Positions 1-64,000 of a stretch of DNA of 64,000 nucleotides are shown piece by piece. Numbering within the stretch: the first letter of the stretch is position 1; each line of letters begins with the position of its first letter. The DNA lies in NCBI GenBank assembly GCA_944325735.1, contig CALVBI010000002.1, positions 434,001-498,000 of the forward strand. The letters run 5' to 3'. Origin of the DNA: Candidatus Gastranaerophilales bacterium. Its GTDB lineage: Bacteria > Cyanobacteriota > Vampirovibrionia > Gastranaerophilales > Gastranaerophilaceae. A model generated the notes under the pieces. The model ran no database searches. It was not told the DNA's origin and saw only the letters and a list, made by a program, of their open reading frames with translations. The position numbers and the translations under genes are program-made.

Positions 1-354
1 TATGAAATCAGTGCAACCAAAATCTTTTGATATTTTAAGTCCTATTTCCAGATTTTTTTCAAATACGGTTTTGTCGGTAAGAAATTCATCAACAAGTGTA
101 TAGCAAGGTCCGATATATAATTTTTTTTCTGCAATAAATTTTCTTACAAGTCCTTCTTTTTCTGGGCGAATTTCTAAGTAATCTAATAGTGCACTTACTT
201 GTCCGTCAAAGTAAAATGAAGGAATTTTGTTGTTTTCAAGCATATCTAAGACATTGTCAAAAACTCTTAGAAGTCTTAGTCTAAAAACTTCAAATTCTCT
301 ATACCATTCCCTATCCCAGTGAGTGTGTAAATATGCTATAACTTGTTTTTTCAT
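1..354 (-). CDS. Alpha-mannosidase, GH38 family (N-terminal part, cut by window edge)
   Basis: Reading the minus strand from the ATG at 354 gives 118 codons with no stop before the left edge. The protein starts MKKQVIAYLHTHWDREWYRE; HTHWDREW is the hallmark first motif of glycoside hydrolase family 38 (zinc-binding His and Asp). Further on, YFDGQVSALLDYLEIRPE matches the next conserved GH38 stretch. The family hydrolyses alpha-mannosides from glycans. No signal peptide is visible, so a cytoplasmic glycan-degrading enzyme is likely. Most of the protein lies outside the window, so substrate linkage and completeness cannot be judged. It is divergent to the secreted protein at 482. Confidence 0.85.
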   Translation of the reverse strand, partial: MKKQVIAYLHTHWDREWYREFEVFRLRLLRVFDNVLDMLENNKIPSFYFDGQVSALLDYLEIRPEKEGLVRKFIAEKKLYIGPCYTLVDEFLTDKTVFEKNLEIGLKISKDFGCTDFI

Positions 355-481
355 ACTTAATTTTTAGCATATTTATAATTATTATGCAAAGAATTAACAA
401 AAATTATCTAAGTGGTGTTCCTTTTAGAGAATGCGTTTTTCTATATATTTATTTATTTTTACCTAAAAGAGGTGAGGTTAA

Positions 482-1309
482 ATGAAAAAAATAATTTTAT
501 TGTCAGGTTTATTATTACTTGTTGCTGGCTCTGCTCAGGCAGGTATTTTATCGAATATTTTTGGATTGGGAAATTATAATAATGGATATTATTACCCGCC
601 AAATTATCGATATACAAATGGTAGTTATTACAGACCACCAAGATACAATACTTATTATAATAATGGATATTACTATAATAGAAATCCTTATCAATATAAC
701 AGGTATTATAACAATAGTTATCCAGGAAATTATTACAATTACAGACAACCTATTATTTATAGAACTAATGTAAAAAGAAGTATGATTGATTCAAGTTCTA
801 AAGAAAAGAATGTTGCTGATAAAATATCAGGATTAGATAAGTTAGAAAGGCAAATGTTTCATCAAACTTATGAATATGAGACACCAAAGACACGTATTGA
901 AAGACTTGAACAAAAAATATTTGGGGCATCTCAATCTGGAGAGTTAAAAGACCGATTATCAACTTTAAAAAGTGCTGCAAAAAATTACAAAGCCTACAGT
1001 CAGAATATGTATAATGTTTATAATCCTGATTATTCAAATTATTCTGCTGATACAGCTTACAGACCTCCAATTTTTACAGGTTCATCAGGTGCAGGATGGC
1101 AAAATACGTTATTGGGAAATTTTAAAAATCAATTTACAGGCATGCCGACAGGATTTACTCCTGCTATGGACCCTGCTTATATGGATTACTTTGAAGCAGA
1201 ACGTGCAATGATGGGTAATGGGCAATCTGTGGATGTGAGAACAAACAGAGGTTATTATACGTCAAATACAAATCGAGGCATGACAACAGGTGTCACAATA
1301 TTAGATTGA
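482..1309 (+). CDS. Secreted Tyr/Asn-rich protein with LERxxF / RLExxIFG motifs
   Basis: 275 aa. A clear Sec signal peptide (MKKIILLSGLLLLVAGSAQA) with an AQA cleavage site is followed by a low-complexity region rich in Tyr and Asn, about residues 28-92. The central part, about residues 115-160, carries LDKLERQMFHQTYE and RIERLEQKIFG, a motif pair I associate with cyanobacterial and Melainabacteria envelope proteins of unknown function. The C-terminal part is disordered-looking. The start is supported by AGAGGTGAGG just upstream. No enzyme motif is visible. It is probably exported to the periplasm or surface; the role is unknown. Confidence 0.75.
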   Translation: MKKIILLSGLLLLVAGSAQAGILSNIFGLGNYNNGYYYPPNYRYTNGSYYRPPRYNTYYNNGYYYNRNPYQYNRYYNNSYPGNYYNYRQPIIYRTNVKRSMIDSSSKEKNVADKISGLDKLERQMFHQTYEYETPKTRIERLEQKIFGASQSGELKDRLSTLKSAAKNYKAYSQNMYNVYNPDYSNYSADTAYRPPIFTGSSGAGWQNTLLGNFKNQFTGMPTGFTPAMDPAYMDYFEAERAMMGNGQSVDVRTNRGYYTSNTNRGMTTGVTILD

Positions 1310-1350
1310 CTTTTTTCATAATGTCATTAAATCATACATATAGATGTTTA

Positions 1351-1394
1351 TGCCACTCTTAAAATAGGTAATAATATATCAGATAAGAGTGGTA
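1351..1394 (+). promoter_or_regulatory. Hairpin just upstream of fliJ start
   Basis: TGCCACTCTTA (1351-1361) and TAAGAGTGGTA (1384-1394) are inverted repeats: ten Watson-Crick pairs and one G-U across an 11-bp stem, with a 22-nt loop. The 3' arm ends 4 nt before the ATG at 1399, so it covers the place where ribosomes would bind. No T tract follows, which argues against a terminator. Confidence 0.5.
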
Positions 1395-1398
1395 TAAA

Positions 1399-1887
1399 AT
1401 GCCTTTCAGATACAGGTTACAAAAAGTTCTGGAATTTCGTATTCGGAAAAAAGAAGAACAATTAGCCGTAGTTCAAAAAGCTCAACAAGCTGTCATTATT
1501 GCGGAAGAAAATATTCGAAAAAACGAAGAAGAAATTAGGACAACAAAACTAAATATGCGTCAAGCTGATCCAATGATGTATGAAACTTATGACAAGTATT
1601 TAATACATCTTTGGGACAAAGCAGAAAAGCTTGAACAAATTCGAGTAGAAGCTCAACAAAGGCTTGATGAAGAAAAAGCGAAACTTGTAAAACTTGAACA
1701 AGGTGTTAAAGTCTTAGAAAAGCACAAAGAAAAACACAGAGAGGCTTATATAGCAGAAGAAAAAGCCGCAGAATTAAAACAGTATTCAGAGTTAGGTGTT
1801 ACAAGGTTTTTCAGACAAAGCCACGAAAAAATTGAAGAGGAAGAAGAAATCCTCAAAAGGTTAGAAGAAATAGACGGAGGTAGTTAA
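1399..1887 (+). CDS. fliJ: Flagellar export protein FliJ-like
   Basis: 162 aa, almost entirely charged coiled coil. It begins MPFRYRLQKVLEFRIRKKEE, the typical FliJ opening (F-x-Y-x-LQ-x-VL-x-x-R-x-x-x-E), and the length fits FliJ (about 145-165 aa). FliJ is a soluble component of the flagellar type III export apparatus that works with the FliI ATPase. Identification rests on this opening, the coiled coil and the context: FliK-like and hook/rod genes follow within a few bases. The upstream hairpin at 1351-1394 may control its translation. Confidence 0.7.
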   Translation: MPFRYRLQKVLEFRIRKKEEQLAVVQKAQQAVIIAEENIRKNEEEIRTTKLNMRQADPMMYETYDKYLIHLWDKAEKLEQIRVEAQQRLDEEKAKLVKLEQGVKVLEKHKEKHREAYIAEEKAAELKQYSELGVTRFFRQSHEKIEEEEEILKRLEEIDGGS

Positions 1888-1892
1888 TAAAA

Positions 1893-2738
1893 ATGAATGT
1901 TAGTACATCTTCAGCACCAGCAACTGCAAGCACTTCAGATGTTAGTTCTACACAATCTCAATCTAAAACAAGTAAGACTAAGTCTTCAGATAAATCATTT
2001 GAAGAAGAAATGAAAACTGCCTCTGATACTGATAAAGAAAATAAAGTAGAGTCAAAGGACGATAAAAAAGTATCTAACGATAAAAAGTCAGAAAAGGATT
2101 CAACTAAAGAGGCAAATAAATTATCTCAAGAATTGCAAAATTCTGATGATATAGTATCTGATGACCTATTGAAAGGTGGTATAAATTTTACTGATTTTAA
2201 ATACCATAATGAAGGTCAATCTATTCTTTCGCAAAATATTCAAAATTTAATCAATACAAAAGATTTAATGACAACAATAAATTCTGCATCAACATTTGAT
2301 TATGATGTAATTAATATGTCTGACAGTGATGCTAATTTCTTTGCAAATCTTGTTCAAAACACAGATATGTCAATGAAAAGTATTGCAACTCAAATTAATG
2401 ATGCGATGGTAAATAGAACTGAAAATATTCAAAAAAATGTGCAGGTGTCTTCTGTATTGATGGATAAGTTATCGGAATCTATGAAAACAAATCAGCCTTT
2501 TAGAATTGATTTTGATAAAGATGTTTCTGTAATTTTGAAAGTTAATAAAGATGGAAGTCTTGCAGCTAATTTTATTCCTGGAGATAAGGCTGTAGAACAA
2601 TATTTGAGAAATAATATTTCATCTTTAAGACAAAGATTTGATGATCAGAATTTACCATATTCTGAATTAAGTTATAGTAATTCTCGTCAGCAACAGCAGG
2701 AAAAACGTAGAAATAATAAGGAGAATAGAAATGAATGA
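1893..2738 (+). CDS. fliK: Flagellar hook-length control protein FliK-like
   Basis: 281 aa. The N-terminal third is Ser/Thr/Lys/Asp-rich and disordered. The C-terminal domain (about 165-245) resembles the FliK C-terminal domain: a conserved-looking stretch PFRIDFDKDVSVILKVNKDG is followed by a residue run like LRQRFDDQNLPYSELSY. FliK is a secreted ruler that controls hook length and export specificity switching through FlhB, which is also present at 8518-9594. The gene sits 5 bp after fliJ and overlaps the next gene by 8 bp. The FliK name is partly positional. Confidence 0.6.
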   Translation: MNVSTSSAPATASTSDVSSTQSQSKTSKTKSSDKSFEEEMKTASDTDKENKVESKDDKKVSNDKKSEKDSTKEANKLSQELQNSDDIVSDDLLKGGINFTDFKYHNEGQSILSQNIQNLINTKDLMTTINSASTFDYDVINMSDSDANFFANLVQNTDMSMKSIATQINDAMVNRTENIQKNVQVSSVLMDKLSESMKTNQPFRIDFDKDVSVILKVNKDGSLAANFIPGDKAVEQYLRNNISSLRQRFDDQNLPYSELSYSNSRQQQQEKRRNNKENRNE

Positions 2739-3567
2739 TTCTTTTATAACTGCTTTAAATACACAAAAATCTACTACAAATTGGATGGATGTTATTGCCA
2801 GTAACATGACAAATGTCTATACTCCTGGTTTCAGAGAACAGCAGGTTAATTTTAAAACTTTTTTAGGCGGTGCTATTTCTGATGATTATGCTAAGAAAAC
2901 AAGTCAAGGTAAATCAACTCCTGGGACATCAAATGAAAACTTATTTCTTGAAGGAAAAGGCTTTTTCTTGGTAAAAAATGCAGAAGGAAAAAGTATTTAT
3001 ACAAGATTGGGTGAATTTACTTTTGATAAAGAAGGTGTATACCGAGATAAAAGCGGAAATACTGTTCAAGGTTATATCTTGAATGATAAAGGTGAGATTA
3101 TGCAAGGAACTAAATCTATTACATCTGATCTTTATCAACAAACTGCCTTAAAAGGTGGAGCTTTAGATATTCCAACTACGAATATTAAATTGTGGATTGA
3201 TCCTAATAATGGTAAATATCTTGGAAAATATGATGATTATGAAATAAAAAATGACGGTACTATTTATGGAAAAGCTGATGGAGGAAAAAGATCTGTTCCA
3301 TTATATCGAGTAACTACAAGAAACTTCCATAATGCGTCTGCTCTTTATGAATTTAAACCTGGACAGTTTTTGGAAACTGAAGAATCTGGAAAACCTGTAA
3401 TTGGCGTTGGGGAAATCAGATCAGGTCTTTTAGAAATGTCCAATGCTGATTTTAGAAGTAATATTTCATATTTCCAAATGGCTAAATTGCAAATGGAAGT
3501 ATCAAATAAGTTGATATCTTCTCAAAAAGAATTATTGCAAGAAGCTTTGAGATTAGTTGGTAACTAA
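2731..3567 (+). CDS. Flagellar hook / basal-body rod protein (FlgE/FlgF/FlgG family)
   Basis: 278 aa. The N-terminus (MNDSFITALNTQKSTTNWMD followed by VIASNMTNVYTPGF) is the rod-protein domain with the ANxxTPGF-type motif. The C-terminus (GLLEMSNADFRSNISYFQMA) is the matching flg C-terminal helix. The middle holds the D1-like domain with FLEGKGFFLVKN. These proteins build the axial rod and hook and are exported by the flagellar type III system. The short length fits FlgF/FlgG better than a full FlgE hook protein, but I cannot choose between them. AAGGAG lies upstream and the ATG overlaps the fliK stop. Confidence 0.82.
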   Translation: MNDSFITALNTQKSTTNWMDVIASNMTNVYTPGFREQQVNFKTFLGGAISDDYAKKTSQGKSTPGTSNENLFLEGKGFFLVKNAEGKSIYTRLGEFTFDKEGVYRDKSGNTVQGYILNDKGEIMQGTKSITSDLYQQTALKGGALDIPTTNIKLWIDPNNGKYLGKYDDYEIKNDGTIYGKADGGKRSVPLYRVTTRNFHNASALYEFKPGQFLETEESGKPVIGVGEIRSGLLEMSNADFRSNISYFQMAKLQMEVSNKLISSQKELLQEALRLVGN

Positions 3568-3597
3568 TTCTGAATAACTAAAATTTTAAACTCCATT

Positions 3598-4557
3598 TTA
3601 CGAAGGGACTTTTGTCCCTTTTATTTCTTTTATAATTTCGATTATTTCTGGAGATACATCGTTGATATCTGTAATATTTTCTTTTACCAATTGTGCAAAT
3701 TCAGATTTTTTAAATTCATGAAGTCCTCTATGTTTAAAAAAGTTTTCAAGGAATTCTACTTTTGATGGGCAATTTTCTAAATCTTCAATTGGTGCTAAAG
3801 AAATATTTTGAGTAGCATATTTTAAAGTTTTTATTATTAAAGAATTTGGCAACAAATCTTCAAATTCTCCACTTTTTAGTAAATGAATTTTATCAATTTC
3901 TCTTAATTTAGGTTCAATTTCCATTAAATTTGATTGAGCATCATTATCAAGTAATATAAAAATAGGAATTTTTAACTTGTCTGCAAAGTTATAAAAGTAT
4001 TTTACTACTTGGTTTTTGCCGCCTGCTGATAGAATATGAATTCCATATTTATTAAAATCAAAATCGCAAATTTGTGAAAATTTTGGTAATAATATTTCTT
4101 CTGTAATTCCTTCACATAAGATTATAGTTTGTATAGGGTAACCAAAACTTTGTTCTACTGGTGTTTGGTTTGCTAGTGTTTTAAACCATTTAAGATTATT
4201 AGGAATATTTTCAGGTAAAATTTCTATAATTTTTTTATAATTAATTTTATTTTTTAATAATTTTTTTGTATTTTCGTTTAAGTTAAATAAAGAATTTTCA
4301 TAATCATATAGTTTTTGATTTATGAAAAAATCATTATTGTTTTCGTTAAAAGATGAATTAATTATAGTTTCTGCAATCCTTTTTAATTCATCATAATCCA
4401 TATTATCGAGTTCTTGTTTTTTTATTTTAGGCTCAATTAAATTATTTGTGATGATATCTTTGAATACTCTTAGATATTTAATTTCAGGATCTTTAAATCT
4501 TGTGAGTCTATCTATAGATATTGTCAGTTGTTCTTTTGTTAGTGGTTTTATTTTCAA
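3598..4557 (-). CDS. TOPRIM-domain protein (OLD-nuclease-like), no ATPase domain
   Basis: 319 aa. The TOPRIM signature is clear: TIILCEGITEEILLPKF supplies the catalytic Glu (residue 149) and IPIFILLDNDAQ supplies the metal-binding DxD (204 and 206). GIHILSAGGKNQV lies between them, as in OLD-family and RecR/DnaG-type TOPRIM folds. The N-terminal 120 residues are helical and show no Walker A motif, so this is not a full OLD ATPase-nuclease. A DNA/RNA nuclease or nucleotidyl-transfer role is inferred from the family. It is convergent with the flagellar operon and no partner gene is adjacent. Confidence 0.7.
   Translation of the reverse strand: MKIKPLTKEQLTISIDRLTRFKDPEIKYLRVFKDIITNNLIEPKIKKQELDNMDYDELKRIAETIINSSFNENNNDFFINQKLYDYENSLFNLNENTKKLLKNKINYKKIIEILPENIPNNLKWFKTLANQTPVEQSFGYPIQTIILCEGITEEILLPKFSQICDFDFNKYGIHILSAGGKNQVVKYFYNFADKLKIPIFILLDNDAQSNLMEIEPKLREIDKIHLLKSGEFEDLLPNSLIIKTLKYATQNISLAPIEDLENCPSKVEFLENFFKHRGLHEFKKSEFAQLVKENITDINDVSPEIIEIIKEIKGTKVPS
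3602..3630 (+). terminator. Intrinsic terminator after the flagellar operon
   Basis: AAGGGAC-tttt-GTCCCTT followed by a T-rich run (TTATTTCTTTT). It lies 35 bp after the rod-protein stop and overlaps the last codons of the convergent TOPRIM gene. Confidence 0.5.
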
Positions 4558-4661
4558 AATTTTATCCCTGATTGTAACATTTGTTAATTAAAATATAATG
4601 AATTTAGCAAATTTTTCCCATTTTATTTTTTTATTATAATAAGTAGTAGTGGAGTGGAATT

Positions 4662-6074
4662 GTGTATTCATTAAACTTTAATACCCAGCAATATAATAAT
4701 TATAACACAGTAAAGACTGTTAATGCTACTAAGGTTGATAAAAATGAGCATGTAAAAGATAATAAACCATCTTTTATGTCAAATCCTATTATGACTCAAG
4801 TGCCTTACAATCCAGCTCTCACTGCGTCAAGATTAAGAACAGAATTATCCTCTAAAGATGAAAAAAATAAGTATAATGAGCTCGTAAAAATTTCTGATAG
4901 GGAGACTAAGAAGAATTTGAACTTGCTTTTGAAAACTGGCATTTTATTAAATGCTGATTCAAATGATAATTCAACAACTCTTGATAATTTATATAAAATT
5001 GCAACAACTCAAAGAGCACAAGGACTTAGCAATACTGTTATATTAAAAAATACAATAGATACTCTTGCAAATCCTCATATTATTACTCAGCAGTTCGGAA
5101 ATATTCCGACAAAATATAGAGCCCAAGTAGAAGCAGCAGAAAAAAATAAAAATGCTAATGCCCCTCAAACTTTACCATTTTCAGGTTCATCAGATATAGA
5201 TGTAGAACATTCAGGAACTTGTGTTGCATCAAGCATTGAATTTAATCTTGCTGATAAGCATCCTGCAGAATTTGCAAGATTTGCAGAAGGATTAAGCTCT
5301 CCTGCTATGAGTATTCAAAAAACTATCAAGATGAGTAATTTAGCAGATAATACTCTTGATGCAATTTGGCTGTTGAATGCTTTTGAAATTCCTTATGAAG
5401 CTCATGATTTTGATAAAGCAAAACTTACATTTGCGCCTGATAAAAACGCAATAGTAAGAGCATTTATTCAAACAGTTGATAAAGATAACCTTGAAAGATC
5501 TCCTCTTGATGTTTTAATGCAATCTACATTTATGCAAGTTGGATCTCAACAGTCTTATGATACTTTGACTGATAAACGTGCAGGAAAATTTAATCAAAAT
5601 GATAAAGGTTTAATTGAATTTGAAAAAACATTTACAGAATCTGTTGTGGAAGATAAAAATAAAATTTCTATGACTTATCAAACTGTTGATGAAAATGCAA
5701 AACTTATTGGGTATGAAACTGATTTTAATACTATGAAGAAGCAGATAACTGATGCTTTGAACTTAGGAGAAAACGTAATTATCGGTTATACGCAAGTTGA
5801 TAATAATAATACAATTATAAATGGTCATGAAATAACAATTATTGGTACAAAGACCGATAAAAACGGAAAAATGATTTTCATTTGTAATGATACAGATGAT
5901 AATATTTCAAAACCGGTAGAATATTCTGAAGATTATTTATTACCGAAGATACACCATGCAGCATTGCCTCAAGCGGTTGTTGCAGATGACGTAAATCTTG
6001 TTGAAAACTGGGTAGAAGGTTTGAAAACTTATAAGGAATTGAAAAAACAATCTCAGTTGAAACAAGCGGCTTAA
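4662..6074 (+). CDS. Candidate papain-fold cysteine peptidase, otherwise unknown
   Basis: 470 aa, no family recognised with certainty. Residues 1-60 are polar and disordered-looking, without a signal peptide. HSGTCVASSIEFNLADKHP (Cys187) looks like the nucleophile helix of a papain-like fold. INGHEITIIG (His389) followed by MIFICNDTDDN (Asn409/Asp410) is in the right order and spacing for the other catalytic residues, including a beta strand after the His. Cys-His-Asn order and position are what I see; peptidase activity is inference. It could instead be an inactive structural relative or a transglutaminase-like enzyme. The next gene begins 82 bp later on the same strand. Confidence 0.5.
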   Translation: MYSLNFNTQQYNNYNTVKTVNATKVDKNEHVKDNKPSFMSNPIMTQVPYNPALTASRLRTELSSKDEKNKYNELVKISDRETKKNLNLLLKTGILLNADSNDNSTTLDNLYKIATTQRAQGLSNTVILKNTIDTLANPHIITQQFGNIPTKYRAQVEAAEKNKNANAPQTLPFSGSSDIDVEHSGTCVASSIEFNLADKHPAEFARFAEGLSSPAMSIQKTIKMSNLADNTLDAIWLLNAFEIPYEAHDFDKAKLTFAPDKNAIVRAFIQTVDKDNLERSPLDVLMQSTFMQVGSQQSYDTLTDKRAGKFNQNDKGLIEFEKTFTESVVEDKNKISMTYQTVDENAKLIGYETDFNTMKKQITDALNLGENVIIGYTQVDNNNTIINGHEITIIGTKTDKNGKMIFICNDTDDNISKPVEYSEDYLLPKIHHAALPQAVVADDVNLVENWVEGLKTYKELKKQSQLKQAA

Positions 6075-6156
6075 TGTTTATTTACATTAAGTCATTTTTT
6101 AGCAAAAAAAATATTGAGAATAGTTTATAAATTTAAATAAAAAAAGGTGAAAAAAT

Positions 6157-7821
6157 ATGAATTTAATGATAAACGGATTACCAAAAGTTTCATTTAAAGC
6201 TATAGGTAGTGTAAATCAGGTACAAAATCAGCAACCTCAGCTTGCCACTCAAATGAAGCAAGATACTTTTGAAAAATCTGATACTAAATCAGAAACAAAA
6301 GTTCCTGTTTTAAATACGTCTACTCAAACATCTGTTTCCAAGTTTTCAAAACCTAAATATACTCAAACTGATATTTTTTATATAAATGATAATCATGGCA
6401 GAATTGGTAATATGTCTAGAATTTATTCTGCAAAAGAGTTGTATGATCATAATAATCAAAATTCGTCAGCTGATAAATTAGTATTAGCTGCTGGAGACAT
6501 CTCAGCTGGTGCTGATGCTCATATTGTTAAGGCTGCAAATACATATATGAATGCACTTGGTATTGAGGCAACTTCAGATGGGAATCATGAATATGATGCA
6601 AATCCTAAAGAAATTGCTGAAAGTAAGAAAGGTGCAAAATTTAAAAGTTTAGGAATGAATTTGCAAATTCCTAAAGGAAATCCTTTAGATGGAATTATAG
6701 AGAAGTCATTTGTTTTAGAAAAAAATGGTCATAAATATGCGATTATAGGGCTTGCTCCTCCAGACTTACATGAAAGAATTAGAGATAATGAATCCAGAAA
6801 ACAAATTGGTGTAGATGATTTTGAAAAGTCATTAAAAGATATTCAATCTAAAATTGATGAATATAAAAAACAAGGTATAAATAAAGTTATTTTGTTATCT
6901 CATTGCGGTTTATCAAAAGATCAACAATTAGCCAAAGAAATTTCAGGTATTGATATTATTATAGGTGGTCATACACATGATTTGCTAGAAGGTGTTGAAA
7001 AAGGTAAAAATTTAATTTATTCAAAATCTAATGAGCCTGTTATTATAACTCAGGCTGGAAAAGATGGTGAATATTTTGGTGATTTAAAAATTACTTGGGA
7101 TGATGAAAAAGGAATTATAGTAAAAGTTCAAAATAATGTCACTCCTTCTAATTTATTTAAACGTAATAGAGTTATGAAAGGTGTATTTGATCATATTTTA
7201 GGTAAACCAGAACTTTTAGGAGAAATAAAATCTGCTTGTGGTCCAACTAAAGAAAGATTGATAGATCCAAATCCTAACGCATTTTTTATTATGGACGCTG
7301 TGAGAAATGAATTTGGAACAGATTTAGCCATAATTAATGCAGGTAATATTAGAGGATTTTTTGAAGCAGGTCCTGTAGATTCTCGTCAAGTATTTGAAGT
7401 TGTTCCATTAAAAAATAATATGGTTAAATTAAAGTTAACAGAAAAAGAGTTAATCGATGCTCTTAAAGTTGGTGCAAAATCATATATTGATCCAGGTCAT
7501 AAGCCAGGAATAATAATGCCTTCAGGTCTAAAATATACTATGTCAAGAAATGGCGAAATTAAAGCTGCTTCTTTTATTGATAAAACAGGAAAAGAAGTTC
7601 CAATTGATGTGAATAATCCTGATCCAAACAAGATTTATACAGTTGCAACAGATGACTTTCTTGCATCTGGCGGTGATAATTTGATTTCAAATAAAGTTGC
7701 AAGTGGTGAAATTGATGAAAAATTTGATTTTGATAAAGACAAACTTACCTGTGATTATATTAAAAAATTAAATGCACCAATCGAAATTAAAGACGATGGC
7801 AGAATACAGGTAGTTGATTAA
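6157..7821 (+). CDS. 5'-nucleotidase / UshA-like metallophosphatase with N-terminal extension
   Basis: 554 aa. A calcineurin-like metallophosphatase domain begins near residue 70: YINDNHGRIGN, LAAGDISAG, SDGNHEYD and GGHTHDL supply the metal ligands. The 5'-nucleotidase C-terminal domain follows, with INAGNIRG and DFLASGGDN. UshA-type enzymes hydrolyse nucleotides to nucleosides in the periplasm. Unusually, there is no Sec signal. Instead residues 1-65 form a polar extension with VSFKA (11-15) and QDTFEKS (35-41), the latter shared with the epimerase at 34013. The start is supported by AAAAAGGTGAAAA before the ATG. Confidence 0.88.
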   Translation: MNLMINGLPKVSFKAIGSVNQVQNQQPQLATQMKQDTFEKSDTKSETKVPVLNTSTQTSVSKFSKPKYTQTDIFYINDNHGRIGNMSRIYSAKELYDHNNQNSSADKLVLAAGDISAGADAHIVKAANTYMNALGIEATSDGNHEYDANPKEIAESKKGAKFKSLGMNLQIPKGNPLDGIIEKSFVLEKNGHKYAIIGLAPPDLHERIRDNESRKQIGVDDFEKSLKDIQSKIDEYKKQGINKVILLSHCGLSKDQQLAKEISGIDIIIGGHTHDLLEGVEKGKNLIYSKSNEPVIITQAGKDGEYFGDLKITWDDEKGIIVKVQNNVTPSNLFKRNRVMKGVFDHILGKPELLGEIKSACGPTKERLIDPNPNAFFIMDAVRNEFGTDLAIINAGNIRGFFEAGPVDSRQVFEVVPLKNNMVKLKLTEKELIDALKVGAKSYIDPGHKPGIIMPSGLKYTMSRNGEIKAASFIDKTGKEVPIDVNNPDPNKIYTVATDDFLASGGDNLISNKVASGEIDEKFDFDKDKLTCDYIKKLNAPIEIKDDGRIQVVD

Positions 7822-7827
7822 TTGCCT

Positions 7828-8490
7828 CTAATATCCAAATTGTTCTTTTGAATTTAAGTATTCTTTTACAGTATTTAAAGAAGCTTGAACAATACGTGTT
7901 ACACGTGAGGATGACAGCCCTACTTGTTTTGCAATATCTTTTACCTGCATATTTCTGTAAAATCTATATTCAACAACTGTTCTTTCTTTTGCAGGAAGTT
8001 TTGCGATAGCTTCTCTAATCATTCTACCCATTTCTGTAATTTCTGCATTTTCGTCAGGTTGGGCATGTGGATCTTTTAAGAAGTCAAATGGAGAATCATT
8101 GTCACTTGCAGCAGCAGCAAGACCATCAATTGAAAGAATTGTTTCATAAACAGCTTCACGGACTTTAGCTTTTTGCATATCCATTCCTTCAACTGCTTCT
8201 TCTTCATCATATTCATCATCAGCTTTATGTTTTAAAGAGTACCATTTATATCTGATTCTTAATTCATTTCTAATAGCCCATCTAACAGCAGTTGCGATAT
8301 ATGCGGTATTATATTTTGCTAATTGTTCTGGTGTTTTATTTTTAATTAACACTTGAATTGCTAAAATGCCGATTGAAACTAATTCTTCATAGTCTACCAT
8401 ATGAGCAGGAATTCTTCGATGCTCAACTTTAGCAACTTTTTGGACTATATCTATATATTCTTGTAATTGATTTTTATTTTGCATAACCAT
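7828..8490 (-). CDS. RNA polymerase sigma-70 family factor (FliA/SigB-like)
   Basis: 220 aa. Region 2 includes MVDYEELVSIGILAI and ATAVRWAIRNELRIRYKWYS. Region 4 is a helix-turn-helix: LPAKERTVVEYRFYRNMQVK, then DIAKQVGLSSSRVTRIVQ. The size and the compact region 2 plus region 4 layout fit a group 3 sigma factor. It is the last gene of the minus-strand run metF-deoC-flhB-sigma (27-bp gap to flhB), so a link to flagellar genes is plausible. A close paralogue begins at 63544, sharing the IRNE(L/V)RxRYKWYSL stretch. FliA identity itself is not certain. Confidence 0.85.
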   Translation of the reverse strand: MVMQNKNQLQEYIDIVQKVAKVEHRRIPAHMVDYEELVSIGILAIQVLIKNKTPEQLAKYNTAYIATAVRWAIRNELRIRYKWYSLKHKADDEYDEEEAVEGMDMQKAKVREAVYETILSIDGLAAAASDNDSPFDFLKDPHAQPDENAEITEMGRMIREAIAKLPAKERTVVEYRFYRNMQVKDIAKQVGLSSSRVTRIVQASLNTVKEYLNSKEQFGY

Positions 8491-8517
8491 GATTATAAAA
8501 CTATTCTATCATAGAAT

Positions 8518-9594
8518 TTACTTAATTATACCTTTATTTGTTGTATTTTTCAATTTGTATACAAAAAGTAAGATTTCAGCTATTGCTTTGTACAATTCAG
8601 GTGGAATTTGCTGGTTTAAATCTACCATTTTGTAAAGAGCTCTAGCAACCGGTGCGTTTTCTATAACAGGAATTCCATGTTCTTTAGCAATTCCTATAAT
8701 TTTTTTTGCAATTAATTCTGTACCTTTTGCAATAAGCATAGGTGATGCCATTTCTTCTGCTTTATATTTTAAGGCGCATGCGATATGTGTTGGGTTTGTT
8801 ACAACAAAATCAGCATCAGGAACCGCATCCATCATACCTTTTTGTAACATTTGCATACGTCTTTGTCTTAGAGCAGCCTTTACGTTTGGGTCACCTTCTG
8901 TGTTTTTATATTCATCTTTAATTTCTTTGAATGACATTTTTTGGTCTTTTAAAAATTTCCATTTTGTAACCCCATAATCAGCTGCAGAAATTACTAAAAA
9001 GGCAATGCAGGCTTTAAAAATAAAGTCAGTGATAAGTTTCCCGAATTCTATCATAACTGCAAAATTGTTATCGACAGCTGCGAGCATTAATATACTTTCA
9101 ATGTGCTCCATATAAACGCTCCAGCCTATATATCCAAGCAAAACTACTTTTAAAATATTTTTGAATAATTCAAATAATGTCTTAATTGACATAATGTTTT
9201 TAAAATATTTTGTAGGATTTAATTTATCAAGTTTTGGCATTAGTGGAGCTGTTGCAACTAGAGGTCCGACTTGAATAAAATCAGCCATAATTGCAACGAA
9301 CCAAGCTATAAAAAGAATTGGCCCAATAATTAAAACAGCACATTTTATTGTAACAGTTGTAATATATGTCAGCCCTATTTCCGATAGATGTCCATTTGGG
9401 ATTTGTTCATAAAGTAAGGTATATAATTGTACAATTTGGTCCCATACAAAAGGTGCAAGACCGAAGATGACGGAAAACAAAATAAGCAAAGATAAAGCGG
9501 TCGAAAAATCTTTTGATTTAACAACCTGTCCTTCTTTTCTTGCCTGCTCGAGTTTCCTCGGAGTGGCGTCAAACTGTTTGTCTTCATCACCCAT
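8518..9594 (-). CDS. flhB: Flagellar biosynthesis protein FlhB
   Basis: 358 aa, normal FlhB length. The N-terminus (DKQFDATPRKLEQARKEGQV) is diagnostic. Four membrane segments lie within residues 30-205. The cytoplasmic domain carries the autocleavage motif NPTH at 267-270, followed by IACALKY. FlhB is the export-gate subunit that switches substrate specificity from hook/rod to filament together with FliK. It is separated from fliJ/fliK by 5 kb and lies in a run with metF and deoC upstream and a sigma factor downstream. Confidence 0.95.
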   Translation of the reverse strand: MGDEDKQFDATPRKLEQARKEGQVVKSKDFSTALSLLILFSVIFGLAPFVWDQIVQLYTLLYEQIPNGHLSEIGLTYITTVTIKCAVLIIGPILFIAWFVAIMADFIQVGPLVATAPLMPKLDKLNPTKYFKNIMSIKTLFELFKNILKVVLLGYIGWSVYMEHIESILMLAAVDNNFAVMIEFGKLITDFIFKACIAFLVISAADYGVTKWKFLKDQKMSFKEIKDEYKNTEGDPNVKAALRQRRMQMLQKGMMDAVPDADFVVTNPTHIACALKYKAEEMASPMLIAKGTELIAKKIIGIAKEHGIPVIENAPVARALYKMVDLNQQIPPELYKAIAEILLFVYKLKNTTNKGIIK

Positions 9595-9638
9595 ATGCTA
9601 TTCCTTTTAATGAATATTATAGCATGGTCAAATTGTTT

Positions 9639-10289
9639 TTAAGAAACGATTTTTACACCAGAGCTTGTGCCGAGTCTTTCTGCTCCAGCTTCAAGCATTT
9701 TTATAGCAGCTTCTTTATCTCTTATTCCGCCTGATGCTTTTACTTTTAGTCCGTATGGTGATACTGTATCGAACATTAGTTTAACATCTTCAGCTTTAGC
9801 TCCGACACCATTTTTTACAAAACCTGTTGAGGTTTTCACAAAGTCAGCTTTTGCTTCTATGCATAATTCACAGGCTTTTTTTATTTCATCTTTTGTCAAT
9901 AGATCTGTTTCTAAAATAACTTTAAGCGGTTTATTTTTGCAGGCTGCTTTTACTGTTTTTATATCATTTATTATGAAATTGTAATCTTTATCTTTTAATT
10001 TTGATACATTAAGTACCATATCAATTTCGTCTGCACCATCATCTACAGCTTTTGATGTCTCAAATGCTTTAACATCAGATCTGTTAGCGCCTAGAGGAAA
10101 CCCTACAACTGTAACTATTTTAACATCTGTACCATATAAATTTTCTTTAGCAAGTTTTACATAGGCTGGGTTTATACAAACCCCTAAAAAATCATGTTCT
10201 TTTGCTTCTTCAAATAGCTTTATAAAATCTTCCAATTTTGCATCTTGTTTTAATAATGTATGTTCAATATGTTTGTTTAGGTTTTCCAT
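9639..10289 (-). CDS. deoC: Deoxyribose-phosphate aldolase
   Basis: 216 aa, full length for bacterial DeoC. It shows IEHTLLK at the start, the EIDMVLN strand (Asp90), the Schiff-base Lys152 in VKTSTGF, and GLKVKASGGIRD with the second active-site Lys. The enzyme cleaves 2-deoxyribose 5-phosphate to glyceraldehyde 3-phosphate and acetaldehyde in deoxynucleoside catabolism. It starts 4 bp after the metF stop, so the two are probably cotranscribed. Confidence 0.95.
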   Translation of the reverse strand: MENLNKHIEHTLLKQDAKLEDFIKLFEEAKEHDFLGVCINPAYVKLAKENLYGTDVKIVTVVGFPLGANRSDVKAFETSKAVDDGADEIDMVLNVSKLKDKDYNFIINDIKTVKAACKNKPLKVILETDLLTKDEIKKACELCIEAKADFVKTSTGFVKNGVGAKAEDVKLMFDTVSPYGLKVKASGGIRDKEAAIKMLEAGAERLGTSSGVKIVS

Positions 10290-10293
10290 ATAT

Positions 10294-11130
10294 TTACTCC
10301 TTTATGTTGTTTAAAATTTGATTTGTAGAATAAGATTTATTGAGTGTATAAAAATGTAAGCCTTTAATACCGTTTTTAATTAAATCTTCGCATTGAGAAC
10401 TTGCATATTCAATTCCAAATTCAATTAGGTCTTTATCTTTTAGTTTGCTAATATTTTCTTGAACATTTTTAGGTACTGTAATATTTGCAAGTTTTACCAT
10501 TTTTTCAACTTGTTTTTCACCTATTATTGGCATAATTCCTGGAATTATAGGAATATTTATGCCTGCTTTTTCTGTTTTATCAATAAATTTGTAAAAGTTA
10601 TTGTTATCAAAAAATAGTTGAGTAAAAACTGCCTCAGCCCCTTTATCAACTTTTGCTTTTAAATAATTTATATCTGTATCTAAATCAGGGCTTTCAATAT
10701 GTCCTTCAGGGTATCCTGCAACTCCTATTGATAAATTTGTTTTATATTTAATAAATTCAACGAGGTCACTTGCGTGATTAAAATCGTGTTTTTGTAATTC
10801 TTTATTTTCTGGAATATCTCCGCGTAGAGCTAAAATGTTTTCAATCCCGAGATTAATTAGTTTATTTATATTTCTTTCTATGTTTTCTTTTGTAGTTGAG
10901 ATACAGGTAAAATGTGGCATAACATTAATCCCAGTATTTTTAATTTGTGTCAAAAGATCGAAAGACTTATTTTCATTGCCACCTGCACCATAAGTTAATG
11001 AAATAAATGCTGGGTTATGTTGTTTTAAAACATTGATTTCTTCTAATAACTTATCAGAGTTTTCTTTTGGTGGGAAAACTTCAAAAGAAATAGCTGTTTT
11101 GTCTGTATTATAAATCTCTCTCAACTTCAT
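10294..11130 (-). CDS. metF: Methylenetetrahydrofolate reductase
   Basis: 278 aa TIM-barrel flavoprotein. ISFEVFPPKEN near the N-terminus holds the catalytic Glu. Later motifs SLTYGAGG, ILALRGDIPE (flavin/folate contact) and VFTQLFFDNNNFYKFID are typical of MetF. It reduces 5,10-methylene-THF to 5-methyl-THF for methionine synthesis. First gene of the minus-strand run metF-deoC-flhB-sigma, and divergent from sulP with only 38 bp between. Confidence 0.95.
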   Translation of the reverse strand: MKLREIYNTDKTAISFEVFPPKENSDKLLEEINVLKQHNPAFISLTYGAGGNENKSFDLLTQIKNTGINVMPHFTCISTTKENIERNINKLINLGIENILALRGDIPENKELQKHDFNHASDLVEFIKYKTNLSIGVAGYPEGHIESPDLDTDINYLKAKVDKGAEAVFTQLFFDNNNFYKFIDKTEKAGINIPIIPGIMPIIGEKQVEKMVKLANITVPKNVQENISKLKDKDLIEFGIEYASSQCEDLIKNGIKGLHFYTLNKSYSTNQILNNIKE

Positions 11131-11168
11131 AGGTTGATTATATCATAAAGATTAATTATAATAGTTGC

Positions 11169-12797
11169 ATGGATTTTAAAAGTAGATTGCAAGTTTTTGC
11201 AGGGGATATATTAGGCGGCTTGAACGCTGCAATAATTACTTTGCCTCAAGCATTGGCATTTGGTGTAGCTACCGGATTTGGTGCAAGTGCAGGTATTTGG
11301 GGTGCTATAATTTTATCTGTTATTGCAGGTGTTTTAGGTACTAAAATTCCTATGATTTCAGGAGTAACAGGTCCTGTTGCAATCGTTGTTGCTTCTATTA
11401 TGCACGCTTTAAATAAAGATATTTCTTCTGTGATTTTTATAATATTTCTTGCAGGAATTATTCAGATATTATTATCATTAACTAAATTGCCTGAAGTTGT
11501 AAAATATGTACCATATCCTGTGATTTCTGGTTTTATGAATGGTGTAGGTGTAATTATTATAATTATGCAATTAAATCCTTTGCTTGGGATTGCTCCGTGT
11601 TCGAATACTATTGAAAGTTTGGAGATGGTATTTAAATCTTTTAGTAATTTGAATTTACAAGCTTTTTTAATAGGTTTGTTGACTCTTTTAATCGTATTTT
11701 TATTTCCTAAAAAGTGGAATAAATACGTTCCATCTCAAATTTTAGCATTAATAATTTGTACTATTGTCTCAATAAAAATGGGATTAAATGTTTCAAAAAT
11801 TTCTGAAATTTCAGTATCTTTGCCAGCTATTCATATCCCTCAGACAAACTTGCATGATTTAATTACTTATTTGCAATATTCAATTACTTTGGCTGTAATT
11901 TTATCGTCAGAGAGTCTTTTGACCGGGTTAGTTTGTACTTCAATTACAAAAGTTCAGCTTCCGCCAAAAAGCTTGTTAGCAGCACAAGGGATAGGAAATA
12001 TTTGTTGTGCTTTGACTGGGACTTTGCCTGGTTCTGCAGCTACAATGCGAACTGTTGTAGCATTAAAGACTGGAGCTTCTACCAAATTAGCAGCTGTTGT
12101 AACTTCTTTTGTGTTAGTTTTATTGATCTATAAATTTTCTGGATTTGTTGCCGAAATTCCGTTAGCAGTGCTTGCAGGTATTTTGATAAAAATAGGATAT
12201 GACATAATTGATACAAAGTTTTTACGTGTTATAAAATTAGCTCCAAAAGATGATTTGTATGTTCTTATTTTAGTTTTCTTGTTAACTGTATTTTATAACT
12301 TAATTGTTGCAGTAGGTGCGGGTATTACTCTTGCTGCTCTTTTGTATGCAAAAAGGACTGCTGATAAAGCAAAACTTGTGAATAAAGTTGTTTATGATAA
12401 AGATATAATGAAATTAGAAAAAGTTTTAGAAAAAGATTATAGACATAAAATTCGTGTAGTTCACATAAACGGAGCTTTTTTCTTTGGGTCAGCAACTCAA
12501 CTGATTTCTCAATTTGATGAGTTTTTAGGAACAAGATACTTGATTTTAGTTTATGATAGTGATGATTTATTGGATATTTCAGCTATTTTTGCGCTTGAAG
12601 ATATTATTTTGCGTTTAAAATCTCAGCATATAAAAATATTAATGGTAATTAATAATGAAGATGTTCATAACCAATTGCAACAATATAAAATAGCTGAACA
12701 AATTGGTGAAGATAAAATATTTTTCTCAGAAATGGAAGCGATAGAATTAGCAAAATCATCTTTTAAAAATCGTGTTAAGAAAAAATATTTTAGTTAA
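11169..12797 (+). CDS. SulP-family anion (sulfate/bicarbonate) transporter with STAS domain
   Basis: 542 aa. About eleven to twelve hydrophobic segments fill residues 10-400; the N-terminal AGDILGGLNAAIITLPQALA is the SulP signature region. The cytoplasmic C-terminus (about 430-530) is a STAS domain with VVHINGAFFFGSA and a central strand YLILVYDSDDLLDISAIFAL. The family moves sulfate, bicarbonate or other anions by symport or exchange. The substrate cannot be told from sequence, and no sulfur-assimilation genes are nearby. Confidence 0.9.
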   Translation: MDFKSRLQVFAGDILGGLNAAIITLPQALAFGVATGFGASAGIWGAIILSVIAGVLGTKIPMISGVTGPVAIVVASIMHALNKDISSVIFIIFLAGIIQILLSLTKLPEVVKYVPYPVISGFMNGVGVIIIIMQLNPLLGIAPCSNTIESLEMVFKSFSNLNLQAFLIGLLTLLIVFLFPKKWNKYVPSQILALIICTIVSIKMGLNVSKISEISVSLPAIHIPQTNLHDLITYLQYSITLAVILSSESLLTGLVCTSITKVQLPPKSLLAAQGIGNICCALTGTLPGSAATMRTVVALKTGASTKLAAVVTSFVLVLLIYKFSGFVAEIPLAVLAGILIKIGYDIIDTKFLRVIKLAPKDDLYVLILVFLLTVFYNLIVAVGAGITLAALLYAKRTADKAKLVNKVVYDKDIMKLEKVLEKDYRHKIRVVHINGAFFFGSATQLISQFDEFLGTRYLILVYDSDDLLDISAIFALEDIILRLKSQHIKILMVINNEDVHNQLQQYKIAEQIGEDKIFFSEMEAIELAKSSFKNRVKKKYFS

Positions 12798-12801
12798 AAT
12801 G

Positions 12802-12844
12802 TGGTATAATGAATATATAATATAATAGAATAGAATAGAAAGGA
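12802..12844 (+). promoter_or_regulatory. Extended -10 promoter and RBS of phase-variable pilin 1
   Basis: TGGTATAAT (12802-12810) is an extended -10 element (TGn plus TATAAT at 12805-12810) with no good -35. Three AATAG units (12824-12838) follow, then AAAGGAGC (12838-12845) 6 bp before the leader ATG at 12852. The same AAAGGAGC precedes the other two G-tract pilins. Confidence 0.5.
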
Positions 12845-12851
12845 GCTAGTT

Positions 12852-12953
12852 ATGAAAAGATTTTTTACAAAACAGCCACAAAAATCTTCCAAATTAAAAG
12901 ATAATTTTGTAGAATTGTCTACTTGCGTGTTTGTCGGGGGGGGGGCAATTTAG
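12852..12953 (+). other. Leader reading frame of pilin 1, closed by stop after the G10 tract
   Basis: ATG at 12852 with AAAGGAGC upstream opens a frame of 33 codons that runs through the G tract and ends at TAG 12951-12953. The peptide starts MKRFFTKQPQKSSKLKDNF and ends in GGGAI. This frame is offset from the pilin frame: one extra G or two fewer would fuse it to the pilin. I read it as the true start of the pilin in an OFF state. Confidence 0.65.
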
Positions 12954-13807
12954 CGCTTGCACCACAATGGTTTAGGGGGTATAGTCATTCTGAGGGTGAA
13001 TGCCCGAAAGAATCCAGCCAATTATTAAAAATAAAAGCTGGATTGCTTCGACTAAAGTCTCGCAATGACAGATTTGGATTTACATTGTCAGAGGTCTTAA
13101 TCACTTTAGGAATAATAGGAATTGTAGCTGCTCTTACATTGCCATCTTTGATTCAAAAACAAACAGAAAAAGCAACTGTTACTAAATTAAAAAAAGCATA
13201 TTCTGTATTGCAACAAGCACATCAAAGAATAGTTCAAGAGGATGGTACTCCTGATTATTGGGATTATGATGAAGATTCTACTCTTGGTTATTCATCTACT
13301 GCTGCTACAAAATTTGCTAAATATATAAAAGTTGGTAAAAACTGTATAGGACAAAATTCTACTTATGCGTTTAATAATTGTGTCAGTTCTTCAAATTTGT
13401 ATTATACTGCAGCTTTTCAAAGTTTCAAAGGTGTAGATGATATATCTTATGTTTTTAGAATAACTGGCAAATCTTGTACCAATAAGCAGGGTAAAAATAA
13501 GGCATTACAAAGTGTTTGTGGGTTTATTTATGTCGATGTGAATGCCTTTAAAAGGCCTAATACTATTGGAAAAGATATATTCGGTTTTTATCTGACAAAG
13601 GAGGGAGTATTCCCTATTGGTTCACAACAGGAGACTGGTATACCAATGAAGGATTTTTGTGATCGAAATTATGTTTGGGGAAATGTTATTCATGGTTGGT
13701 GGCATAATGGAACAAGCTGTACAGCTTGGGTTTTATATAATGAAAATATGGACTATTTGCATTGTGATTTAGATTGGAATAGTGGAAAAAGTTCATGTAA
13801 ATATTAA
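12923..13807 (+). CDS. Phase-variable pilin-like protein 1 (type IV pilin / pseudopilin N-terminus)
   Basis: The open pilin frame runs from a possible TTG at 12923 to 13807. The prepilin motif GFTLSEVLITLGIIG lies about 50 residues in, followed by the hydrophobic alpha helix and a roughly 210-residue domain with paired cysteines. Prepilin peptidase would cut before FTLSE. The likely start is ATG 12852, separated by the G10 tract; as written it is out of frame. The leader also contains a palindromic repeat translated as SHSEGECPKESSQL...LRLKSRNDR, making it unusually long for a prepilin. The C-terminal domain shares VDVNAFKRPNTIGKDIFGFY with the other four pilins (G.K.PN..G.DIF). Probably a minor pilin or secretion pseudopilin. 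Confidence 0.75.
   Translation: MRVCRGGGNLALAPQWFRGYSHSEGECPKESSQLLKIKAGLLRLKSRNDRFGFTLSEVLITLGIIGIVAALTLPSLIQKQTEKATVTKLKKAYSVLQQAHQRIVQEDGTPDYWDYDEDSTLGYSSTAATKFAKYIKVGKNCIGQNSTYAFNNCVSSSNLYYTAAFQSFKGVDDISYVFRITGKSCTNKQGKNKALQSVCGFIYVDVNAFKRPNTIGKDIFGFYLTKEGVFPIGSQQETGIPMKDFCDRNYVWGNVIHGWWHNGTSCTAWVLYNENMDYLHCDLDWNSGKSSCKY
12936..12945 (+). repeat. Poly-G tract, 10 G (pilin 1)
   Basis: An uninterrupted run of ten G preceded by TGTC and followed by CAATTTAGC. In a genome this AT-rich, such a run within the first 100 bases of a reading frame is a typical slipped-strand phase-variation site. Identical G10 runs precede two other pilins (28388 and 31903). Confidence 0.9.
12985..13069 (+). repeat. 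Palindromic repeat-like element inserted in pilin 1 leader
   Basis: The left arm (12984-13018, GTCATTCTGAG...GAATCCAGC) and right arm (13037-13069, GCTGGATTGCTTCG...GCAATGAC) are imperfect inverted repeats sharing GTCATT, GAG, CGAA and AATCCAGC blocks around an AT-rich centre. Elements beginning GTCATTGCGAG and ending in GCAATCC occur as dispersed repeats in many bacteria. Here it is read in frame as protein between the G tract and the prepilin motif. No second copy was seen in this window. Confidence 0.65.
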
Positions 13808-13844
13808 TAAAGTGTAAAAATTTTTTATAAGAGATTTTTTAATA

Positions 13845-13875
13845 AAATAACTCGCAATATATGCGAGTTATTTTT
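13845..13875. terminator. Bidirectional intrinsic terminator
   Basis: AAATAACTCGCA and TGCGAGTTATTT form a 12-bp perfect stem with a short loop and A/T tracts on both sides. It lies between convergent pilin 1 and the phosphohexomutase gene and can serve both. Confidence 0.85.
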
Positions 13876-13878
13876 AAC

Positions 13879-16143
13879 TTAAAATTTATATTCAGGAATA
13901 TCAAAAGGTTCGTTATTTGCATCTTTATCGATGAATTTTAGGTAATATTCCATAGCTATATCTTTTGTTTTATTATACAAATCTTCTGATACATATTTTT
14001 TATGGAAGTCACTAAGATCACCTGAATAATTACCTAAAATATTAGCATATGTTTCGATAGTTGCTTTATTAGAACCCCCGCCATAAGCTTTAGTTTTTGC
14101 ATCCGTACCAGATGGTCTGATTTCAATATATTTATCTGTAAATTCTAGATACGTTCCATCTCCTACAAATTTTATTGCTGTAAGATTATCAAAGATTAAG
14201 CTTTTGAATGTATCATTTAAAACTTCTTTAACATCTTCAATAGTCATTTTTCCTTCTCTTACAGCTATTGCCATTGATAGGTAGAATAAGTCATTTTTAG
14301 TTCTTTTTGCTTCTCCAGCTAATTTATCTGCTTTTAATTTGTTAATATCAGGTTCTGATTCATTGTAGTATGCAATGTCTACTCTTGTATCGAATCGTCC
14401 TATAATATTGTTTTCTTCAAAAATTTCTGTTAAGTATTCAGATAATGATACTTGTTCTTTTTGAAGTTTTGAGATAAGCGCGGATGCTACAATAATTGCT
14501 TCTGTTGCACTTTTTTCTCTCATTGCGATAGCAAATCTGCCAGCTTTAGATTTTATGAGTTCTTCTGTTCCCATAATCATTCCGCCGGATTCTTCTCCGC
14601 CAAATAATAATCTAGGATTTACTCCTAAGTTAATTGAATTTCCTAATACATCATCAATAATTACTTCTTTATCAGGATTATTTTTTAGTTTTAATTCAAC
14701 TTTTTTCATAATATTGGCAATTTCTTTGAAGCCAACAGGAACATTTACAACTTTAACTCCTTGTTTTTTCGCCCATTCATCCCAAGAAATTGCAGACGCA
14801 GTTGTCTTAATCATAAATCTTGGATGATTATTCCATAATCCTTGAGCTTTTAATTGTTTTGCCCAGAAATCCATTAACATTAAAAATGCTTGGTTGGCTG
14901 TGAAAATTGTAAGAATTAAATCTTCGTTTAATTTAATATAATCAATCCCCGCTTTTTCAAGCTCAGGAATTGTGCAAGCATATTCTGTTTGAGCAATTGT
15001 AAGTCTGTCGTGGTCAGGATCTGTAATTAATACTGCTGTACCAACAGGCATTTTTGTTAGTTTTTCTTCGTAGTGTAATGTTTCAATTACAGGGAAGAAT
15101 TTATCACCGTTTTGTTTTTTAGAAGTTACTGTTGCATCTACAGAATAGTCATAAAATGCTTTTTCTCCTTTTGGAGTATGGTCATATTTCCCAATTGAGT
15201 GGAAAAATGGATCTTCTTCTGTATTAAACCAAGTGAATTTGTCAGAAATCTCAAGTTTTTTCAATACTCTGCTTAAGGTTCTATATGCTGATCCTCCAAC
15301 GTTTTCAATAATAATTTTATCTTTGATTTTTTTGATTAAATCTAAATTGATTTTTTGAGCAACACCTGATTTTAAGTAGTCTACATATAAATCAACACCA
15401 TCATCAATATTAGAAAGTACTTTTTCATCAATCAACGGATTATTTTTTGCTGCAATTTTTATTTCATAAGTTCCTTTTTTGTTTGTTTCGTCAAAAATTT
15501 CTTGAATTTTATTAACAAATTCCATTGATTCTTCAGGTAAATATTGGCTTCCTTGACAATTTAAGTCTTTAGTCGCGTTTTTTACAGAAATACCATGACT
15601 TGATGTAATGTATTCACCGCCAAGTAAATCAAGTTTGAACGCTAAAAATGAAGCTAGCCAAATAGGAATTGTTTTTCTATCTTTTGGTACAAGTGTTCTT
15701 ATCCCGTTAGCTGCTTGAATTCTTGCTATAGCGTCAAGAAATAAATCTGAGTTATATCTTACTTCTCTGCCTGCAACTTTGACAATTTCTTTGCCTTTGT
15801 ATTTTTCGTTTGCAACTAATGCTTTAGCTAGAGTTGCAAGCACAATCCCTACTAAATTAATAGGAAATCTTGTATCTTGTGGGTATAAAATGTTTTGTGG
15901 CCCTCTGATCCCTGCAGTTGAGACTTTAGCTTCTTTCGCATAATTTGCAAACCATTCTTCTAAATTTAAACCTTCAGGATTTGTTTTTTCATTATAAGGT
16001 TTAAGATGTTCTTTTTTTAATGTAAAAGTAAATTCTCCATCATTTGAAAAATCCATTAATTCAAGATTTTTTATGTATTCAGGAGTCTTATCGTAAACAC
16101 TTTTAAATAATTCATTTTCTAATTCTATATTTGATGTTTTCAT
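13879..16143 (-). CDS. Phosphohexomutase (phosphoglucomutase/phosphomannomutase family)
   Basis: 754 aa from the ATG at 16143, which I prefer to an in-frame ATG 21 codons upstream because AAGGAGAGAG lies just before it. Motifs of the alpha-D-phosphohexomutase family are present: TSSHGIS (catalytic Ser loop, usually TASHNP), LITDPDHDRL (metal-binding DxDxD-type loop), GGEESGGM (sugar binding) and RPSGTDAKTKAY (phosphate binding). It interconverts hexose 1- and 6-phosphates for glycogen, nucleotide-sugar or envelope synthesis. The protein is longer than the usual 450-580 aa, with extra sequence inserted in several places. Confidence 0.85.
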   Translation of the reverse strand: MKTSNIELENELFKSVYDKTPEYIKNLELMDFSNDGEFTFTLKKEHLKPYNEKTNPEGLNLEEWFANYAKEAKVSTAGIRGPQNILYPQDTRFPINLVGIVLATLAKALVANEKYKGKEIVKVAGREVRYNSDLFLDAIARIQAANGIRTLVPKDRKTIPIWLASFLAFKLDLLGGEYITSSHGISVKNATKDLNCQGSQYLPEESMEFVNKIQEIFDETNKKGTYEIKIAAKNNPLIDEKVLSNIDDGVDLYVDYLKSGVAQKINLDLIKKIKDKIIIENVGGSAYRTLSRVLKKLEISDKFTWFNTEEDPFFHSIGKYDHTPKGEKAFYDYSVDATVTSKKQNGDKFFPVIETLHYEEKLTKMPVGTAVLITDPDHDRLTIAQTEYACTIPELEKAGIDYIKLNEDLILTIFTANQAFLMLMDFWAKQLKAQGLWNNHPRFMIKTTASAISWDEWAKKQGVKVVNVPVGFKEIANIMKKVELKLKNNPDKEVIIDDVLGNSINLGVNPRLLFGGEESGGMIMGTEELIKSKAGRFAIAMREKSATEAIIVASALISKLQKEQVSLSEYLTEIFEENNIIGRFDTRVDIAYYNESEPDINKLKADKLAGEAKRTKNDLFYLSMAIAVREGKMTIEDVKEVLNDTFKSLIFDNLTAIKFVGDGTYLEFTDKYIEIRPSGTDAKTKAYGGGSNKATIETYANILGNYSGDLSDFHKKYVSEDLYNKTKDIAMEYYLKFIDKDANNEPFDIPEYKF

Positions 16144-16302
16144 AAATTCTCTCTCCTTAAAACAATTATTATTATTAATAATATACAAAAAACTTGTATT
16201 GTGCAATGAATTATCTTTTTTGCTATTTTAATACTTGTCTTATTATTTTATTAAAGGTATAATTGAAGAAAATGTCTAGCATTTAGTAGAGGATATAAGA
16301 TA

Positions 16303-17007
16303 ATGTTTTGGGATAAAGATAAGAATTATACAAAACGAACAGCAAAAGAATATAATGTTTGGAGAACTATATTTCAGTTTATAATTTGTAGAATATTTTA
16401 CATGATTCGTTTGAAATTAGTTTATAGACTTGAAGTTTATGGGCTAGAAAATGTTCCTAAGGATAATGAGTATATTGTTTGTCCAAACCATTTGTCAACT
16501 CTTGATCCCCCAATGATTGCAGGAATTCTTCCTAGAAGAGTTTCTTTTATGGCTAAAAAGGAATTATTTGATATTCCTTTTATAAGATGGTGGATAGATT
16601 GGTTAGGTACTTTTGCTGTTAATAGAGAAAGCCTAGGTCCTTCTACTATTAAAACAGTGTTGGAAATAAAAAAGAGTAAGTGGGTATTTGGGATTTTCCC
16701 TCAAGGTACTAGAGGTGTCCCTGGAACTATCACTGGCGTAACTAAAGGTTTTGCAGGTCTTGCTAAAATTACGAAGTGCGCTGTTTTACCAGTTGGTATT
16801 GTTGGGACTCAAGAAGCAAAACATATTCCATTTACAGGGAAAGTCATTGTAAAAATAGGAAAACCAATTCCATATGATGACAATCCTGATGTAGTCGTTC
16901 AAAAATGGATTGATGCAATTCAGGAATTAACGGGGTTTAAATATATTCCGCACGATGATAATGTTAATTTAGGAGTAAAGAATAGCGATGAAAGAAAGAA
17001 ATTATAA
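16303..17007 (+). CDS. plsC: 1-acyl-glycerol-3-phosphate acyltransferase, PlsC family (first of tandem pair)
   Basis: 234 aa. The acyltransferase HxxxxD motif is NHLSTLDPP; the substrate-binding motif is FPQGTRG. It has an N-terminal hydrophobic stretch (IICRIFYMIRLKLVYRLEV) for membrane attachment. The family converts lysophosphatidate to phosphatidate in phospholipid synthesis. Its last 20 bp overlap the start of the next, related gene. Confidence 0.88.
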   Translation: MFWDKDKNYTKRTAKEYNVWRTIFQFIICRIFYMIRLKLVYRLEVYGLENVPKDNEYIVCPNHLSTLDPPMIAGILPRRVSFMAKKELFDIPFIRWWIDWLGTFAVNRESLGPSTIKTVLEIKKSKWVFGIFPQGTRGVPGTITGVTKGFAGLAKITKCAVLPVGIVGTQEAKHIPFTGKVIVKIGKPIPYDDNPDVVVQKWIDAIQELTGFKYIPHDDNVNLGVKNSDERKKL

Positions 17008-17686
17008 TAGAAGATATCCTAAGGAATATAATATATTTAGAACTTTATTTTATTATAGTTTTCTATATGTTGTAGTTATTCCTTTTATGAAAATATTTTA
17101 TAATTATAAAATCACTGGAAGAGAAAATCTTCCCACAAAAGCTAAAAGTGGAAAATTTATCTATACAGCAAACCACGTTTCTCATTTTGATCCTCCAATG
17201 GTTACAATGGCTTGTAATAGACCAATTGCATATATGGCTAAGAAAGAATTGTTCCAAAAAGGAGATAAGTTTGAATGGTTAGTTAAACGTTTAGGGGCTT
17301 TTGCTGTTGATAGAACAAAACCTGAAATTGCGACTTTTAAAACAGTAAAAGATATTCTTTCTACAAGTTGGTCATTGGGTGTGTTCCCTCAAGGAGGAAT
17401 AAGACCTTATGGATCAGAATTAGGTGATTTAAAGAAAGGTTTTGTTGTAATTGCAAAAAATGCAAAAGCTGATATTGTACCAGTTGCAATTGGAGGTTTT
17501 ACTGGGTATCCAAAATTAAAACCATTTACAAGACGTGAAGTTCATTTGCATGTTGGAAAACCTATTTCTTATAAATTAAGTGAAGAAGAAATTATATATG
17601 AGTGGTGTAAACAAATTTCTGAGCATGCGGATTATGTAAATACTGCACCTGTTCCAGCTTCATATAAAGATAAAGAAGCTGTGTAA
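16988..17686 (+). CDS. PlsC-family acyltransferase (second of tandem pair)
   Basis: 232 aa, a paralogue of the preceding gene. It has NHVSHFDPP as the HxxxxD motif and FPQGGIRP in place of the usual FPEGTRS, where Gly replaces the Thr. Its N-terminus (RYPKEYNIFRTLFYY) parallels that of the first copy (AKEYNVWRTIFQF), supporting tandem duplication. The 20-bp overlap implies translational coupling. The two may have different acyl-chain or headgroup preference; this cannot be read from sequence. Confidence 0.85.
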   Translation: MKERNYNRRYPKEYNIFRTLFYYSFLYVVVIPFMKIFYNYKITGRENLPTKAKSGKFIYTANHVSHFDPPMVTMACNRPIAYMAKKELFQKGDKFEWLVKRLGAFAVDRTKPEIATFKTVKDILSTSWSLGVFPQGGIRPYGSELGDLKKGFVVIAKNAKADIVPVAIGGFTGYPKLKPFTRREVHLHVGKPISYKLSEEEIIYEWCKQISEHADYVNTAPVPASYKDKEAV

Positions 17687-17712
17687 GGTCAAGTTAATCT
17701 TTAAACATAATA

Positions 17713-17749
17713 AAAATCTCTTGATTTGATTAAATCAAGAGATTTTTTA
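17713..17749. terminator. Intrinsic terminator between convergent genes
   Basis: AAATCTCTTGATTT-gatt-AAATCAAGAGATTT is a perfect 14-bp stem with A and T runs on either side. It ends the plsC pair on the plus strand and can also serve the convergent gene at 17775. Confidence 0.85.
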
Positions 17750-17774
17750 TATATAGAAGAAAGAAATTATTTGA

Positions 17775-18950
17775 TTAAGCTGCTTGAGCCGGAGCTTCTT
17801 GAGGTTTTGCAGCTGTTTGAGTTTGTTCAGCAGCTGGTAATTGTTCTAATTTCGTTAGGGCTGCTGTTGCTGCTTCCTGAACATTTTTATCTTGGTCGTT
17901 CTTAGCGATTGTGAATAAAGTTGTCAGGTCTTGTTTATATGCTGGTTGTTGAATATAGCTTAATGCTTCGATTGCTGAAGTTCTAACCATTGGGTTAGGG
18001 TTGTTCTTTAATTGTTCAACAATTGTAACTGCGCCAGGTAATTCAGTTAGAGGTACTGTAGAACCTGTTAATTTAGCTACTTCATCACCATATAGTTTTT
18101 GCATTATTGAAGATGTGAACATTGCGTAGCTTTTATTTCTTTCAGATTGTTCCATAGGAGTGATTGTTGTTGCTAATTTTTTGTCAGCATCTGAAAGTTG
18201 TTCACCTTTCATTAATTTTTGTCTTGCTGCGATTTGTTCAGCTGTAGGACCTGCTAATTTGCTAGAATCATTATTTACAATTGTATTTAATGCATTTACA
18301 ATTTTTTCATCTAATAATTCTGTAGCTTTTTGAGGTTCATCTTTTACCATGTTTGCAATTTCTTCCATTGCGTTTGCTTGAACTTCAAAATCAGGGTTTG
18401 TTAATTTAGCAATGAAAGAGTTTAAATCAACTTGTGGTGCCATTGGAACAGGTTGTTCTATTTCAACTTTAGGTGCTTCTGCAGTTTTTTGTTCTGCTTT
18501 AGGAGCTTCTGCAGGTTGAGTTACAACTGGAGCAGGAGCATTATAATTTTGTTGAATTACTTGTTGAGGAACAACTTGTTGAGCTACTGCTGGTTCAATT
18601 GCTTGAGTTTGAGGTGCAGGAGCTACTGTTTGAGCTTGTACAGGAGCTTGTGGTTGTTGTGCTACTGGACAAGGTGGGCAGACAATTTGTTGTTGAGGAG
18701 GCATGTAATAAGGTTGTGCCTGTGTCTGCGGATAATCATATAATTGAGCTTGTGGGTATGTGTAATATGGCATTGTAGGTGCTGCATATTGAGGAACATT
18801 CATTGCAACTTGACCAACACCCGGTGCGCTCACTGAAGGATTGTGTACGTCAATCTTTACTGCATTGTAATTAGGTGCAGGTAATGGTTGTGTCATGTAC
18901 TGCATTTGGGGTTGCATGTAAGGATTTACTAAATTTGGAGCTTGAATCAT
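17775..18950 (-). CDS. Pro/Gln-rich protein with HEAT-like repeats
   Basis: 391 aa, not recognised as a named family. Residues 1-165 are low complexity, rich in Pro, Gln, Tyr and Ala (runs such as YPQAQLYDYPQTQAQPYYMP). Residues about 170-375 are helical with HEAT-like repeats: LTNPDFEVQANAMEEIANMV, LKNNPNPMVRTSAIEALSYI and DQDKNVQEAATAALTKLEQL share a spacing of conserved Asn/Pro, Val and Ala. No signal peptide. HEAT repeats mediate protein binding, so a scaffold role is inferred. AAGGAAGAAAT lies before the ATG. Confidence 0.7.
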   Translation of the reverse strand: MIQAPNLVNPYMQPQMQYMTQPLPAPNYNAVKIDVHNPSVSAPGVGQVAMNVPQYAAPTMPYYTYPQAQLYDYPQTQAQPYYMPPQQQIVCPPCPVAQQPQAPVQAQTVAPAPQTQAIEPAVAQQVVPQQVIQQNYNAPAPVVTQPAEAPKAEQKTAEAPKVEIEQPVPMAPQVDLNSFIAKLTNPDFEVQANAMEEIANMVKDEPQKATELLDEKIVNALNTIVNNDSSKLAGPTAEQIAARQKLMKGEQLSDADKKLATTITPMEQSERNKSYAMFTSSIMQKLYGDEVAKLTGSTVPLTELPGAVTIVEQLKNNPNPMVRTSAIEALSYIQQPAYKQDLTTLFTIAKNDQDKNVQEAATAALTKLEQLPAAEQTQTAAKPQEAPAQAA

Positions 18951-19100
18951 TTAATTTCTTCCTTTCGATAAAATATCTTCCATATTTTTATTCTACTGTT
19001 TAAATATCCCTCAAGATATAAAATTGCTAAAATTAGAAAATTTTTTAATAATTCTTAACAAAAACAGCTTAAAATTTACATTTCCCTTAATTTTATATTT

Positions 19101-19110
19101 ATGCTATAAT
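19101..19110 (+). promoter_or_regulatory. Extended -10 element upstream of the transketolase-ftsEX run
   Basis: ATGCTATAAT ends at 19110, 35 bp before the ATG at 19146. TGC plus TATAAT matches the extended -10 class; the -35 region is weak. Confidence 0.45.
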
Positions 19111-19145
19111 ATAGATGTAACACAGATGAGTGGGATGTATATTAT

Positions 19146-20120
19146 ATGATAATAGATAAGAATAATAGAAAATCTATTAGGTCTGTATTTGGTAAAACTT
19201 TAGCAGAGTTAGGTAAATCTAACCAAAATATTGTAGTTTTAGATGCTGATTTGTCATGCTCTACTCAAACTCAAATTTTTGCGAAAGAATTTCCTGAAAG
19301 ATTTTTTAATTGTGGAATTGCAGAGCAAGATATGATTACAACAGCAGTTGGTTTGGCTTCTGTTGGTAAAATTCCTTTTGCAGCAAGCTTTGCAATGTTT
19401 GTGACAGGTAGAACATATGACCAAATTAGAAATTCTGTATGTTATCCAGAATTTAATGTAAAAATTGTTGGTACTCATGGCGGTGTTACAGTTGGTGAAG
19501 ATGGTGCAAGCCATCAAGCTTTAGAAGATATTTCTTTAATGCGTGGTATTCCTAATATGTCTGTAATTGTACCTGCAGATTGTAGAGAATGTGAGCAGGT
19601 TATAAAATTTGCAGCTGAAAATTATGGACCTATGTACATTAGGATTCCAAGAACTAATGTATGTGATATTTTTGACGAAAATTATGAATTTGATTTTTGT
19701 AAGGCAAAAGTATTAGAAGATGGTACGGATGTTACTATTATTACTAACGGTGAAACTTTAGCAGAAGTGATTGAAGCATGTGAAAATTTGAAAAAATCAG
19801 GATATTCTGCTCAAATTATTCATGTACCAGTTGTAAAACCTCTTGATGGTGCTACTATTATTGAAAATGTTAAGAAAACAAGATTTGTAATGACTGTTGA
19901 AAATCATTCTATTACTGGCGGTTTAGGAAGTGCTATTTGCGAATTACTTGCGGAATATTATCCTTTACCTGTTCATAGAATAGGTGTAAATGATAATTTT
20001 GGACAAAGTGGTAAATGGGATTTTCTACTTGATTATTATGGTTTGAGTTCAGAAAAATTAACTATCACAATAAAAAAATATATTGATAAATATCGTCTTA
20101 TTCAGTCTTCAAAATTTTAA
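19146..20120 (+). CDS. Transketolase, C-terminal subunit (split transketolase)
   Basis: 324 aa, matching the separate C-terminal half found in many bacteria. It has the pyrimidine-binding domain with the catalytic Glu in FNCGIAEQDM, GTHGGVTVGEDGASHQA, and a C-terminal transketolase domain with VTVENHSITGGLGSA. Transketolase moves two-carbon units in the pentose phosphate pathway and needs an N-terminal TPP-diphosphate-binding half. That half is not adjacent and not in this window: the upstream neighbour is an unrelated minus-strand gene. First gene of a plus-strand run through 23555. Confidence 0.9.
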   Translation: MIIDKNNRKSIRSVFGKTLAELGKSNQNIVVLDADLSCSTQTQIFAKEFPERFFNCGIAEQDMITTAVGLASVGKIPFAASFAMFVTGRTYDQIRNSVCYPEFNVKIVGTHGGVTVGEDGASHQALEDISLMRGIPNMSVIVPADCRECEQVIKFAAENYGPMYIRIPRTNVCDIFDENYEFDFCKAKVLEDGTDVTIITNGETLAEVIEACENLKKSGYSAQIIHVPVVKPLDGATIIENVKKTRFVMTVENHSITGGLGSAICELLAEYYPLPVHRIGVNDNFGQSGKWDFLLDYYGLSSEKLTITIKKYIDKYRLIQSSKF

Positions 20121-20170
20121 TTAAGTCCAAAGTATTGAAATACATAGGATGAAAAAGATAAGGAAAAATT

Positions 20171-20848
20171 ATGATTCAATTTAGATCAGTTACAAAAAAA
20201 TATAAAAATGATCATTATGCTTTGAAAAATATTAATTTAGATATTCTTTCAGGTGAATTTGTATTTATTGTAGGAGCTTCAGGTGCTGGTAAATCTACAT
20301 TGATGAAGCTTTTATATAATGAAGAACGTCCAACTAGCGGAACAGTAACTATTGGTGGTATTAATATTGCAAATCTTTCAAATGACAAAGTTCCAAATTT
20401 GAGAAGATGTATGGGAATTGTTTTTCAAGATTATAAATTACTACAAAATATGAGTGTATATGATAATGTAGCATATGTTATCAGAACTTTAGGTATTAGT
20501 TCAAAAGAAATTAATGCTCGAGTTTCAGGAGCATTAAAAATTGTAGGTTTATATGATAAAATGAACGCTACTCCTTCTGAATTGTCAGGTGGAGAACAGC
20601 AAAGAGTAGGTATTGCTCGTGCAATTGTAAATGGTCCACCTTTATTAATTGCAGATGAACCTACAGGAAACTTGGATCCTAAAAATTCAATGGAAATTAT
20701 GCAAATTTTGGATCAAATCAATCAACGTGGAATTACAGTTATTGTATCTACTCATGACAATGCAATGGTAGATTATTTTAGAAAAAGAGTTATTACTCTT
20801 GATAAAGGTGAAATTGTAAGGGATATACAAGCAGGTACATATGAATAG
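20171..20848 (+). CDS. ftsE: Cell division ATP-binding protein FtsE
   Basis: 225 aa ABC ATPase. Walker A is GASGAGKST, the Q-loop is VFQDYKLL, the signature is LSGGEQQRVGIARA, and Walker B is LLIADEPTGNLDP. FtsE pairs with FtsX to regulate cell-wall hydrolases at the division site. It overlaps ftsX by 8 bp, the usual ftsEX arrangement. Confidence 0.95.
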   Translation: MIQFRSVTKKYKNDHYALKNINLDILSGEFVFIVGASGAGKSTLMKLLYNEERPTSGTVTIGGINIANLSNDKVPNLRRCMGIVFQDYKLLQNMSVYDNVAYVIRTLGISSKEINARVSGALKIVGLYDKMNATPSELSGGEQQRVGIARAIVNGPPLLIADEPTGNLDPKNSMEIMQILDQINQRGITVIVSTHDNAMVDYFRKRVITLDKGEIVRDIQAGTYE

Positions 20849-21749
20849 TTCAAAAACTAAAATAAAAAAACAGGTAAAAAAGCATATTCCAAAGGATTGG
20901 TTATGCGAATTAAGAATATTATATCGTTTAACAAAACAGACAGTTCATGATATCCATAGAACGGGTATTGTTAATTTAGTAATTATTACTACTATGGCTG
21001 CTATTTTAACAATATTTGGGTCATTTTTTAGATCTGCCTTATCAATTTCATCTTTTGCGCATGAATTAGGTAATGTTTTGGAAATTTCTGTTTATTTAAA
21101 AGAAAATTCTGATGCAAATGTTGTTAAAAATAGAATAAAAGAATTTCAACATGTTGAAAATGTAACAATAATTCCAAAGGCTTCTTCTTGGGCAAATTTA
21201 AAACGAGAAATGGATTTGCCTGATATTGAAAATCCTTTGCCTGACACATTACATGTAAAGGTTGATAAGCCAGAAAATATTGAAGAAGTATTCAAAAATG
21301 TTAAACAGCTAAAATCTGTTGAGGATATGAGTTATGCTCAAGACTTGGCTAAAAAAATAGAAGCGTTAAATAAAATAGTTAATATGATTACTGTATTTGT
21401 AGTAATCATAATGGGTATTTTAACAATAACTATTATAAATAATACAATTCAGTTAGTAATTCAATCAAGAAAAGAAGAGATTGAAATTATGCGATTAATG
21501 GGTGTTTCTAACTGGTATATCCGATTCCCATTAATTATGCAAGGTGCTTTTTATGGTTTTTCTGGAGCTGTAATAGCGCTGTTACCATTGAATTTTGTGC
21601 AGAATGGTCTTAATCATATGCATCAGTTCTTTATGGTACCGACACCTTTGCATGCTCAAAATTTTGTAATTGCAGTAATGTTTACTATGGCAATCTTGTT
21701 TGGTGCAGGTGGTAGTTTCCTTTGTATCAAGAAACATTTACAGGTTTAA
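20841..21749 (+). CDS. ftsX: Cell division protein FtsX
   Basis: 302 aa with four membrane segments: one at about 48-68, then three at about 182-205, 230-252 and 272-295. The extracytoplasmic domain between the first two carries LEISVYLKEN and LPDTLHVKV, as in FtsX. Its N-terminal cytoplasmic part is Lys-rich. It acts with FtsE; no adjacent murein hydrolase gene is present. The downstream gene starts 5 bp after the stop. Confidence 0.93.
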   Translation: MNSSKTKIKKQVKKHIPKDWLCELRILYRLTKQTVHDIHRTGIVNLVIITTMAAILTIFGSFFRSALSISSFAHELGNVLEISVYLKENSDANVVKNRIKEFQHVENVTIIPKASSWANLKREMDLPDIENPLPDTLHVKVDKPENIEEVFKNVKQLKSVEDMSYAQDLAKKIEALNKIVNMITVFVVIIMGILTITIINNTIQLVIQSRKEEIEIMRLMGVSNWYIRFPLIMQGAFYGFSGAVIALLPLNFVQNGLNHMHQFFMVPTPLHAQNFVIAVMFTMAILFGAGGSFLCIKKHLQV

Positions 21750-21753
21750 TTAA

Positions 21754-22989
21754 ATGAATGATAAGAATAGCATACTTTTAATTTCAGATGACGTTAATTT
21801 GTCTAAAGTAATAGAGTCAAAGTTATTATTTTTGCGAGCAAATGATTCTATTGTAGTATCTGAGTATAAGGATGCAATTTCAAGTTTAAAATATTCTAGT
21901 GCTGATATTGTATTAATACATGAAAATATTTCACAGCAGGCAACTCTTGATTTAATAAAAAAAGTTCGAGAGTTTGGAAATATTTGTATTATTTTATTGG
22001 TTAATAATTACGATAAAGATATGATTTTAGCATCTTATGATGCTGGTATTGATGATTTTACTTTTGCTACTGCTGAAGATTTTGAACTTGTAATCAGGAC
22101 TGTTAATAATATAAAACATAATTCTATTAAGTTACAAGCTATGCGAAATCAAAAATTATTAGAGCAGTTAAATGTGATTGATGAATTGACTGGTTTATAT
22201 AATTATAACTATTCAAAGCAAGTGATTGAAAATTATATTGACGATAATTTGTTAGATGACGGAATTTTCCTTGCAATAGCTCCTTCTGAGAATAGTAAGG
22301 TTAAATTTTCTATAGAGAAGATGGCTCAAGCAATTTTGTCATCAATTAGAGTTGACGATACTGCAACTCTTGGCAGAGGAGCAAAATTTTATATACTCTT
22401 GCCTAAAACATCTGTTAATGGCGCAATTGTTGTTTTAAATAAAATAAAAGAAAATTATGGTGATAATTTTGAGATATGTGCAGGTATTTCAAGTATTTCT
22501 CATAAATCTTTTGATGAAATGGAACATGATGTTTTACAAGCATTATCTGATGCTATAGCAACTAATGCAGAATATGTTTTGGCTGAAGAAAAAGAGACAG
22601 ATACTCTTGATGATTGGCTTGTTACAGAAGCTGATGAGCCTAAAAATTATAAGATATTCAGACAAATTTTTAATAAAAAAATGGAAAAAGTTATAGCTCC
22701 TGTATTTTTTAGATTACAAAAAGCTTGGGAAGAAAAGCTTTTTGATACTCAAATTGAGCAATTTACTGACAATGAGCAATGTGTTTTCCATTTGAAAAAC
22801 AAAAAACAAGATAGTATTTTACGTATAGTTTACCCAGGTTTTGCTAAAATTGTTATATATATTAACCATGAAGGGCTTGATAGTCCTGAAAATAAAGAAA
22901 TTCAACTATCATTAACTAAAATAAGTCAAAAAGAACTAATTACGATAGTGGAAGATTTTATAAAAGATTTTAAATACACATCAGCTTAA
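21754..22989 (+). CDS. Degenerate receiver-GGDEF protein
   Basis: 411 aa. Residues 1-125 have the receiver fold pattern (ILLISDDVNLSKVIESKLL, then ADIVLIHENIS), but the phosphoacceptor position appears to be His rather than Asp. Residues 145-275 resemble a GGDEF domain (VIDELTGLYNYNYSKQ), yet the active-site loop reads GRGAKF instead of GGDEF, so no cyclase activity is expected. A further C-terminal domain (about 300-410) is unrecognised. It probably acts by protein or nucleotide binding. Coupled closely to ftsEX, which suggests a link to division or wall control. Confidence 0.75.
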   Translation: MNDKNSILLISDDVNLSKVIESKLLFLRANDSIVVSEYKDAISSLKYSSADIVLIHENISQQATLDLIKKVREFGNICIILLVNNYDKDMILASYDAGIDDFTFATAEDFELVIRTVNNIKHNSIKLQAMRNQKLLEQLNVIDELTGLYNYNYSKQVIENYIDDNLLDDGIFLAIAPSENSKVKFSIEKMAQAILSSIRVDDTATLGRGAKFYILLPKTSVNGAIVVLNKIKENYGDNFEICAGISSISHKSFDEMEHDVLQALSDAIATNAEYVLAEEKETDTLDDWLVTEADEPKNYKIFRQIFNKKMEKVIAPVFFRLQKAWEEKLFDTQIEQFTDNEQCVFHLKNKKQDSILRIVYPGFAKIVIYINHEGLDSPENKEIQLSLTKISQKELITIVEDFIKDFKYTSA

Positions 22990-23009
22990 TAAATAGTAAA
23001 GGAGATTAA

Positions 23010-23555
23010 ATGAATACATTATCCGCAGAAAATAGTTTGGTATTAATAATTGATATCCAAGAGAGATTAGTTGCCGCATTGAATAAAGATATTATTGTAG
23101 AAAATGCTGTTAAAGTTGCTAGTGCTGCTAAATCTTTAGATATTCCTGTGTTATTAACAGAACAATACCCAAAAGGTTTAGGGCATACAGTTCCGCAATT
23201 ATCAGAAGCGTTGCCAGAAAACAGTGAAGTTGTTGAAAAAACATATTTTAATGCGTTATTAGAAGATGGAATGCTTGAAAAAATTAAGTCGTATGGTAAG
23301 AAACAAATTGTAATCTTTGGTATAGAAACTCATATTTGTGTGCATCAAACTGCTTCAGCTCTTGTAGAAGAGGGTTTTGATGTATATGTAATTAAAGATG
23401 CTTGTGCAAGTAGAGCAAAATATGAATTTAAACAAGGTATTGATGCTATGGTTGCAAATGGTGTTAAAATTTCTTGTGTTGAAATAGCTCTGTTTGAATG
23501 GCTTAAAGGAGCTAAAAATCCGAAGTTTAAAGAGGTTCAAGCTTTAATTAAATAG
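23010..23555 (+). CDS. Isochorismatase-family cysteine hydrolase
   Basis: 181 aa. The catalytic triad of the family is visible: Asp15 in LIIDIQERL, Lys77 in VVEKTYF, and Cys110 in GIETHICVHQTA. The family hydrolyses amides or vinyl ethers, for example nicotinamide or isochorismate. Substrate is not predictable. It has AAAGGAGATT before the ATG and its end overlaps the convergent ribF by 8 bp. Confidence 0.85.
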   Translation: MNTLSAENSLVLIIDIQERLVAALNKDIIVENAVKVASAAKSLDIPVLLTEQYPKGLGHTVPQLSEALPENSEVVEKTYFNALLEDGMLEKIKSYGKKQIVIFGIETHICVHQTASALVEEGFDVYVIKDACASRAKYEFKQGIDAMVANGVKISCVEIALFEWLKGAKNPKFKEVQALIK

Positions 23556-24426
23556 ATTTTAAATCTAAATTAATTTGTTGTTTTAACGCATCGAGAGAAG
23601 GAAATTTTTTCTCGGTGCGTATCATTTTATTGAAATTAATGTTTATAATTTCTCCATATATATCTTTATCAAAATTCAGGATGTGTACTTCTAAAACAGC
23701 ATTAGATCCATTAATAGTTGGTCTTATGCCAAAATTTGCAATCCCTTTTCCATATGTTGTGTCTACTGAGTAGACTCCATATGGAAGCTCTATTAGTTCT
23801 GGCGGATATACTAGATTTGCTGTGCGAAAACCTATTGTTCTTCCTATTTGATTTCCTTTGACAACTTCGCCTTCAATTGAAAAGTTTTGCCCAAGCATAA
23901 GATTTGCTTTTTCAATTTCTCCTTTATTTAATAATTTTCGTATTTCAGTGCTACTAATTATTTCTTTGTTTATTTTTTGAGGAGAAATTTTAAAGTATTT
24001 ATAATTATATGTTTTAGTTTGTTCTTCTAAATAGTCAACATTTCCTGATTTATTTTTTCCAAAATTGTGATTCCACCCTGTAGATATTGATATTGGGTGA
24101 AAGTAATTTATTAATATATTATTTAAGTATTCTTGTGCTGTTAGGAGTGCAAAATCTTCAAAATTTAGCTCATATAGGTAATCAATTCCTAAAGATGCAA
24201 TTCTTTTTTCTCGTTCTTTTCTTGTAAGAATATATTTCGGACAAACTCCTTTGAAATAGCAGTATGGGTGGTCTGAAAAAGTTATTACTGCAGATTTTGT
24301 ATTATTTTTTTTTGCAAAATCAACAGCACTTTTTATTACTGCTCTGTGTCCAATATGTACTCCGTCAAAATATCCCAGAGCTATTGCAAGCTTATGTTTA
24401 TGATTTAATTCATAGAATATTTGCAT
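23548..24426 (-). CDS. ribF: Bifunctional riboflavin kinase / FAD synthetase
   Basis: 292 aa. The N-terminal FAD synthetase domain shows LGYFDGVHIGHRAVI (nucleotidyltransferase HxGH). The C-terminal riboflavin kinase domain shows GNQIGRTIGFRTANLVYP, corresponding to the G-x-P-T-A-N motif with Arg in place of Pro, and LEVHILNFDKDIYG. It converts riboflavin to FMN and FAD. Separated from aspS by a terminator, so probably transcribed on its own. Confidence 0.92.
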   Translation of the reverse strand: MQIFYELNHKHKLAIALGYFDGVHIGHRAVIKSAVDFAKKNNTKSAVITFSDHPYCYFKGVCPKYILTRKEREKRIASLGIDYLYELNFEDFALLTAQEYLNNILINYFHPISISTGWNHNFGKNKSGNVDYLEEQTKTYNYKYFKISPQKINKEIISSTEIRKLLNKGEIEKANLMLGQNFSIEGEVVKGNQIGRTIGFRTANLVYPPELIELPYGVYSVDTTYGKGIANFGIRPTINGSNAVLEVHILNFDKDIYGEIININFNKMIRTEKKFPSLDALKQQINLDLKSI

Positions 24427-24441
24427 AATTTTATTATATAA

Positions 24442-24483
24442 TAAAAAGAGTCTTTGATTTCAAATTATCAAAGACTCTTTTTA
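24442..24483 (-). terminator. Intrinsic terminator after aspS
   Basis: AAAAAGAGTCTTTGAT and ATCAAAGACTCTTTTT form a 16-bp stem around an 8-nt loop. On the minus strand it follows aspS by about 20 bp. Confidence 0.85.
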
Positions 24484-24502
24484 ATTGATTTAATTATATT
24501 TA

Positions 24503-26281
24503 TTATGCTTTATGAGCAGTGCTTTTTAAATGCAATTCTCTTAGTTGTTGTAAAGAAGCTTCACCAGGAGCATCACTCATAAGGTCTTTTGCTCCGGAGT
24601 TTTTAGGGAATGCTATTACGTCACGAATACTATCTGTTCTGCATAATAATGCAACTAATCTGTCTAGACCAATTGCTAATCCAGCATGTGGTGGTGTACC
24701 GTATTGTAATGCATTTACCATGAATCCAAATTTTTCTTTTGCTTCATCTTCTGTTAGACCTAATGCTTTAAATATTGCACTTTGAACTTCTGATGAGTGG
24801 ATTCTTACAGATCCGCCACCTAATTCTGTCCCGTTGTATACGATATCATAAGCGATTGATTTTACATTACCTAAATCTCCTGCTTTTAGTTTGTCTAAAT
24901 CTTCGATACATGGAGATGTGAATGGGTGGTGCATTGCCATGAATCTACCTTCTTCGTCAGACCATTCAAACATAGGGAAGTCTACAACCCATAATAGATT
25001 GTGTTTGCTTTCATCGATTAAGTCTAATCTTTTTCCGAAGTATAGTCTTAATCTTCCCATAATGTCATATACAAGTTTTGGTTTGTCTGCTACGAAGAAT
25101 ATGATATCACCAGCTTGAGCTTGAGCTCTTTCTTGAATTTGTTTAGCTTGTTCTTCTGTCACGAATTTCAATACAGGAGATTTAGCTGTTCCATCTTCGT
25201 TGTAAATAATATTAGCAAGAGCTTTTGCTCCAAATGATACAGCTAATTTTGTAATATCATCAATATCTTTTCTAGAGAATTTTGCTCCGCCTGGAATTCT
25301 TATACCACGAACAATACCACCATTTTGAAGAGTATTTTTAACAATTTCAAAATTTGATTCAAGAATAATATCACCGATATCAAATAGTTCTAATCCAAAA
25401 CGTGTATCAGGTTTGTCTGAACCATATCTATCCATAGCTTCTTGCCAAGGCATTTGAATAAATGGAGATTTAACTTCAACGCCTGCTGCTTTGAATGTTT
25501 CAACAATTAAGCCTTCAACGCATTTGATAACGTCTTGTTGTTCAACAAATGACATTTCTAAGTCGATTTGTGTGAATTCTGGCTGTCTGTCTGCACGTAA
25601 GTCTTCATCACGGAAACATTTTGCAATTTGATAATATCTTTCAATACCACCTACCATTAATAATTGTTTAAAAATTTGAGGAGATTGTGGTAATGCGTAG
25701 AATTTTCCTTCTTGAACTCTTGATGGTACTAAATAATCTCTAGCCCCTTCTGGAGTTGTTTTAATTAAAATAGGAGTTTCTACTTCTAAGAAATCTTGAT
25801 TATTTAAATAGCTTCTTGCTGCTTGACAAATTTTGTGGCGTAATGTCAAGTTATGAAGCATACTTTCACGTCTGATATCTAAATATCTGTATTTTAAACG
25901 AACATCTTCAGATACATTTTCATCATCTAAAACAAAAGGTAATGTTTTTGCTTCTGAAAGAATTTCTACAGAGTCTGGGTACATTTCAACTTGGCCTGTA
26001 GCATATTTTTCATTATATGTTTCTTCCGGTCTGCGTGTAACTTTACCTTTTACAGTTATTACGTATTCTGATCTTAATTTTTCAAAAACTTTGTGTACTT
26101 CAGGGTTAATTTGAGGGTTTGCAACTAATTGGAAAAATCCTGTTCTATCTCTTAATTCTACAAATAAAATTCCGCCTAAATCGCGAATAGTTGAAGCCCA
26201 GCCTGATAGGGTAACTTCTTCATTCAAATTGTTTAGATTAAGCTCTCCACAATTATGGTCTTTAAGTTTTGTTTTAATCAT
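24503..26281 (-). CDS. aspS: Aspartyl-tRNA synthetase
   Basis: 592 aa, normal for bacterial AspRS with the GAD insert. It has an N-terminal OB fold (VTLSGWASTIRDLGGILFVE), class II motif 2 (FRDEDLRADRQPEFTQIDLE), the bacterial GAD domain in the middle (about 290-420), and motif 3 (GLAIGLDRLVALL). It charges tRNA-Asp. Whether it also charges tRNA-Asn depends on a GatCAB, not seen here. Confidence 0.97.
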   Translation of the reverse strand: MIKTKLKDHNCGELNLNNLNEEVTLSGWASTIRDLGGILFVELRDRTGFFQLVANPQINPEVHKVFEKLRSEYVITVKGKVTRRPEETYNEKYATGQVEMYPDSVEILSEAKTLPFVLDDENVSEDVRLKYRYLDIRRESMLHNLTLRHKICQAARSYLNNQDFLEVETPILIKTTPEGARDYLVPSRVQEGKFYALPQSPQIFKQLLMVGGIERYYQIAKCFRDEDLRADRQPEFTQIDLEMSFVEQQDVIKCVEGLIVETFKAAGVEVKSPFIQMPWQEAMDRYGSDKPDTRFGLELFDIGDIILESNFEIVKNTLQNGGIVRGIRIPGGAKFSRKDIDDITKLAVSFGAKALANIIYNEDGTAKSPVLKFVTEEQAKQIQERAQAQAGDIIFFVADKPKLVYDIMGRLRLYFGKRLDLIDESKHNLLWVVDFPMFEWSDEEGRFMAMHHPFTSPCIEDLDKLKAGDLGNVKSIAYDIVYNGTELGGGSVRIHSSEVQSAIFKALGLTEDEAKEKFGFMVNALQYGTPPHAGLAIGLDRLVALLCRTDSIRDVIAFPKNSGAKDLMSDAPGEASLQQLRELHLKSTAHKA

Positions 26282-26369
26282 TTCTTCTTCCTTTTCTATT
26301 TTCAGTATAGATTTAATTCCATTTTACCAAAAACATAAAAAAAAGAACAGAAATGTGAAGAATGTTTTA

Positions 26370-26750
26370 TTATCTTCTGCGATTTACACGGCTTTTTGGT
26401 CGTTGAGTAGAAGATTGATTTTCATTTTCTTCTTCATCTTCTTCGTCATAATAGTCTTCATACTCATAATCATCTGGTAGAATTTCTATGATTTGCATTG
26501 TCATAATACAAGATATGTTTACATGTAATTGTGGTGATTTATCGGGTCTAAATGCTAAATTTTTTCTATCTTTAACTTCACAATTTTTCAACGTAATAAA
26601 TTGAAATCCGCCATTTAATATATAAAATAACATATTATCAGGTATTGAGTTACTAAATCTCATATTTTCGGGTAAAAGTAATTCTCCTTCAATATGTTGT
26701 TCATTTGTTGTAATTAGAACTTGCATTCTAGGTAAATCGTTCATCATCAT
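26370..26750 (-). CDS. Small hypothetical protein with acidic tail
   Basis: 126 aa, not recognised. Residues 1-90 look like a compact beta-rich domain (RMQVLITTNEQHIEGELLLP, then LFYILNGGFQFITLKNCEV). Residues 93-112 are strongly acidic (DDYEYEDYYDEEDEEENEN) and the end is Arg-rich. No signal peptide or membrane segment. The start is one of three successive Met codons. It lies between the SPFH-gene terminator and aspS on the same strand. Confidence 0.65.
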   Translation of the reverse strand: MMMNDLPRMQVLITTNEQHIEGELLLPENMRFSNSIPDNMLFYILNGGFQFITLKNCEVKDRKNLAFRPDKSPQLHVNISCIMTMQIIEILPDDYEYEDYYDEEDEEENENQSSTQRPKSRVNRRR

Positions 26751-26776
26751 ACTTCATTTTCCTCATTATCATTGAA

Positions 26777-26816
26777 ATAAGCGGTAGGTATTATTAAAAA
26801 CATCTACCGCTTTATA
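26777..26816 (-). terminator. Possible terminator after the nfeD-SPFH pair
   Basis: AAGCGGTAG and CTACCGCTT form a 9-bp perfect stem with a 15-nt loop. The T run on the minus strand is weak (TTATTTC), so termination strength is uncertain. Confidence 0.5.
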
Positions 26817-26827
26817 ATTTTTGTATT

Positions 26828-27802
26828 TTATTTAGTTCCTTTAAACATTTCTTTAATACCGTCTACAGAAGATAAAATACCTGTAGCTTCATATGGCATG
26901 TATACAATTTTGTTGTTCTCTCCATTAGTAATTGCTGTTAGAGTTTCTAAGTATTTCATTGCAATTAAGTATTTATCAGGTTGCCCTTTATCTGCTAATG
27001 CATTGATAATTCTTTCAATTGCTTCTTTTTCTGCATCTGCTTCGATTACACGGGCTTGTGCAATACCTTCTGCTCTTAAAATTTCCGCTTGTTTAGCACC
27101 TTCGGCAGATCTGATAGCGGCTTCTTTTTCTCCTTCAGCTTTTCTGATAGCAGCTTCTTTAAGCCCTTCTGCTTCTGTGATTGTTGCTTTTTTCTCTCTA
27201 TCTGCTTTCATTAATTTATCCATTGAAGCTTGGATATCTGCAGGTGGGAATATGTCTTGTATTTCAACACGATTAACTTTTACACCCCATTTATTTGTTG
27301 CTTCGTCAAGAGTTGTTCTTAGCTCATCATTAATTTTTCCGCGAGATGTTAAAGTTTCTTGTAAATCCATTTGACCTACAAGGTTTCTTAATGTTGTTTG
27401 TGTTAATTTTTCAATAGCTTCTGGTAAGTTTTCGATTTCATACACTGCACTTTTTGCATCAACAATTTGGAAGTAAATTAATGCATTGATTGTAATTGAT
27501 ACGTTATCTTTCGTAATTACATTTTGGCGAGGGAAATCGTACATTTGTTCTCTTAAATCAATTCTATCTACAGCTTTAAGATAATAATAGTTGCTACCAT
27601 CAATACCTCTTTGAGATACTTTTTTTAAGATTCCTCTTGGCGCTTCTAGAATTGGAAAGATAAAGTTTGGTCCAGCTCTAAGAGTTTTTTCGTATCTTCC
27701 CATTCTTTCAATAATTACTTCTTGTTGTTGTTGAACAATTATTATACCTTTGAATACATAAATTAATAATGCAACTAATAAGATTGTTAATAAAAGACCC
27801 AT
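26828..27802 (-). CDS. SPFH/stomatin-family membrane protein (QmcA-like)
   Basis: 324 aa. A single N-terminal membrane segment (LLLTILLVALLIYVFKGII) precedes the SPFH/Band 7 domain with VIERMGRYEKTLRAGPNFI and an extended alpha-helical coiled coil of KAEGEKEAAIRSAEGAKQAE type (about 205-260). These proteins oligomerise in membrane microdomains and are often paired with an NfeD protein, exactly as here (10-bp gap). A protein-quality or membrane-organisation role is inferred from the family. Confidence 0.92.
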   Translation of the reverse strand: MGLLLTILLVALLIYVFKGIIIVQQQQEVIIERMGRYEKTLRAGPNFIFPILEAPRGILKKVSQRGIDGSNYYYLKAVDRIDLREQMYDFPRQNVITKDNVSITINALIYFQIVDAKSAVYEIENLPEAIEKLTQTTLRNLVGQMDLQETLTSRGKINDELRTTLDEATNKWGVKVNRVEIQDIFPPADIQASMDKLMKADREKKATITEAEGLKEAAIRKAEGEKEAAIRSAEGAKQAEILRAEGIAQARVIEADAEKEAIERIINALADKGQPDKYLIAMKYLETLTAITNGENNKIVYMPYEATGILSSVDGIKEMFKGTK

Positions 27803-27812
27803 TTTTTTTCTC

Positions 27813-28238
27813 CTATATTTTTTCTACTGTTAAAACTAAGCTGTCATATTTAATGATTTTGACTTCACTGCCTGCAGGAATTGGTTCGTTTACATCTGCT
27901 CTGGCATTCCATCTTTCATCATAAATAGTAATTGCACCTGATGATTTGTCTATTGGTTCAATTACTTTAACTATTTTACCAATGTATTTTGCTTCCATAC
28001 CGGTTGCATTTTCTTTATCTTTTTTATTTTTTATGAGAATAGGACGTAAAAATGCAATTGATAAAATTGATAAAATTGCAAACAAAATTGTTAAAGTTAT
28101 CCAGTTTGTAATCCATACTGCAATAATTGCAGTGATAAATCCTGCTATTGCAAGGTTTAAGAAGAACATAGACGGTACCAGCATTTCTATAATAAGAAAG
28201 ACCAACCCGGCTATTGCAAAAATTTCCCATAAAATCAT
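27813..28238 (-). CDS. NfeD-like membrane protein
   Basis: 141 aa from the ATG at 28238, preferred over an upstream in-frame ATG at 28274 because AAAGGAGTG lies 6-12 bp before it. Two or three membrane segments (about 1-70, starting MILWEIFAIAGLVFLIIEML) are followed by a C-terminal OB-fold domain with SGAITIYDERWNARAD, typical of NfeD. It partners with the SPFH protein immediately downstream. Confidence 0.88.
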   Translation of the reverse strand: MILWEIFAIAGLVFLIIEMLVPSMFFLNLAIAGFITAIIAVWITNWITLTILFAILSILSIAFLRPILIKNKKDKENATGMEAKYIGKIVKVIEPIDKSSGAITIYDERWNARADVNEPIPAGSEVKIIKYDSLVLTVEKI

Positions 28239-28298
28239 CGTGTCACTCCTTTTTAATATTTCTAATTTTAACATATTTTTTAGGGCTCGTCAATCGTG

Positions 28299-28326
28299 TT
28301 GAAAAATCGGAAAGATTTGTTATAAT
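28299..28326 (+). promoter_or_regulatory. Promoter of phase-variable pilin 2
   Basis: TTGAAA (28299-28304), a 16-bp spacer and TATAAT (28321-28326) preceded by TGT. The TTTGTTATAATTA string recurs upstream of the pilin at 57887, and TTGTTATAAT upstream of pilin 3. Confidence 0.65.
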
Positions 28327-28358
28327 TAATAAAGAGTTAAAAATAAAGGAGCGAGTTT

Positions 28359-28406
28359 ATGAAAAAGACGTTTAATTTAAATATGTCGGGGGGGGGGCGC
28401 TTTTAA
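28359..28406 (+). other. Leader reading frame of pilin 2, closed by stop after the G10 tract
   Basis: ATG 28359 follows AAAGGAGCGAGTTT. It encodes MKKTFNLNMSGGGRF and stops at TAA 28404-28406. With one more G, or two fewer, it would continue as ALLSFSSVKYGFTLAEV into the pilin, giving a leader of 24 residues. Confidence 0.7.
28388..28397 (+). repeat. Poly-G tract, 10 G (pilin 2)
   Basis: Ten uninterrupted G preceded by ATGTC and followed by CGCTTTTAAGC, 27 bp after the leader ATG. Same length and same upstream TGTC as the tracts at 12936 and 31903. Confidence 0.9.
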
Positions 28407-28417
28407 GCTTCTCTTCT

Positions 28418-29146
28418 GTGAAATACGGTTTTACTCTTGCTGAAGTTCTTATAACATTAGGTATTGTAGGAATAATTGCAGCATTGACTATTCTTTCTAT
28501 TGTTACAGGTTATCAAAAAAAAGTTACAGTCGAAGCTTTAAAAAAGGTATATAGTTCTTTATCTCAGGCTGTAAAATTATCAGAAGCAGATAATGGATTT
28601 GTAAGTGATTGGAATATTGGAGCTGGGCATAATTTATTTGTAGATTATTTATTGCCATATCTGAATTCTGCTGAAAATTGCGTATTATCAGAATGCAAAT
28701 CTCGTGGGATATATTTTGGATTAGAGGGAAATAAATTTGTAGTTCCTGCAGGTCCTAATAGTATTGATTCTTTACCTGGTGGTGATACTCAAACATGGAT
28801 TGTCGTTCTTGCAGATGGAACTATGCTTTATGCATATCAAAGCCTTTATCATAATTATGTAATTGTTAAGATTTTGGTTGATATAAATGGACATAAAGGT
28901 CCGAATAAAATGGGTAGAGATATTTTTTCTTTATTGTTTTTAACAGATTCATTATTTGGGTCGTCTGATATTGCTGATACAATAATAGTTAGACCTGGAA
29001 TTTACTTTGAAGGTTTTGGATTAGAAAGAACAGAATTAATTGATAATAGTAAATATTATAACTGCAATAAAACTGGATATGCTTTTACTTGTGGCGCATT
29101 AATTCAATATGATGGTTGGAAAATTCCAAAAGATTATCCTTGGTAA
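28418..29146 (+). CDS. Phase-variable pilin-like protein 2
   Basis: The pilin frame holds GFTLAEVLITLGIVGIIAAL followed by a soluble domain of about 210 residues with VDINGHKGPNKMGRDIFSL, the block common to all five pilins of the window. The only in-frame conventional start downstream of the G tract is GTG 28418, which has no Shine-Dalgarno and would leave a four-residue leader. The better start is ATG 28359, out of frame by one G at the present 10-G length. Prepilin peptidase should cut between Gly and Phe. Likely a minor pilin or secretion pseudopilin, switched by tract length. Confidence 0.78.
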   Translation: MKYGFTLAEVLITLGIVGIIAALTILSIVTGYQKKVTVEALKKVYSSLSQAVKLSEADNGFVSDWNIGAGHNLFVDYLLPYLNSAENCVLSECKSRGIYFGLEGNKFVVPAGPNSIDSLPGGDTQTWIVVLADGTMLYAYQSLYHNYVIVKILVDINGHKGPNKMGRDIFSLLFLTDSLFGSSDIADTIIVRPGIYFEGFGLERTELIDNSKYYNCNKTGYAFTCGALIQYDGWKIPKDYPW

Positions 29147-29185
29147 TAGAGTAAATCTTCGTATTTTTTGTTGTAATATAAAAAT

Positions 29186-30601
29186 ATGATTAATTTTGAT
29201 TCTTTAACTCTTAAAATCTGGTTAGACGAAAATAAAGAATTTTTAGAAGGTGCTAGAATCCAAAAAATTCAGCAGCCAACAAGGAGAGATTTTGTCTTTT
29301 CTGTAAGAGGTAAAGGGATTACTAAAAAATTATATATAAATATTAATCCTCAGTATTTTCATGTTTGTTTTATGTCTAAAGAAAATGAGGTTAACCGTTT
29401 AATTGAAATTCCTCAAAAACCGCCTATGTTTTGTATGCTTTTGAGAAAATATTTGGAAAATGCTGTAATTTCAAAAGTTGAACAGCCTTTGTATGAAAGG
29501 ATTTTGGAATTTTATATTGAAACATATAATGAATTGTCTGAAAAAATTTACCTTTGCTTAGCGATCGAATTAATGGGAAAATATTCAAATGTAATTTTGT
29601 ACAATTATGATACGAATATAATTTTGGGTTGTGCTCATAATGTTGGAGCAGAAAAAAGTAAGGAAAGAGAAATGGCTGGTGGGTTGCCTTATGTTTATCC
29701 TGCAGGACGACCAACTGATTGGTATGCTAGTGAAGATTCCTTAGCTAAAAATAATTCTCTTGATATTAATTCTGTAATTGATAATTATTATTCAGATTGT
29801 ATTTATTCAGATAAATTTATGAGATTAAAAGATGCTTGTAAACAGATTGTGAATTCTAAGTTGAAAAAAGATAAAAATTCTTTAAAAAAAATGCAATACA
29901 GATTGGATAAAGAATTTGATTCTGATAAATATCGTTTATATGGTGATTTGATAATGGCTAATCTTTATAATTCAAAAGATTATTCAAAATTTATATGTGT
30001 ATATGATTATGAAAATAATAAAGATATAAAAATAGAATTAGATGAAACACAGACTTTGAAAGAAAATGCAAATAGATTTTATAAGCTTTATAACAAAGGT
30101 AAAAACACAATAACTAAACTAACTGAGTTGACAGCAGAGTTAAAAGAAAAAGTTTCATATTATGAGCATATTTTATATTCTTTAGATATTGCAACTTCAA
30201 TATCTGATTTGATGCAAATTAAATTTGAAATAGAACCTGAAAAAGTAAAAAAAGAATATTCAAAATCTGCTATTGAGCCAATGGAGTTGAGCATTGATGG
30301 TTGTAGAGTGTTTGTAGGCAGAAACAACAGACAAAATGATTTTATAGTATCAAAGCTCTCGAAGGATGAGGATTATTGGTTTCATACAAAGGATTGTGCA
30401 GGGTCTCATGTACTTTTAAAATGTGATAATCCTACTGATAAATTATTATTAGAGTGTGCAAAATTAGCAAAAGAATATTCAAAAGGAGCAGATTCTTCAA
30501 AAGTGGGAATAATTTATACTAAAAGAAAATATCTCAAAAAGCCGCCTGCTGCCAATTTAGGGTATGTTACATATAAAAATGAACGGGAAATTATTCTTTA
30601 A
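29186..30601 (+). CDS. NFACT-family protein (RqcH / FbpA-like)
   Basis: 471 aa. The NFACT-N domain opens with MINFDSLTLKIWLDENKEFL and contains KIQQPTRRDFVFSVRGKG. A coiled-coil segment lies at about 285-345. NFACT-R follows with DYWFHTKDCAGSHVLLK (the DUF814 WFH motif) and GIIYTKRKYLKKPPAANLGY. In bacteria RqcH binds stalled 50S subunits and adds Ala tails. At 471 aa it is shorter than the usual 550-580, mainly in the middle. Its stop overlaps the next start as TAATG. Confidence 0.88.
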   Translation: MINFDSLTLKIWLDENKEFLEGARIQKIQQPTRRDFVFSVRGKGITKKLYININPQYFHVCFMSKENEVNRLIEIPQKPPMFCMLLRKYLENAVISKVEQPLYERILEFYIETYNELSEKIYLCLAIELMGKYSNVILYNYDTNIILGCAHNVGAEKSKEREMAGGLPYVYPAGRPTDWYASEDSLAKNNSLDINSVIDNYYSDCIYSDKFMRLKDACKQIVNSKLKKDKNSLKKMQYRLDKEFDSDKYRLYGDLIMANLYNSKDYSKFICVYDYENNKDIKIELDETQTLKENANRFYKLYNKGKNTITKLTELTAELKEKVSYYEHILYSLDIATSISDLMQIKFEIEPEKVKKEYSKSAIEPMELSIDGCRVFVGRNNRQNDFIVSKLSKDEDYWFHTKDCAGSHVLLKCDNPTDKLLLECAKLAKEYSKGADSSKVGIIYTKRKYLKKPPAANLGYVTYKNEREIIL

Positions 30602-31821
30602 TGTTGGAAGAAAATCAAAAAATATCTGATAATGTGGATATGGCTAAAAAACATGTAATAGCTCTCGTTGATTGTGACTCTTTTTTTGTGTCTTGTGAAC
30701 AGTCTGTAAATCCGGAACTTAAAGGCAAACCAGTCTGTGTTATGTCTGGGCGCGGACAGTGTGTAATTTCTCGATCTAAAGAGGCTAAAAAACTTGGAAT
30801 AAGGATGGGAATGCCTTATTTTCAAATTGAAGGGCAAATGAAAAAGTCTGTGTTTATTAATGCTAATCACGAATTGTATTGTCAAATTTCTGAAAAAGTT
30901 ATGGATGTTTTAAAATCTTTTAGTCCAAAGGTTGAAATATATTCGATAGATGAAGCTTTTGTTGAATTAACAGGACTTGAAAGATTATACAAAAAGAATT
31001 ATTTAGAAATAGCACAAATGATAAGACAAGAGGTTTTAGATAAAGTTGATATTCCTGTATCAATTGGGGTAAGTTCATCTAAATCTCTTGCAAAATTGGC
31101 TTCTGATAAAGCCAAAAAGGCTGAAGAAGGTGTTTTTTTAGTTGGTTCGAGAAAGATTATTCCTCTTTTAGAAAAAACAAGTATTGATGAAATATGGGGG
31201 ATTGGTAAAAATTTATCTATAATGTTAAGAAAACATGGTATTTTAACGGCTTATGAATTAATTTCTCAAGATGATTTATGGCTCAATAAGCAAATTGGAA
31301 TTCATGGGCTAGAGATGAAACATGAGTTATTAGGTGAGATGGTATCTCCAGTTTCTAATGAGATTAAATTGCCAAAATCTATTCAAAAAACAAGTGCACT
31401 TGCAAAATTTTCATCCGATAAAAATTATTTAAAAAATTCTCTGAATTATCATATTCATAGAGCATGTGTGAAACTAAGAAAAATAAATGCAAAGTGTAAA
31501 GGTGTCAGTATTTTCCTAAGAACTAAGGATTTTAAAGTTTATTGTGAAAAAAAAGTTTTGAATATTGGTACGGATTTTGAGCTTGAAATATCAGACATAG
31601 TATTTGAGTTATTAGAAAAAATTTATAATCCGAATATTCTTTATCGTAGTACAGGTGTTATTTTAGATACTTTTGTTTTTAATAATGAAGAACAAATGTC
31701 TTTGTTTTCTGATAATGTAGTTGATGAAAGAAAAGAAAAGCTATCAAAATGTTTTGATAAACTTGAACAAAAATTTGGGAAGGATATCATTCAAACAGGT
31801 TTTATCAAAAAAGATGTTTAG
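30601..31821 (+). CDS. Y-family DNA polymerase (DinB/UmuC-like)
   Basis: 406 aa. VIALVDCDSFFVSCEQ gives the first catalytic Asp and YSIDEAFVEL the second Asp-Glu pair. The SIGVSSSKSLAKLASDKAKK palm/thumb stretch and a helix-hairpin-helix (IWGIGKNLSIMLRKHGI) follow. VCVMSGRGQCVISRSKEAKK resembles UmuC more than DinB. The C-terminal little-finger region ends with QMSLFSDN, a likely beta-clamp binding motif (QxSLF). It does translesion synthesis. No UmuD/LexA neighbour is present; it is instead translationally coupled to the NFACT gene. Confidence 0.92.
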   Translation: MLEENQKISDNVDMAKKHVIALVDCDSFFVSCEQSVNPELKGKPVCVMSGRGQCVISRSKEAKKLGIRMGMPYFQIEGQMKKSVFINANHELYCQISEKVMDVLKSFSPKVEIYSIDEAFVELTGLERLYKKNYLEIAQMIRQEVLDKVDIPVSIGVSSSKSLAKLASDKAKKAEEGVFLVGSRKIIPLLEKTSIDEIWGIGKNLSIMLRKHGILTAYELISQDDLWLNKQIGIHGLEMKHELLGEMVSPVSNEIKLPKSIQKTSALAKFSSDKNYLKNSLNYHIHRACVKLRKINAKCKGVSIFLRTKDFKVYCEKKVLNIGTDFELEISDIVFELLEKIYNPNILYRSTGVILDTFVFNNEEQMSLFSDNVVDERKEKLSKCFDKLEQKFGKDIIQTGFIKKDV

Positions 31822-31824
31822 AGC

Positions 31825-31853
31825 TTGTTTTTTATATCATATATTGTTATAAT
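31825..31853 (+). promoter_or_regulatory. Promoter of phase-variable pilin 3
   Basis: TTGTTT (31825-31830), 17-bp spacer, TATAAT (31848-31853) preceded by TGT, giving the string TTGTTATAAT. AAAGGAGC follows at about 31872, as in the other G-tract pilins. Confidence 0.65.
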
Positions 31854-31883
31854 AGTTATACAATTATAAGAAAGGAGCAGATT

Positions 31884-31922
31884 ATGAAAAGATTAGAATG
31901 TCGGGGGGGGGGCATAATTTAA
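31884..31922 (+). other. Leader reading frame of pilin 3, closed by stop after the G10 tract
   Basis: ATG 31884, spaced correctly from AAAGGAGC, encodes MKRLECRGGGII and stops at TAA 31920-31922. Eleven or eight G would fuse it to the pilin, giving MKRLECRGGGHNLSSTLA before FTLAEV, an 18-residue leader. Confidence 0.68.
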
Positions 31923-32659
31923 GCTCTACTCTTGCTTTTACATTAGCAGAGGTACTTATAACTTTGGGAGTGATAGGTATTATTGCAGCCCTTACTTTAC
32001 CATCACTTATTGCAAAATATCAAGATGAAGTTCTTGTAAATGCAACTAAAAAGGCTTATTCAATAATTCAAAATGCTTTGGTTGATGCTCAGGCTGATGG
32101 TGGGGTATTAGGAGATAATACTTTTTTATTTGATGTTACACAAAATAATGTTGACTTAGCTAAAAGATTCCAAAAATATTTTAATGGTGCAATATTTTGT
32201 GAAAACAGAAATAGTAATGGATGTAGTAAATATTATGATATAAAATATAAATATGCAACAAAGCAGATTATAAATGGTAGTACCGCAGGAGAATCTTTGA
32301 ATTATCCAAAACTTATTTTAACAGACGGTACTGTTTTATCTTTAAGACAGCAACAATCTTGTCTTAATGTTTGGTATAGCTGTGAAAGAGATGATAAAGG
32401 AAACTGTAAAAAAGATGAACATGGTAATGATATTATGAAACCTGGAAGTGATGATGCTTGTGGTTATATCTATTTTGATGTAAATGGTTTAAAAGGGCCT
32501 AATCAGTATGGACGCGATAGTTATTGTTTAAAGATTAGAGAAAAAGATGTAGCTATATCTTTTTCTAATAATGTTGGATCTCAGAGTCTAAAAAATATAC
32601 TTTCTGGCACTGAGAAATTAATTTATGAAAAGTACAATTTGGGAGAGTCTGTTGAATAA
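31898..32659 (+). CDS. Phase-variable pilin-like protein 3
   Basis: The pilin frame can start at ATG 31898, which lies directly before the G tract and is in frame at 10 G (MSGGGHNLSSTLAFTLAEV), but it lacks a well-spaced Shine-Dalgarno. The leader ATG 31884 has one but is out of frame. The mature part has AFTLAEVLITLGVIGIIAAL and a Cys-rich C-terminal domain with the shared FDVNGLKGPNQYGRDSY block. This locus could therefore be expressed at different levels at 10 and 11 G, rather than purely on or off. Likely a minor pilin or secretion pseudopilin. Confidence 0.8.
   Translation: MSGGGHNLSSTLAFTLAEVLITLGVIGIIAALTLPSLIAKYQDEVLVNATKKAYSIIQNALVDAQADGGVLGDNTFLFDVTQNNVDLAKRFQKYFNGAIFCENRNSNGCSKYYDIKYKYATKQIINGSTAGESLNYPKLILTDGTVLSLRQQQSCLNVWYSCERDDKGNCKKDEHGNDIMKPGSDDACGYIYFDVNGLKGPNQYGRDSYCLKIREKDVAISFSNNVGSQSLKNILSGTEKLIYEKYNLGESVE
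31903..31912 (+). repeat. Poly-G tract, 10 G (pilin 3)
   Basis: Ten uninterrupted G preceded by ATGTC and followed by CATAATTTAAGC. Third member of the set with 12936 and 28388. Confidence 0.9.
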
Positions 32660-32661
32660 AG

Positions 32662-32697
32662 AAAAGTCCCGAATTCATTTCGGGACTTTTTTATTTT
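32662..32697 (+). terminator. Intrinsic terminator after pilin 3
   Basis: AAAAGTCCCGAA and TTCGGGACTTTT form a 12-bp stem, followed by TTATTTTTATTTT. It separates the pilin from the convergent SLH gene. Confidence 0.88.
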
Positions 32698-32701
32698 TAT
32701 T

Positions 32702-33847
32702 TTATTCTAAAATCCAACCGTTTGTTAAATCAACTTTTATTGGTTTAAGAAGTTTTATGTAGACAACATCTTCAGGATTAACATTTAATTTTTCTCCTTT
32801 TAACGTTGCCCTTACTATTTTCATAAACCAGTTTCTGTCTTTTTTGATTTCTCCAGTGCCCGCAAATGTTGTTGTTTGATCATTGTTTGTTGTGATTAAT
32901 GAGTTATCTAAAACTAAAACACCATTTCTAACAAACCATTTACCGCTTCTTACATCTAATAATTGACCTTTTAAATTAGAGCCTTTATATACAAGGATAA
33001 ATTTATCTTTAGTGATGTAATTTTCTGGAGCTGAAGCTACGTAAATTTCTCCAGGTTGAGATGATTGAGAACTTATATAGTTGCTTAATTTTACAGGGAC
33101 AATTGCACCTGCTGGAATAGTTCCTATGCTGCCTTGTACAAAAGCGTTTTCTACTACATATCCGTCACCGGTTTTCTTTCTCATTGCTTCTGCAAGTTTT
33201 GCGTTCGGATTTAGTTGTGCTTGTTCCATCATTTCATATAAAATTGCAGATACTTCTGCTCTTGTAGCAGGTCTGTTTGCTTCAATTTTTGCTTTATCTT
33301 TTGATGGAATTGTAACTAACATATTTAAAATTTCTGCTTTACCTGCAGGAATTAAGAACCATTCTGGAACTTCATTTGTGTCTGCGAATTTTTTAGAAAG
33401 AACTTCTTTAGCTTTCATATCACTGATTTGTTCTGTAGTTAGAGCATTTACTGCTACTGAAATTGATTCAGCTCTAGTTACTGTATCATCAGGTCTGAAA
33501 GGTTCCCCTTGTGGCGGGCATGAAATTAAATCAAAATATAGAGCTTTTTGTATAGAATCATAAGCCCAAAATCCAGGTTCAATATCTGTAAATTTAACCG
33601 GTTGTGCAACAGTTGTGTGTTCTTGTCCTAACGCTTTAATAGCCATTGATGCAAATTCTGCTCTTGACACATTGTCATCAGGTTTGAATGTGCCGTCAGG
33701 GTAACCTACAATTACACCTTTTTCAGTTAAGACTTCGATTTGTTTTGCAGCCCAATGGTCAGAAGTAACATCAGGATAAGCGAAAGCTGGTATGGTTATA
33801 ACTAATGTAACCAGTGCAGATAACGCTAGTCTAAATAGATTTCTCAT
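32702..33847 (-). CDS. SLH-domain surface protein
   Basis: 381 aa. A Sec signal peptide (LFRLALSALVTLVITIPAFA) is followed by three SLH-like repeats. The first is YPDVTSDHWAAKQIEVLTEK with GVIVGYPDGTFKPDDNVSRA; the second is FTDIEPGFWAYDSIQKAL with FRPDDTVTRAE; the third is weaker (about 150-215, ending NRPATRAEVSA). SLH domains anchor proteins to wall polymers or, in Cyanobacteria-like diderms, tie the outer membrane to peptidoglycan. The C-terminal half (220-381) is beta-rich and unrecognised. No porin barrel of the OprB type is attached. Confidence 0.88.
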   Translation of the reverse strand: MRNLFRLALSALVTLVITIPAFAYPDVTSDHWAAKQIEVLTEKGVIVGYPDGTFKPDDNVSRAEFASMAIKALGQEHTTVAQPVKFTDIEPGFWAYDSIQKALYFDLISCPPQGEPFRPDDTVTRAESISVAVNALTTEQISDMKAKEVLSKKFADTNEVPEWFLIPAGKAEILNMLVTIPSKDKAKIEANRPATRAEVSAILYEMMEQAQLNPNAKLAEAMRKKTGDGYVVENAFVQGSIGTIPAGAIVPVKLSNYISSQSSQPGEIYVASAPENYITKDKFILVYKGSNLKGQLLDVRSGKWFVRNGVLVLDNSLITTNNDQTTTFAGTGEIKKDRNWFMKIVRATLKGEKLNVNPEDVVYIKLLKPIKVDLTNGWILE

Positions 33848-34012
33848 ACTTTACTCTCCTATATAAATATTCCATTAACATCTTACTTGTAAAAGGATTT
33901 TACGGCAATATTTAATAAAGTTATGTTACTATTGCTAAACATAGCAATTTTATTTTGTTTTTTGTTTTATAAATTTATGCTATGATTTTTCAATCATAAA
34001 GGAGTGTAGTAA

Positions 34013-35209
34013 ATGCCAATTGATTTTAATCCGCATATTTTATTTGTTAATAATAATCGACCTGTTTTGCAAAATATTGTAAATTCAACTTTTCTAGCAA
34101 ATCAACCGATACAGGATACTTTTACAAAAACTGTACAGACAAATTCATTGTATGACGGAATTAAAATAGAGAAAAAGTCTTTTGGTAAGATTGAAAAGAC
34201 AGGTAAGCAGGCTGAATTATATACAATTACAAATAAAAATGGCGCAAGTGTAAGTTTATCTTCTTTTGGAGCTACTATTACATCAATAAAAGTTCCTGAT
34301 AAAAACGGGAAATTAATCGATGTCGCTCAAGGGTATGATTCTGTAACGCCTTACGAAAAATCTCCGATTGGGCATGCTGGTGGCACAATTGGACCTTGTG
34401 CAAATAAAATTAATAAAGGAACTTTTAAACTCGGAGAAAAAGAATATAAGTTAGATTGCAATAAAGATAACGGGCTAACTCATTCTCATGGCGGTAAAGA
34501 AGGGTTAGATGTTAAAAACTGGAATGCAGAAGTATTAAAAGATGGTATTAAATTTACTTATAATAAAAAGGATATGGAAGGCGGATATCCAGCAAATGTA
34601 AAAATGTCTGTGACATATAAGTTTGATAACAACAATAATTTATCTGTAAAATACGAGGCTCAATCAGACAATGATACCATTTTGAATTTGACAAATCATT
34701 CTTATTTTAATCTTGATGGTGCAGAAAATACTTATGAAAATTCTGTAATGGAACATATAATTCATTTGCCAAATTCTTCTAAATATACTCCAGTGAATGA
34801 AATTGCAATTCCGACAGGTGAAATAAAATCTGTAGATGGTACTGATTTTGATTTCAGAACTCCAAAAAAATTATCAGAGATAAATAAAAACGGTTATGAT
34901 CAGAATTTTGTTGTAGATAATTATGACGGAAAGACAATAATTGAAGTCGCTAGAGTAAAGTCTGAAAAATCAGGGATAAATATGAATGTGTCTACTGATT
35001 TACCCGGATTTCAGTTTTATACGGCTAATAATTTAGGTAAAGATTCTCAACCTTTAGGAAAAGATGGAAAAAGGTATGAAAAACATTCAGCTTTATGTGT
35101 GGAACCTCAATTTTTCCCTGATGCAATAAATACATTTGAAGAAAAACCTGTTTTGAAAAAAGGTGATAAATATAATCGAACAATAATTTATTCTTTTGGG
35201 AATATTTAA
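34013..35209 (+). CDS. galM: Aldose 1-epimerase with N-terminal extension
   Basis: 398 aa. The galactose mutarotase domain starts near residue 50: SFGATITSIKVPDKNGKLID, GGTIGPCANKINKGTF, LTHSHGGKEGLD, NLTNHSYFNL (catalytic His) and CVEPQFFPDA (catalytic Glu). It interconverts alpha and beta hexoses. The first 50 residues are an extra polar segment with QDTFTKT at 34-40, matching QDTFEKS at 35-41 of the 5'-nucleotidase. No Sec signal. ATAAAGGAGTG lies before the ATG, and TGCTATGAT upstream is an extended -10. Confidence 0.9.
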   Translation: MPIDFNPHILFVNNNRPVLQNIVNSTFLANQPIQDTFTKTVQTNSLYDGIKIEKKSFGKIEKTGKQAELYTITNKNGASVSLSSFGATITSIKVPDKNGKLIDVAQGYDSVTPYEKSPIGHAGGTIGPCANKINKGTFKLGEKEYKLDCNKDNGLTHSHGGKEGLDVKNWNAEVLKDGIKFTYNKKDMEGGYPANVKMSVTYKFDNNNNLSVKYEAQSDNDTILNLTNHSYFNLDGAENTYENSVMEHIIHLPNSSKYTPVNEIAIPTGEIKSVDGTDFDFRTPKKLSEINKNGYDQNFVVDNYDGKTIIEVARVKSEKSGINMNVSTDLPGFQFYTANNLGKDSQPLGKDGKRYEKHSALCVEPQFFPDAINTFEEKPVLKKGDKYNRTIIYSFGNI

Positions 35210-35270
35210 CTTTAAATATTCATACGTTTAGCTAATTTTATAATTTTCAAATAAATTGTATTATGAAATA

Positions 35271-35666
35271 ATGAGGCAATTCTTATTATTGATTTTAATA
35301 CTGAATTTAATTTCAATATCAGCTTTTGCTGCTACTCCTAAAAATCATAAATTTTATGAAAAAGATTATCAAAACTATTGGTGTAGTGCAAACGGTGGTA
35401 TGACAGAAGTAATTTTGCCTGATAAAGCCAGAGTAGATTGCGTGACAAAGACTCATGCTATAGAATTTGATTTCGCTAAAAAATGGGCAGAAAGTATCGG
35501 TCAATCTCTGTATTATGGGGAACAGTTACATAAAAAAGCAGGAATTGTTTTGATTTCTGAAAATGGTCAAAGTGATGAAAAATATATAAAACGTGTAAAA
35601 TCAGTAGCGAATTATCACAATATTGATTTATGGATAATTACACCAGGGCAAATGAAATGTAAATAA
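35271..35666 (+). CDS. Small secreted protein, possibly PD-(D/E)xK-nuclease-like
   Basis: 131 aa from ATG 35271; an in-frame TTG lies five codons upstream. Signal peptide MRQFLLLILILNLISISAFA. The mature part has WCSANGGMTEVILPDKARVD followed by CVTKTHAIEFDFAKKWAESI and GQSLYYGEQLHKKAGIVLI. The E...RVDC...AIEFDxA.KWxE.IGQSLYY pattern resembles uncharacterised proteins with a restriction-endonuclease-like fold; this is inference. Two conserved Cys may form a disulfide. No Shine-Dalgarno is evident at either start. Confidence 0.65.
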   Translation: MRQFLLLILILNLISISAFAATPKNHKFYEKDYQNYWCSANGGMTEVILPDKARVDCVTKTHAIEFDFAKKWAESIGQSLYYGEQLHKKAGIVLISENGQSDEKYIKRVKSVANYHNIDLWIITPGQMKCK

Positions 35667-35756
35667 TTTTTAAGAATAAATTCATAATAAGAGCAATTTC
35701 CTAAAATGTAATGACTTTATATATATGGGGATTTTAATTTTTGGGGATTAAATTTA

Positions 35757-37244
35757 ATGGCAAATACTATACAATTAGTGTCATCAATAGCTAATACTTT
35801 GACAAAAGGTGTTAAACCTCCTGTTACAAGTAAAAAAGTTATTAACGTTAAAGATGTTATTTCAAGTCTTAATAGGGGAACTAGTTCCCAAACTTCAAGA
35901 ATTGGCGATACAGTTCAATTATCATTAAAGAAGTTTTTAGCGCCAACTGATAAGGAAGTTAAGGAGTTATTATCAAAACATTCTATTACTGGTAATAGTT
36001 TTTGTGGTGGAGATGTTTTGTTATCAAAACCTTTTGTAAATAGCAATAATAACATATTTCTTAAACGTTTAGATGAATTATTTCCAGTAGTTAAAGGTAA
36101 AAAGACATATGATATAGAAGATATTATAGTCTGCTTAGAAGATATTAATCATACTCGTTATAACGATAAAGAGGTATTTTTACAACAATTCATTAAAGAT
36201 TTAAAAGATGTAAAATCAATGACAGATAAATCAGGTAATGCATTATTCGATCAAGGTGTAACGTCTTTGTACTCAATGAAAGCTATTTTACAAGCAAAAT
36301 ATAATAATCCTGAAAGGTATAAAGATATTATTGATTTATATAAATTAGTAAAACAAGATAAAGCACCTAGTTATATTCTTAAAGGTTTAATTCCTGAAGG
36401 CGAATTTCATCACCTTGCTAAAGTTGATATTGCCAAGCTCTCAAAGGGGAAAAATTACTTTGAACAGTTTGACAATGTTGTATCAAAGTCTGAAATTCTT
36501 GGAAGAACACAAAATGGGGATGCTTTTTCTATTGGTAATAAAATGTATGTCAGAACCATTGATAATTATGAAGAATTGAATCTTTCTAAAATGATGTATG
36601 AAAAATTATTCCCACCAATTGAGCGCTATGCTATGGCTCAAACTGAAAATTCTTGCCATTTTGTAGCTACTCTTGATGGTGTTATTAAAAATCCTGAATC
36701 AAGAATTAATTTTTATAAGATGTTTACGCAAACAGGAGAACATACTTTAACAATTAAGCTTCCAGGTCTTAATACGGTTCCAATTGATTTTGATTTAAGA
36801 AGTCTTGATTATTTAAATAGTGAATATTTGCAAGGTGCTTTAGGACATAAAATGATTGAGCATTCTGTTGGTTTGAATATAAATCGAATAATGAATGAAC
36901 CAACTAAAAATACGTTATTTTATATAAATGGAGGTGGAAATCCTGAGGCTTATGATATTCCAATGCTTTTAGGTAGGGGGGCAGATAAAATTATTCAAGC
37001 AACTGCAAGTTGTAAGAAATCTCTCTTAAATAAATCTTCAGGTAATGTACTAACAGTATTAAGAGCAGAAAATGCAAAAGCAAGTGATGGATATTTGCCA
37101 GATGTTGTTAATAGAAATATAGGTTTCACTGGTGGGCATGTATTTTCTGCTCAAAAAGGAAAACTTTCAAATCCTTGGAATACTATTGAAATGTTACCGT
37201 ATCCAGAAATTGAATGCCCAAATCCTTATGCTATATATGTATAA
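35757..37244 (+). CDS. Candidate calpain/papain-fold cysteine peptidase, otherwise unknown
   Basis: 495 aa, no family assigned with certainty. In the C-terminal half AQTENSCHFVATLDGVI has a Gln five residues before Cys300, like the oxyanion-hole Gln and nucleophile of calpains. GGHVFSAQKGKLSNPWNTIE supplies His461 and Asn472 in a GHxFS...NPW context that resembles the calpain GHAYS...RNPWG motif. Residues 1-290 are helical with no known domain. No signal peptide. What I see is the Cys-His-Asn order and local motifs; proteolysis is inferred. The second candidate of this kind is at 4662. Confidence 0.55.
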   Translation: MANTIQLVSSIANTLTKGVKPPVTSKKVINVKDVISSLNRGTSSQTSRIGDTVQLSLKKFLAPTDKEVKELLSKHSITGNSFCGGDVLLSKPFVNSNNNIFLKRLDELFPVVKGKKTYDIEDIIVCLEDINHTRYNDKEVFLQQFIKDLKDVKSMTDKSGNALFDQGVTSLYSMKAILQAKYNNPERYKDIIDLYKLVKQDKAPSYILKGLIPEGEFHHLAKVDIAKLSKGKNYFEQFDNVVSKSEILGRTQNGDAFSIGNKMYVRTIDNYEELNLSKMMYEKLFPPIERYAMAQTENSCHFVATLDGVIKNPESRINFYKMFTQTGEHTLTIKLPGLNTVPIDFDLRSLDYLNSEYLQGALGHKMIEHSVGLNINRIMNEPTKNTLFYINGGGNPEAYDIPMLLGRGADKIIQATASCKKSLLNKSSGNVLTVLRAENAKASDGYLPDVVNRNIGFTGGHVFSAQKGKLSNPWNTIEMLPYPEIECPNPYAIYV

Positions 37245-37277
37245 AATAATTGTATTTTTTTGTATTATATTTAAAAT

Positions 37278-37303
37278 AAAAAGACCTCATAAGAGGTCTT
37301 TTT
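37278..37303. terminator. Bidirectional terminator between calpain-like gene and tRNAs
   Basis: AAAAAGACCTC-ataa-GAGGTCTTTTT, an 11-bp perfect stem. It ends the plus-strand gene and, on the minus strand, the tRNA-Thr/Thr/Tyr transcript. Confidence 0.85.
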
Positions 37304-37306
37304 AAA

Positions 37307-37392
37307 TGGTGGGCAAGGGTGGATTCGAACCACCGTAGTCTCGCGACGGCAGATTTACAGTCTGCTCCCTTTAGCCACTCGGGCACCTACCC
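37307..37392 (-). tRNA. tRNA-Tyr (GTA)
   Basis: The minus strand folds as a class II tRNA with a long variable arm. Acceptor GGGTAGG pairs with CTTGCCC; the anticodon arm is CAGAC-TGTAAAT-CTG with GTA; the T arm contains GGTTCGAATCC. The 3' CCA is encoded. Last of three tRNAs in a row. Confidence 0.95.
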
Positions 37393-37411
37393 ATATTTAA
37401 TTTTCAAAATT

Positions 37412-37483
37412 TGCCTTTGACGGGATTTGAACCCGTGGCCTCTCCCTTACCAAGGGAGTGCGCTACCCCTGCGCCACAAAGGC
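37412..37483 (-). tRNA. tRNA-Thr (GGT)
   Basis: Acceptor GCCTTTG pairs with CAAAGGC; anticodon stem-loop CTCCC-TTGGTAA-GGGAG gives GGT; T arm contains GGGTTCAAATCCC. The CCA end is not encoded. Confidence 0.95.
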
Positions 37484-37515
37484 TAATGCCACAAGGGCTT
37501 TTATTTAATAAAAAA

Positions 37516-37587
37516 TGCCGACTATAGGAATCGAACCTACAACCTACGGTTTACAAAACCGTTGCTCTACCATTGAGCCAAGTCGGC
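37516..37587 (-). tRNA. tRNA-Thr (TGT)
   Basis: Acceptor GCCGACT pairs with AGTCGGC; anticodon stem-loop ACGGT-TTTGTAA-ACCGT gives TGT; T arm has GGTTCGATTCC. CCA is not encoded. First of the three-tRNA cluster, which resembles the Thr/Tyr/Gly tRNA grouping seen near tuf in other bacteria, but no tuf is present. Confidence 0.95.
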
Positions 37588-37697
37588 TAACCACATGAAT
37601 TATTGTATTAAGAAAATACTTAAATGTCAAGACTTTCTTTTTATATTTGTTGTATAATTTTTTTAGCAAATTTTTATATTAAGAAAGGCTTGGATAT

Positions 37698-38039
37698 ATG
37701 TTTAGAAGTATTGCCCCTATAATATTGTTAACTATTTCAAATATATTTATGACTTTTGCTTGGTATGGACATTTAAAGCATAAGTCTGCAGCTTTGTGGT
37801 TAGTTATTCTAGTTAGTTGGGGCATAGCGTTTTTTGAATATTGTTTTCAAGTTCCTGCAAACAGAATTGGCAGCAGTGTATATTCTGCTGCACAATTAAA
37901 GACTATACAAGAGGTAATTACTCTTTTAGTATTTAGCGTATTTTCCGTTTTGTACTTAAAAGAAGAATTTAAGTGGAACTATTTAGTTGGATTTGTATTT
38001 ATAATTTTTGCAGTATTTTTTATTTTTAAAAAATGGTAA
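37698..38039 (+). CDS. DUF486 / DMT-superfamily small membrane protein
   Basis: 113 aa with four membrane helices. The opening (APIILLTISNIFMTFAWYGH), the middle FFEYCFQVPANRIG and the AQLKTIQEVITLLVFSVFS stretch are characteristic of DUF486, a small-multidrug-resistance-sized member of the drug/metabolite transporter superfamily. Function is not known. AAGAAAGGC lies upstream of the ATG. Confidence 0.88.
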   Translation: MFRSIAPIILLTISNIFMTFAWYGHLKHKSAALWLVILVSWGIAFFEYCFQVPANRIGSSVYSAAQLKTIQEVITLLVFSVFSVLYLKEEFKWNYLVGFVFIIFAVFFIFKKW

Positions 38040-38041
38040 TT

Positions 38042-39646
38042 TTATTTTTCAAAAACAAATACTCTGTAATATTTTAATTTAGTTGCACTTGTGATTTTTA
38101 AATATTTTTGGCAAATCATGAAGGCTTCTGCGTTCATTCTTGAAAGGCTACCTGTCATGACTGGGATTTTTCTATATTCATCCTTGCTTTTGAGTGGGTA
38201 TGAATTATAATTTTCATCCCAAATATAGAAAATTTTATCATGCTTATTCATTGGCGCAATGACTCTAGATACAAAATCTTTTTCAAATTCTTGATTAATT
38301 TGTTCTGGGTTAATTACAAAATTCTCATATTTCTCATATATATTTTGAATATTTGGATTCATTGCATAAGGTTCATGAACAAAGTCTTGTAATAAGCTGA
38401 ATTTTTTTCCATTAAAATTAATGTATTTATCAAAATCATTTTTTCTTAGGGCAAGGACAATTGAGTCAGAATCTTTTATGCCATAATTATTTAATACTAT
38501 TGCTGTTGGTTTTTCTCCTAAATCACGATATCCTCTTACAGCACTTTGTGGTGATGCTATTAGGTATAGTGTGTTTATTAATAATAGATATGTGATTATT
38601 ATTTTTAATTTTATTGGTTTTATTTCTCTCAAGCCAAGGCTTATTAGTAGTAAAAATGGGGTTACAGCAAGAATAGTGTATCTTGTAAGCATTCTAAGTC
38701 CACTATTCATACAAAGTATAGTTTCAAATAGTAAAAATAATATTGGCAATGCTAGGATATAAGCATTGTTTTTATTATCTTTAATAGCTCTAAACATGCC
38801 ATAAAAGGCTATTCCAACTGGTATGTATAAAAAGATGATTTGTAATAAACCAAGTGTTGGAATATAAACTTTGGGATTATTGTATATTCCGATAATACTA
38901 GGAGTAAAGTAATTTTGTATAAGTACAAATGTTGTAAATATATTGCTTGTGAATATCCAGTTTGCGCTTTCGTATTTTCCCATATGAGTTAATATGTAAA
39001 TGGCAAATGGTAGTATTGAGGCTACAAGAATTATGTTTGAGATTAAAAAGTTTTTTAGTACTTTTTTATTTTTTAGAAGTATGTAAGTTAGTACAACAAG
39101 TCCTTGAGCTATTACATATAGTACTCCTATTGTGAATGTGTATACTATTGCAGCATTTGCAAGTATGTAGCCTAAGTAATCTTTTATATTGTTATTTTTT
39201 ATTATTCTAATTATGAAAAACATTGAAATAGTCACAAAAAGAGATAAAAATATGTAAAATTTAACTTCTTGAGAATAAAAAATTAATGTAGCATTAATAG
39301 CAGTTAAAAAAGCAAAAATATTTCCTGTTGTTTCATCTTTAATTTCTTTCCCTGTAAAAAATGCCATTACAACATTTAACACTCCAGCCAGTACCGAAAA
39401 TAATCTTATTGTAATATCTCCATTTCCGAATATTTTCATCCAAACTGCAAGCATTAATTGATATAGAGGAAAATGTACATCAGCATCTACTGCTGCTTTT
39501 ATAATATCTAAAGGATCACCTGCAATTGTTTGGTTATACATTACCATTTCATTGTGCCAAAATCCTGCAGGCTTATCGATAAATAGTATACGTAAAATAA
39601 TTGCAAATAAAACTAATAGTATAAATATAATTTTGTCTTTTTTCAT
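38042..39646 (-). CDS. GT-C membrane glycosyltransferase (GT39/ArnT-like)
   Basis: 534 aa with about ten membrane segments in residues 5-370 and a soluble C-terminal domain. The first loop contains DKPAGFWHNEMVMYNQTIAG and the HFPLYQLMLAVWMKIFGNGD region, which match the PMT/ArnT layout (an acidic residue in loop 1 and a HPPxY-like motif, here HFPLY). Such enzymes transfer sugars from polyprenyl-phosphate donors to proteins or lipids at the periplasmic side. The acceptor is unknown. It is convergent with the DUF486 gene, 2 bp apart. Confidence 0.82.
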   Translation of the reverse strand: MKKDKIIFILLVLFAIILRILFIDKPAGFWHNEMVMYNQTIAGDPLDIIKAAVDADVHFPLYQLMLAVWMKIFGNGDITIRLFSVLAGVLNVVMAFFTGKEIKDETTGNIFAFLTAINATLIFYSQEVKFYIFLSLFVTISMFFIIRIIKNNNIKDYLGYILANAAIVYTFTIGVLYVIAQGLVVLTYILLKNKKVLKNFLISNIILVASILPFAIYILTHMGKYESANWIFTSNIFTTFVLIQNYFTPSIIGIYNNPKVYIPTLGLLQIIFLYIPVGIAFYGMFRAIKDNKNNAYILALPILFLLFETILCMNSGLRMLTRYTILAVTPFLLLISLGLREIKPIKLKIIITYLLLINTLYLIASPQSAVRGYRDLGEKPTAIVLNNYGIKDSDSIVLALRKNDFDKYINFNGKKFSLLQDFVHEPYAMNPNIQNIYEKYENFVINPEQINQEFEKDFVSRVIAPMNKHDKIFYIWDENYNSYPLKSKDEYRKIPVMTGSLSRMNAEAFMICQKYLKITSATKLKYYRVFVFEK

Positions 39647-39681
39647 AATTTCCTCTTATATCCCAATTTATTAAGTAAAAA

Positions 39682-39753
39682 AGCGGACGACGGGACTCGA
39701 ACCCGCGACGTCAACCTTGGGAAGGTTGCATTCTACCACTGAATTACATCCGC
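39682..39753 (-). tRNA. tRNA-Gly (CCC)
   Basis: Acceptor GCGGATG pairs with CGTCCGC; anticodon stem-loop CAACC-TTCCCAA-GGTTG gives CCC; T arm has GGGTTCGAGTCCC. CCA is not encoded. Confidence 0.93.
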
Positions 39754-39870
39754 ATGATATTTAAATTTTAACTATGTAATTTTATCAAATATGCAAAAGT
39801 CATGCAAGTAAAATTTGTATTTAGTATAAAGTTATATTTGATAATTAATATCAATAAAATCTTCTAAAAT

Positions 39871-39900
39871 AAAAAAGAGCCTGAAAATCAGACTCTTTTT
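39871..39900 (-). terminator. Intrinsic terminator downstream of tRNA-Gly(GCC)
   Basis: AAAAAGAG(c)CTGA-aaa-TCAG(a)CTCTTTTT: a 12-bp stem with one mismatch and flanking A/T runs, immediately 3' of the tRNA on the minus strand. Confidence 0.8.
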
Positions 39901-39902
39901 TA

Positions 39903-39977
39903 TGGAGCGGGAGACGAGGCTCGAACTCGCGACATCCTCCTTGGCAAGGAGGCATTCTACCACTGAATTACCCCCGC
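39903..39977 (-). tRNA. tRNA-Gly (GCC)
   Basis: Acceptor GCGGGGG pairs with CTCCCGC (one G-T); anticodon stem-loop CCTCC-TTGCCAA-GGAGG gives GCC; T arm has GAGTTCGAGCC. The 3' CCA is encoded, unlike in the neighbouring tRNA-Gly(CCC). Confidence 0.95.
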
Positions 39978-40031
39978 ATTGGGTACTTTTTTATTATTAC
40001 ATAAACATTTTTTTTTTGCAAGTGTTTTTTA

Positions 40032-40469
40032 TTATTTAAAGAAAAATTTTTTTATTTTATTTATTATCATATTGCTAATATTTTGTTTTTTCTTTGGTAA
40101 TACTAAGTTTTCATCATTATACATTGATATTTCACATGGCATAATATCAATTTTATTTTTCCAGTCTTTTATTTTTTTTGTTTGTTCTTCTATTATTTCC
40201 TTAATATGTTCTTTTGCATATTTTGCTGAATATACTATTTCATTTATGTGTTCAGATATTCCATTTGTTTTTGGTTGATGTCTATAGTGTGTGGAAAGGC
40301 TGAATACAAAATCGTCATATTGAATATAATGTGTTATATTATTATTTCCGCAATTATATTTTAATTTTTTTATTTCAGACTGATTTTTATAAAATTTATT
40401 GTAAGATTTTTTATTTATAAATATAATTTTAGCATTTTTGTTCGTTATTTTTTGATTAATATTTAGCAT
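40032..40469 (-). CDS. Hypothetical protein downstream of dnaE
   Basis: 145 aa, basic, Lys/Asn/Ile-rich, not recognised. The C-terminal half is helical (YSAKYAKEHIKEIIEEQTKK). It starts 7 bp inside the end of dnaE, consistent with translational coupling. The base composition is even more AT-rich than dnaE. It may be a recently acquired or fast-evolving gene; coding status is likely from the overlap and absence of competing frames, but not proven. Confidence 0.5.
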   Translation of the reverse strand: MLNINQKITNKNAKIIFINKKSYNKFYKNQSEIKKLKYNCGNNNITHYIQYDDFVFSLSTHYRHQPKTNGISEHINEIVYSAKYAKEHIKEIIEEQTKKIKDWKNKIDIMPCEISMYNDENLVLPKKKQNISNMIINKIKKFFFK

Positions 40470-43400
40470 GCGACAGCTTCTTCAGGTTTAGCACTATCCA
40501 TTGAACGAACATCTATTTTTATTCTTTCAGAGAATGCTTTATTTAATTTGTTTATCAGGTCATTAGATGAATTTACCCAGAATAGTGAAGATGTAAGAAT
40601 TTTTACGTCGTTATCAAAATCTTTTAATTTAAACGTAACTGGATCAGATCCTGAATATTGGCATAGGATATTTTTTAATAATACTATTTCTTCAAATTTA
40701 AAGTCATCAATTAATGAAATTGTAAAAATGTTAGAGTTGTCTACAGTTTTTACTGTTTCAACAATTAATGATGGAGGTTCATCGTCACTTCTTCTGTTTA
40801 CTTTTCCTGAAATAATTACTCGTTGTTCATTTTGCAAGTAATCACCATATTCTTGGATTTTTCCGTTGAATGCTATAACTTCAATTTTTCCTGAAAGATC
40901 TTCAACAGTTATAAATCTGATAAATTTTGTCGGATCTTTTTTTGTTGGAATTTGTTTTACTGCAGTAATAAGACCGCAAATCGTAACAATTTTGTCATTT
41001 GGTTGTTCTGGAATTTCTGTTATTTTATGAGTCATCAAGAATGGTAATTTATCTCTAATTGTAGATAGTGGGTGACTTGTTACATAAAATCCCAAAAATT
41101 CTTTTTCAAAGTTTTGTAATGTTCTTGCATCATATTCTTCATCAGAGCCTGCTAGTTGGAATTTTGCATCTTCTATTGCTGATGTATCTCCTAGCATGTC
41201 AAATAAACTGCCTTGACCAGACTCTTTAGCTTTTGATTCTTTAGAAGCAGTTGCTGTTATGTATTCAATATTATCCATTAATTGTTTTCTGCTTTTTTCT
41301 ATTGATGCAAATGCTCCTGCTTTAATTAATCCTTCAAGAGTTTTTTTGTTTGAACATTTAGTATCTAAGCGTTTAATATAATCATAAATTGATTTATAAT
41401 CACCATTTTCTTCTCTTTCTTTGATGATTTCTTCAATTACTCCTTCTCCGACTTGTTTAATTGATGCAAGTCCGAAACGAATATTTTTGCCGTCTGGTGC
41501 ATATTCAAGATATGATTTGTTAATGTCTGGTGGTAAAACTTTTATTCCATATTTCAATGCTTCTTCAATGTAAGCTTGAGTTTTATCTTGATCTCCTGCA
41601 ACACTTGATAATAGTGCTGATAAATATTCAACAGGATAATGACATTTTAGATACGCTGTTTGATATGCCACGAAGGCGTAAGCTGATGAGTGAGCTCTGT
41701 TAAAGCAGTATGCTGCGAAGTTTTGAATTTGTTCAAAAAGTTTAGTTGCATCTTCTGCTTTCATACCGTATTTTGCAGAACCCTCAATTAATTTATCTTT
41801 TTGAGCAGCCATAGCTACAGGGTCTTTGTGTCCCATCATACGGCGAACTTGGTCAGCTTGACCTAAAGAGTAATCTGCCATGACTTGGAAAATCTGCATG
41901 ATTTGCTCTTGGTATACCATTGTGCCATATGTATCTTTTAGAATTGGCTCTAATCTTGGGTGTGCGTATGTAATTGCTTGACGACCATGTTTTCTTTCTA
42001 CGAAGTCATCTACCATGCCTGACCCTAAAGGTCCAGGTCTGAATAAGGCAACCAAAGCACCTAAATCTTCAAAAACGTCTGGTTTTAACTTTTTTACCAA
42101 ACTTGTCATACCTGAAGATTCAAGTTGGAATACGCCGACAGTTTCTCCTCGAACTAACATATCATATGTTGGTTTGTCATCTAGAGGGATATGGTTAATA
42201 TCAACATCTATTCCTTGACATTTTTTTACGAGTTTAACTGTTTTATGAATCATTGTAAGGTTACGCAGACCCAAAAAGTCCATTTTTAGAAGTTTCATTT
42301 TTTCTAAAATTTCTCTGTGGTACTGCGTAATAATGATACCGTCTTTTGAAGGTTGTACAGGTACGATTTGATCAAGTGGTTTGTATGAGATAATTACACC
42401 TGCAGCGTGCATACCTATACCGCATTTAATACCTTCTACATTTTTAGCTGTATCTATAACCCTTTTTATTTCTTCATCTGTGTCGTAAAGATTTTTTAGT
42501 TCGGATCCTTCAATCATTGAACCTTCAATTGTATCTTCGATTAAGGAAGCTGTTTTATTACTTTTTGCATATTCCATTCCGAATACTCTTGCAACACTTT
42601 TGAATGCGTTTCTTGCTGCAAGTGTATTGAATGTAATAATCTGACATACTTTATCTTCGCCGTATTTTTTTACAACATAGTCAATAACTTCTCCACGTTT
42701 TTCAATACAAAAGTCTGTATCAATATCAGGCATGCTGAAACGTTCAGGGTTTAAGAATCTTTCAAACAACAGATGGTGTCTGATAGGGTCTAAGTCCGTA
42801 ATATCAAGAGCATATGCAACAACTGAACCTGCTGCTGAACCCCTGCCAGGTCCAACTGGAATATCGTGAGTTTTTGCAAAGTGTATGAAATCCCAAGTTA
42901 TTAAGAAGTATGCAGAAAATCCCATTTTCTCAATAATACCAAGTTCATATTTTACACGTTCTTTAAGTTCTGGTGTTATTTCTTCTTCTTTGTATTTTCT
43001 TTTAAGACCTTGCATTACAAGTTCTTCTAAGTAAGAATCTGTTGTGTGATTTGGTGGAACTTTGAAATCTGGTAATGGTGCTTCCCATTTAATTGTAACG
43101 TGACACTGTTCTGCTATATCAACTGTGTTTTTTATACATTGGTCAAAAGTTTCTGAATCCATCCATTTAAAGGCATCACGCATTTCAGAAACTGTTTTTA
43201 CATAAAACTCATTATTAGGGAAATGAAAACGATTTTCTTCATCTTTCATAGACTGAGTCTGCATACAAAGTAAGGTATCATGCCAGTCTGCATCTTCTTT
43301 TCTTAAATAGTGAGAGTCGTTTGTGATAATCATTTTTATATCAAGTTCTTTTGCAAGCTTGATTAAATCAGGATTAGTTCTTTTTTGTTCTTCCAGTCCA

Positions 43401-43936
43401 TGATCTTGTAACTCAATATAATAATCATCTCCGAATAAATCTTTATAACGTTTTGCAACAGCTTTCGCTTCTTCATAATCACCTTTTAATAAGTTTTGCA
43501 AAACTTCTCCACCAAGACATGCTGAGCAGCAAATAATTCCTTCATGACGTTCTTTTAATAGTTCAAAATTAATACGAGGTTTCATATAAAAACCTTTGCA
43601 TGCTGCATCAGATGCAAGTTTTACAAGGTTCATATATCCTTCATTATTTTTTGCTAAAAGAATTAAGTGATATCTAGGATTATTATTTGGATCTTTTTCT
43701 GTAATATCTCCATTATGTACGTAAAATTCACACCCTATAATAGGTTTAATTCCAGCTTCTTTTGCTTCCAAATACAAATCAAGTGCACCATACATAACAC
43801 CGTGGTCTGTAATTGCTACAGCTGGCATGTTATTTTCTTTGGCAAACTTGCATAAATCTTTTAGTTTTATTGCTCCATCCAGAAGTGAAAATTCACTGTG
43901 GAGGTGTAATGGTACAAATTGAGTGTTACTATCCAT
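40463..43936 (-). CDS. dnaE: DNA polymerase III alpha subunit
   Basis: 1157 aa, normal for DnaE. The PHP domain opens with VPLHLHSEFSLLDGAIKLKD. The palm has VGPGRGSAAGSVVAYAL and PDIDTDFCIEKRGEV with the catalytic Asp pair. The fingers carry the GVFQLESSGM and FRPGPLGSGM stretches. A helix-hairpin-helix and an OB fold (KIVTICGLITAVKQIPTKKD) follow. It is the replicative polymerase. The plus-strand frames within it are shadows. Confidence 0.97.
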   Translation of the reverse strand: MDSNTQFVPLHLHSEFSLLDGAIKLKDLCKFAKENNMPAVAITDHGVMYGALDLYLEAKEAGIKPIIGCEFYVHNGDITEKDPNNNPRYHLILLAKNNEGYMNLVKLASDAACKGFYMKPRINFELLKERHEGIICCSACLGGEVLQNLLKGDYEEAKAVAKRYKDLFGDDYYIELQDHGLEEQKRTNPDLIKLAKELDIKMIITNDSHYLRKEDADWHDTLLCMQTQSMKDEENRFHFPNNEFYVKTVSEMRDAFKWMDSETFDQCIKNTVDIAEQCHVTIKWEAPLPDFKVPPNHTTDSYLEELVMQGLKRKYKEEEITPELKERVKYELGIIEKMGFSAYFLITWDFIHFAKTHDIPVGPGRGSAAGSVVAYALDITDLDPIRHHLLFERFLNPERFSMPDIDTDFCIEKRGEVIDYVVKKYGEDKVCQIITFNTLAARNAFKSVARVFGMEYAKSNKTASLIEDTIEGSMIEGSELKNLYDTDEEIKRVIDTAKNVEGIKCGIGMHAAGVIISYKPLDQIVPVQPSKDGIIITQYHREILEKMKLLKMDFLGLRNLTMIHKTVKLVKKCQGIDVDINHIPLDDKPTYDMLVRGETVGVFQLESSGMTSLVKKLKPDVFEDLGALVALFRPGPLGSGMVDDFVERKHGRQAITYAHPRLEPILKDTYGTMVYQEQIMQIFQVMADYSLGQADQVRRMMGHKDPVAMAAQKDKLIEGSAKYGMKAEDATKLFEQIQNFAAYCFNRAHSSAYAFVAYQTAYLKCHYPVEYLSALLSSVAGDQDKTQAYIEEALKYGIKVLPPDINKSYLEYAPDGKNIRFGLASIKQVGEGVIEEIIKEREENGDYKSIYDYIKRLDTKCSNKKTLEGLIKAGAFASIEKSRKQLMDNIEYITATASKESKAKESGQGSLFDMLGDTSAIEDAKFQLAGSDEEYDARTLQNFEKEFLGFYVTSHPLSTIRDKLPFLMTHKITEIPEQPNDKIVTICGLITAVKQIPTKKDPTKFIRFITVEDLSGKIEVIAFNGKIQEYGDYLQNEQRVIISGKVNRRSDDEPPSLIVETVKTVDNSNIFTISLIDDFKFEEIVLLKNILCQYSGSDPVTFKLKDFDNDVKILTSSLFWVNSSNDLINKLNKAFSERIKIDVRSMDSAKPEEAVAC

Positions 43937-43987
43937 AATGAAATTTTAACACAATTGATTTTTAATTATGCTATTTATTAAATAATA

Positions 43988-44704
43988 TTATTTTATAATT
44001 TTATTAAAATAATCTGGATCTCTTAAAGCTTTGGCGGTACAACCTAAGCCATTGTAAGTTGATGTACTTTTTTCAGAACAATATTCTGTTTCATCTTCAA
44101 GTATTGTATTTGGAGCGCCTTCTGGAATAAGTTTGCCGTTTTCTTTGTTAAGTTCAAACATAAACAGGTCATGTCCAAATTTGTTCGTTTTTTTTCTCAT
44201 TCCATTTACATCTATTGATAGTAAATAATTTTTATTAGGGGAGCTCATATCTAAAAATATGCAGGCACCATTTTTAAGCATATATCTACCGTCATTTATA
44301 TAGCTTTCATTTGATTTATTTCCTGTAAAATTTTTGTATAATGTAGTAAGCCAAGTTCCATCTTCTCTATTTAATTCTCCCCCAATGCAAAATTTTGCTT
44401 CTTTATCAGAATAGCAATTATAGTATGGCTTAGAGTATTCTTGCATTAATGTACTCATGAAATTGTTCGCATCTTCTCTATTATTGTTGCTAGTGTATGT
44501 TTCATATCCTGTATTTGTAATCATATTAGTAATTGCTTGACTCAGAATTGAATATTCTTTATATAAACTATTTTTTAATTCTGCTGCTTTATATTTATTA
44601 ATTAATGTTGGTAATGTAAAAGCTACAACAACACCTATTATACCAATTGTAATTAATGTTTCTGCTAGTGTAAATGCTTTTTCTTTTTTTAGATCTTTTA
44701 TCAA
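43988..44704 (-). CDS. Pilin-like protein 4 (no G tract)
   Basis: 238 aa. Leader MIKDLKKEKA, then FTLAETLITIGIIGVVVAFT with Glu at position 5 of the mature protein. The soluble part has several Cys, and IDVNGMRKKTNKFGHDLFMF is the block shared by all five pilins. AGGAGG lies upstream of the ATG. It has a short ordinary leader with no poly-G, so it is probably expressed constitutively relative to pilins 1-3. A-F rather than G-F at the cleavage site. Confidence 0.85.
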   Translation of the reverse strand: MIKDLKKEKAFTLAETLITIGIIGVVVAFTLPTLINKYKAAELKNSLYKEYSILSQAITNMITNTGYETYTSNNNREDANNFMSTLMQEYSKPYYNCYSDKEAKFCIGGELNREDGTWLTTLYKNFTGNKSNESYINDGRYMLKNGACIFLDMSSPNKNYLLSIDVNGMRKKTNKFGHDLFMFELNKENGKLIPEGAPNTILEDETEYCSEKSTSTYNGLGCTAKALRDPDYFNKIIK

Positions 44705-44779
44705 ATTAACCTCCTAAAAATATTATAATTGGCTATAGGCCAATGTAATATTGGAAAATTGTAGCATACCATAATAATT

Positions 44780-44998
44780 ATGTCAAATTTGTTTTATAAA
44801 AAACTAGGAGAAAAGGTTTATAGACTTAGAAAAGCTCGAAAATTATCTCGAGAAAAGTTTGCAGAAATAGCAGGTATTAATGATTATTATTTAGGAGAAA
44901 TAGAAAGAGGTGAAAAAAAAGCCTCTTTAGATATATTGTTTAAAATATCAAGTACTTTAGAGTTGGAGATACATGATTTAATTAATCTCAATAAATAA
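44780..44998 (+). CDS. Small XRE-family HTH regulator
   Basis: 72 aa, a single helix-turn-helix domain: KKLGEKVYRLRKARKLSREK then FAEIAGINDYYLGEIERGEKK. No sensor domain. It binds DNA, target unknown. It is divergent from pilin 4 (75 bp), so it may share or control that intergenic region. It is convergent with the WYL regulator pair, 13 bp apart. Confidence 0.88.
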   Translation: MSNLFYKKLGEKVYRLRKARKLSREKFAEIAGINDYYLGEIERGEKKASLDILFKISSTLELEIHDLINLNK

Positions 44999-45011
44999 AT
45001 TTCACCATGTT

Positions 45012-45938
45012 TTATGAATAATTTTCAAGGGTAGAATTAATTCTTTCAATCATCTCTTCTTTGAAGAATTTAGGTGAACAGATTTCGCATTCCGTTCCAT
45101 ATCTCATTAGTCTTTTTATTAGCATATGTAAGTCTTCATTTTTGTTGACTATGATATGGCTGCCGTCTGCTTCTATTTTGTCTAATCTTTCCCAATCTCT
45201 TAGTTTGTAGTTTCTTGCTAATCTGTTTTTTACCCTGTACACAATTGTAGTTGGAATTGATTGACCGGAATTTGATATTGGTAATTGTTTTACAGATTGA
45301 ATTGTTTCAATAGGAATTTCATATACTCTACTACCATTATTCCCTAAAGCTTTTAGGTAAATTTTTCTTTTTTGATACAGCAATTCAATAGGGGAACATA
45401 AAAGGTTTATTGCTTCTCCTTTTTCTGTTGTGTAAATAATTTCAAGTTTTAATTTATCTTGGCAAAATTTTTCACATTGTTTAATTTGTTCTACCATTTC
45501 GGAATGATTAAATTGTAGGTGCAAATTATTTGTATTATTAGAGATTTTTTCTATTGCTTGAGCAGAATCATTATATCTGATTTCTAAACTATGTATAAAA
45601 TGCTCTAAATTGTTTTTGATTTTTCCATTTGGGAGTATGTTGCTTGCTTCTTTTAGAAGTTCAATGCTTTTTAAGTCTTCTAAATTAAATTTAATTTTAT
45701 ACAAAGAACTTTGCATTTGATATTTGCCATTAACTTTTTTTACTTTAATGCCAAATATTTTCATTGCATTAAGGTATTTATTTAATGTAACGTGAGTGTT
45801 TGATGTTCCATCATATTGACCGTTTGAAAAGTGGTCTATTACTTTTTTGAATTCAACATCTCCTTCATAGAGCATTTTTAAAAATTCAAATAATTTAACA
45901 CAGGCATCATTGTATTTTTCTGTTAATTTTTTAGTCAC
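45012..45938 (-). CDS. WYL-domain transcriptional regulator (second of pair)
   Basis: 308 aa. Residues 1-85 form a winged-helix-like domain; residues about 140-230 form a WYL domain (LEIIYTTEKGEAINLLCSPI, then ELLYQKRKIYLKALGNNG), in which WYL is replaced by Y-Q-K-like residues. A C-terminal extension (LHMLIKRLMRYGTECEICSP) follows. It overlaps the previous gene by 8 bp. Paired WYL regulators such as PafB-PafC act as heterodimers responding to nucleic-acid ligands; the same is possible here. Confidence 0.8.
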   Translation of the reverse strand: MTKKLTEKYNDACVKLFEFLKMLYEGDVEFKKVIDHFSNGQYDGTSNTHVTLNKYLNAMKIFGIKVKKVNGKYQMQSSLYKIKFNLEDLKSIELLKEASNILPNGKIKNNLEHFIHSLEIRYNDSAQAIEKISNNTNNLHLQFNHSEMVEQIKQCEKFCQDKLKLEIIYTTEKGEAINLLCSPIELLYQKRKIYLKALGNNGSRVYEIPIETIQSVKQLPISNSGQSIPTTIVYRVKNRLARNYKLRDWERLDKIEADGSHIIVNKNEDLHMLIKRLMRYGTECEICSPKFFKEEMIERINSTLENYS

Positions 45939-46875
45939 AATAATACCCCGCTTTCATGTTGTTTAAAAGCTTAATAAAATCTTGTTTAAAATTTTCAGGA
46001 GAAATGATTTTACAAGTTGGACCATATTCTAAAAATTTTTGTTTAGCTAAAAATGTATTTGATGTATTTAATTCAATAATTGCTTTGTTACTTTCTGATT
46101 TAATTAATTTTTCATTACTATCAAGAATTAAATTTTCAGGATTGCAATTTAATTCATAAGTTATGCAAATATTTTTTAGATTATCTGGCATAGTTTTGTT
46201 TAACTTAATTTCATTAATTGCTTTAATTCTATTAACTAAAAATATCCCGTATTCCATATATTCTAGACCGGTTCCGTATAAATATACTTTTCCGTTAGAA
46301 ATATCTATTTTGTCTGTAAGAATTACAATATTTTTAATTCCTGAATTTGGGGAATTGTATGTAATAACTATTTGATATTTTTTTTCGCAACAATCAATTA
46401 ATTCTTCGAGTAATTCTCTGTTTATGTCTTTTAGTAGAGAGATATTTTTAATTTCATTTATAAAATTTTCTGATTTAATATATTTTCCGATTTTTTCAAA
46501 GAATTTTTCTAATGATAATAACTCTTTAATATCAATATTTTTAACAAGACTTTTATAAGTTTTTATTACACTTTGCATCTCTTCATTAGTCATTTTAAGT
46601 TCAAATGGGTGAGCTGTTATGACGTATCTAGAAACTTTATCTTCACCTCTAAATCGTTTTACTTCACAGCCGATTCTTTTTAATGAATTTATATAAACTC
46701 TTAATGTATCAATTGATATTTTTTCTCTTAAATATGGGTGGTTAATAAAGTGATTGCAGATTTCTTCATAAGATTTTGGACCTTCGGCTAAAAGAGAGAA
46801 TAAAAGCAATGCTTTATATCCTGTAAAGGACATTAGGTTGTAGGTAACTTTATTGCTTTTAATAAATTCTTTCAT
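45931..46875 (-). CDS. WYL-domain-like transcriptional regulator (first of pair)
   Basis: 314 aa, a paralogue of the downstream gene. The N-terminal winged-helix region has ALLLFSLLAEGPKSYEEICN and TLRVYINSLKRIGCEVKRFR. The WYL-like domain (about 165-235) has YQIVITYNSPNSGIKNIVIL followed by NGKVYLYGTGLEYM. Both end with a similar tail (LEYGPTCKIISPENFKQDF versus MRYGTECEICSPKFFKEEM), which supports an ancestral duplication. Targets are unknown. Confidence 0.8.
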   Translation of the reverse strand: MKEFIKSNKVTYNLMSFTGYKALLLFSLLAEGPKSYEEICNHFINHPYLREKISIDTLRVYINSLKRIGCEVKRFRGEDKVSRYVITAHPFELKMTNEEMQSVIKTYKSLVKNIDIKELLSLEKFFEKIGKYIKSENFINEIKNISLLKDINRELLEELIDCCEKKYQIVITYNSPNSGIKNIVILTDKIDISNGKVYLYGTGLEYMEYGIFLVNRIKAINEIKLNKTMPDNLKNICITYELNCNPENLILDSNEKLIKSESNKAIIELNTSNTFLAKQKFLEYGPTCKIISPENFKQDFIKLLNNMKAGYYCD

Positions 46876-47080
46876 TATTCTCTCCCCAATTTATTTTACT
46901 ATAAAATTTAGAGCATGTCTAAATTGTATGATTTACACTAATAATTAATTGTCAATTAAAAATCATTAGATTTTTACTTAATTTCATTAAGATTTCTTCA
47001 TTAAGATTTAAGAACTTGAATTTTTTCTAGTTATTTCAAGGGGCATGGTCAATTGTAAATTTTATTTTATTTTTCTTTAC
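46876..47080. other. AT-rich intergenic region upstream of WYL pair
   Basis: No reading frame or strong structure is seen. It holds the promoter region for the minus-strand WYL pair and three ATTAAGATTT-like short repeats around 46985-47010 (CATTAAGATTTCTT, CATTAAGATTTAAG). The candidate RNA begins just after it. Confidence 0.4.
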
Positions 47081-47109
47081 TTGTCAAACTTTTAACTTAG
47101 ATTTACATT
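47081..47109 (+). promoter_or_regulatory. Sigma-70-type promoter of candidate RNA / anmK leader
   Basis: TTGTCA (47081-47086), a 17-bp spacer and TACATT (47104-47109). Both hexamers match consensus at five of six (TTGACA, by one change at position 4) and four of six positions. The predicted transcript begins near 47116. Confidence 0.55.
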
Positions 47110-47115
47110 AAAAAG

Positions 47116-47425
47116 TGTGGAGGGGCGGTAACCTTAAAACAAAAATAAGGGAACGGCTGCCAGGATAGATAAAAGATTTAAGTCCTAAATGAACAAAAAT
47201 CTTGCGGAATTAGTAGAGTAAAAGAGAGGTGATGGCAAAAGCTCGATAGTTGGAAAAATGGGTTAAAGAAAGAGGAAATAAAAAAAAGTTTTTTGAAGTG
47301 TAGAAGAAAAGATTAGGGATATTTTTATTTAGTTTATTTTAATTATTTGGGATTTACAAAAAAGATTTAAGGGGATGAGGAGATAGTTGTAATTTTTTAA
47401 AGCTTGCGAAAAAGCAAGCTTTTTT
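47116..47425 (+). ncRNA. Candidate structured RNA or anmK leader, about 310 nt
   Basis: A non-coding stretch between a plausible promoter and an intrinsic terminator. It is purine-rich on the plus strand and contains a G/C-rich block unlike its surroundings: GGCGG (47124-47128) pairs with CTGCC (47157-47161), and inside it CCTTA pairs with TAAGG. A second hairpin pairs AAGATTT with AAATCTT (about 47173-47203). I do not recognise it as tmRNA, RNase P, 6S, SRP or a common riboswitch. The terminator ends only 14 bp before the anmK ATG, so it may be either an independent RNA or an attenuating leader. Confidence 0.45.
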
Positions 47426-47426
47426 A
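47399..47426 (+). terminator. Intrinsic terminator directly upstream of anmK
   Basis: AAAGCTTGC-gaaaaa-GCAAGCTTT followed by TTT: a 9-bp stem with a strong T tract. It lies 14 bp before the anmK start. Confidence 0.85.
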
Positions 47427-47439
47427 TATTATATAAGTT

Positions 47440-48567
47440 ATGGAAGAATTGCAGTCAAAAATGGTTATAGGCTTAATGTCAGGTACTTCTTGTGATAGTA
47501 TTGATGCTGGTTTGTGTGAAGTTCATCCTGACATGTCAGTAAAACTTATTTCTGGTATAAATTATAAATATCCAGAGCATATTAGAGCTAAAATTTTTCA
47601 ACTTTTTTCTGGAAATGTATCTGTTAAAGATGTATGTCAAATGAATTTTGCTATAGGTCATTGTTTTGCAGAGGCTTGTAAAGTTTTAATCTCCGAACAT
47701 GGAAAACCTGATTTTATAGCAAGCCATGGACAGACTATCTTTCATTTTCCGATTGATGAAAAATTAGATAAAATTTCATTAAAAAGTACATTGCAAATAG
47801 GTGAAAGTGCTGTTATAGCCCAAGAAACTGGCTGTTTGACAATTTCTAATTTTAGAGAAGCTGATATTGCTGCAGGTGGAGAAGGTGCGCCTTTAGTCTG
47901 TTTTGCTGATGAAAAATGGTTTAAACCCTTAAAGAAAAATTTATTGGTTCAAAATATTGGCGGAATTTCTAATGTTACTGTAATTTCTAAGGATTTCCCG
48001 ACATTCGGATTTGATACTGGACTTGGTAATATTATGATTGACTATTGTGTTAATAAATTCTTTAAAAAGCCTTATGATAAAGACGGAAAAATTGCTGATT
48101 CTGGTAAAGTTTGTGAAAGTTGGCTTGAGTGTCTGATGCAAGATGAATATTATTTTAAAGTTCCTCCAAAAACTACAGGTAGAGAGTATTTTTCAGCAGA
48201 ATATATTGAAAATGCATTAAGATTTGGACCTAAAAAGCCAGAAGATATTATTGCTACAGCTACAGCATTGACTGCAAAAACAATTGCAACAGCTTACGAA
48301 AGATTTATATATCCTGATATTGATATAAAAGAAGTAATTATTGGGGGCGGTGGAGCATATAATCCGACATTAATGAAATATTTGCGTCATTATCTGCCAA
48401 AACATATAGATTTAAAAACGCATGAAGCTTACGGGATATCCAATAATTTTAAAGAAGTTATGGCTTTTGCTCTTTTAGGTTATTGTAATTATTATAATAT
48501 ACCTAGTAATCTACCTTCTTGTACAGGAGCTTCAAAAAGAGTTGTTTTAGGAAAAGTGTCTAATTGA
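47440..48567 (+). CDS. anmK: Anhydro-N-acetylmuramic acid kinase
   Basis: 375 aa, full length. VIGLMSGTSCDSIDAGLCEV is the phosphate-binding signature; SHGQTIFHFP, QIGESAVIAQETG, NFREADIAAGGEGAPLV and FDTGLGNIMIDY follow in the normal order. It phosphorylates and opens anhydroMurNAc in peptidoglycan recycling. No strong Shine-Dalgarno is present between the upstream terminator and the ATG, which is unusual and relevant to the leader hypothesis. Confidence 0.95.
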   Translation: MEELQSKMVIGLMSGTSCDSIDAGLCEVHPDMSVKLISGINYKYPEHIRAKIFQLFSGNVSVKDVCQMNFAIGHCFAEACKVLISEHGKPDFIASHGQTIFHFPIDEKLDKISLKSTLQIGESAVIAQETGCLTISNFREADIAAGGEGAPLVCFADEKWFKPLKKNLLVQNIGGISNVTVISKDFPTFGFDTGLGNIMIDYCVNKFFKKPYDKDGKIADSGKVCESWLECLMQDEYYFKVPPKTTGREYFSAEYIENALRFGPKKPEDIIATATALTAKTIATAYERFIYPDIDIKEVIIGGGGAYNPTLMKYLRHYLPKHIDLKTHEAYGISNNFKEVMAFALLGYCNYYNIPSNLPSCTGASKRVVLGKVSN

Positions 48568-48686
48568 TATTAAATTATTTTTTAGTATTATCATTTTGTT
48601 AATATTTGTAAATATATTTTTTTTAAAGTATCAAAAATATTATTTACAAGTATTATTTAGGTAGTAACAAAAAGGAGAATTTAATA

Positions 48687-49013
48687 ATGATTGACAATGT
48701 TTCATTTACCTCAAACAAAACTATGGCTCAGCAATATTTAGAAAGAAAAGCTGCTCAAATTGAAGCTAATTTAGCAGAAACTATTAAGGAATCAGGTAGA
48801 GTAATTATTAATAAAAATAAAGCAGCTGCTCGCAGAGGTTCTTATATTCCAGAAGATGCTTATTTCGGAAATGTACCTCTATCTCCTCGCCAAATTGGTA
48901 AAGCTAAAACTATGGAGTCTGTTGCTGTAACAAAAACTAATACTGATGTTGCTGAAGCTGCAAAAGGAAAAGAAGAAATTATTCCAGAAAATAGTATTAA
49001 TTACTTAGCTTAA
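48687..49013 (+). CDS. Small hypothetical protein with VSFTSN start
   Basis: 108 aa, not recognised. MIDNVSFTSNKTMAQQYLER opens the protein; the next 30 residues are helical and basic, the rest polar and disordered. No signal peptide. AAAAGGAG before the ATG supports translation. The VSF(K/T)(A/S) opening recalls the 5'-nucleotidase extension. It overlaps the convergent nnrD end by 17 bp. Confidence 0.65.
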   Translation: MIDNVSFTSNKTMAQQYLERKAAQIEANLAETIKESGRVIINKNKAAARRGSYIPEDAYFGNVPLSPRQIGKAKTMESVAVTKTNTDVAEAAKGKEEIIPENSINYLA

Positions 49014-49821
49014 GATAATTTTTTATAGCATAAGGAATGTACCTGATTGTATCTGTGGCTAAAACGCCATAAGCAGTCAGGTCATTTTTTGCTAAATCAC
49101 CTGATAGCCCATGTAAATAAACACCGAGTACAGAAGCTTCAAATATTTGCATATTTTGAGCAAGTAATCCAGCAATCATGCCTGCAAGTACATCTCCACT
49201 TCCTGCTTTTGCAAGGGCACTATTCCCTGTGTGATTATAATAAATTTCTCCTTCTTTAGATGTTACAATTGTTTTATGAGATTTTAAAACTGTTACACAG
49301 TTATATTTTTCACTAATTTTTTTTGCAGATTTTTCCATATCTGATAAAATTTCATCTAAACTGCAATGTAATAGTCTTGAAGCTTCTTTAGGATGTGGAG
49401 TTAATATTGTATTTGTTGGTAATTCTATATCATTTTTAGATAAAATATTTAATCCATCAGCATCAATTACTGTCGGTAAATTTTTTGCTAATGAAATTGT
49501 ATTTTTAAATAAATTTACAGCTTCATTTGTCGTTGATAATCCGCAGCCAATTAGTACTACTGTTGAATTTTTGATTATTTCTGGTATTTTATCGGTTGGT
49601 GCAAGTACAATTTCAGGAGCTAGTGATGCTGTGACTTTTAATGCATTATCATGACTTGCTAATTCAACATATCCTGCTCCGATTTTTAATGCAGAAACAG
49701 ATGAAAGATATGCAGCTCCAGTCATGTATTCTGAACCTGATACATTAAGAATTTTACCAAAAGAGCCTTTGTTTGAATTTTCTAATCTTTCAGGTAGTTT
49801 TGGCAGTTTATTATAGTCCAT
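48997..49821 (-). CDS. nnrD: ADP-dependent NAD(P)H-hydrate dehydratase
   Basis: 274 aa from ATG 49821; an in-frame ATG at 49848 is also possible. GKILNVSGSEYMTGAAYLSS, SALKIGAGYVEL, TVIDADGLNIL, LTPHPKEASRLL and NSALAKAGSGDVLAGMIAGL are the family motifs. It repairs hydrated NAD(P)H. In many bacteria it is fused to the NnrE epimerase; here it is the dehydratase alone. Its start overlaps the trmL stop (11 bp), indicating coupling. Confidence 0.92.
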   Translation of the reverse strand: MDYNKLPKLPERLENSNKGSFGKILNVSGSEYMTGAAYLSSVSALKIGAGYVELASHDNALKVTASLAPEIVLAPTDKIPEIIKNSTVVLIGCGLSTTNEAVNLFKNTISLAKNLPTVIDADGLNILSKNDIELPTNTILTPHPKEASRLLHCSLDEILSDMEKSAKKISEKYNCVTVLKSHKTIVTSKEGEIYYNHTGNSALAKAGSGDVLAGMIAGLLAQNMQIFEASVLGVYLHGLSGDLAKNDLTAYGVLATDTIRYIPYAIKNYLKLSN

Positions 49822-50263
49822 TTTGTCTAATTGCCTCATAAGCCACAATTGCGACAGAGTTTGACAGATTTAGACTTCTTTGCCCTTCTTTCATAGGAAT
49901 TGTTAATGCATTTTTGTCTTTTACGTAAACGTCTGGCAATCCTCTAGTTTCCGGTCCAAATACTATGAAATCTCCATCTTTAAATTTAATATCTGTATAT
50001 AATTTTTTAGTTTTAGTTGTCAGATAATAAAAATTAGCATCTTTATTTGCTTCAAGCAATTCTTCCATTGTATCAATTTTGTGTAAATCAACACTATCCC
50101 AATAGTCTAATCCAGCTCTTTTTGTATATTTGCTAGACAATGAAAAACCTAGTTTGCCTACAAGATAAAGACTCGCTCCAGTGCAAGCACATAATCTTGC
50201 AATATTTCCTGTATTTTGAGGAATTTCAGGTTCATATAAAACTATATTAATTTTGCTTGTCAT
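49811..50263 (-). CDS. trmL: tRNA (cytidine/uridine-34 2'-O)-methyltransferase
   Basis: 150 aa SPOUT methyltransferase. INIVLYEPEIPQNTGNIARL is the TrmL opening; DFIVFGPETRGLP and LTIPMKEGQRSLNLSNSVAI form the knotted SAM-binding C-terminal region. It methylates the wobble base of tRNA-Leu. It overlaps the upstream CDP-alcohol transferase gene by 17 bp and nnrD downstream. Confidence 0.95.
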   Translation of the reverse strand: MTSKINIVLYEPEIPQNTGNIARLCACTGASLYLVGKLGFSLSSKYTKRAGLDYWDSVDLHKIDTMEELLEANKDANFYYLTTKTKKLYTDIKFKDGDFIVFGPETRGLPDVYVKDKNALTIPMKEGQRSLNLSNSVAIVAYEAIRQNGL

Positions 50264-50873
50264 TGTTAAATAACTTTCCGCTTTCAGCTACAACTGGGAT
50301 TGCTCTAACCACACAGAAAATAATTGCAGCCCAAGCAAATATCATTGTGATTATGTGAAGTGTCGGTGTGCCTTTCCAGAATTCCATTCCAGGTGTATTT
50401 ACAGCAATTAATAGTAAGAATGCTAAAACTTTTGCAACAGCATAGCTTATTCTCATAAATCTAGAAGCACAAATAAATTTTCCCCAAGATGTTGATTGCA
50501 TTGATTTTTCACCGAAAGCAGTCATACCTTTTGATAAAGCAACACTTCTTATTCCATCTGTAGTGAAAGCTCTAGCTACACAAACTAATGGGAATAAAAT
50601 ATTAATCCAGCCCATTACTGCAAATACAGTCCAATATGATACTTCAACAATTCTATCGCCTAAAATATCAAGAACGGATCCCCATTCTGATGATTGATTT
50701 AGTTTTCTTGCTAAATAGCCATCAAGACCATCCATTGAAAATGCAATTATAGTTAATATAAATGCAAGAATATATGACCAAGTTGTTTTTTCATATAACA
50801 AAGCAATTGCTGCATATGCTACAAATATTCTTGATACTGATACGATATTTGCAATATTATTTTTTATATTCAT
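50247..50873 (-). CDS. CDP-alcohol phosphatidyltransferase
   Basis: 208 aa integral membrane enzyme with about five to six helices. The CDP-alcohol motif is complete: MDGLDGYLARKLNQSSEWGS continuing VLDILGDR (D-G-x-x-D-G-x-x-A-R...G-x-x-x-D-x-x-x-D). It makes phospholipid headgroup linkages, for example phosphatidylglycerol phosphate or phosphatidylinositol. The exact alcohol is not predictable. It lies between an oxidoreductase and trmL in a minus-strand run. Confidence 0.88.
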   Translation of the reverse strand: MNIKNNIANIVSVSRIFVAYAAIALLYEKTTWSYILAFILTIIAFSMDGLDGYLARKLNQSSEWGSVLDILGDRIVEVSYWTVFAVMGWINILFPLVCVARAFTTDGIRSVALSKGMTAFGEKSMQSTSWGKFICASRFMRISYAVAKVLAFLLLIAVNTPGMEFWKGTPTLHIITMIFAWAAIIFCVVRAIPVVAESGKLFNNDKQN

Positions 50874-50893
50874 TTGATGTCTCTCCGATATTC

Positions 50894-51892
50894 TTATTTT
50901 TTAGTTCTTGATAGTGCAAAATTAACTTCATCAAGTTTTTTTACTTTATCTCCAAGCATAATTTTTTCAGCTTCTTCTAAGATTTGAGTTACCATAAAAC
51001 CGTTATCTCCGTCAGAACGAGCTTTTTTGCCGGTTGCACAACAGCTGATAAAGTGTTGGCATTCAAGTTTAAGTGGTTCAATTTCTAAATAATCAAGTTT
51101 AATATTTTGAGTATTGTCTTTTACAAAGTTATCAAAAATGACAAGTTTGTTTTCGGCAACTGTATCATCTAAAATAGCAGTAGCTTTGGTTCCTCTTACA
51201 AGAAGTTGTACATGTTTTCTTGGTGTAATCCAACTGTCAGAAATATGTCCGATTACGCCATCTTCAAATTGTATTCCGATATGTGTAATATCCATAATTT
51301 CATTTTGATCAGATGAACAGCCGACTGCAGAGATTACATGTAAAGGTTCTTTCCCTGTTACATAGCTAATCATTGATACATCATGTGGAGCTAAATCCCA
51401 CATTACACTTCTATCATTTTTAAAGTAATTAACATTTAATCTGTCGCTTTGTGCGTATACGATTTTTCCTAATGCACCTTCTTCAATAAGCATTTTCAAG
51501 CGGTTTACTGCTGGGTGGTATAATAGTAAGTGTCCTACCATTAATACAAGACCTTTATCATGTGCTAATTGTGATAAATCTCTTGCTTCTGCTGCTACTG
51601 TTGAAATAGGTTTTTCTACATAAACATTTTTGCCTGCTTCAAGCATAGCTTTTACCATTTTATAGTGAGTATGGCTTGGTGTTACAACGCATACTCCTGT
51701 GATTTCTTTATTATTTATAATTTCGTGGAAATCTTTAGTAACTTTTACTCCAGGGTATTGTTCTGTTACTTTTTTCAAATTTTCTTCATCAATATCACAT
51801 ACTGTATCAAGTACGTTTAAATTATAAAAATTGCGGACAATATTTCTTCCCCATACACCGCAGCCTATTACTGCAACTTTTTGTTCGTTCAT
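50894..51892 (-). CDS. Gfo/Idh/MocA-family oxidoreductase
   Basis: 332 aa. The N-terminal Rossmann fold begins KVAVIGCGVWGRNIVRNF. VVTPSHTHYKMVKAMLEAGK and NVYVEKPIS (with the EKP Lys) follow, then the C-terminal substrate domain with WDLAPHDVSMISYV. The layout resembles UDP-sugar 3-dehydrogenases such as WlbA. It probably oxidises a nucleotide sugar for surface polysaccharide synthesis. Starts a minus-strand run through nnrD. Confidence 0.9.
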   Translation of the reverse strand: MNEQKVAVIGCGVWGRNIVRNFYNLNVLDTVCDIDEENLKKVTEQYPGVKVTKDFHEIINNKEITGVCVVTPSHTHYKMVKAMLEAGKNVYVEKPISTVAAEARDLSQLAHDKGLVLMVGHLLLYHPAVNRLKMLIEEGALGKIVYAQSDRLNVNYFKNDRSVMWDLAPHDVSMISYVTGKEPLHVISAVGCSSDQNEIMDITHIGIQFEDGVIGHISDSWITPRKHVQLLVRGTKATAILDDTVAENKLVIFDNFVKDNTQNIKLDYLEIEPLKLECQHFISCCATGKKARSDGDNGFMVTQILEEAEKIMLGDKVKKLDEVNFALSRTKK

Positions 51893-52018
51893 GTTAATTC
51901 CCTAATCTTCTTTTTCTCTCATTATTTGTCTGTATACACATGTAAGATATTAAAATATCCTACTTATATCATACTCTGCAAAGATTTTTTTGCAAATTTT
52001 TACGTGATGTTTTACAAA

Positions 52019-52876
52019 TTATTGTTGTTGATTTTGCATTGCATTAAGTCTAATTTGGTGCATTTCCTCACATTTTGAAAAGAATAATTCTCTATCAGTT
52101 TCCGGAAAATATTTTGAAAGTTTTTCCAATAGCGGTTGAGGGAATGCTGAATATTTTGCCATTTGATCTAACATATCATCATTTATAGGATAGATTGATC
52201 TAAAGTTTTTGAAATAAATGCCTTTACTTTCTTCTTCCGAACGTTGAGGATTTTCCATTGCTTTTGTCCCAAGTTTGTAAGTTACATATGTAGAATCAAA
52301 ATATGCAGGTTTGTAACCTTTCATAATTATTCTCATAATAAAATCAAAGTCAGACATTGTTTTAAATTTTTCATCAAAATAATTTTCTTTCTCAATCATT
52401 GACTTTTTGAAAAACATTGCTTGTCTTGCACAAGGCATAACTTGAAATGCATTATGCATAGAAGGCGCAAATAAGAAAACAAAACCTTCAGGGTGTCTGC
52501 AATATGCAGGAGCGAATGTAAAATCAGCATTACTAGCTTCCATTATGTTTACAATATCATATATTGAAGTAATATCATGGATAAAATCGTCGCAACTTAA
52601 AAAAGTTACGTATTTACCTTTTGCTCTCATCACTCCTTTGTTGTATGCATTGAATTTACCCGTATCTCTTTCAGAGTAGAATTTGAAAAAACCTTTGTTT
52701 TTATAGTTTTTAAGCATTTCAATAGTGCCATCATTTGAAGCATTATCAATTACTAAGTGTTCTATATTTGGATAAGTTTGCAAATCTAATAATGAAATTA
52801 ACAGATTAAAGTCATCTGCTAAATTGTTTTCAAGTAAGTTATAAGTTGGTGTGATTATAGTAACAAATGGTTCCAT
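52019..52876 (-). CDS. Glycosyltransferase family 2
   Basis: 285 aa. The GT-A fold is evident: FVTIITPTYNLLENNLADDF at the start, HLVIDNASNDGTIEMLKNY, and YVTFLSCDDFIHD, where the DxD-like metal site is C-D-D. A C-terminal helical tail is present. No membrane helix. It transfers a sugar in envelope or capsule synthesis; acceptor unknown. ATTAAAGGAGT lies before the ATG. Confidence 0.9.
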   Translation of the reverse strand: MEPFVTIITPTYNLLENNLADDFNLLISLLDLQTYPNIEHLVIDNASNDGTIEMLKNYKNKGFFKFYSERDTGKFNAYNKGVMRAKGKYVTFLSCDDFIHDITSIYDIVNIMEASNADFTFAPAYCRHPEGFVFLFAPSMHNAFQVMPCARQAMFFKKSMIEKENYFDEKFKTMSDFDFIMRIIMKGYKPAYFDSTYVTYKLGTKAMENPQRSEEESKGIYFKNFRSIYPINDDMLDQMAKYSAFPQPLLEKLSKYFPETDRELFFSKCEEMHQIRLNAMQNQQQ

Positions 52877-53045
52877 TTTTACTCCTTTAAATTAATGGTT
52901 AATTTCTTTAAATATAGCATAAATCAATATTTTTGACGAATTGTTACGAGATGTAAATTCTACAAAAAAAATACGGTAAAAATATCTATTATGAGTTTAA
53001 ATGTATGTATCTGCGAAGTGTTTATTAAGAGTATAGGAGGTTATC

Positions 53046-53477
53046 ATGAGTCAGTATGGTCAGTATACGTCTGTTTCTCCTGCCGAAGTTGGTTTAATGA
53101 CAGGAATGATTGGTGCAGGTATTGGGTATACTTTAGCACCTAGAAAATACAATCTAGAACAGCTTTTAACTCAAAAGCCAGATGTGTTTGAAAAATCTAT
53201 TCCTCAAAAATATTTAAGTAAAGCTACAGAACCTCAAAAGAATGCTCATAAACTTTTGGTTAATGCAAGAAAATCAATTTTAGAAGCATCTAAAACAAAT
53301 ACTGGAGAAGCAAAATTGGCCGAACTTATTAGATCTCCAAAGTTGGAAAATGCTTACAAAGCCATAAAAAGTTTTTTACCTAAAGCAAGAGCCCAAACTG
53401 CTATTGTATTAGGTGTAGTTGGAGGTTTTATAGGTGCTTTGTCTAAGATAATTTTCTTTGGAGATAAAAATCCTTAG
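53046..53477 (+). CDS. Hypothetical protein with two glycine-rich hydrophobic helices
   Basis: 143 aa, not recognised. Residues 12-31 (AEVGLMTGMIGAGIGYTLAP) and 120-140 (TAIVLGVVGGFIGALSKIIF) are glycine-zipper hydrophobic segments separated by a basic helical domain. DVFEKS at 46-51 recalls the QDTFEKS motif of the 5'-nucleotidase. No cleavable signal. ATAGGAGGTTATC is a strong ribosome-binding site. It is convergent with dacB with a 4-bp overlap. Possibly a small membrane or exported protein. Confidence 0.65.
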   Translation: MSQYGQYTSVSPAEVGLMTGMIGAGIGYTLAPRKYNLEQLLTQKPDVFEKSIPQKYLSKATEPQKNAHKLLVNARKSILEASKTNTGEAKLAELIRSPKLENAYKAIKSFLPKARAQTAIVLGVVGGFIGALSKIIFFGDKNP

Positions 53478-54823
53478 TATGATGTGTAAATATCTCTAAT
53501 GATATATTCTTCAAGAGATTTTTTGTCATTTGATTTTGTTTTTGGATCATTAATCATAATATCAAATGCATAAGTCTTTCCGCTTCTTGAAGTAATATAT
53601 CCAGCAATACCGCTCACGTCTGATAAAGTTCCAGTTTTAGCTCTCAGATTATCTTTAAAATAAAGCATTCTATTTTTTAGTGTGCCTTCTCCTGCTGTAG
53701 GCATAGAATTTTTTAATGTTTCATTTTTGAATTGTTTGACAAGATAATCTGTCATAAAATTAGCTGTGATTATGTTATTTTTTGAAACTCCACTGCCATC
53801 TACAATTTTAATATCTTGAGCGTCAATGCCTATTTTATTAAAATAAGCATTAAGCATTTCTTGTGAGTGTTGTAGTGAGCCTGTGTTATTTACTAATTTA
53901 GCTCCTGCTAATTTGAATACTGTCTCTGCAACAAAATTATTGCTGTCCATTAATATTGCTTTAATAGCTTGTGATATCGGGTGTTTTATTTCTGCGACAA
54001 GATATACATTTGTGGTAGGTGTTTTCTTTTGTGGAAAACCTCCATAGTAATCCATTTTTGCAGATTGTATTGCATCTTCAAGTCTCAGTATAAAATATCT
54101 TTTAGGATTGTTAATTGGAATTTCTTCTGTAATTTGTTTATTTATAGTCCCTGATATATTCAAAATATTTGGAGCAATACTGTTATTTCTGTTTAATTCA
54201 ATGTCATTTTCTTTGCCAGTTGTAACAAGGTTCATAAATGTTATTGGATAAAATTTATTTGTATAAATTTGTGCAGGAGAACCTGGATTTGTTGGTGAAA
54301 TAATAATACTTAATAAATTCTTATCAATATTGTATGAACTGAATTTTGGCATTAGTGGATTTAAGTCGTCATCCCATTGCCAGCCTTCGCCCCATTCTGT
54401 TTTGTCAAAAATATAATCATCTATGTATATAATTTTTGGAGAGGTTATCTTTTTGTCTTTAACTGCTTTTTCCATTAAAGAATTTAAGCCAGCTGAAGTT
54501 AGAAAAGGATCAGCTCCAAGTTTTAAATATAAATCATTATTTGTTGTTTTATACAATTTTGTTGAAAATTCATAATCATCACCAAGTGTATCAATTGATG
54601 CTCCAAGTGTAATTAATTTTAATGTAGAAGCAGGCATAGTAGGTTGTTTGTCATTTAATTTGTATATAACTTTTCCAGTTTCTACATCTTTTACGGACAC
54701 TGATACTGCACCTTTATTAATATCTGATTGTGCAATTGTTTTATCAATTGCAACTGAATAAGTTTTTGCTTGAGTTGTCATTATTAAAAGTAATGTAATT
54801 AAAATATTAAATAATTTTTTCAT
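53474..54823 (-). CDS. dacB: D-alanyl-D-alanine carboxypeptidase/endopeptidase (PBP4 type)
   Basis: 449 aa with signal peptide (KKLFNILITLLLIMTTQAK). Peptidase S13 active-site motifs: SxxK at Ser66-Lys69 (MPASTLKLITL), SxN-like SGVSKNN, and KTG in LRAKTGTLSDVSGIAGY. It trims or cleaves peptidoglycan peptides in the periplasm. Its start overlaps the nitrilase stop (ATGA), making it the last gene of a five-gene minus-strand block. Confidence 0.92.
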   Translation of the reverse strand: MKKLFNILITLLLIMTTQAKTYSVAIDKTIAQSDINKGAVSVSVKDVETGKVIYKLNDKQPTMPASTLKLITLGASIDTLGDDYEFSTKLYKTTNNDLYLKLGADPFLTSAGLNSLMEKAVKDKKITSPKIIYIDDYIFDKTEWGEGWQWDDDLNPLMPKFSSYNIDKNLLSIIISPTNPGSPAQIYTNKFYPITFMNLVTTGKENDIELNRNNSIAPNILNISGTINKQITEEIPINNPKRYFILRLEDAIQSAKMDYYGGFPQKKTPTTNVYLVAEIKHPISQAIKAILMDSNNFVAETVFKLAGAKLVNNTGSLQHSQEMLNAYFNKIGIDAQDIKIVDGSGVSKNNIITANFMTDYLVKQFKNETLKNSMPTAGEGTLKNRMLYFKDNLRAKTGTLSDVSGIAGYITSRSGKTYAFDIMINDPKTKSNDKKSLEEYIIRDIYTSY

Positions 54824-55638
54824 ACTTTTTTTACCTCATAAGTTTCTCTAATATCATTAATACAAGTGCATTTATTTCTGAATTCATACATTTCATTAAA
54901 ATCTAAAGTTGCATCCATAGCACCTTCTTTTTGATCTTTAATTTCGGATATTGAATCTCCTTTATAATCAATAATTCTTGAATGTCCGATATTCCATTCT
55001 CCGTCTTCTATGTATCCTGATTGAGTTAATGCAACCATAAATGATTGGTTTTCAACAGCTCTGCATCTTGTCATACATTCCCAAGGAATAGGTTTCTTTA
55101 AGCCCCAAGCTGCACAATTTATTAATAAGTCTGCTCCAGCCTTGCGATATACTCTATAAATTTCAGGAAATCTTATATCATAACAAATTGTAAGTCCTGT
55201 ATTTATTCCTTCAATATCTACCATTACTGGGGATTTCCCAACTTCTACAAATTTCCCTTCATCAGAGCCGTAATATGAAAATAGGTGGTTTTTTGAATAT
55301 GTTGTAACAAGCTCACCTTTTCTATTTATTACAGGACAAGTATTATAGTAATGCTCATTTTCTTTAGAAATGAAACTGCCGCCAATAATCCAAGTTTTAT
55401 ATTTTTTTGCAATTTCAGATAGAAAATTGATTGTATCACTATTATTTATTTCTTCGGCACTTTCTCTAAAATGCTTAGGAGACCAGCCTACAGTCCATAC
55501 TTCAGGTAAGACTATAATATCTACACCTGCTTTTACATCTCTTTCTACAAGCATATTAACTTTATCAAAGTTTGCTTTTTTATCCCCAATTTTAGAACAC
55601 ATCTGAATTGCAGATATGTTTATTTTTTTTTGTCCCAT
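54820..55638 (-). CDS. Carbon-nitrogen hydrolase (nitrilase superfamily)
   Basis: 272 aa. The Glu-Lys-Cys triad is visible: Glu46 in VLPEVW, Lys116 in YSKNHLFSYY, Cys152 in GLTICYDIRFPEIYR. It hydrolyses an amide bond, perhaps of omega-amidase type; the FSYYGSDEGKF stretch fits that subgroup. Substrate is inference. It overlaps dacB by 4 bp and the acyltransferase gene by 19 bp. Confidence 0.9.
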   Translation of the reverse strand: MGQKKINISAIQMCSKIGDKKANFDKVNMLVERDVKAGVDIIVLPEVWTVGWSPKHFRESAEEINNSDTINFLSEIAKKYKTWIIGGSFISKENEHYYNTCPVINRKGELVTTYSKNHLFSYYGSDEGKFVEVGKSPVMVDIEGINTGLTICYDIRFPEIYRVYRKAGADLLINCAAWGLKKPIPWECMTRCRAVENQSFMVALTQSGYIEDGEWNIGHSRIIDYKGDSISEIKDQKEGAMDATLDFNEMYEFRNKCTCINDIRETYEVKKV

Positions 55639-56300
55639 ACTTTTTGTTTTTTTGCCTCGTTGTATATTTCAGGAGCTTTCGCTTCTAAATTGAGTAATTG
55701 TGTTCTTATATTTTCTTTTGCAGCAGATAATTCTTCATCTGTTGCATTTTCATTTACATAGATTGGTTCGCCGTATAAATTTAATATTTTACAATCTCCT
55801 AGTGGAGTTGTCATTTTATCCCAGGATGGAAGATTTATGAATGTTTTTTGCGGAGAATACCAGTGTGCTGGTACTATTGGAGCCCCAGACATTTGTGCAA
55901 GTTTCACTGCACCATTTTTAACTTTGTGTAAAGGTCCGTGAGGCCCGTCTACCATTATTCCAACGCATTCCCCGTTTTTTAGCCTTGTAAGCATTTGCAT
56001 TGTTGATTCTACAGCCCCTTTTTTGCCTGCAGAACCTCTTACAACTTTAAACCCCCATTTTTCTACGGCTCTTGCAACAACTTCTCCGTCAATAGAATTG
56101 CTAACAAGAATACTTGTGTTAGCTTTGTCTTCTAGTCCATGAACTAAAAATTGATTTGCATGCCACATTGCATAAATACAAGGTTTTAGGTTCGGGTTAT
56201 TGTATTCATGAATGTGTGTGAAAATTTCTTGAAGCCTCATTAATCTGTAGGCTGTGTTTGCTAAAAAATCTATATTGCTATCATTAATTAATCTTACCAT
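55620..56300 (-). CDS. DUF374 / lysophospholipid acyltransferase-family protein
   Basis: 226 aa. CIYAMWHANQFLVHGL is the DUF374 version of the acyltransferase HxxxxD motif region (W-H-x-x-x-x), and GIMVDGPHGPLHKVKNGAVK with MSGAPIVPAHWY is its most conserved block. DUF374 proteins are related to LpxL-type acyltransferases and are often near lipid A genes. The acceptor is unknown. Middle gene of the five-gene block. Confidence 0.85.
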   Translation of the reverse strand: MVRLINDSNIDFLANTAYRLMRLQEIFTHIHEYNNPNLKPCIYAMWHANQFLVHGLEDKANTSILVSNSIDGEVVARAVEKWGFKVVRGSAGKKGAVESTMQMLTRLKNGECVGIMVDGPHGPLHKVKNGAVKLAQMSGAPIVPAHWYSPQKTFINLPSWDKMTTPLGDCKILNLYGEPIYVNENATDEELSAAKENIRTQLLNLEAKAPEIYNEAKKQKVWDKKK

Positions 56301-56339
56301 GCTTTGATTATATCATAGTTAGAATTAAAGTTAATCTTA

Positions 56340-57029
56340 TTAATTTTTATAACAAGGTATTTCAAAAATATTCCTGTCTATTTCATTAAAGTTTTTTATA
56401 ATTTGTGATACAGCAGGAATGTTTTTATATAAATCTTCGCTTTCCATAGATGCTATTGCAATAATTTTTCCAATACCTGCAGCTCTTGCGGATTCTATAC
56501 CTGATACTGCATCTTCTACGACTATACATTCTTCTGGTTTAAGATTTAATTTCTCTGCAGCTCTTATATAAATATCCGGAGCTGGTTTGCCTGGTAAAGT
56601 TCCGTCTGCATATACGATTTTTTCTATATCAAACCATTTCGCAAGTTTAAATTCTTCAATATAAAAATCAACGTTATCTTTTTCAGACATTGTAGCTATT
56701 GTGTGTGGTATATTATTTTCTTGTAAATAATCTAAAAATTCAATTGCGCCTGGGGCAAGTTTTGTGTTTTCATAATCTTTTCTGCACATATCTCGATATA
56801 CTGCTTCTTTTTCTTTCGCAAAAGATTCTACTAATTCAGGAGAAGGCTTTTTACCTATAAGATATGCGATAATATCTTCATTTGTTCTACCAAACATATA
56901 ATCGCGCATTTCTTCATCAGTGAATGCGTGATCTCTTAGCCTTTTAGAAAATTCTCTCCAAGCTTCTTGGTGTTTTTCTGAATCAAAAAATAATGTGCCG
57001 TTAAAATCGAAAATAATACCTTTGTACAT
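56340..57029 (-). CDS. HAD-family hydrolase (beta-phosphoglucomutase/phosphatase-like)
   Basis: 229 aa. HAD motif I is IIFDFNGTL with nucleophile Asp8, but position 10 is Asn rather than the usual acid/base Asp. The cap domain lies at about 16-90. Motif II is TIATMSEKDN, motif III Lys is in PGKPAPDIY, motif IV is VVEDAVSGIESARAAG. The layout matches the PGMB subfamily. The Asn suggests altered or slower chemistry, although FDFNGT occurs in some family members. 8 bp upstream lies the TPR gene. Confidence 0.88.
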   Translation of the reverse strand: MYKGIIFDFNGTLFFDSEKHQEAWREFSKRLRDHAFTDEEMRDYMFGRTNEDIIAYLIGKKPSPELVESFAKEKEAVYRDMCRKDYENTKLAPGAIEFLDYLQENNIPHTIATMSEKDNVDFYIEEFKLAKWFDIEKIVYADGTLPGKPAPDIYIRAAEKLNLKPEECIVVEDAVSGIESARAAGIGKIIAIASMESEDLYKNIPAVSQIIKNFNEIDRNIFEIPCYKN

Positions 57030-57036
57030 AATGCCT

Positions 57037-57660
57037 CTACATTTGCTCTTGTATTAATTTATTATAGTATTCTATATATGTCTTAGCTGATTTTTCTTTA
57101 TTTAGTTGTTTGTATACATATGCTAAATTGTAGTGAAAATCAGGAACAGTGTTTTTTAAATCAATTGCTGTTAAAAGTTCAAATTTAGCTTTCCCATATT
57201 TCCCTAATTTTATATATGCACATGCAAGATTATAGTGTGCATATGGATATTCAGGTTTTAGTTTAATAACTTTTTTATACTGTTCTATTGCCATATTAGG
57301 ACGTCCGTCTTGAAGATAGATGTTTCCTAAATTGTAATAAGCTTTATAGTATTTATTATCCAATTCAATTGCTTTATTATACATAAAAGTTGCTTCATCT
57401 ATTTTTCCTTGGTCTTGTAAAATGTTGCCAAGTAAAAGCCAGTTTTGTGCAGATCTTTCATTTTCAGGAATTGTTAAAAATAGATTGAAAGCACTTTTAA
57501 TATCGTTTTCAGCGTAGAAAACATTTGCTTGATTTGATATGTTTTGGTATTGCTCAGATTGAACAAATTTAGGAGCTTCTTTTGCTTTTGGTAAAGAAAA
57601 TGCCAAAGTGCAATTTGAGCTTATTAATAAAATTGATAATAAATATATAAATCTTTTCAT
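57037..57660 (-). CDS. Secreted/periplasmic TPR protein
   Basis: 207 aa with an N-terminal hydrophobic signal (MKRFIYLLSILLISSNCTLA). SSNC could be a lipobox-like site (cleavage before Cys17), although it is not canonical. At least four TPR units follow, e.g. NWLLLGNILQDQGKIDEATF, AYYNLGNIYLQDGRPNMAIE, AHYNLACAYIKLGKYGKAKF. It mediates protein contacts in the envelope. First gene of the block ending in dacB. Confidence 0.85.
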   Translation of the reverse strand: MKRFIYLLSILLISSNCTLAFSLPKAKEAPKFVQSEQYQNISNQANVFYAENDIKSAFNLFLTIPENERSAQNWLLLGNILQDQGKIDEATFMYNKAIELDNKYYKAYYNLGNIYLQDGRPNMAIEQYKKVIKLKPEYPYAHYNLACAYIKLGKYGKAKFELLTAIDLKNTVPDFHYNLAYVYKQLNKEKSAKTYIEYYNKLIQEQM

Positions 57661-57702
57661 AAGAGGATTATAAAATAAATTAAAAAAAATATCCAGAAAA
57701 AT

Positions 57703-57730
57703 TTGACTTTATTTTTAAATATTCCATAAT
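57703..57730 (+). promoter_or_regulatory. Promoter of candidate small transcript
   Basis: TTGACT (57703-57708), 16-bp spacer, CATAAT (57725-57730): five of six consensus matches in each hexamer. Start is expected near 57737. Confidence 0.6.
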
Positions 57731-57736
57731 GTCATT

Positions 57737-57800
57737 GATGTCTCTTTTACTGATTTAATACCCGCATCTTAACTCCTTGGTGCGGGTATTCCTTTTTTTT
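57737..57800 (+). ncRNA. Candidate small RNA of about 64 nt
   Basis: Between a good promoter and a strong intrinsic terminator there is no reading frame. The RNA would be a short unstructured 5' part followed by the terminator hairpin. It lies between the divergent TPR gene and pilin 5. It could instead be an attenuated leader of pilin 5, although that gene has its own promoter further down. Confidence 0.4.
57757..57800 (+). terminator. Strong intrinsic terminator with no upstream gene
   Basis: AATACCCGCA and TGCGGGTATT form a perfect 10-bp stem with a 14-nt loop, followed by CC and eight T. No plus-strand gene lies upstream; the nearest gene is divergent. Confidence 0.8.
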
Positions 57801-57818
57801 ATTGTTGTTTATTTGGTA

Positions 57819-57847
57819 TTGCTATTGTGTATAAAATTTGTTATAAT
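57819..57847 (+). promoter_or_regulatory. Promoter of pilin 5
   Basis: TTGCTA (57819-57824), 17-bp spacer, TATAAT (57842-57847) preceded by TGT. The TTTGTTATAATTA string is identical to that upstream of pilin 2. Confidence 0.6.
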
Positions 57848-57886
57848 TACAACTAGAAATTACTTTTATTATATGAGGATGATTGT

Positions 57887-58621
57887 ATGGTTGCAAAAAA
57901 AGCATTTACTTTAGCAGAAGTTCTTGTTACCTTGGGTGTTCTGGGTGTTGTCGCTGCGATTACTATGCCTACGTTGATTGGTGGTACAAAGCCAAAAGAA
58001 TTGGAAGCTCAATTTAAAAAAGCTCATTCTTTATTATCTCAAGTTCTAGTTTCTGTTGTAAATGAAAAGGGAATTGGTTTGAGAAGAACTTTTGCAACAT
58101 ATAATGGTGTAACTTATGCAAATGCATCAGAAATTTATAATGCTTTTTATAATAATTTAAAAATTGTTGGAACTTGTAATTATACAACAAAAGTTAAGAA
58201 TTATTCAAAAACATCTGATAATCCTTTTATTGATAGAGGAACTCCATATCCTAATAAATTATTATCAAATGGTATGTGTTTTAATGTTTCTGTTTGTGCA
58301 GGTCAAATTAACTTAACAATAGATATAAATGGTGCTAAAAAACCACCTAATACTTTAGGACACGATATTTTCTTTTTTGATGTAGATGATAATGATTCTT
58401 TAAATCCTAAAAGAATGACTAAATTATTGACAGATGATGAAGTTGAAGAAACAAAGAAGCAGGATGCTGCTGGAGCTGAAAATATATCATCTCAAAGTGG
58501 AGATCCTTGTTCTGCAAAATCTGGACAGAGAGGAAATGGTTTAGGCTGTGCTTATTATGCTTTAATTAATAAAAATCCTGATGATAGTTCTAAGACTTAT
58601 TGGGATAATTTGCCTAAATAA
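57887..58621 (+). CDS. Pilin-like protein 5 (no G tract)
   Basis: 244 aa. The very short leader MVAKKA precedes FTLAEVLVTLGVLGVVAAIT. The soluble domain contains four or more Cys and the shared block IDINGAKKPPNTLGHDIFFF. GAGGATG lies before the ATG. No homopolymer is present in the leader, but its promoter matches that of pilin 2. Likely a pseudopilin or minor pilin. Confidence 0.85.
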   Translation: MVAKKAFTLAEVLVTLGVLGVVAAITMPTLIGGTKPKELEAQFKKAHSLLSQVLVSVVNEKGIGLRRTFATYNGVTYANASEIYNAFYNNLKIVGTCNYTTKVKNYSKTSDNPFIDRGTPYPNKLLSNGMCFNVSVCAGQINLTIDINGAKKPPNTLGHDIFFFDVDDNDSLNPKRMTKLLTDDEVEETKKQDAAGAENISSQSGDPCSAKSGQRGNGLGCAYYALINKNPDDSSKTYWDNLPK

Positions 58622-58652
58622 AAAGAGGTTGAAAAAATTTTTCCAACCTCTA
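58617..58652 (-). terminator. Terminator of the glycine-rich protein gene
   Basis: AGAGGTTG and CAACCTCT form an 8-bp stem with an A/T loop; on the minus strand it is followed by TTTTTATTT. It lies 27 bp after the gene at 58679 and may also overlap the end of pilin 5. Confidence 0.6.
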
Positions 58653-58678
58653 TACACACTTTGCACACTATATATTTT

Positions 58679-59488
58679 TTATTTTGCGGTTGCAAGTGCT
58701 ACGCCTACACCTGCTATACCTCCTATTAATGCTGCCCAGAACGGTTTGTTTTTTGCACCTGCACAGAATGCTTTTAGTAGGTATTTTGCTGATACTGCTG
58801 CTGCGCCACCAAATACGGCACCACCTGCGATATTACCTGCAATTTTCTTAGCTCTTTCGCTTCTGCCTACAGGTTGTCCTGTTAATTCTGAAACGTTTTC
58901 TTCTGCAGTCTTTTTATCAGCTAATCCGAGTGTTACAGTTTGTAAGAATCCTTGAGTAAATGAGCCTCTGCCGTATTTTCTTATGTCATCTGTAATTGAA
59001 CAGCCATATTGTTGTGCATATAATGTTGAAGCACGGTTTGCTATTGCTTCATCATTTGCTTCAGGGTGCAAACTTCTGACACTTTCTTTAAAGTCATTAT
59101 ATGCAAGCTGTATCTGCTGTTGTTCATTTCTCATTATTTTGTCGTGAAGATATGTTGCTTTTTTGGCAACCCCTTCCATCGGGGAATTCAGTTTTAAGTC
59201 TGCTTCACGCCAGTTTTGCTGCTGTCTTACGCGGGCATCGGTCATGAAGTCCTGATATTTCTGATAATTTTTGTAGTAATCTTCATAATTATATGCCCCG
59301 CCGGAATACATAGGCATAACAGGATACATACCGCCGCCAAAGATACTTCCGTTCATACTCATCATTGGGTTTGCCATTCCTAATGGTGTGTATAAATCCA
59401 TATCCGTTAAATCGTTTAATGCTACTTGGTTATTGTATATATTCGGAAATAATCCGTACATACTTGCAGCCATATTGAAGTCTGCCAT
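58679..59488 (-). CDS. Hypothetical protein with Met/Gly-rich N-terminus and C-terminal hydrophobic pair
   Basis: 269 aa, not recognised. Residues 1-75 are Met-, Gly- and Tyr-rich (NGSIFGGGMYPVMPMYSGGA). The middle (80-200) is helical and charged. The C-terminus has two glycine/alanine-rich hydrophobic segments (IAGNIAGGAVFGGAAAVSAK and ALIGGIAGVGVALATAK). No signal peptide. AATTTGGAGGTTAGG upstream of the ATG is a good ribosome-binding site. GC content is higher than neighbours in the 3' half. The general layout is like the protein at 53046. Confidence 0.7.
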   Translation of the reverse strand: MADFNMAASMYGLFPNIYNNQVALNDLTDMDLYTPLGMANPMMSMNGSIFGGGMYPVMPMYSGGAYNYEDYYKNYQKYQDFMTDARVRQQQNWREADLKLNSPMEGVAKKATYLHDKIMRNEQQQIQLAYNDFKESVRSLHPEANDEAIANRASTLYAQQYGCSITDDIRKYGRGSFTQGFLQTVTLGLADKKTAEENVSELTGQPVGRSERAKKIAGNIAGGAVFGGAAAVSAKYLLKAFCAGAKNKPFWAALIGGIAGVGVALATAK

Positions 59489-59653
59489 AACCTAACCTCC
59501 AAATTGAATTTTCTAACCTACCTTACTTATATAAAAACTTTGTGTGTTTTGAAATTGCTTTTTTATCATTATTTATGTTACAATTTCGTAACAATAGTGT
59601 ATTGCATAAATATTTAAATATATGTAATATGGTCTTATAATGAGGTATAGCAG

Positions 59654-60763
59654 TTGAAAAAGTTTTTTTCAGGTTTATTTACATTATTATTAATCGCTGG
59701 TGTTGGAGCATTAATTTATATGCATCCTGTATTTTTTAACAGGCAGTTAGATAAGGTAAAAAGCCTTTATTATGTTCATAAAGGTGATAAAGCATTAAAA
59801 AAGCAGAAACTTCAGAAAGCTATAAATTATTATAATATAGCTCTACGCTTGTATCCAGAACATTACGGTGCTTGGTATAATCTCGGAAATATTTATGTAG
59901 TGTATGAAGATTATTATTCAGCAGTTGATGCTTATGAAAAAGCTTTTGAATATAATCCTAAAATGGTTATTGCCAGAATGAATTATGGAATTATTTCAGC
60001 TGAAAAATTAGGTGATTTTGATGGCGCAATTGACCAATATGATGAGATTTTAAAAACTAAAAGGCATTTGCTATCTATACCTTTTGTATATAGCAATAGA
60101 AAAAGTTACAAAGTAAACAAAGGTTTGGCTTATTATAACAAGGGTGTTGCTTACAAACAAAAGTATGTTTATATCGAAGATGATTGGGAATTTCGCAGAC
60201 AATATCTTTTAAAGGCTCTTGATGCTTATAAAGAAGCTTGTAAAATCCTAAAAAAGGATTATGATGCACGTTATAATTTAGCTTTAACTTATCAGCTTTT
60301 AGGTGATTATAAAGAAGCTGGACTTACATATTGTAAGGCTATTGAATTAAATCCGATGAATTATGAGGCTCATTATAATCTTGCAATTTTATTAAGACAT
60401 TTAAAGTACTATAAAGAATCTTTAGAGGAGTTAGAAAAGGCTACTACTTTGATTTCAAGTAGTGGTGGAAATAATATGGCATCTCGTCAACGTTATGTTT
60501 TTGATGTAATGAACGATGTAACAAGAACAATTTTGGCAAATTCAAACAGTGATTTAATTGAGAAGATTTCTGATGAGCCTGTTAAAAGTTCAAATATTAC
60601 TTATGTAAATGGTAAAATTGTTTATACAGAAGAGTTAGATAAAGCAATTATCAAAAATTTAAAAGTTTGTGGGGCAAAAGAAATTTTTCAAGAAGATATT
60701 GATGATGAAAATACTGAATTCGATGATGTTCGTTATAATGTTCACGTTCCAGGTGTAGAATAA
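59654..60763 (+). CDS. Membrane-anchored TPR protein
   Basis: 369 aa starting at TTG 59654 (GAGG 9 bp upstream). A single N-terminal membrane segment (FSGLFTLLLIAGVGALIYM) anchors the protein. At least five TPR-like repeats follow, e.g. KLQKAINYYNIALRLYPEHY, AWYNLGNIYVVYEDYYSAVD, ARYNLALTYQLLGDYKEAGL and AHYNLAILLRHLKYYKESLE. The C-terminal 80 residues are acidic. A scaffold role at the membrane is inferred. Confidence 0.85.
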   Translation: MKKFFSGLFTLLLIAGVGALIYMHPVFFNRQLDKVKSLYYVHKGDKALKKQKLQKAINYYNIALRLYPEHYGAWYNLGNIYVVYEDYYSAVDAYEKAFEYNPKMVIARMNYGIISAEKLGDFDGAIDQYDEILKTKRHLLSIPFVYSNRKSYKVNKGLAYYNKGVAYKQKYVYIEDDWEFRRQYLLKALDAYKEACKILKKDYDARYNLALTYQLLGDYKEAGLTYCKAIELNPMNYEAHYNLAILLRHLKYYKESLEELEKATTLISSSGGNNMASRQRYVFDVMNDVTRTILANSNSDLIEKISDEPVKSSNITYVNGKIVYTEELDKAIIKNLKVCGAKEIFQEDIDDENTEFDDVRYNVHVPGVE

Positions 60764-60772
60764 TTTTTTGAG

Positions 60773-61615
60773 TTAACCTTTAACAGCACCTTCATTTTCT
60801 CCTGAAATAAAGTATCTTTGCATTGCTAAGAAAAATATTAAAATTGGGATTGTTGATAAAATAGAGCCGGCAGCGATAAATCTCCAGTTAGAACTGAACA
60901 TCCCTTGTAAATTGTTTACTCCGACAGGCAATGTGTACATTGCTTCTTTTGTTAAAACGATACTTGGCCATAAAAATTCACCCCAAGAGCCGATAAATGT
61001 AAATATTGCAAGTACTGCTAATGATGGTTTTACCATTGGTAATAGAACTCTCCAAAATACTTGAAATACATTACAACCATCTACAATTGCTGCTTCTTCC
61101 ATTTCTTTTGGAATTCCTAAAAAGGCTTGTCGCATTAAAAATATTCCAAAAGCACTTACAGCAAATGGCATTATAAGTCCAATAAAACCTGCAAAATTAT
61201 TTACAGTATCTACAAGATGCAGCTTTAATGTGATTAAATATACAGGAAGCATAATTGCTTGAAATGGAATCATTATTGTTGCTAAAATTGCAAAAAATGT
61301 AATTTTTTTCCCTTTAAATTCCATTCTTGCAAGAGGATACCCTGCCATTGAAGATAATATAAGATTTAATAGGACTGTTCCACCAGCCACAATCATACTG
61401 TTTATAAAATATCCGATAAAATCAACCTTATCCCAAACCCCTGAATAGTTTGCCCAAGTAAAGTCTTGAGGTATGATTTGAGGAGGATATGCAAAAATAT
61501 TTTCACTGTTTCCTTTTAATGAAGTTGAAATTAACCATATAAAAGGAAATATTGAGAGTAATGAAACAAATATCAATATTGAATGTATAGTAATTTTTTC
61601 TATTATTTTTTTCAT
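60773..61615 (-). CDS. Sugar ABC transporter permease, MalG/UgpE type
   Basis: 280 aa with six membrane helices. The EAA loop, MEEAAIVDGCNVFQVFWRVL followed by LPMVKPSLAVL, contacts the ATPase. The C-terminal FISGENEGAVKG tail is typical of MalG/UgpE permeases of the CUT1 family. It forms a heterodimer with the next gene upstream, 17 bp away. The substrate is unknown. Confidence 0.92.
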   Translation of the reverse strand: MKKIIEKITIHSILIFVSLLSIFPFIWLISTSLKGNSENIFAYPPQIIPQDFTWANYSGVWDKVDFIGYFINSMIVAGGTVLLNLILSSMAGYPLARMEFKGKKITFFAILATIMIPFQAIMLPVYLITLKLHLVDTVNNFAGFIGLIMPFAVSAFGIFLMRQAFLGIPKEMEEAAIVDGCNVFQVFWRVLLPMVKPSLAVLAIFTFIGSWGEFLWPSIVLTKEAMYTLPVGVNNLQGMFSSNWRFIAAGSILSTIPILIFFLAMQRYFISGENEGAVKG

Positions 61616-61632
61616 TTTTTATCCTTTAAAGT

Positions 61633-62505
61633 TTATATATTATATTTGTTTCTTTCAAAACATAAGATGTTTATAAGAGAAAATATCATTACGATAATTA
61701 ATAATACAACTGCCATTGCAGAAGCAAAGCCTAAATCAAGATTTTCAAAAGCTCTTTCATATATGTAATATACAATCGTTTTGCTTGAATTTAGCGGTCC
61801 GCCTTTTGTCATTACATAGATTTCTGCAAAAACTTTCATTGCAGATATTGCACTTATTGTGGTTACAAGAGCAATTGTTGGCATTATATGCGGAACAGTG
61901 ACAGTGAGGTGTTTAGTTAAAAAATTTGCCCCGTCAATATCACATGCTTCATAAAGTTCTTTGGGAACACTCATTAAAGCTGCAAGATAAATTATCATAT
62001 AATAGCCTATACCTTTCCAAATAGTTACAATAATTACTGAATATAATGCATAATTTGGATCGGTAAGCCATCCGATAGATTCCATTCCAAGTTTTGTGAC
62101 CAAGTAGTTTAATATTCCTTGATCTGCGTATAGCCATTTGAATGCAATTGCGGCAACGACAATAGATACAATTACAGGTAGGTAAATCAGGATTTTATAT
62201 AAAGTAACTCCTTTTATTTTTTGATTAATTAATATTGCTAAAAATAATGGAAATATTGCAAGTATAGGTACTGCAACAAAAAGATAAATAAAAGTATTCC
62301 ATAGAACTTTGTAAAAAATAGGGTTTTTAAATAAATTTATATAATTTTCTAATCCGATAAATTCCGGTTTATAAATATTATGAGAATAATCTAAGAAACT
62401 TAATAAAAAAGTTTGAAAAAACGGTATAAAAAAGAATATTACCAATACTACTACTGCTGGTAACAGGAATAAATAAGGTGCATATTTCCCATAATATTTA
62501 AACAT
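61633..62505 (-). CDS. Sugar ABC transporter permease, MalF/UgpA type
   Basis: 290 aa with six membrane helices; opening YGKYAPYLFLLPAVVVLVIF and the EAA loop ELYEACDIDGANFLTKHLTV, then PHIMPTI. FAEIYVMTKGGPLNSSKTIV is characteristic of UgpA/MalF permeases. It is paired with the MalG-type permease. Neither a binding protein nor an ATPase gene is adjacent, so the rest of the transporter must be encoded elsewhere. Confidence 0.92.
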   Translation of the reverse strand: MFKYYGKYAPYLFLLPAVVVLVIFFFIPFFQTFLLSFLDYSHNIYKPEFIGLENYINLFKNPIFYKVLWNTFIYLFVAVPILAIFPLFLAILINQKIKGVTLYKILIYLPVIVSIVVAAIAFKWLYADQGILNYLVTKLGMESIGWLTDPNYALYSVIIVTIWKGIGYYMIIYLAALMSVPKELYEACDIDGANFLTKHLTVTVPHIMPTIALVTTISAISAMKVFAEIYVMTKGGPLNSSKTIVYYIYERAFENLDLGFASAMAVVLLIIVMIFSLINILCFERNKYNI

Positions 62506-62544
62506 AGATTAATTATGTCATTTTTTTGTCTGTTGGTCAATATT

Positions 62545-63408
62545 TTAACTTTTGCATCTAATAAGCCAGATATCGCTTACTACATTTTCCAATACTCGTT
62601 TGCTTACAGAACCTGTTAAAAAGCGATCGAGTTTTGATTTATTTCTTGAACCAAGGATTATTAGGTCAATATCATTTACTCTTGCGTAATCAATTATTTT
62701 TTGTGCAGGAATTCCATTCAATATATTTGTTGATGTTGTTTTAATTTCATGTTTTAGAAGTACATTTCTTATGTCTTCTAAGGCTCTTGCTGCGTATTTT
62801 TGTTGTTGTCTTTGTATATCTAAAAGCCAATTTGTATCTAGTGTTCCATCTAAAAATAGTAGGTTTGGATCTTCATTTACCATGCAAATATGAATTTCTT
62901 TATCTTCCAGTTGCATATCAGGAATTATTTTATTTATAATTTCTAATGAGCAGTTTGTGCCATCTGTAGTAAGTAGTACTTTCTTTTTATTATTTTCTTC
63001 TTTTGTTATGTAGTCTGATATTTTACTGCTGTTAATTATTTCTTGTGATACTGATCCTAACCATTTTTGTAAGCCTTTTTTGCCATGCGAACCCATTAGA
63101 ATTAAATCGTATGCTTCTTTTTCAGATTGTTCTAAAATGCTTTCTATTGCTGCTCCGCAATTTTTGATTTTTTCCCCTGGTGTCATTCCGAGTTTTTTTA
63201 TTTCTTCTTCTGCATAGTCTAAAATTGTATCTGCCATATTGGCACAAGAATATGCAAAATTCTTTTCTTCAATGCTTATTTCATCAGGTAAAAAAGACCA
63301 ATCAATGACACATATCATATCAATTTGGGCATTTTTGATCCAGCCTGAAATGTTTTTTAATGCGTCGAAACTTATTCTTGATCCGTCTGTACAAAATAAT
63401 ATTTTCAT
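62545..63408 (-). CDS. Tandem universal stress protein (UspA family, two domains)
   Basis: 287 aa with two UspA domains. The first runs about 1-140 (KILFCTDGSRISFDALKNIS, LILMGSHGKKGLQKWLGSVS) and the second about 143-287 (KVLLTTDGTNCSLEIINKII, LIILGSRNKSKLDRFLTGSV, SKRVLENV). The G-S-x-x-K/G-x-x-x-x-x-x-G-S-V/S ATP-binding pattern is present in both. It probably binds ATP and supports stress survival. AGGAGATTAAATAT precedes the ATG. Confidence 0.9.
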   Translation of the reverse strand: MKILFCTDGSRISFDALKNISGWIKNAQIDMICVIDWSFLPDEISIEEKNFAYSCANMADTILDYAEEEIKKLGMTPGEKIKNCGAAIESILEQSEKEAYDLILMGSHGKKGLQKWLGSVSQEIINSSKISDYITKEENNKKKVLLTTDGTNCSLEIINKIIPDMQLEDKEIHICMVNEDPNLLFLDGTLDTNWLLDIQRQQQKYAARALEDIRNVLLKHEIKTTSTNILNGIPAQKIIDYARVNDIDLIILGSRNKSKLDRFLTGSVSKRVLENVVSDIWLIRCKS

Positions 63409-63543
63409 ATATTTAATCTCCTAATTGAATTATTCAAAATAAATATAAATTATGTTAAGGAAAATTACATTGTCTGGTATTCTATATTTTTTTCTGTTAT
63501 TATGTTTTTAGGGAAATGTTTTTATAGGAAATTTGTTATAGTC

Positions 63544-64000
63544 ATGACGTCAAATCAAAAACTTCAATCAAAGGTTAATTTAAGGGATTATAAAGATTTA
63601 ATAGAAACGATTGCGAAGGTTGAGTATCAAAAGTTTTCTACTTCGCATTTGATAGAACTTCCTGAATTAATAAATATTGGTAATCACACTTTATATATTT
63701 TATTTAAAAATCATTCCCCTGAAAATTACAATAATACATATCTTTCAACAGCTATAAAATGGGCTATAAGAAACGAAGTAAGAAGACGTTATAAATGGTA
63801 TTCATTAAAAAATAAGAAACAACAATTAGATGAAGAAAGTGGTAATTTAAGAGAGGAAGTTTATAAAACTATTCTTTCAATAGATGAAATGCAAGATGCA
63901 GAAGTTCCTACTCAGATTAAGGCTGAGGATATGACTCCTGAAGAATCTATTGAATTGTCCGAATTAAAAAGTGAAATTATTGAGTCAATGAAAAAATTGC
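63544..64000 (+). CDS. Sigma-70 family factor, second copy (partial, cut by window edge)
   Basis: From ATG 63544 the frame stays open to the window end (152 codons). AIKWAIRNEVRRRYKWYSLK, REEVYKTILSID and an acidic helix ELSELKSEIIESMKKL parallel the sigma factor at 7828 (AVRWAIRNELRIRYKWYSLK, REAVYETILSIDG, EMGRMIREAIAKL), so the two are paralogues. Region 4 lies beyond the edge. Its start is supported by alignment of the first helix with the other copy; the ribosome-binding site is weak. Confidence 0.85.
   Translation, partial: MTSNQKLQSKVNLRDYKDLIETIAKVEYQKFSTSHLIELPELINIGNHTLYILFKNHSPENYNNTYLSTAIKWAIRNEVRRRYKWYSLKNKKQQLDEESGNLREEVYKTILSIDEMQDAEVPTQIKAEDMTPEESIELSELKSEIIESMKKL

Follow-up and report, generated by a model that had tools for sequence, protein, structure and literature searches.

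The question raised by this locus is how a pilin-like protein can be made from a gene in which a tract of ten G residues and a stop codon lie between the only well supported start codon and the pilin sequence. The gene, referred to here as pilin 2, lies in a window of 64,000 nucleotides (the whole stretch of DNA that was analysed, in the numbering of which window positions are given) from a Candidatus Gastranaerophilales bacterium; the genome was analysed as a consensus assembly of 1.94 Mb in 8 contigs. The features of pilin 2 are the following.

28299–28326, forward strand: candidate sigma-70-like promoter, TTGAAA-16-TATAAT, with 11 of 12 consensus bases; suggestive only
28347–28351, forward strand: Shine–Dalgarno sequence AGGAG
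28359–28406, forward strand: leader reading frame as assembled with 10 G, MKKTFNLNMSGGGRF, from ATG 28359 to the stop codon TAA 28404–28406
28387–28410, forward strand: DNA element C-G10-CG-N7-GCTT, the consensus of the tract flanks
28388–28397, forward strand: G10 tract; the frame is full length with 8 or 11 G
28418–28420, forward strand: GTG, the sole in-frame start 3' of the tract, without a Shine–Dalgarno sequence
28430–29146, forward strand: mature pilin 2 (FTLAEV...) including the stop codon, with the F codon at 28430; N_methyl match below and DUF6613 match above cut-off

Matches to the promoter consensus around pilin 2 are no commoner than in shuffled sequence. The gene has a single good start, ATG 28359 behind AGGAG 28347. 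The preliminary description had stated that the leader with 10 G ends at TAA 28404, that the pilin frame is shut upstream at 28373 and that GTG 28418, lacking a Shine–Dalgarno sequence, is the only start downstream. The coordinates proved to be correct when rechecked: the frame is closed on its 5' side by TAA 28373–28375, and from 28376 to the F codon at 28430 it contains, besides this GTG, no ATG, GTG or TTG and no CTG, ATT, ATA or ATC. The claim that translation of pilin 2 has to pass through the leader with its tract holds; there is no other usable start in the sequence. The products calculated for the different tract lengths are of 261 amino acids with 8 G, 27 with 9 G, 15 with 10 G, 262 with 11 G and 28 with 12 G. 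With 8 or 11 G a full-length prepilin is obtained, with a leader ending at G/FTLAEV. The leader predicted at 11 G is MKKTFNLNMSGGGALLSFSSVKYG, followed by FTLAEV, as had been proposed; the naming of 11 G as the working length was correct but incomplete, in that 8 G also gives the full frame.

The tract pilins contain, as a sequence motif, the G/F-T-L-x-E-V site of cleavage and methylation followed by a hydrophobic helix. Matches to the 27-position Pfam model N_methyl (PF07963) are correctly positioned, with scores of 17.7 (pilin 2), 13.5 and 14.9 bits versus a gathering cut-off of 21.2, and the proteins are termed pilin-like here because these scores are below the cut-off. The DUF6613 match in pilin 2 is above the Pfam cut-off.

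The design of pilin 2 recurs throughout the genome. The window contains nine G8 words, compared with 0.06 expected, and in the retrieved sequence runs of C or G stop at 6, with one exception of 8, and resume at 9–12, nearly all of them being 10; the excess of G8 words and the gap in run length rule out a chance origin of the tracts. In the whole genome there are 78 G tracts of at least 8, with a length of exactly 10 in 73 (94%), and 75 can be paired with a start bearing a Shine–Dalgarno sequence on the 5' side and an FTLAEV-type pilin N-terminus on the 3' side. At these 75 loci, where the coding strand carries G in 54 and C in 21, a repeat inside the reading frame decides between a full-length and a truncated product. 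In the assembly a single pilin reads in frame, against 74 that do not. To be in frame, 73 of the 75 require a tract length of 11 (mod 3), and five of the six classes of coding strand and codon phase are represented among them. The ON-frame leaders are open over as many as about 80 residues, some including a REP-like repeat. Two further loci in the window are given below.

12852–13807, forward strand: pilin 1, with ATG 12852, G10 tract 12936–12945 and F codon 13079; the design is that of pilin 2 and +1 is needed
31884–32659, forward strand: pilin 3, with the Shine–Dalgarno-bearing start ATG 31884 and G10 tract 31903–31912; +1 is needed from ATG 31884

The REP-like repeat in the leader of pilin 1 (window 12958–13075) does not interrupt the ON frame and recurs in several other tract pilins. 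Pilin 3 has a second ATG, at 31898, which is in frame with a tract of 10 and lacks a Shine–Dalgarno sequence. The window also contains two tractless pilin-like genes with ordinary short leaders, on the forward strand near 57905 and on the reverse strand near 44674, which would be useful as always-ON controls. At one locus (L095, G000:C2 near 429784) the pilin is in frame at 10 G, with T replacing C before the tract, and this is possibly a locked-ON member.

Internal translation starts were considered as a general escape from the out-of-frame state and rejected, since an in-frame start with a Shine–Dalgarno sequence follows the tract at only six of the 75 loci. It is absent from the other 69, and 44 loci have no ATG, GTG or TTG at all in frame after the tract. 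The earlier characterization of pilin 2 as the cleanest on/off case is not borne out by these counts; pilin 2 is an ordinary member of a set of about 75 genes and no special case.

The sequences flanking the tracts follow the DNA strand rather than the gene. Base counts on the G strand gave C on both sides of the tract, followed by a purine (A or G) and, some 8–11 bases beyond the tract, by the start of GCT (GCT occurs in 15% of random 16-base windows). This motif lies on the G strand for G-coding and C-coding pilins alike, so that in C-coding genes it is found upstream of the tract and reversed. Adjacent tracts along the contigs have the same G-strand orientation in 70 of 72 pairs, compared with the same gene strand in 38 of 66 pairs of adjacent pilin genes. 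Furthermore, the G strand is the strand of positive GC skew at 67 of the 78 loci, and for this reason it is probably the leading strand. With its orientation fixed to the chromosome and not to the gene, the motif looks like a DNA-level element. Pairing of the G tract with GCTY in a hairpin was rejected, as G-strand DNA folded no better than shuffled flanks (39/71).

The range of the element was determined with a strict motif, C-G10-CR-N5..9-GCTY, with the reversed pattern as a control. Within the genus (Candidatus Gastranaerophilales, CAG:439-like) 25 of 33 genomes have the motif; it is also present in seven genomes in four other genera of the family, and is absent from all of the remaining genomes among 383 of the order. 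The reversed control was near 0. The recurrence of length 10 across assemblies of the genus rules out an artefact of a single assembly. Summed over the 33 genomes, exact tract lengths of ten, eleven and nine were counted 1621, 150 and 148 times, respectively, and because G9 and G11 are equally frequent genus-wide there is no sign of the ON state being favoured. Among the relatives' tract pilins, 88 of 101 require 11 (mod 3) to be in frame, and all six classes of coding strand and phase are represented. ON (11) and OFF (9) variants are present in relatives: among classified pilins from other species, 15 of 18 with a tract of 11 are in frame, and 10 of 13 with a tract of 9 still need 8 or 11. 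Only one of the species examined, of the same genus (G002), has broadly variable lengths; its tracts range from 8 to 16 and have other flanks, and four of ten pilins are in frame and six out of frame. The repeat number thus differs between homologous loci in ON and OFF states (G11, G9 and G002 loci), and a varying length with a constant design is what tract-length switching predicts, as judged by comparison across loci and species, with one assembly for each species. MutS was found in all species examined, including G002 (MutS1), which rules out loss of mismatch repair as the cause of the length variation in that species. Tracts with the motif also occur outside pilins, with a length of exactly 10 in 6 of 11, which speaks for an action on DNA. 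Four loci in other species of the genus (L199, L192, L175 and L176) have a tract of ten in non-pilin genes, some in frame at 10 and some at 11; L199 is a glycosyltransferase-like gene that is in frame at 10.

As judged from genome comparison, the tract pilins are gained and lost as whole genes between species. At ten loci, including pilin 2, the flanking genes of a relative are joined with no more than about 80 bases between them, and the same loci in the source genome have about 770–1000 bases that include the pilin with its promoter. As compared with the ten empty sites, the insertions have their edges at the promoter and the end of the gene, away from the tract. There is no consistent duplication at these sites, and for this reason site-specific insertion with duplication of the target was rejected. 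Carriage by phage was likewise rejected as the source of the pilins: 38 viral contigs match the motif, the majority with a GC content well above that of the host, and only one of these, L381 (IMGVR_UViG_2523533517_000007), a provirus end, carries such a pilin. This is a C10 pilin at about 8827–9739 that needs +1 and lies beside a host gene. The host region of L381 has 73–87% identity to the genomes compared, and in the source genome its two host stretches adjoin each other without a pilin.

Several known systems resemble this set. In the case of Neisseria pilC, a G tract near the N-terminus likewise controls type IV pilus biology by frameshift; however, only one or two genes are involved, they encode a tip or assembly protein rather than a pilin, and we know of no fixed tract length or flanking motif. 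Poly-G phase variation of pilC was reportedly described by Jonsson et al. in 1991 (cited in PMC7593972). The Neisseria opa genes are similar in having many paralogues, a repeat in the leader-coding region and a stochastic subset ON, but the repeat is a pentamer, with about 11 genes and broad copy numbers. The poly-G/C phasome of Campylobacter has tens of G tracts of 7–12 per genome, mostly inside reading frames, but differs in its broader length peak (9 G in 53% and 10 G in 26%), an ON share near drift, only 5% poly-C coding and diverse target genes (PMC6321876). The nearest tested case is that of the G-tract pilus clusters of Bifidobacterium breve, in which production of gut pili depends on replication slippage of one base in a G10/G11 tract and the length that allows production is enriched in the mouse gut (PMC9187656). 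These sortase-dependent pilus loci (bbr_0113 and bbr_1889) likewise belong to a gut commensal and have a one-base switch in an intragenic G tract of 10–11, a second reading frame without a translation start and an annotated state that is OFF (PMC9187656). However, there are two such loci, with variable lengths, sortase pili and the tract in the first gene of a cluster (PMC9187656), whereas the Gastranaerophilales set comprises about 75 single pilin genes with a near-fixed length of 10, a shared motif and replication polarity.

The explanation that we favour, with some reserve, is that about 75 dispersed type IV pilin-like genes carry a homopolymer switch that is OFF by default at 10 and operates by slippage at the DNA level, and that they belong to a family found throughout the genus. 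The switch would lie downstream of the start codon and ahead of the site of prepilin cleavage. With a tract of 10, its resting length, the leader would meet a stop and the gene would be OFF, and with 11 (or 8) it would be ON, giving a prepilin ending at G/FTLAEV. The element C-G10-CR-N5..9-GCTY would work with either strand coding, in one orientation relative to replication. This fixed orientation suggests that it most probably works on the DNA itself, by slippage between 10 and 11 during replication, and each cell would therefore express few or none of its pilins. The tract pilins look like a large default-OFF switchboard. We infer that tract lengths change within a population, that genes with 11 G are expressed and that their products arrive at the cell surface. 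The mixture of in-frame and out-of-frame pilins in G002 is as ordinary phase variation predicts. However, with 94% of tracts at exactly 10, the lengths are far more uniform than those of Campylobacter, which could mean that the tracts hardly slip. In addition, genes that are ON at 9 or 12 are nearly absent, although a plain resting-OFF reading predicts roughly as many of them as of genes ON at 11.

The strongest counterpoint is that the offset is nearly always +1 and almost never −1, for which slippage alone gives no reason. It would find a direct reason, as would the keeping of length 10, if the tract stayed at 10 and the ribosome slipped by −1 on G10/C10 (or RNA polymerase added one base), so that every pilin was produced in small amounts with no change in its gene. 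There is indeed a slippery run, with the frame of the product lying one base back (an offset of +1 nt at length 10), 44 loci have no other start and the ON frame is open through long leaders. Such recoding is nevertheless unlikely: the motif and its orientation track the DNA strand and the direction of replication rather than the mRNA, the conserved signals around the slippery run are thus not oriented on the mRNA, some non-pilin genes with a tract of 10 are already in frame, and tract lengths vary in G002. A role of the G10 element in recombination or mobility, comparable to G-rich DNA that initiates conversion between pilin genes or to cassettes that move as single strands, with a secondary effect on the frame, would fit both the fixed orientation to replication, as expected of a single-strand process, and the ten pilin genes, including pilin 2, that are absent at the same place in relatives. 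We regard this as quite improbable, since the insertion edges avoid the tract, no consistent target duplication accompanies them and the constant frame offset is left unexplained. That the true length is 11, with the genes simply ON and the assemblies reporting 10, has a precedent in the B. breve reference, where deep sequencing showed a tract annotated as 11 to be mostly 12 (PMC9187656). Here, a systematic under-call is very improbable indeed: the same value recurs in many independent assemblies, several of which have SPAdes/megahit-style contig names, so that a single long-read error mode cannot explain it; lengths of 11 to 16 are called for other tracts in the genus, A/T runs of 8–10 are present in the sequence and a tract of 10 already puts some non-pilin genes in frame. 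Returning to tract-length switching, mismatch repair does not explain the differing spread of lengths, because MutS is present in every species, including the variable one. A directional DNA process would explain both the +1 offset and the strand polarity. Tentatively, and with more doubt than belief, it might be supposed that a dedicated replication-polar DNA element maintains the tract at exactly 10 and shifts it specifically to 11, or that an equivalent genus-wide one-base recoding acts at a fixed 10-mer, keeping at least 75 pilins almost silent.

An open-access search, with most subscription journals outside it, found no literature linking Gastranaerophilales with tract-switched pilins. 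To our knowledge, what is new compared with known tract-switched pili is the size of the repertoire, nearly all of it OFF, the near-invariant length and the fixed orientation to replication. For annotation, automatic pipelines would label most of the tract pilins as truncated or as pseudogenes. For the biology of this genus, the finding would open two questions to testing: how a homopolymer tract is held at one length genus-wide, and how the surface is diversified in an uncultured gut relative of the cyanobacteria.
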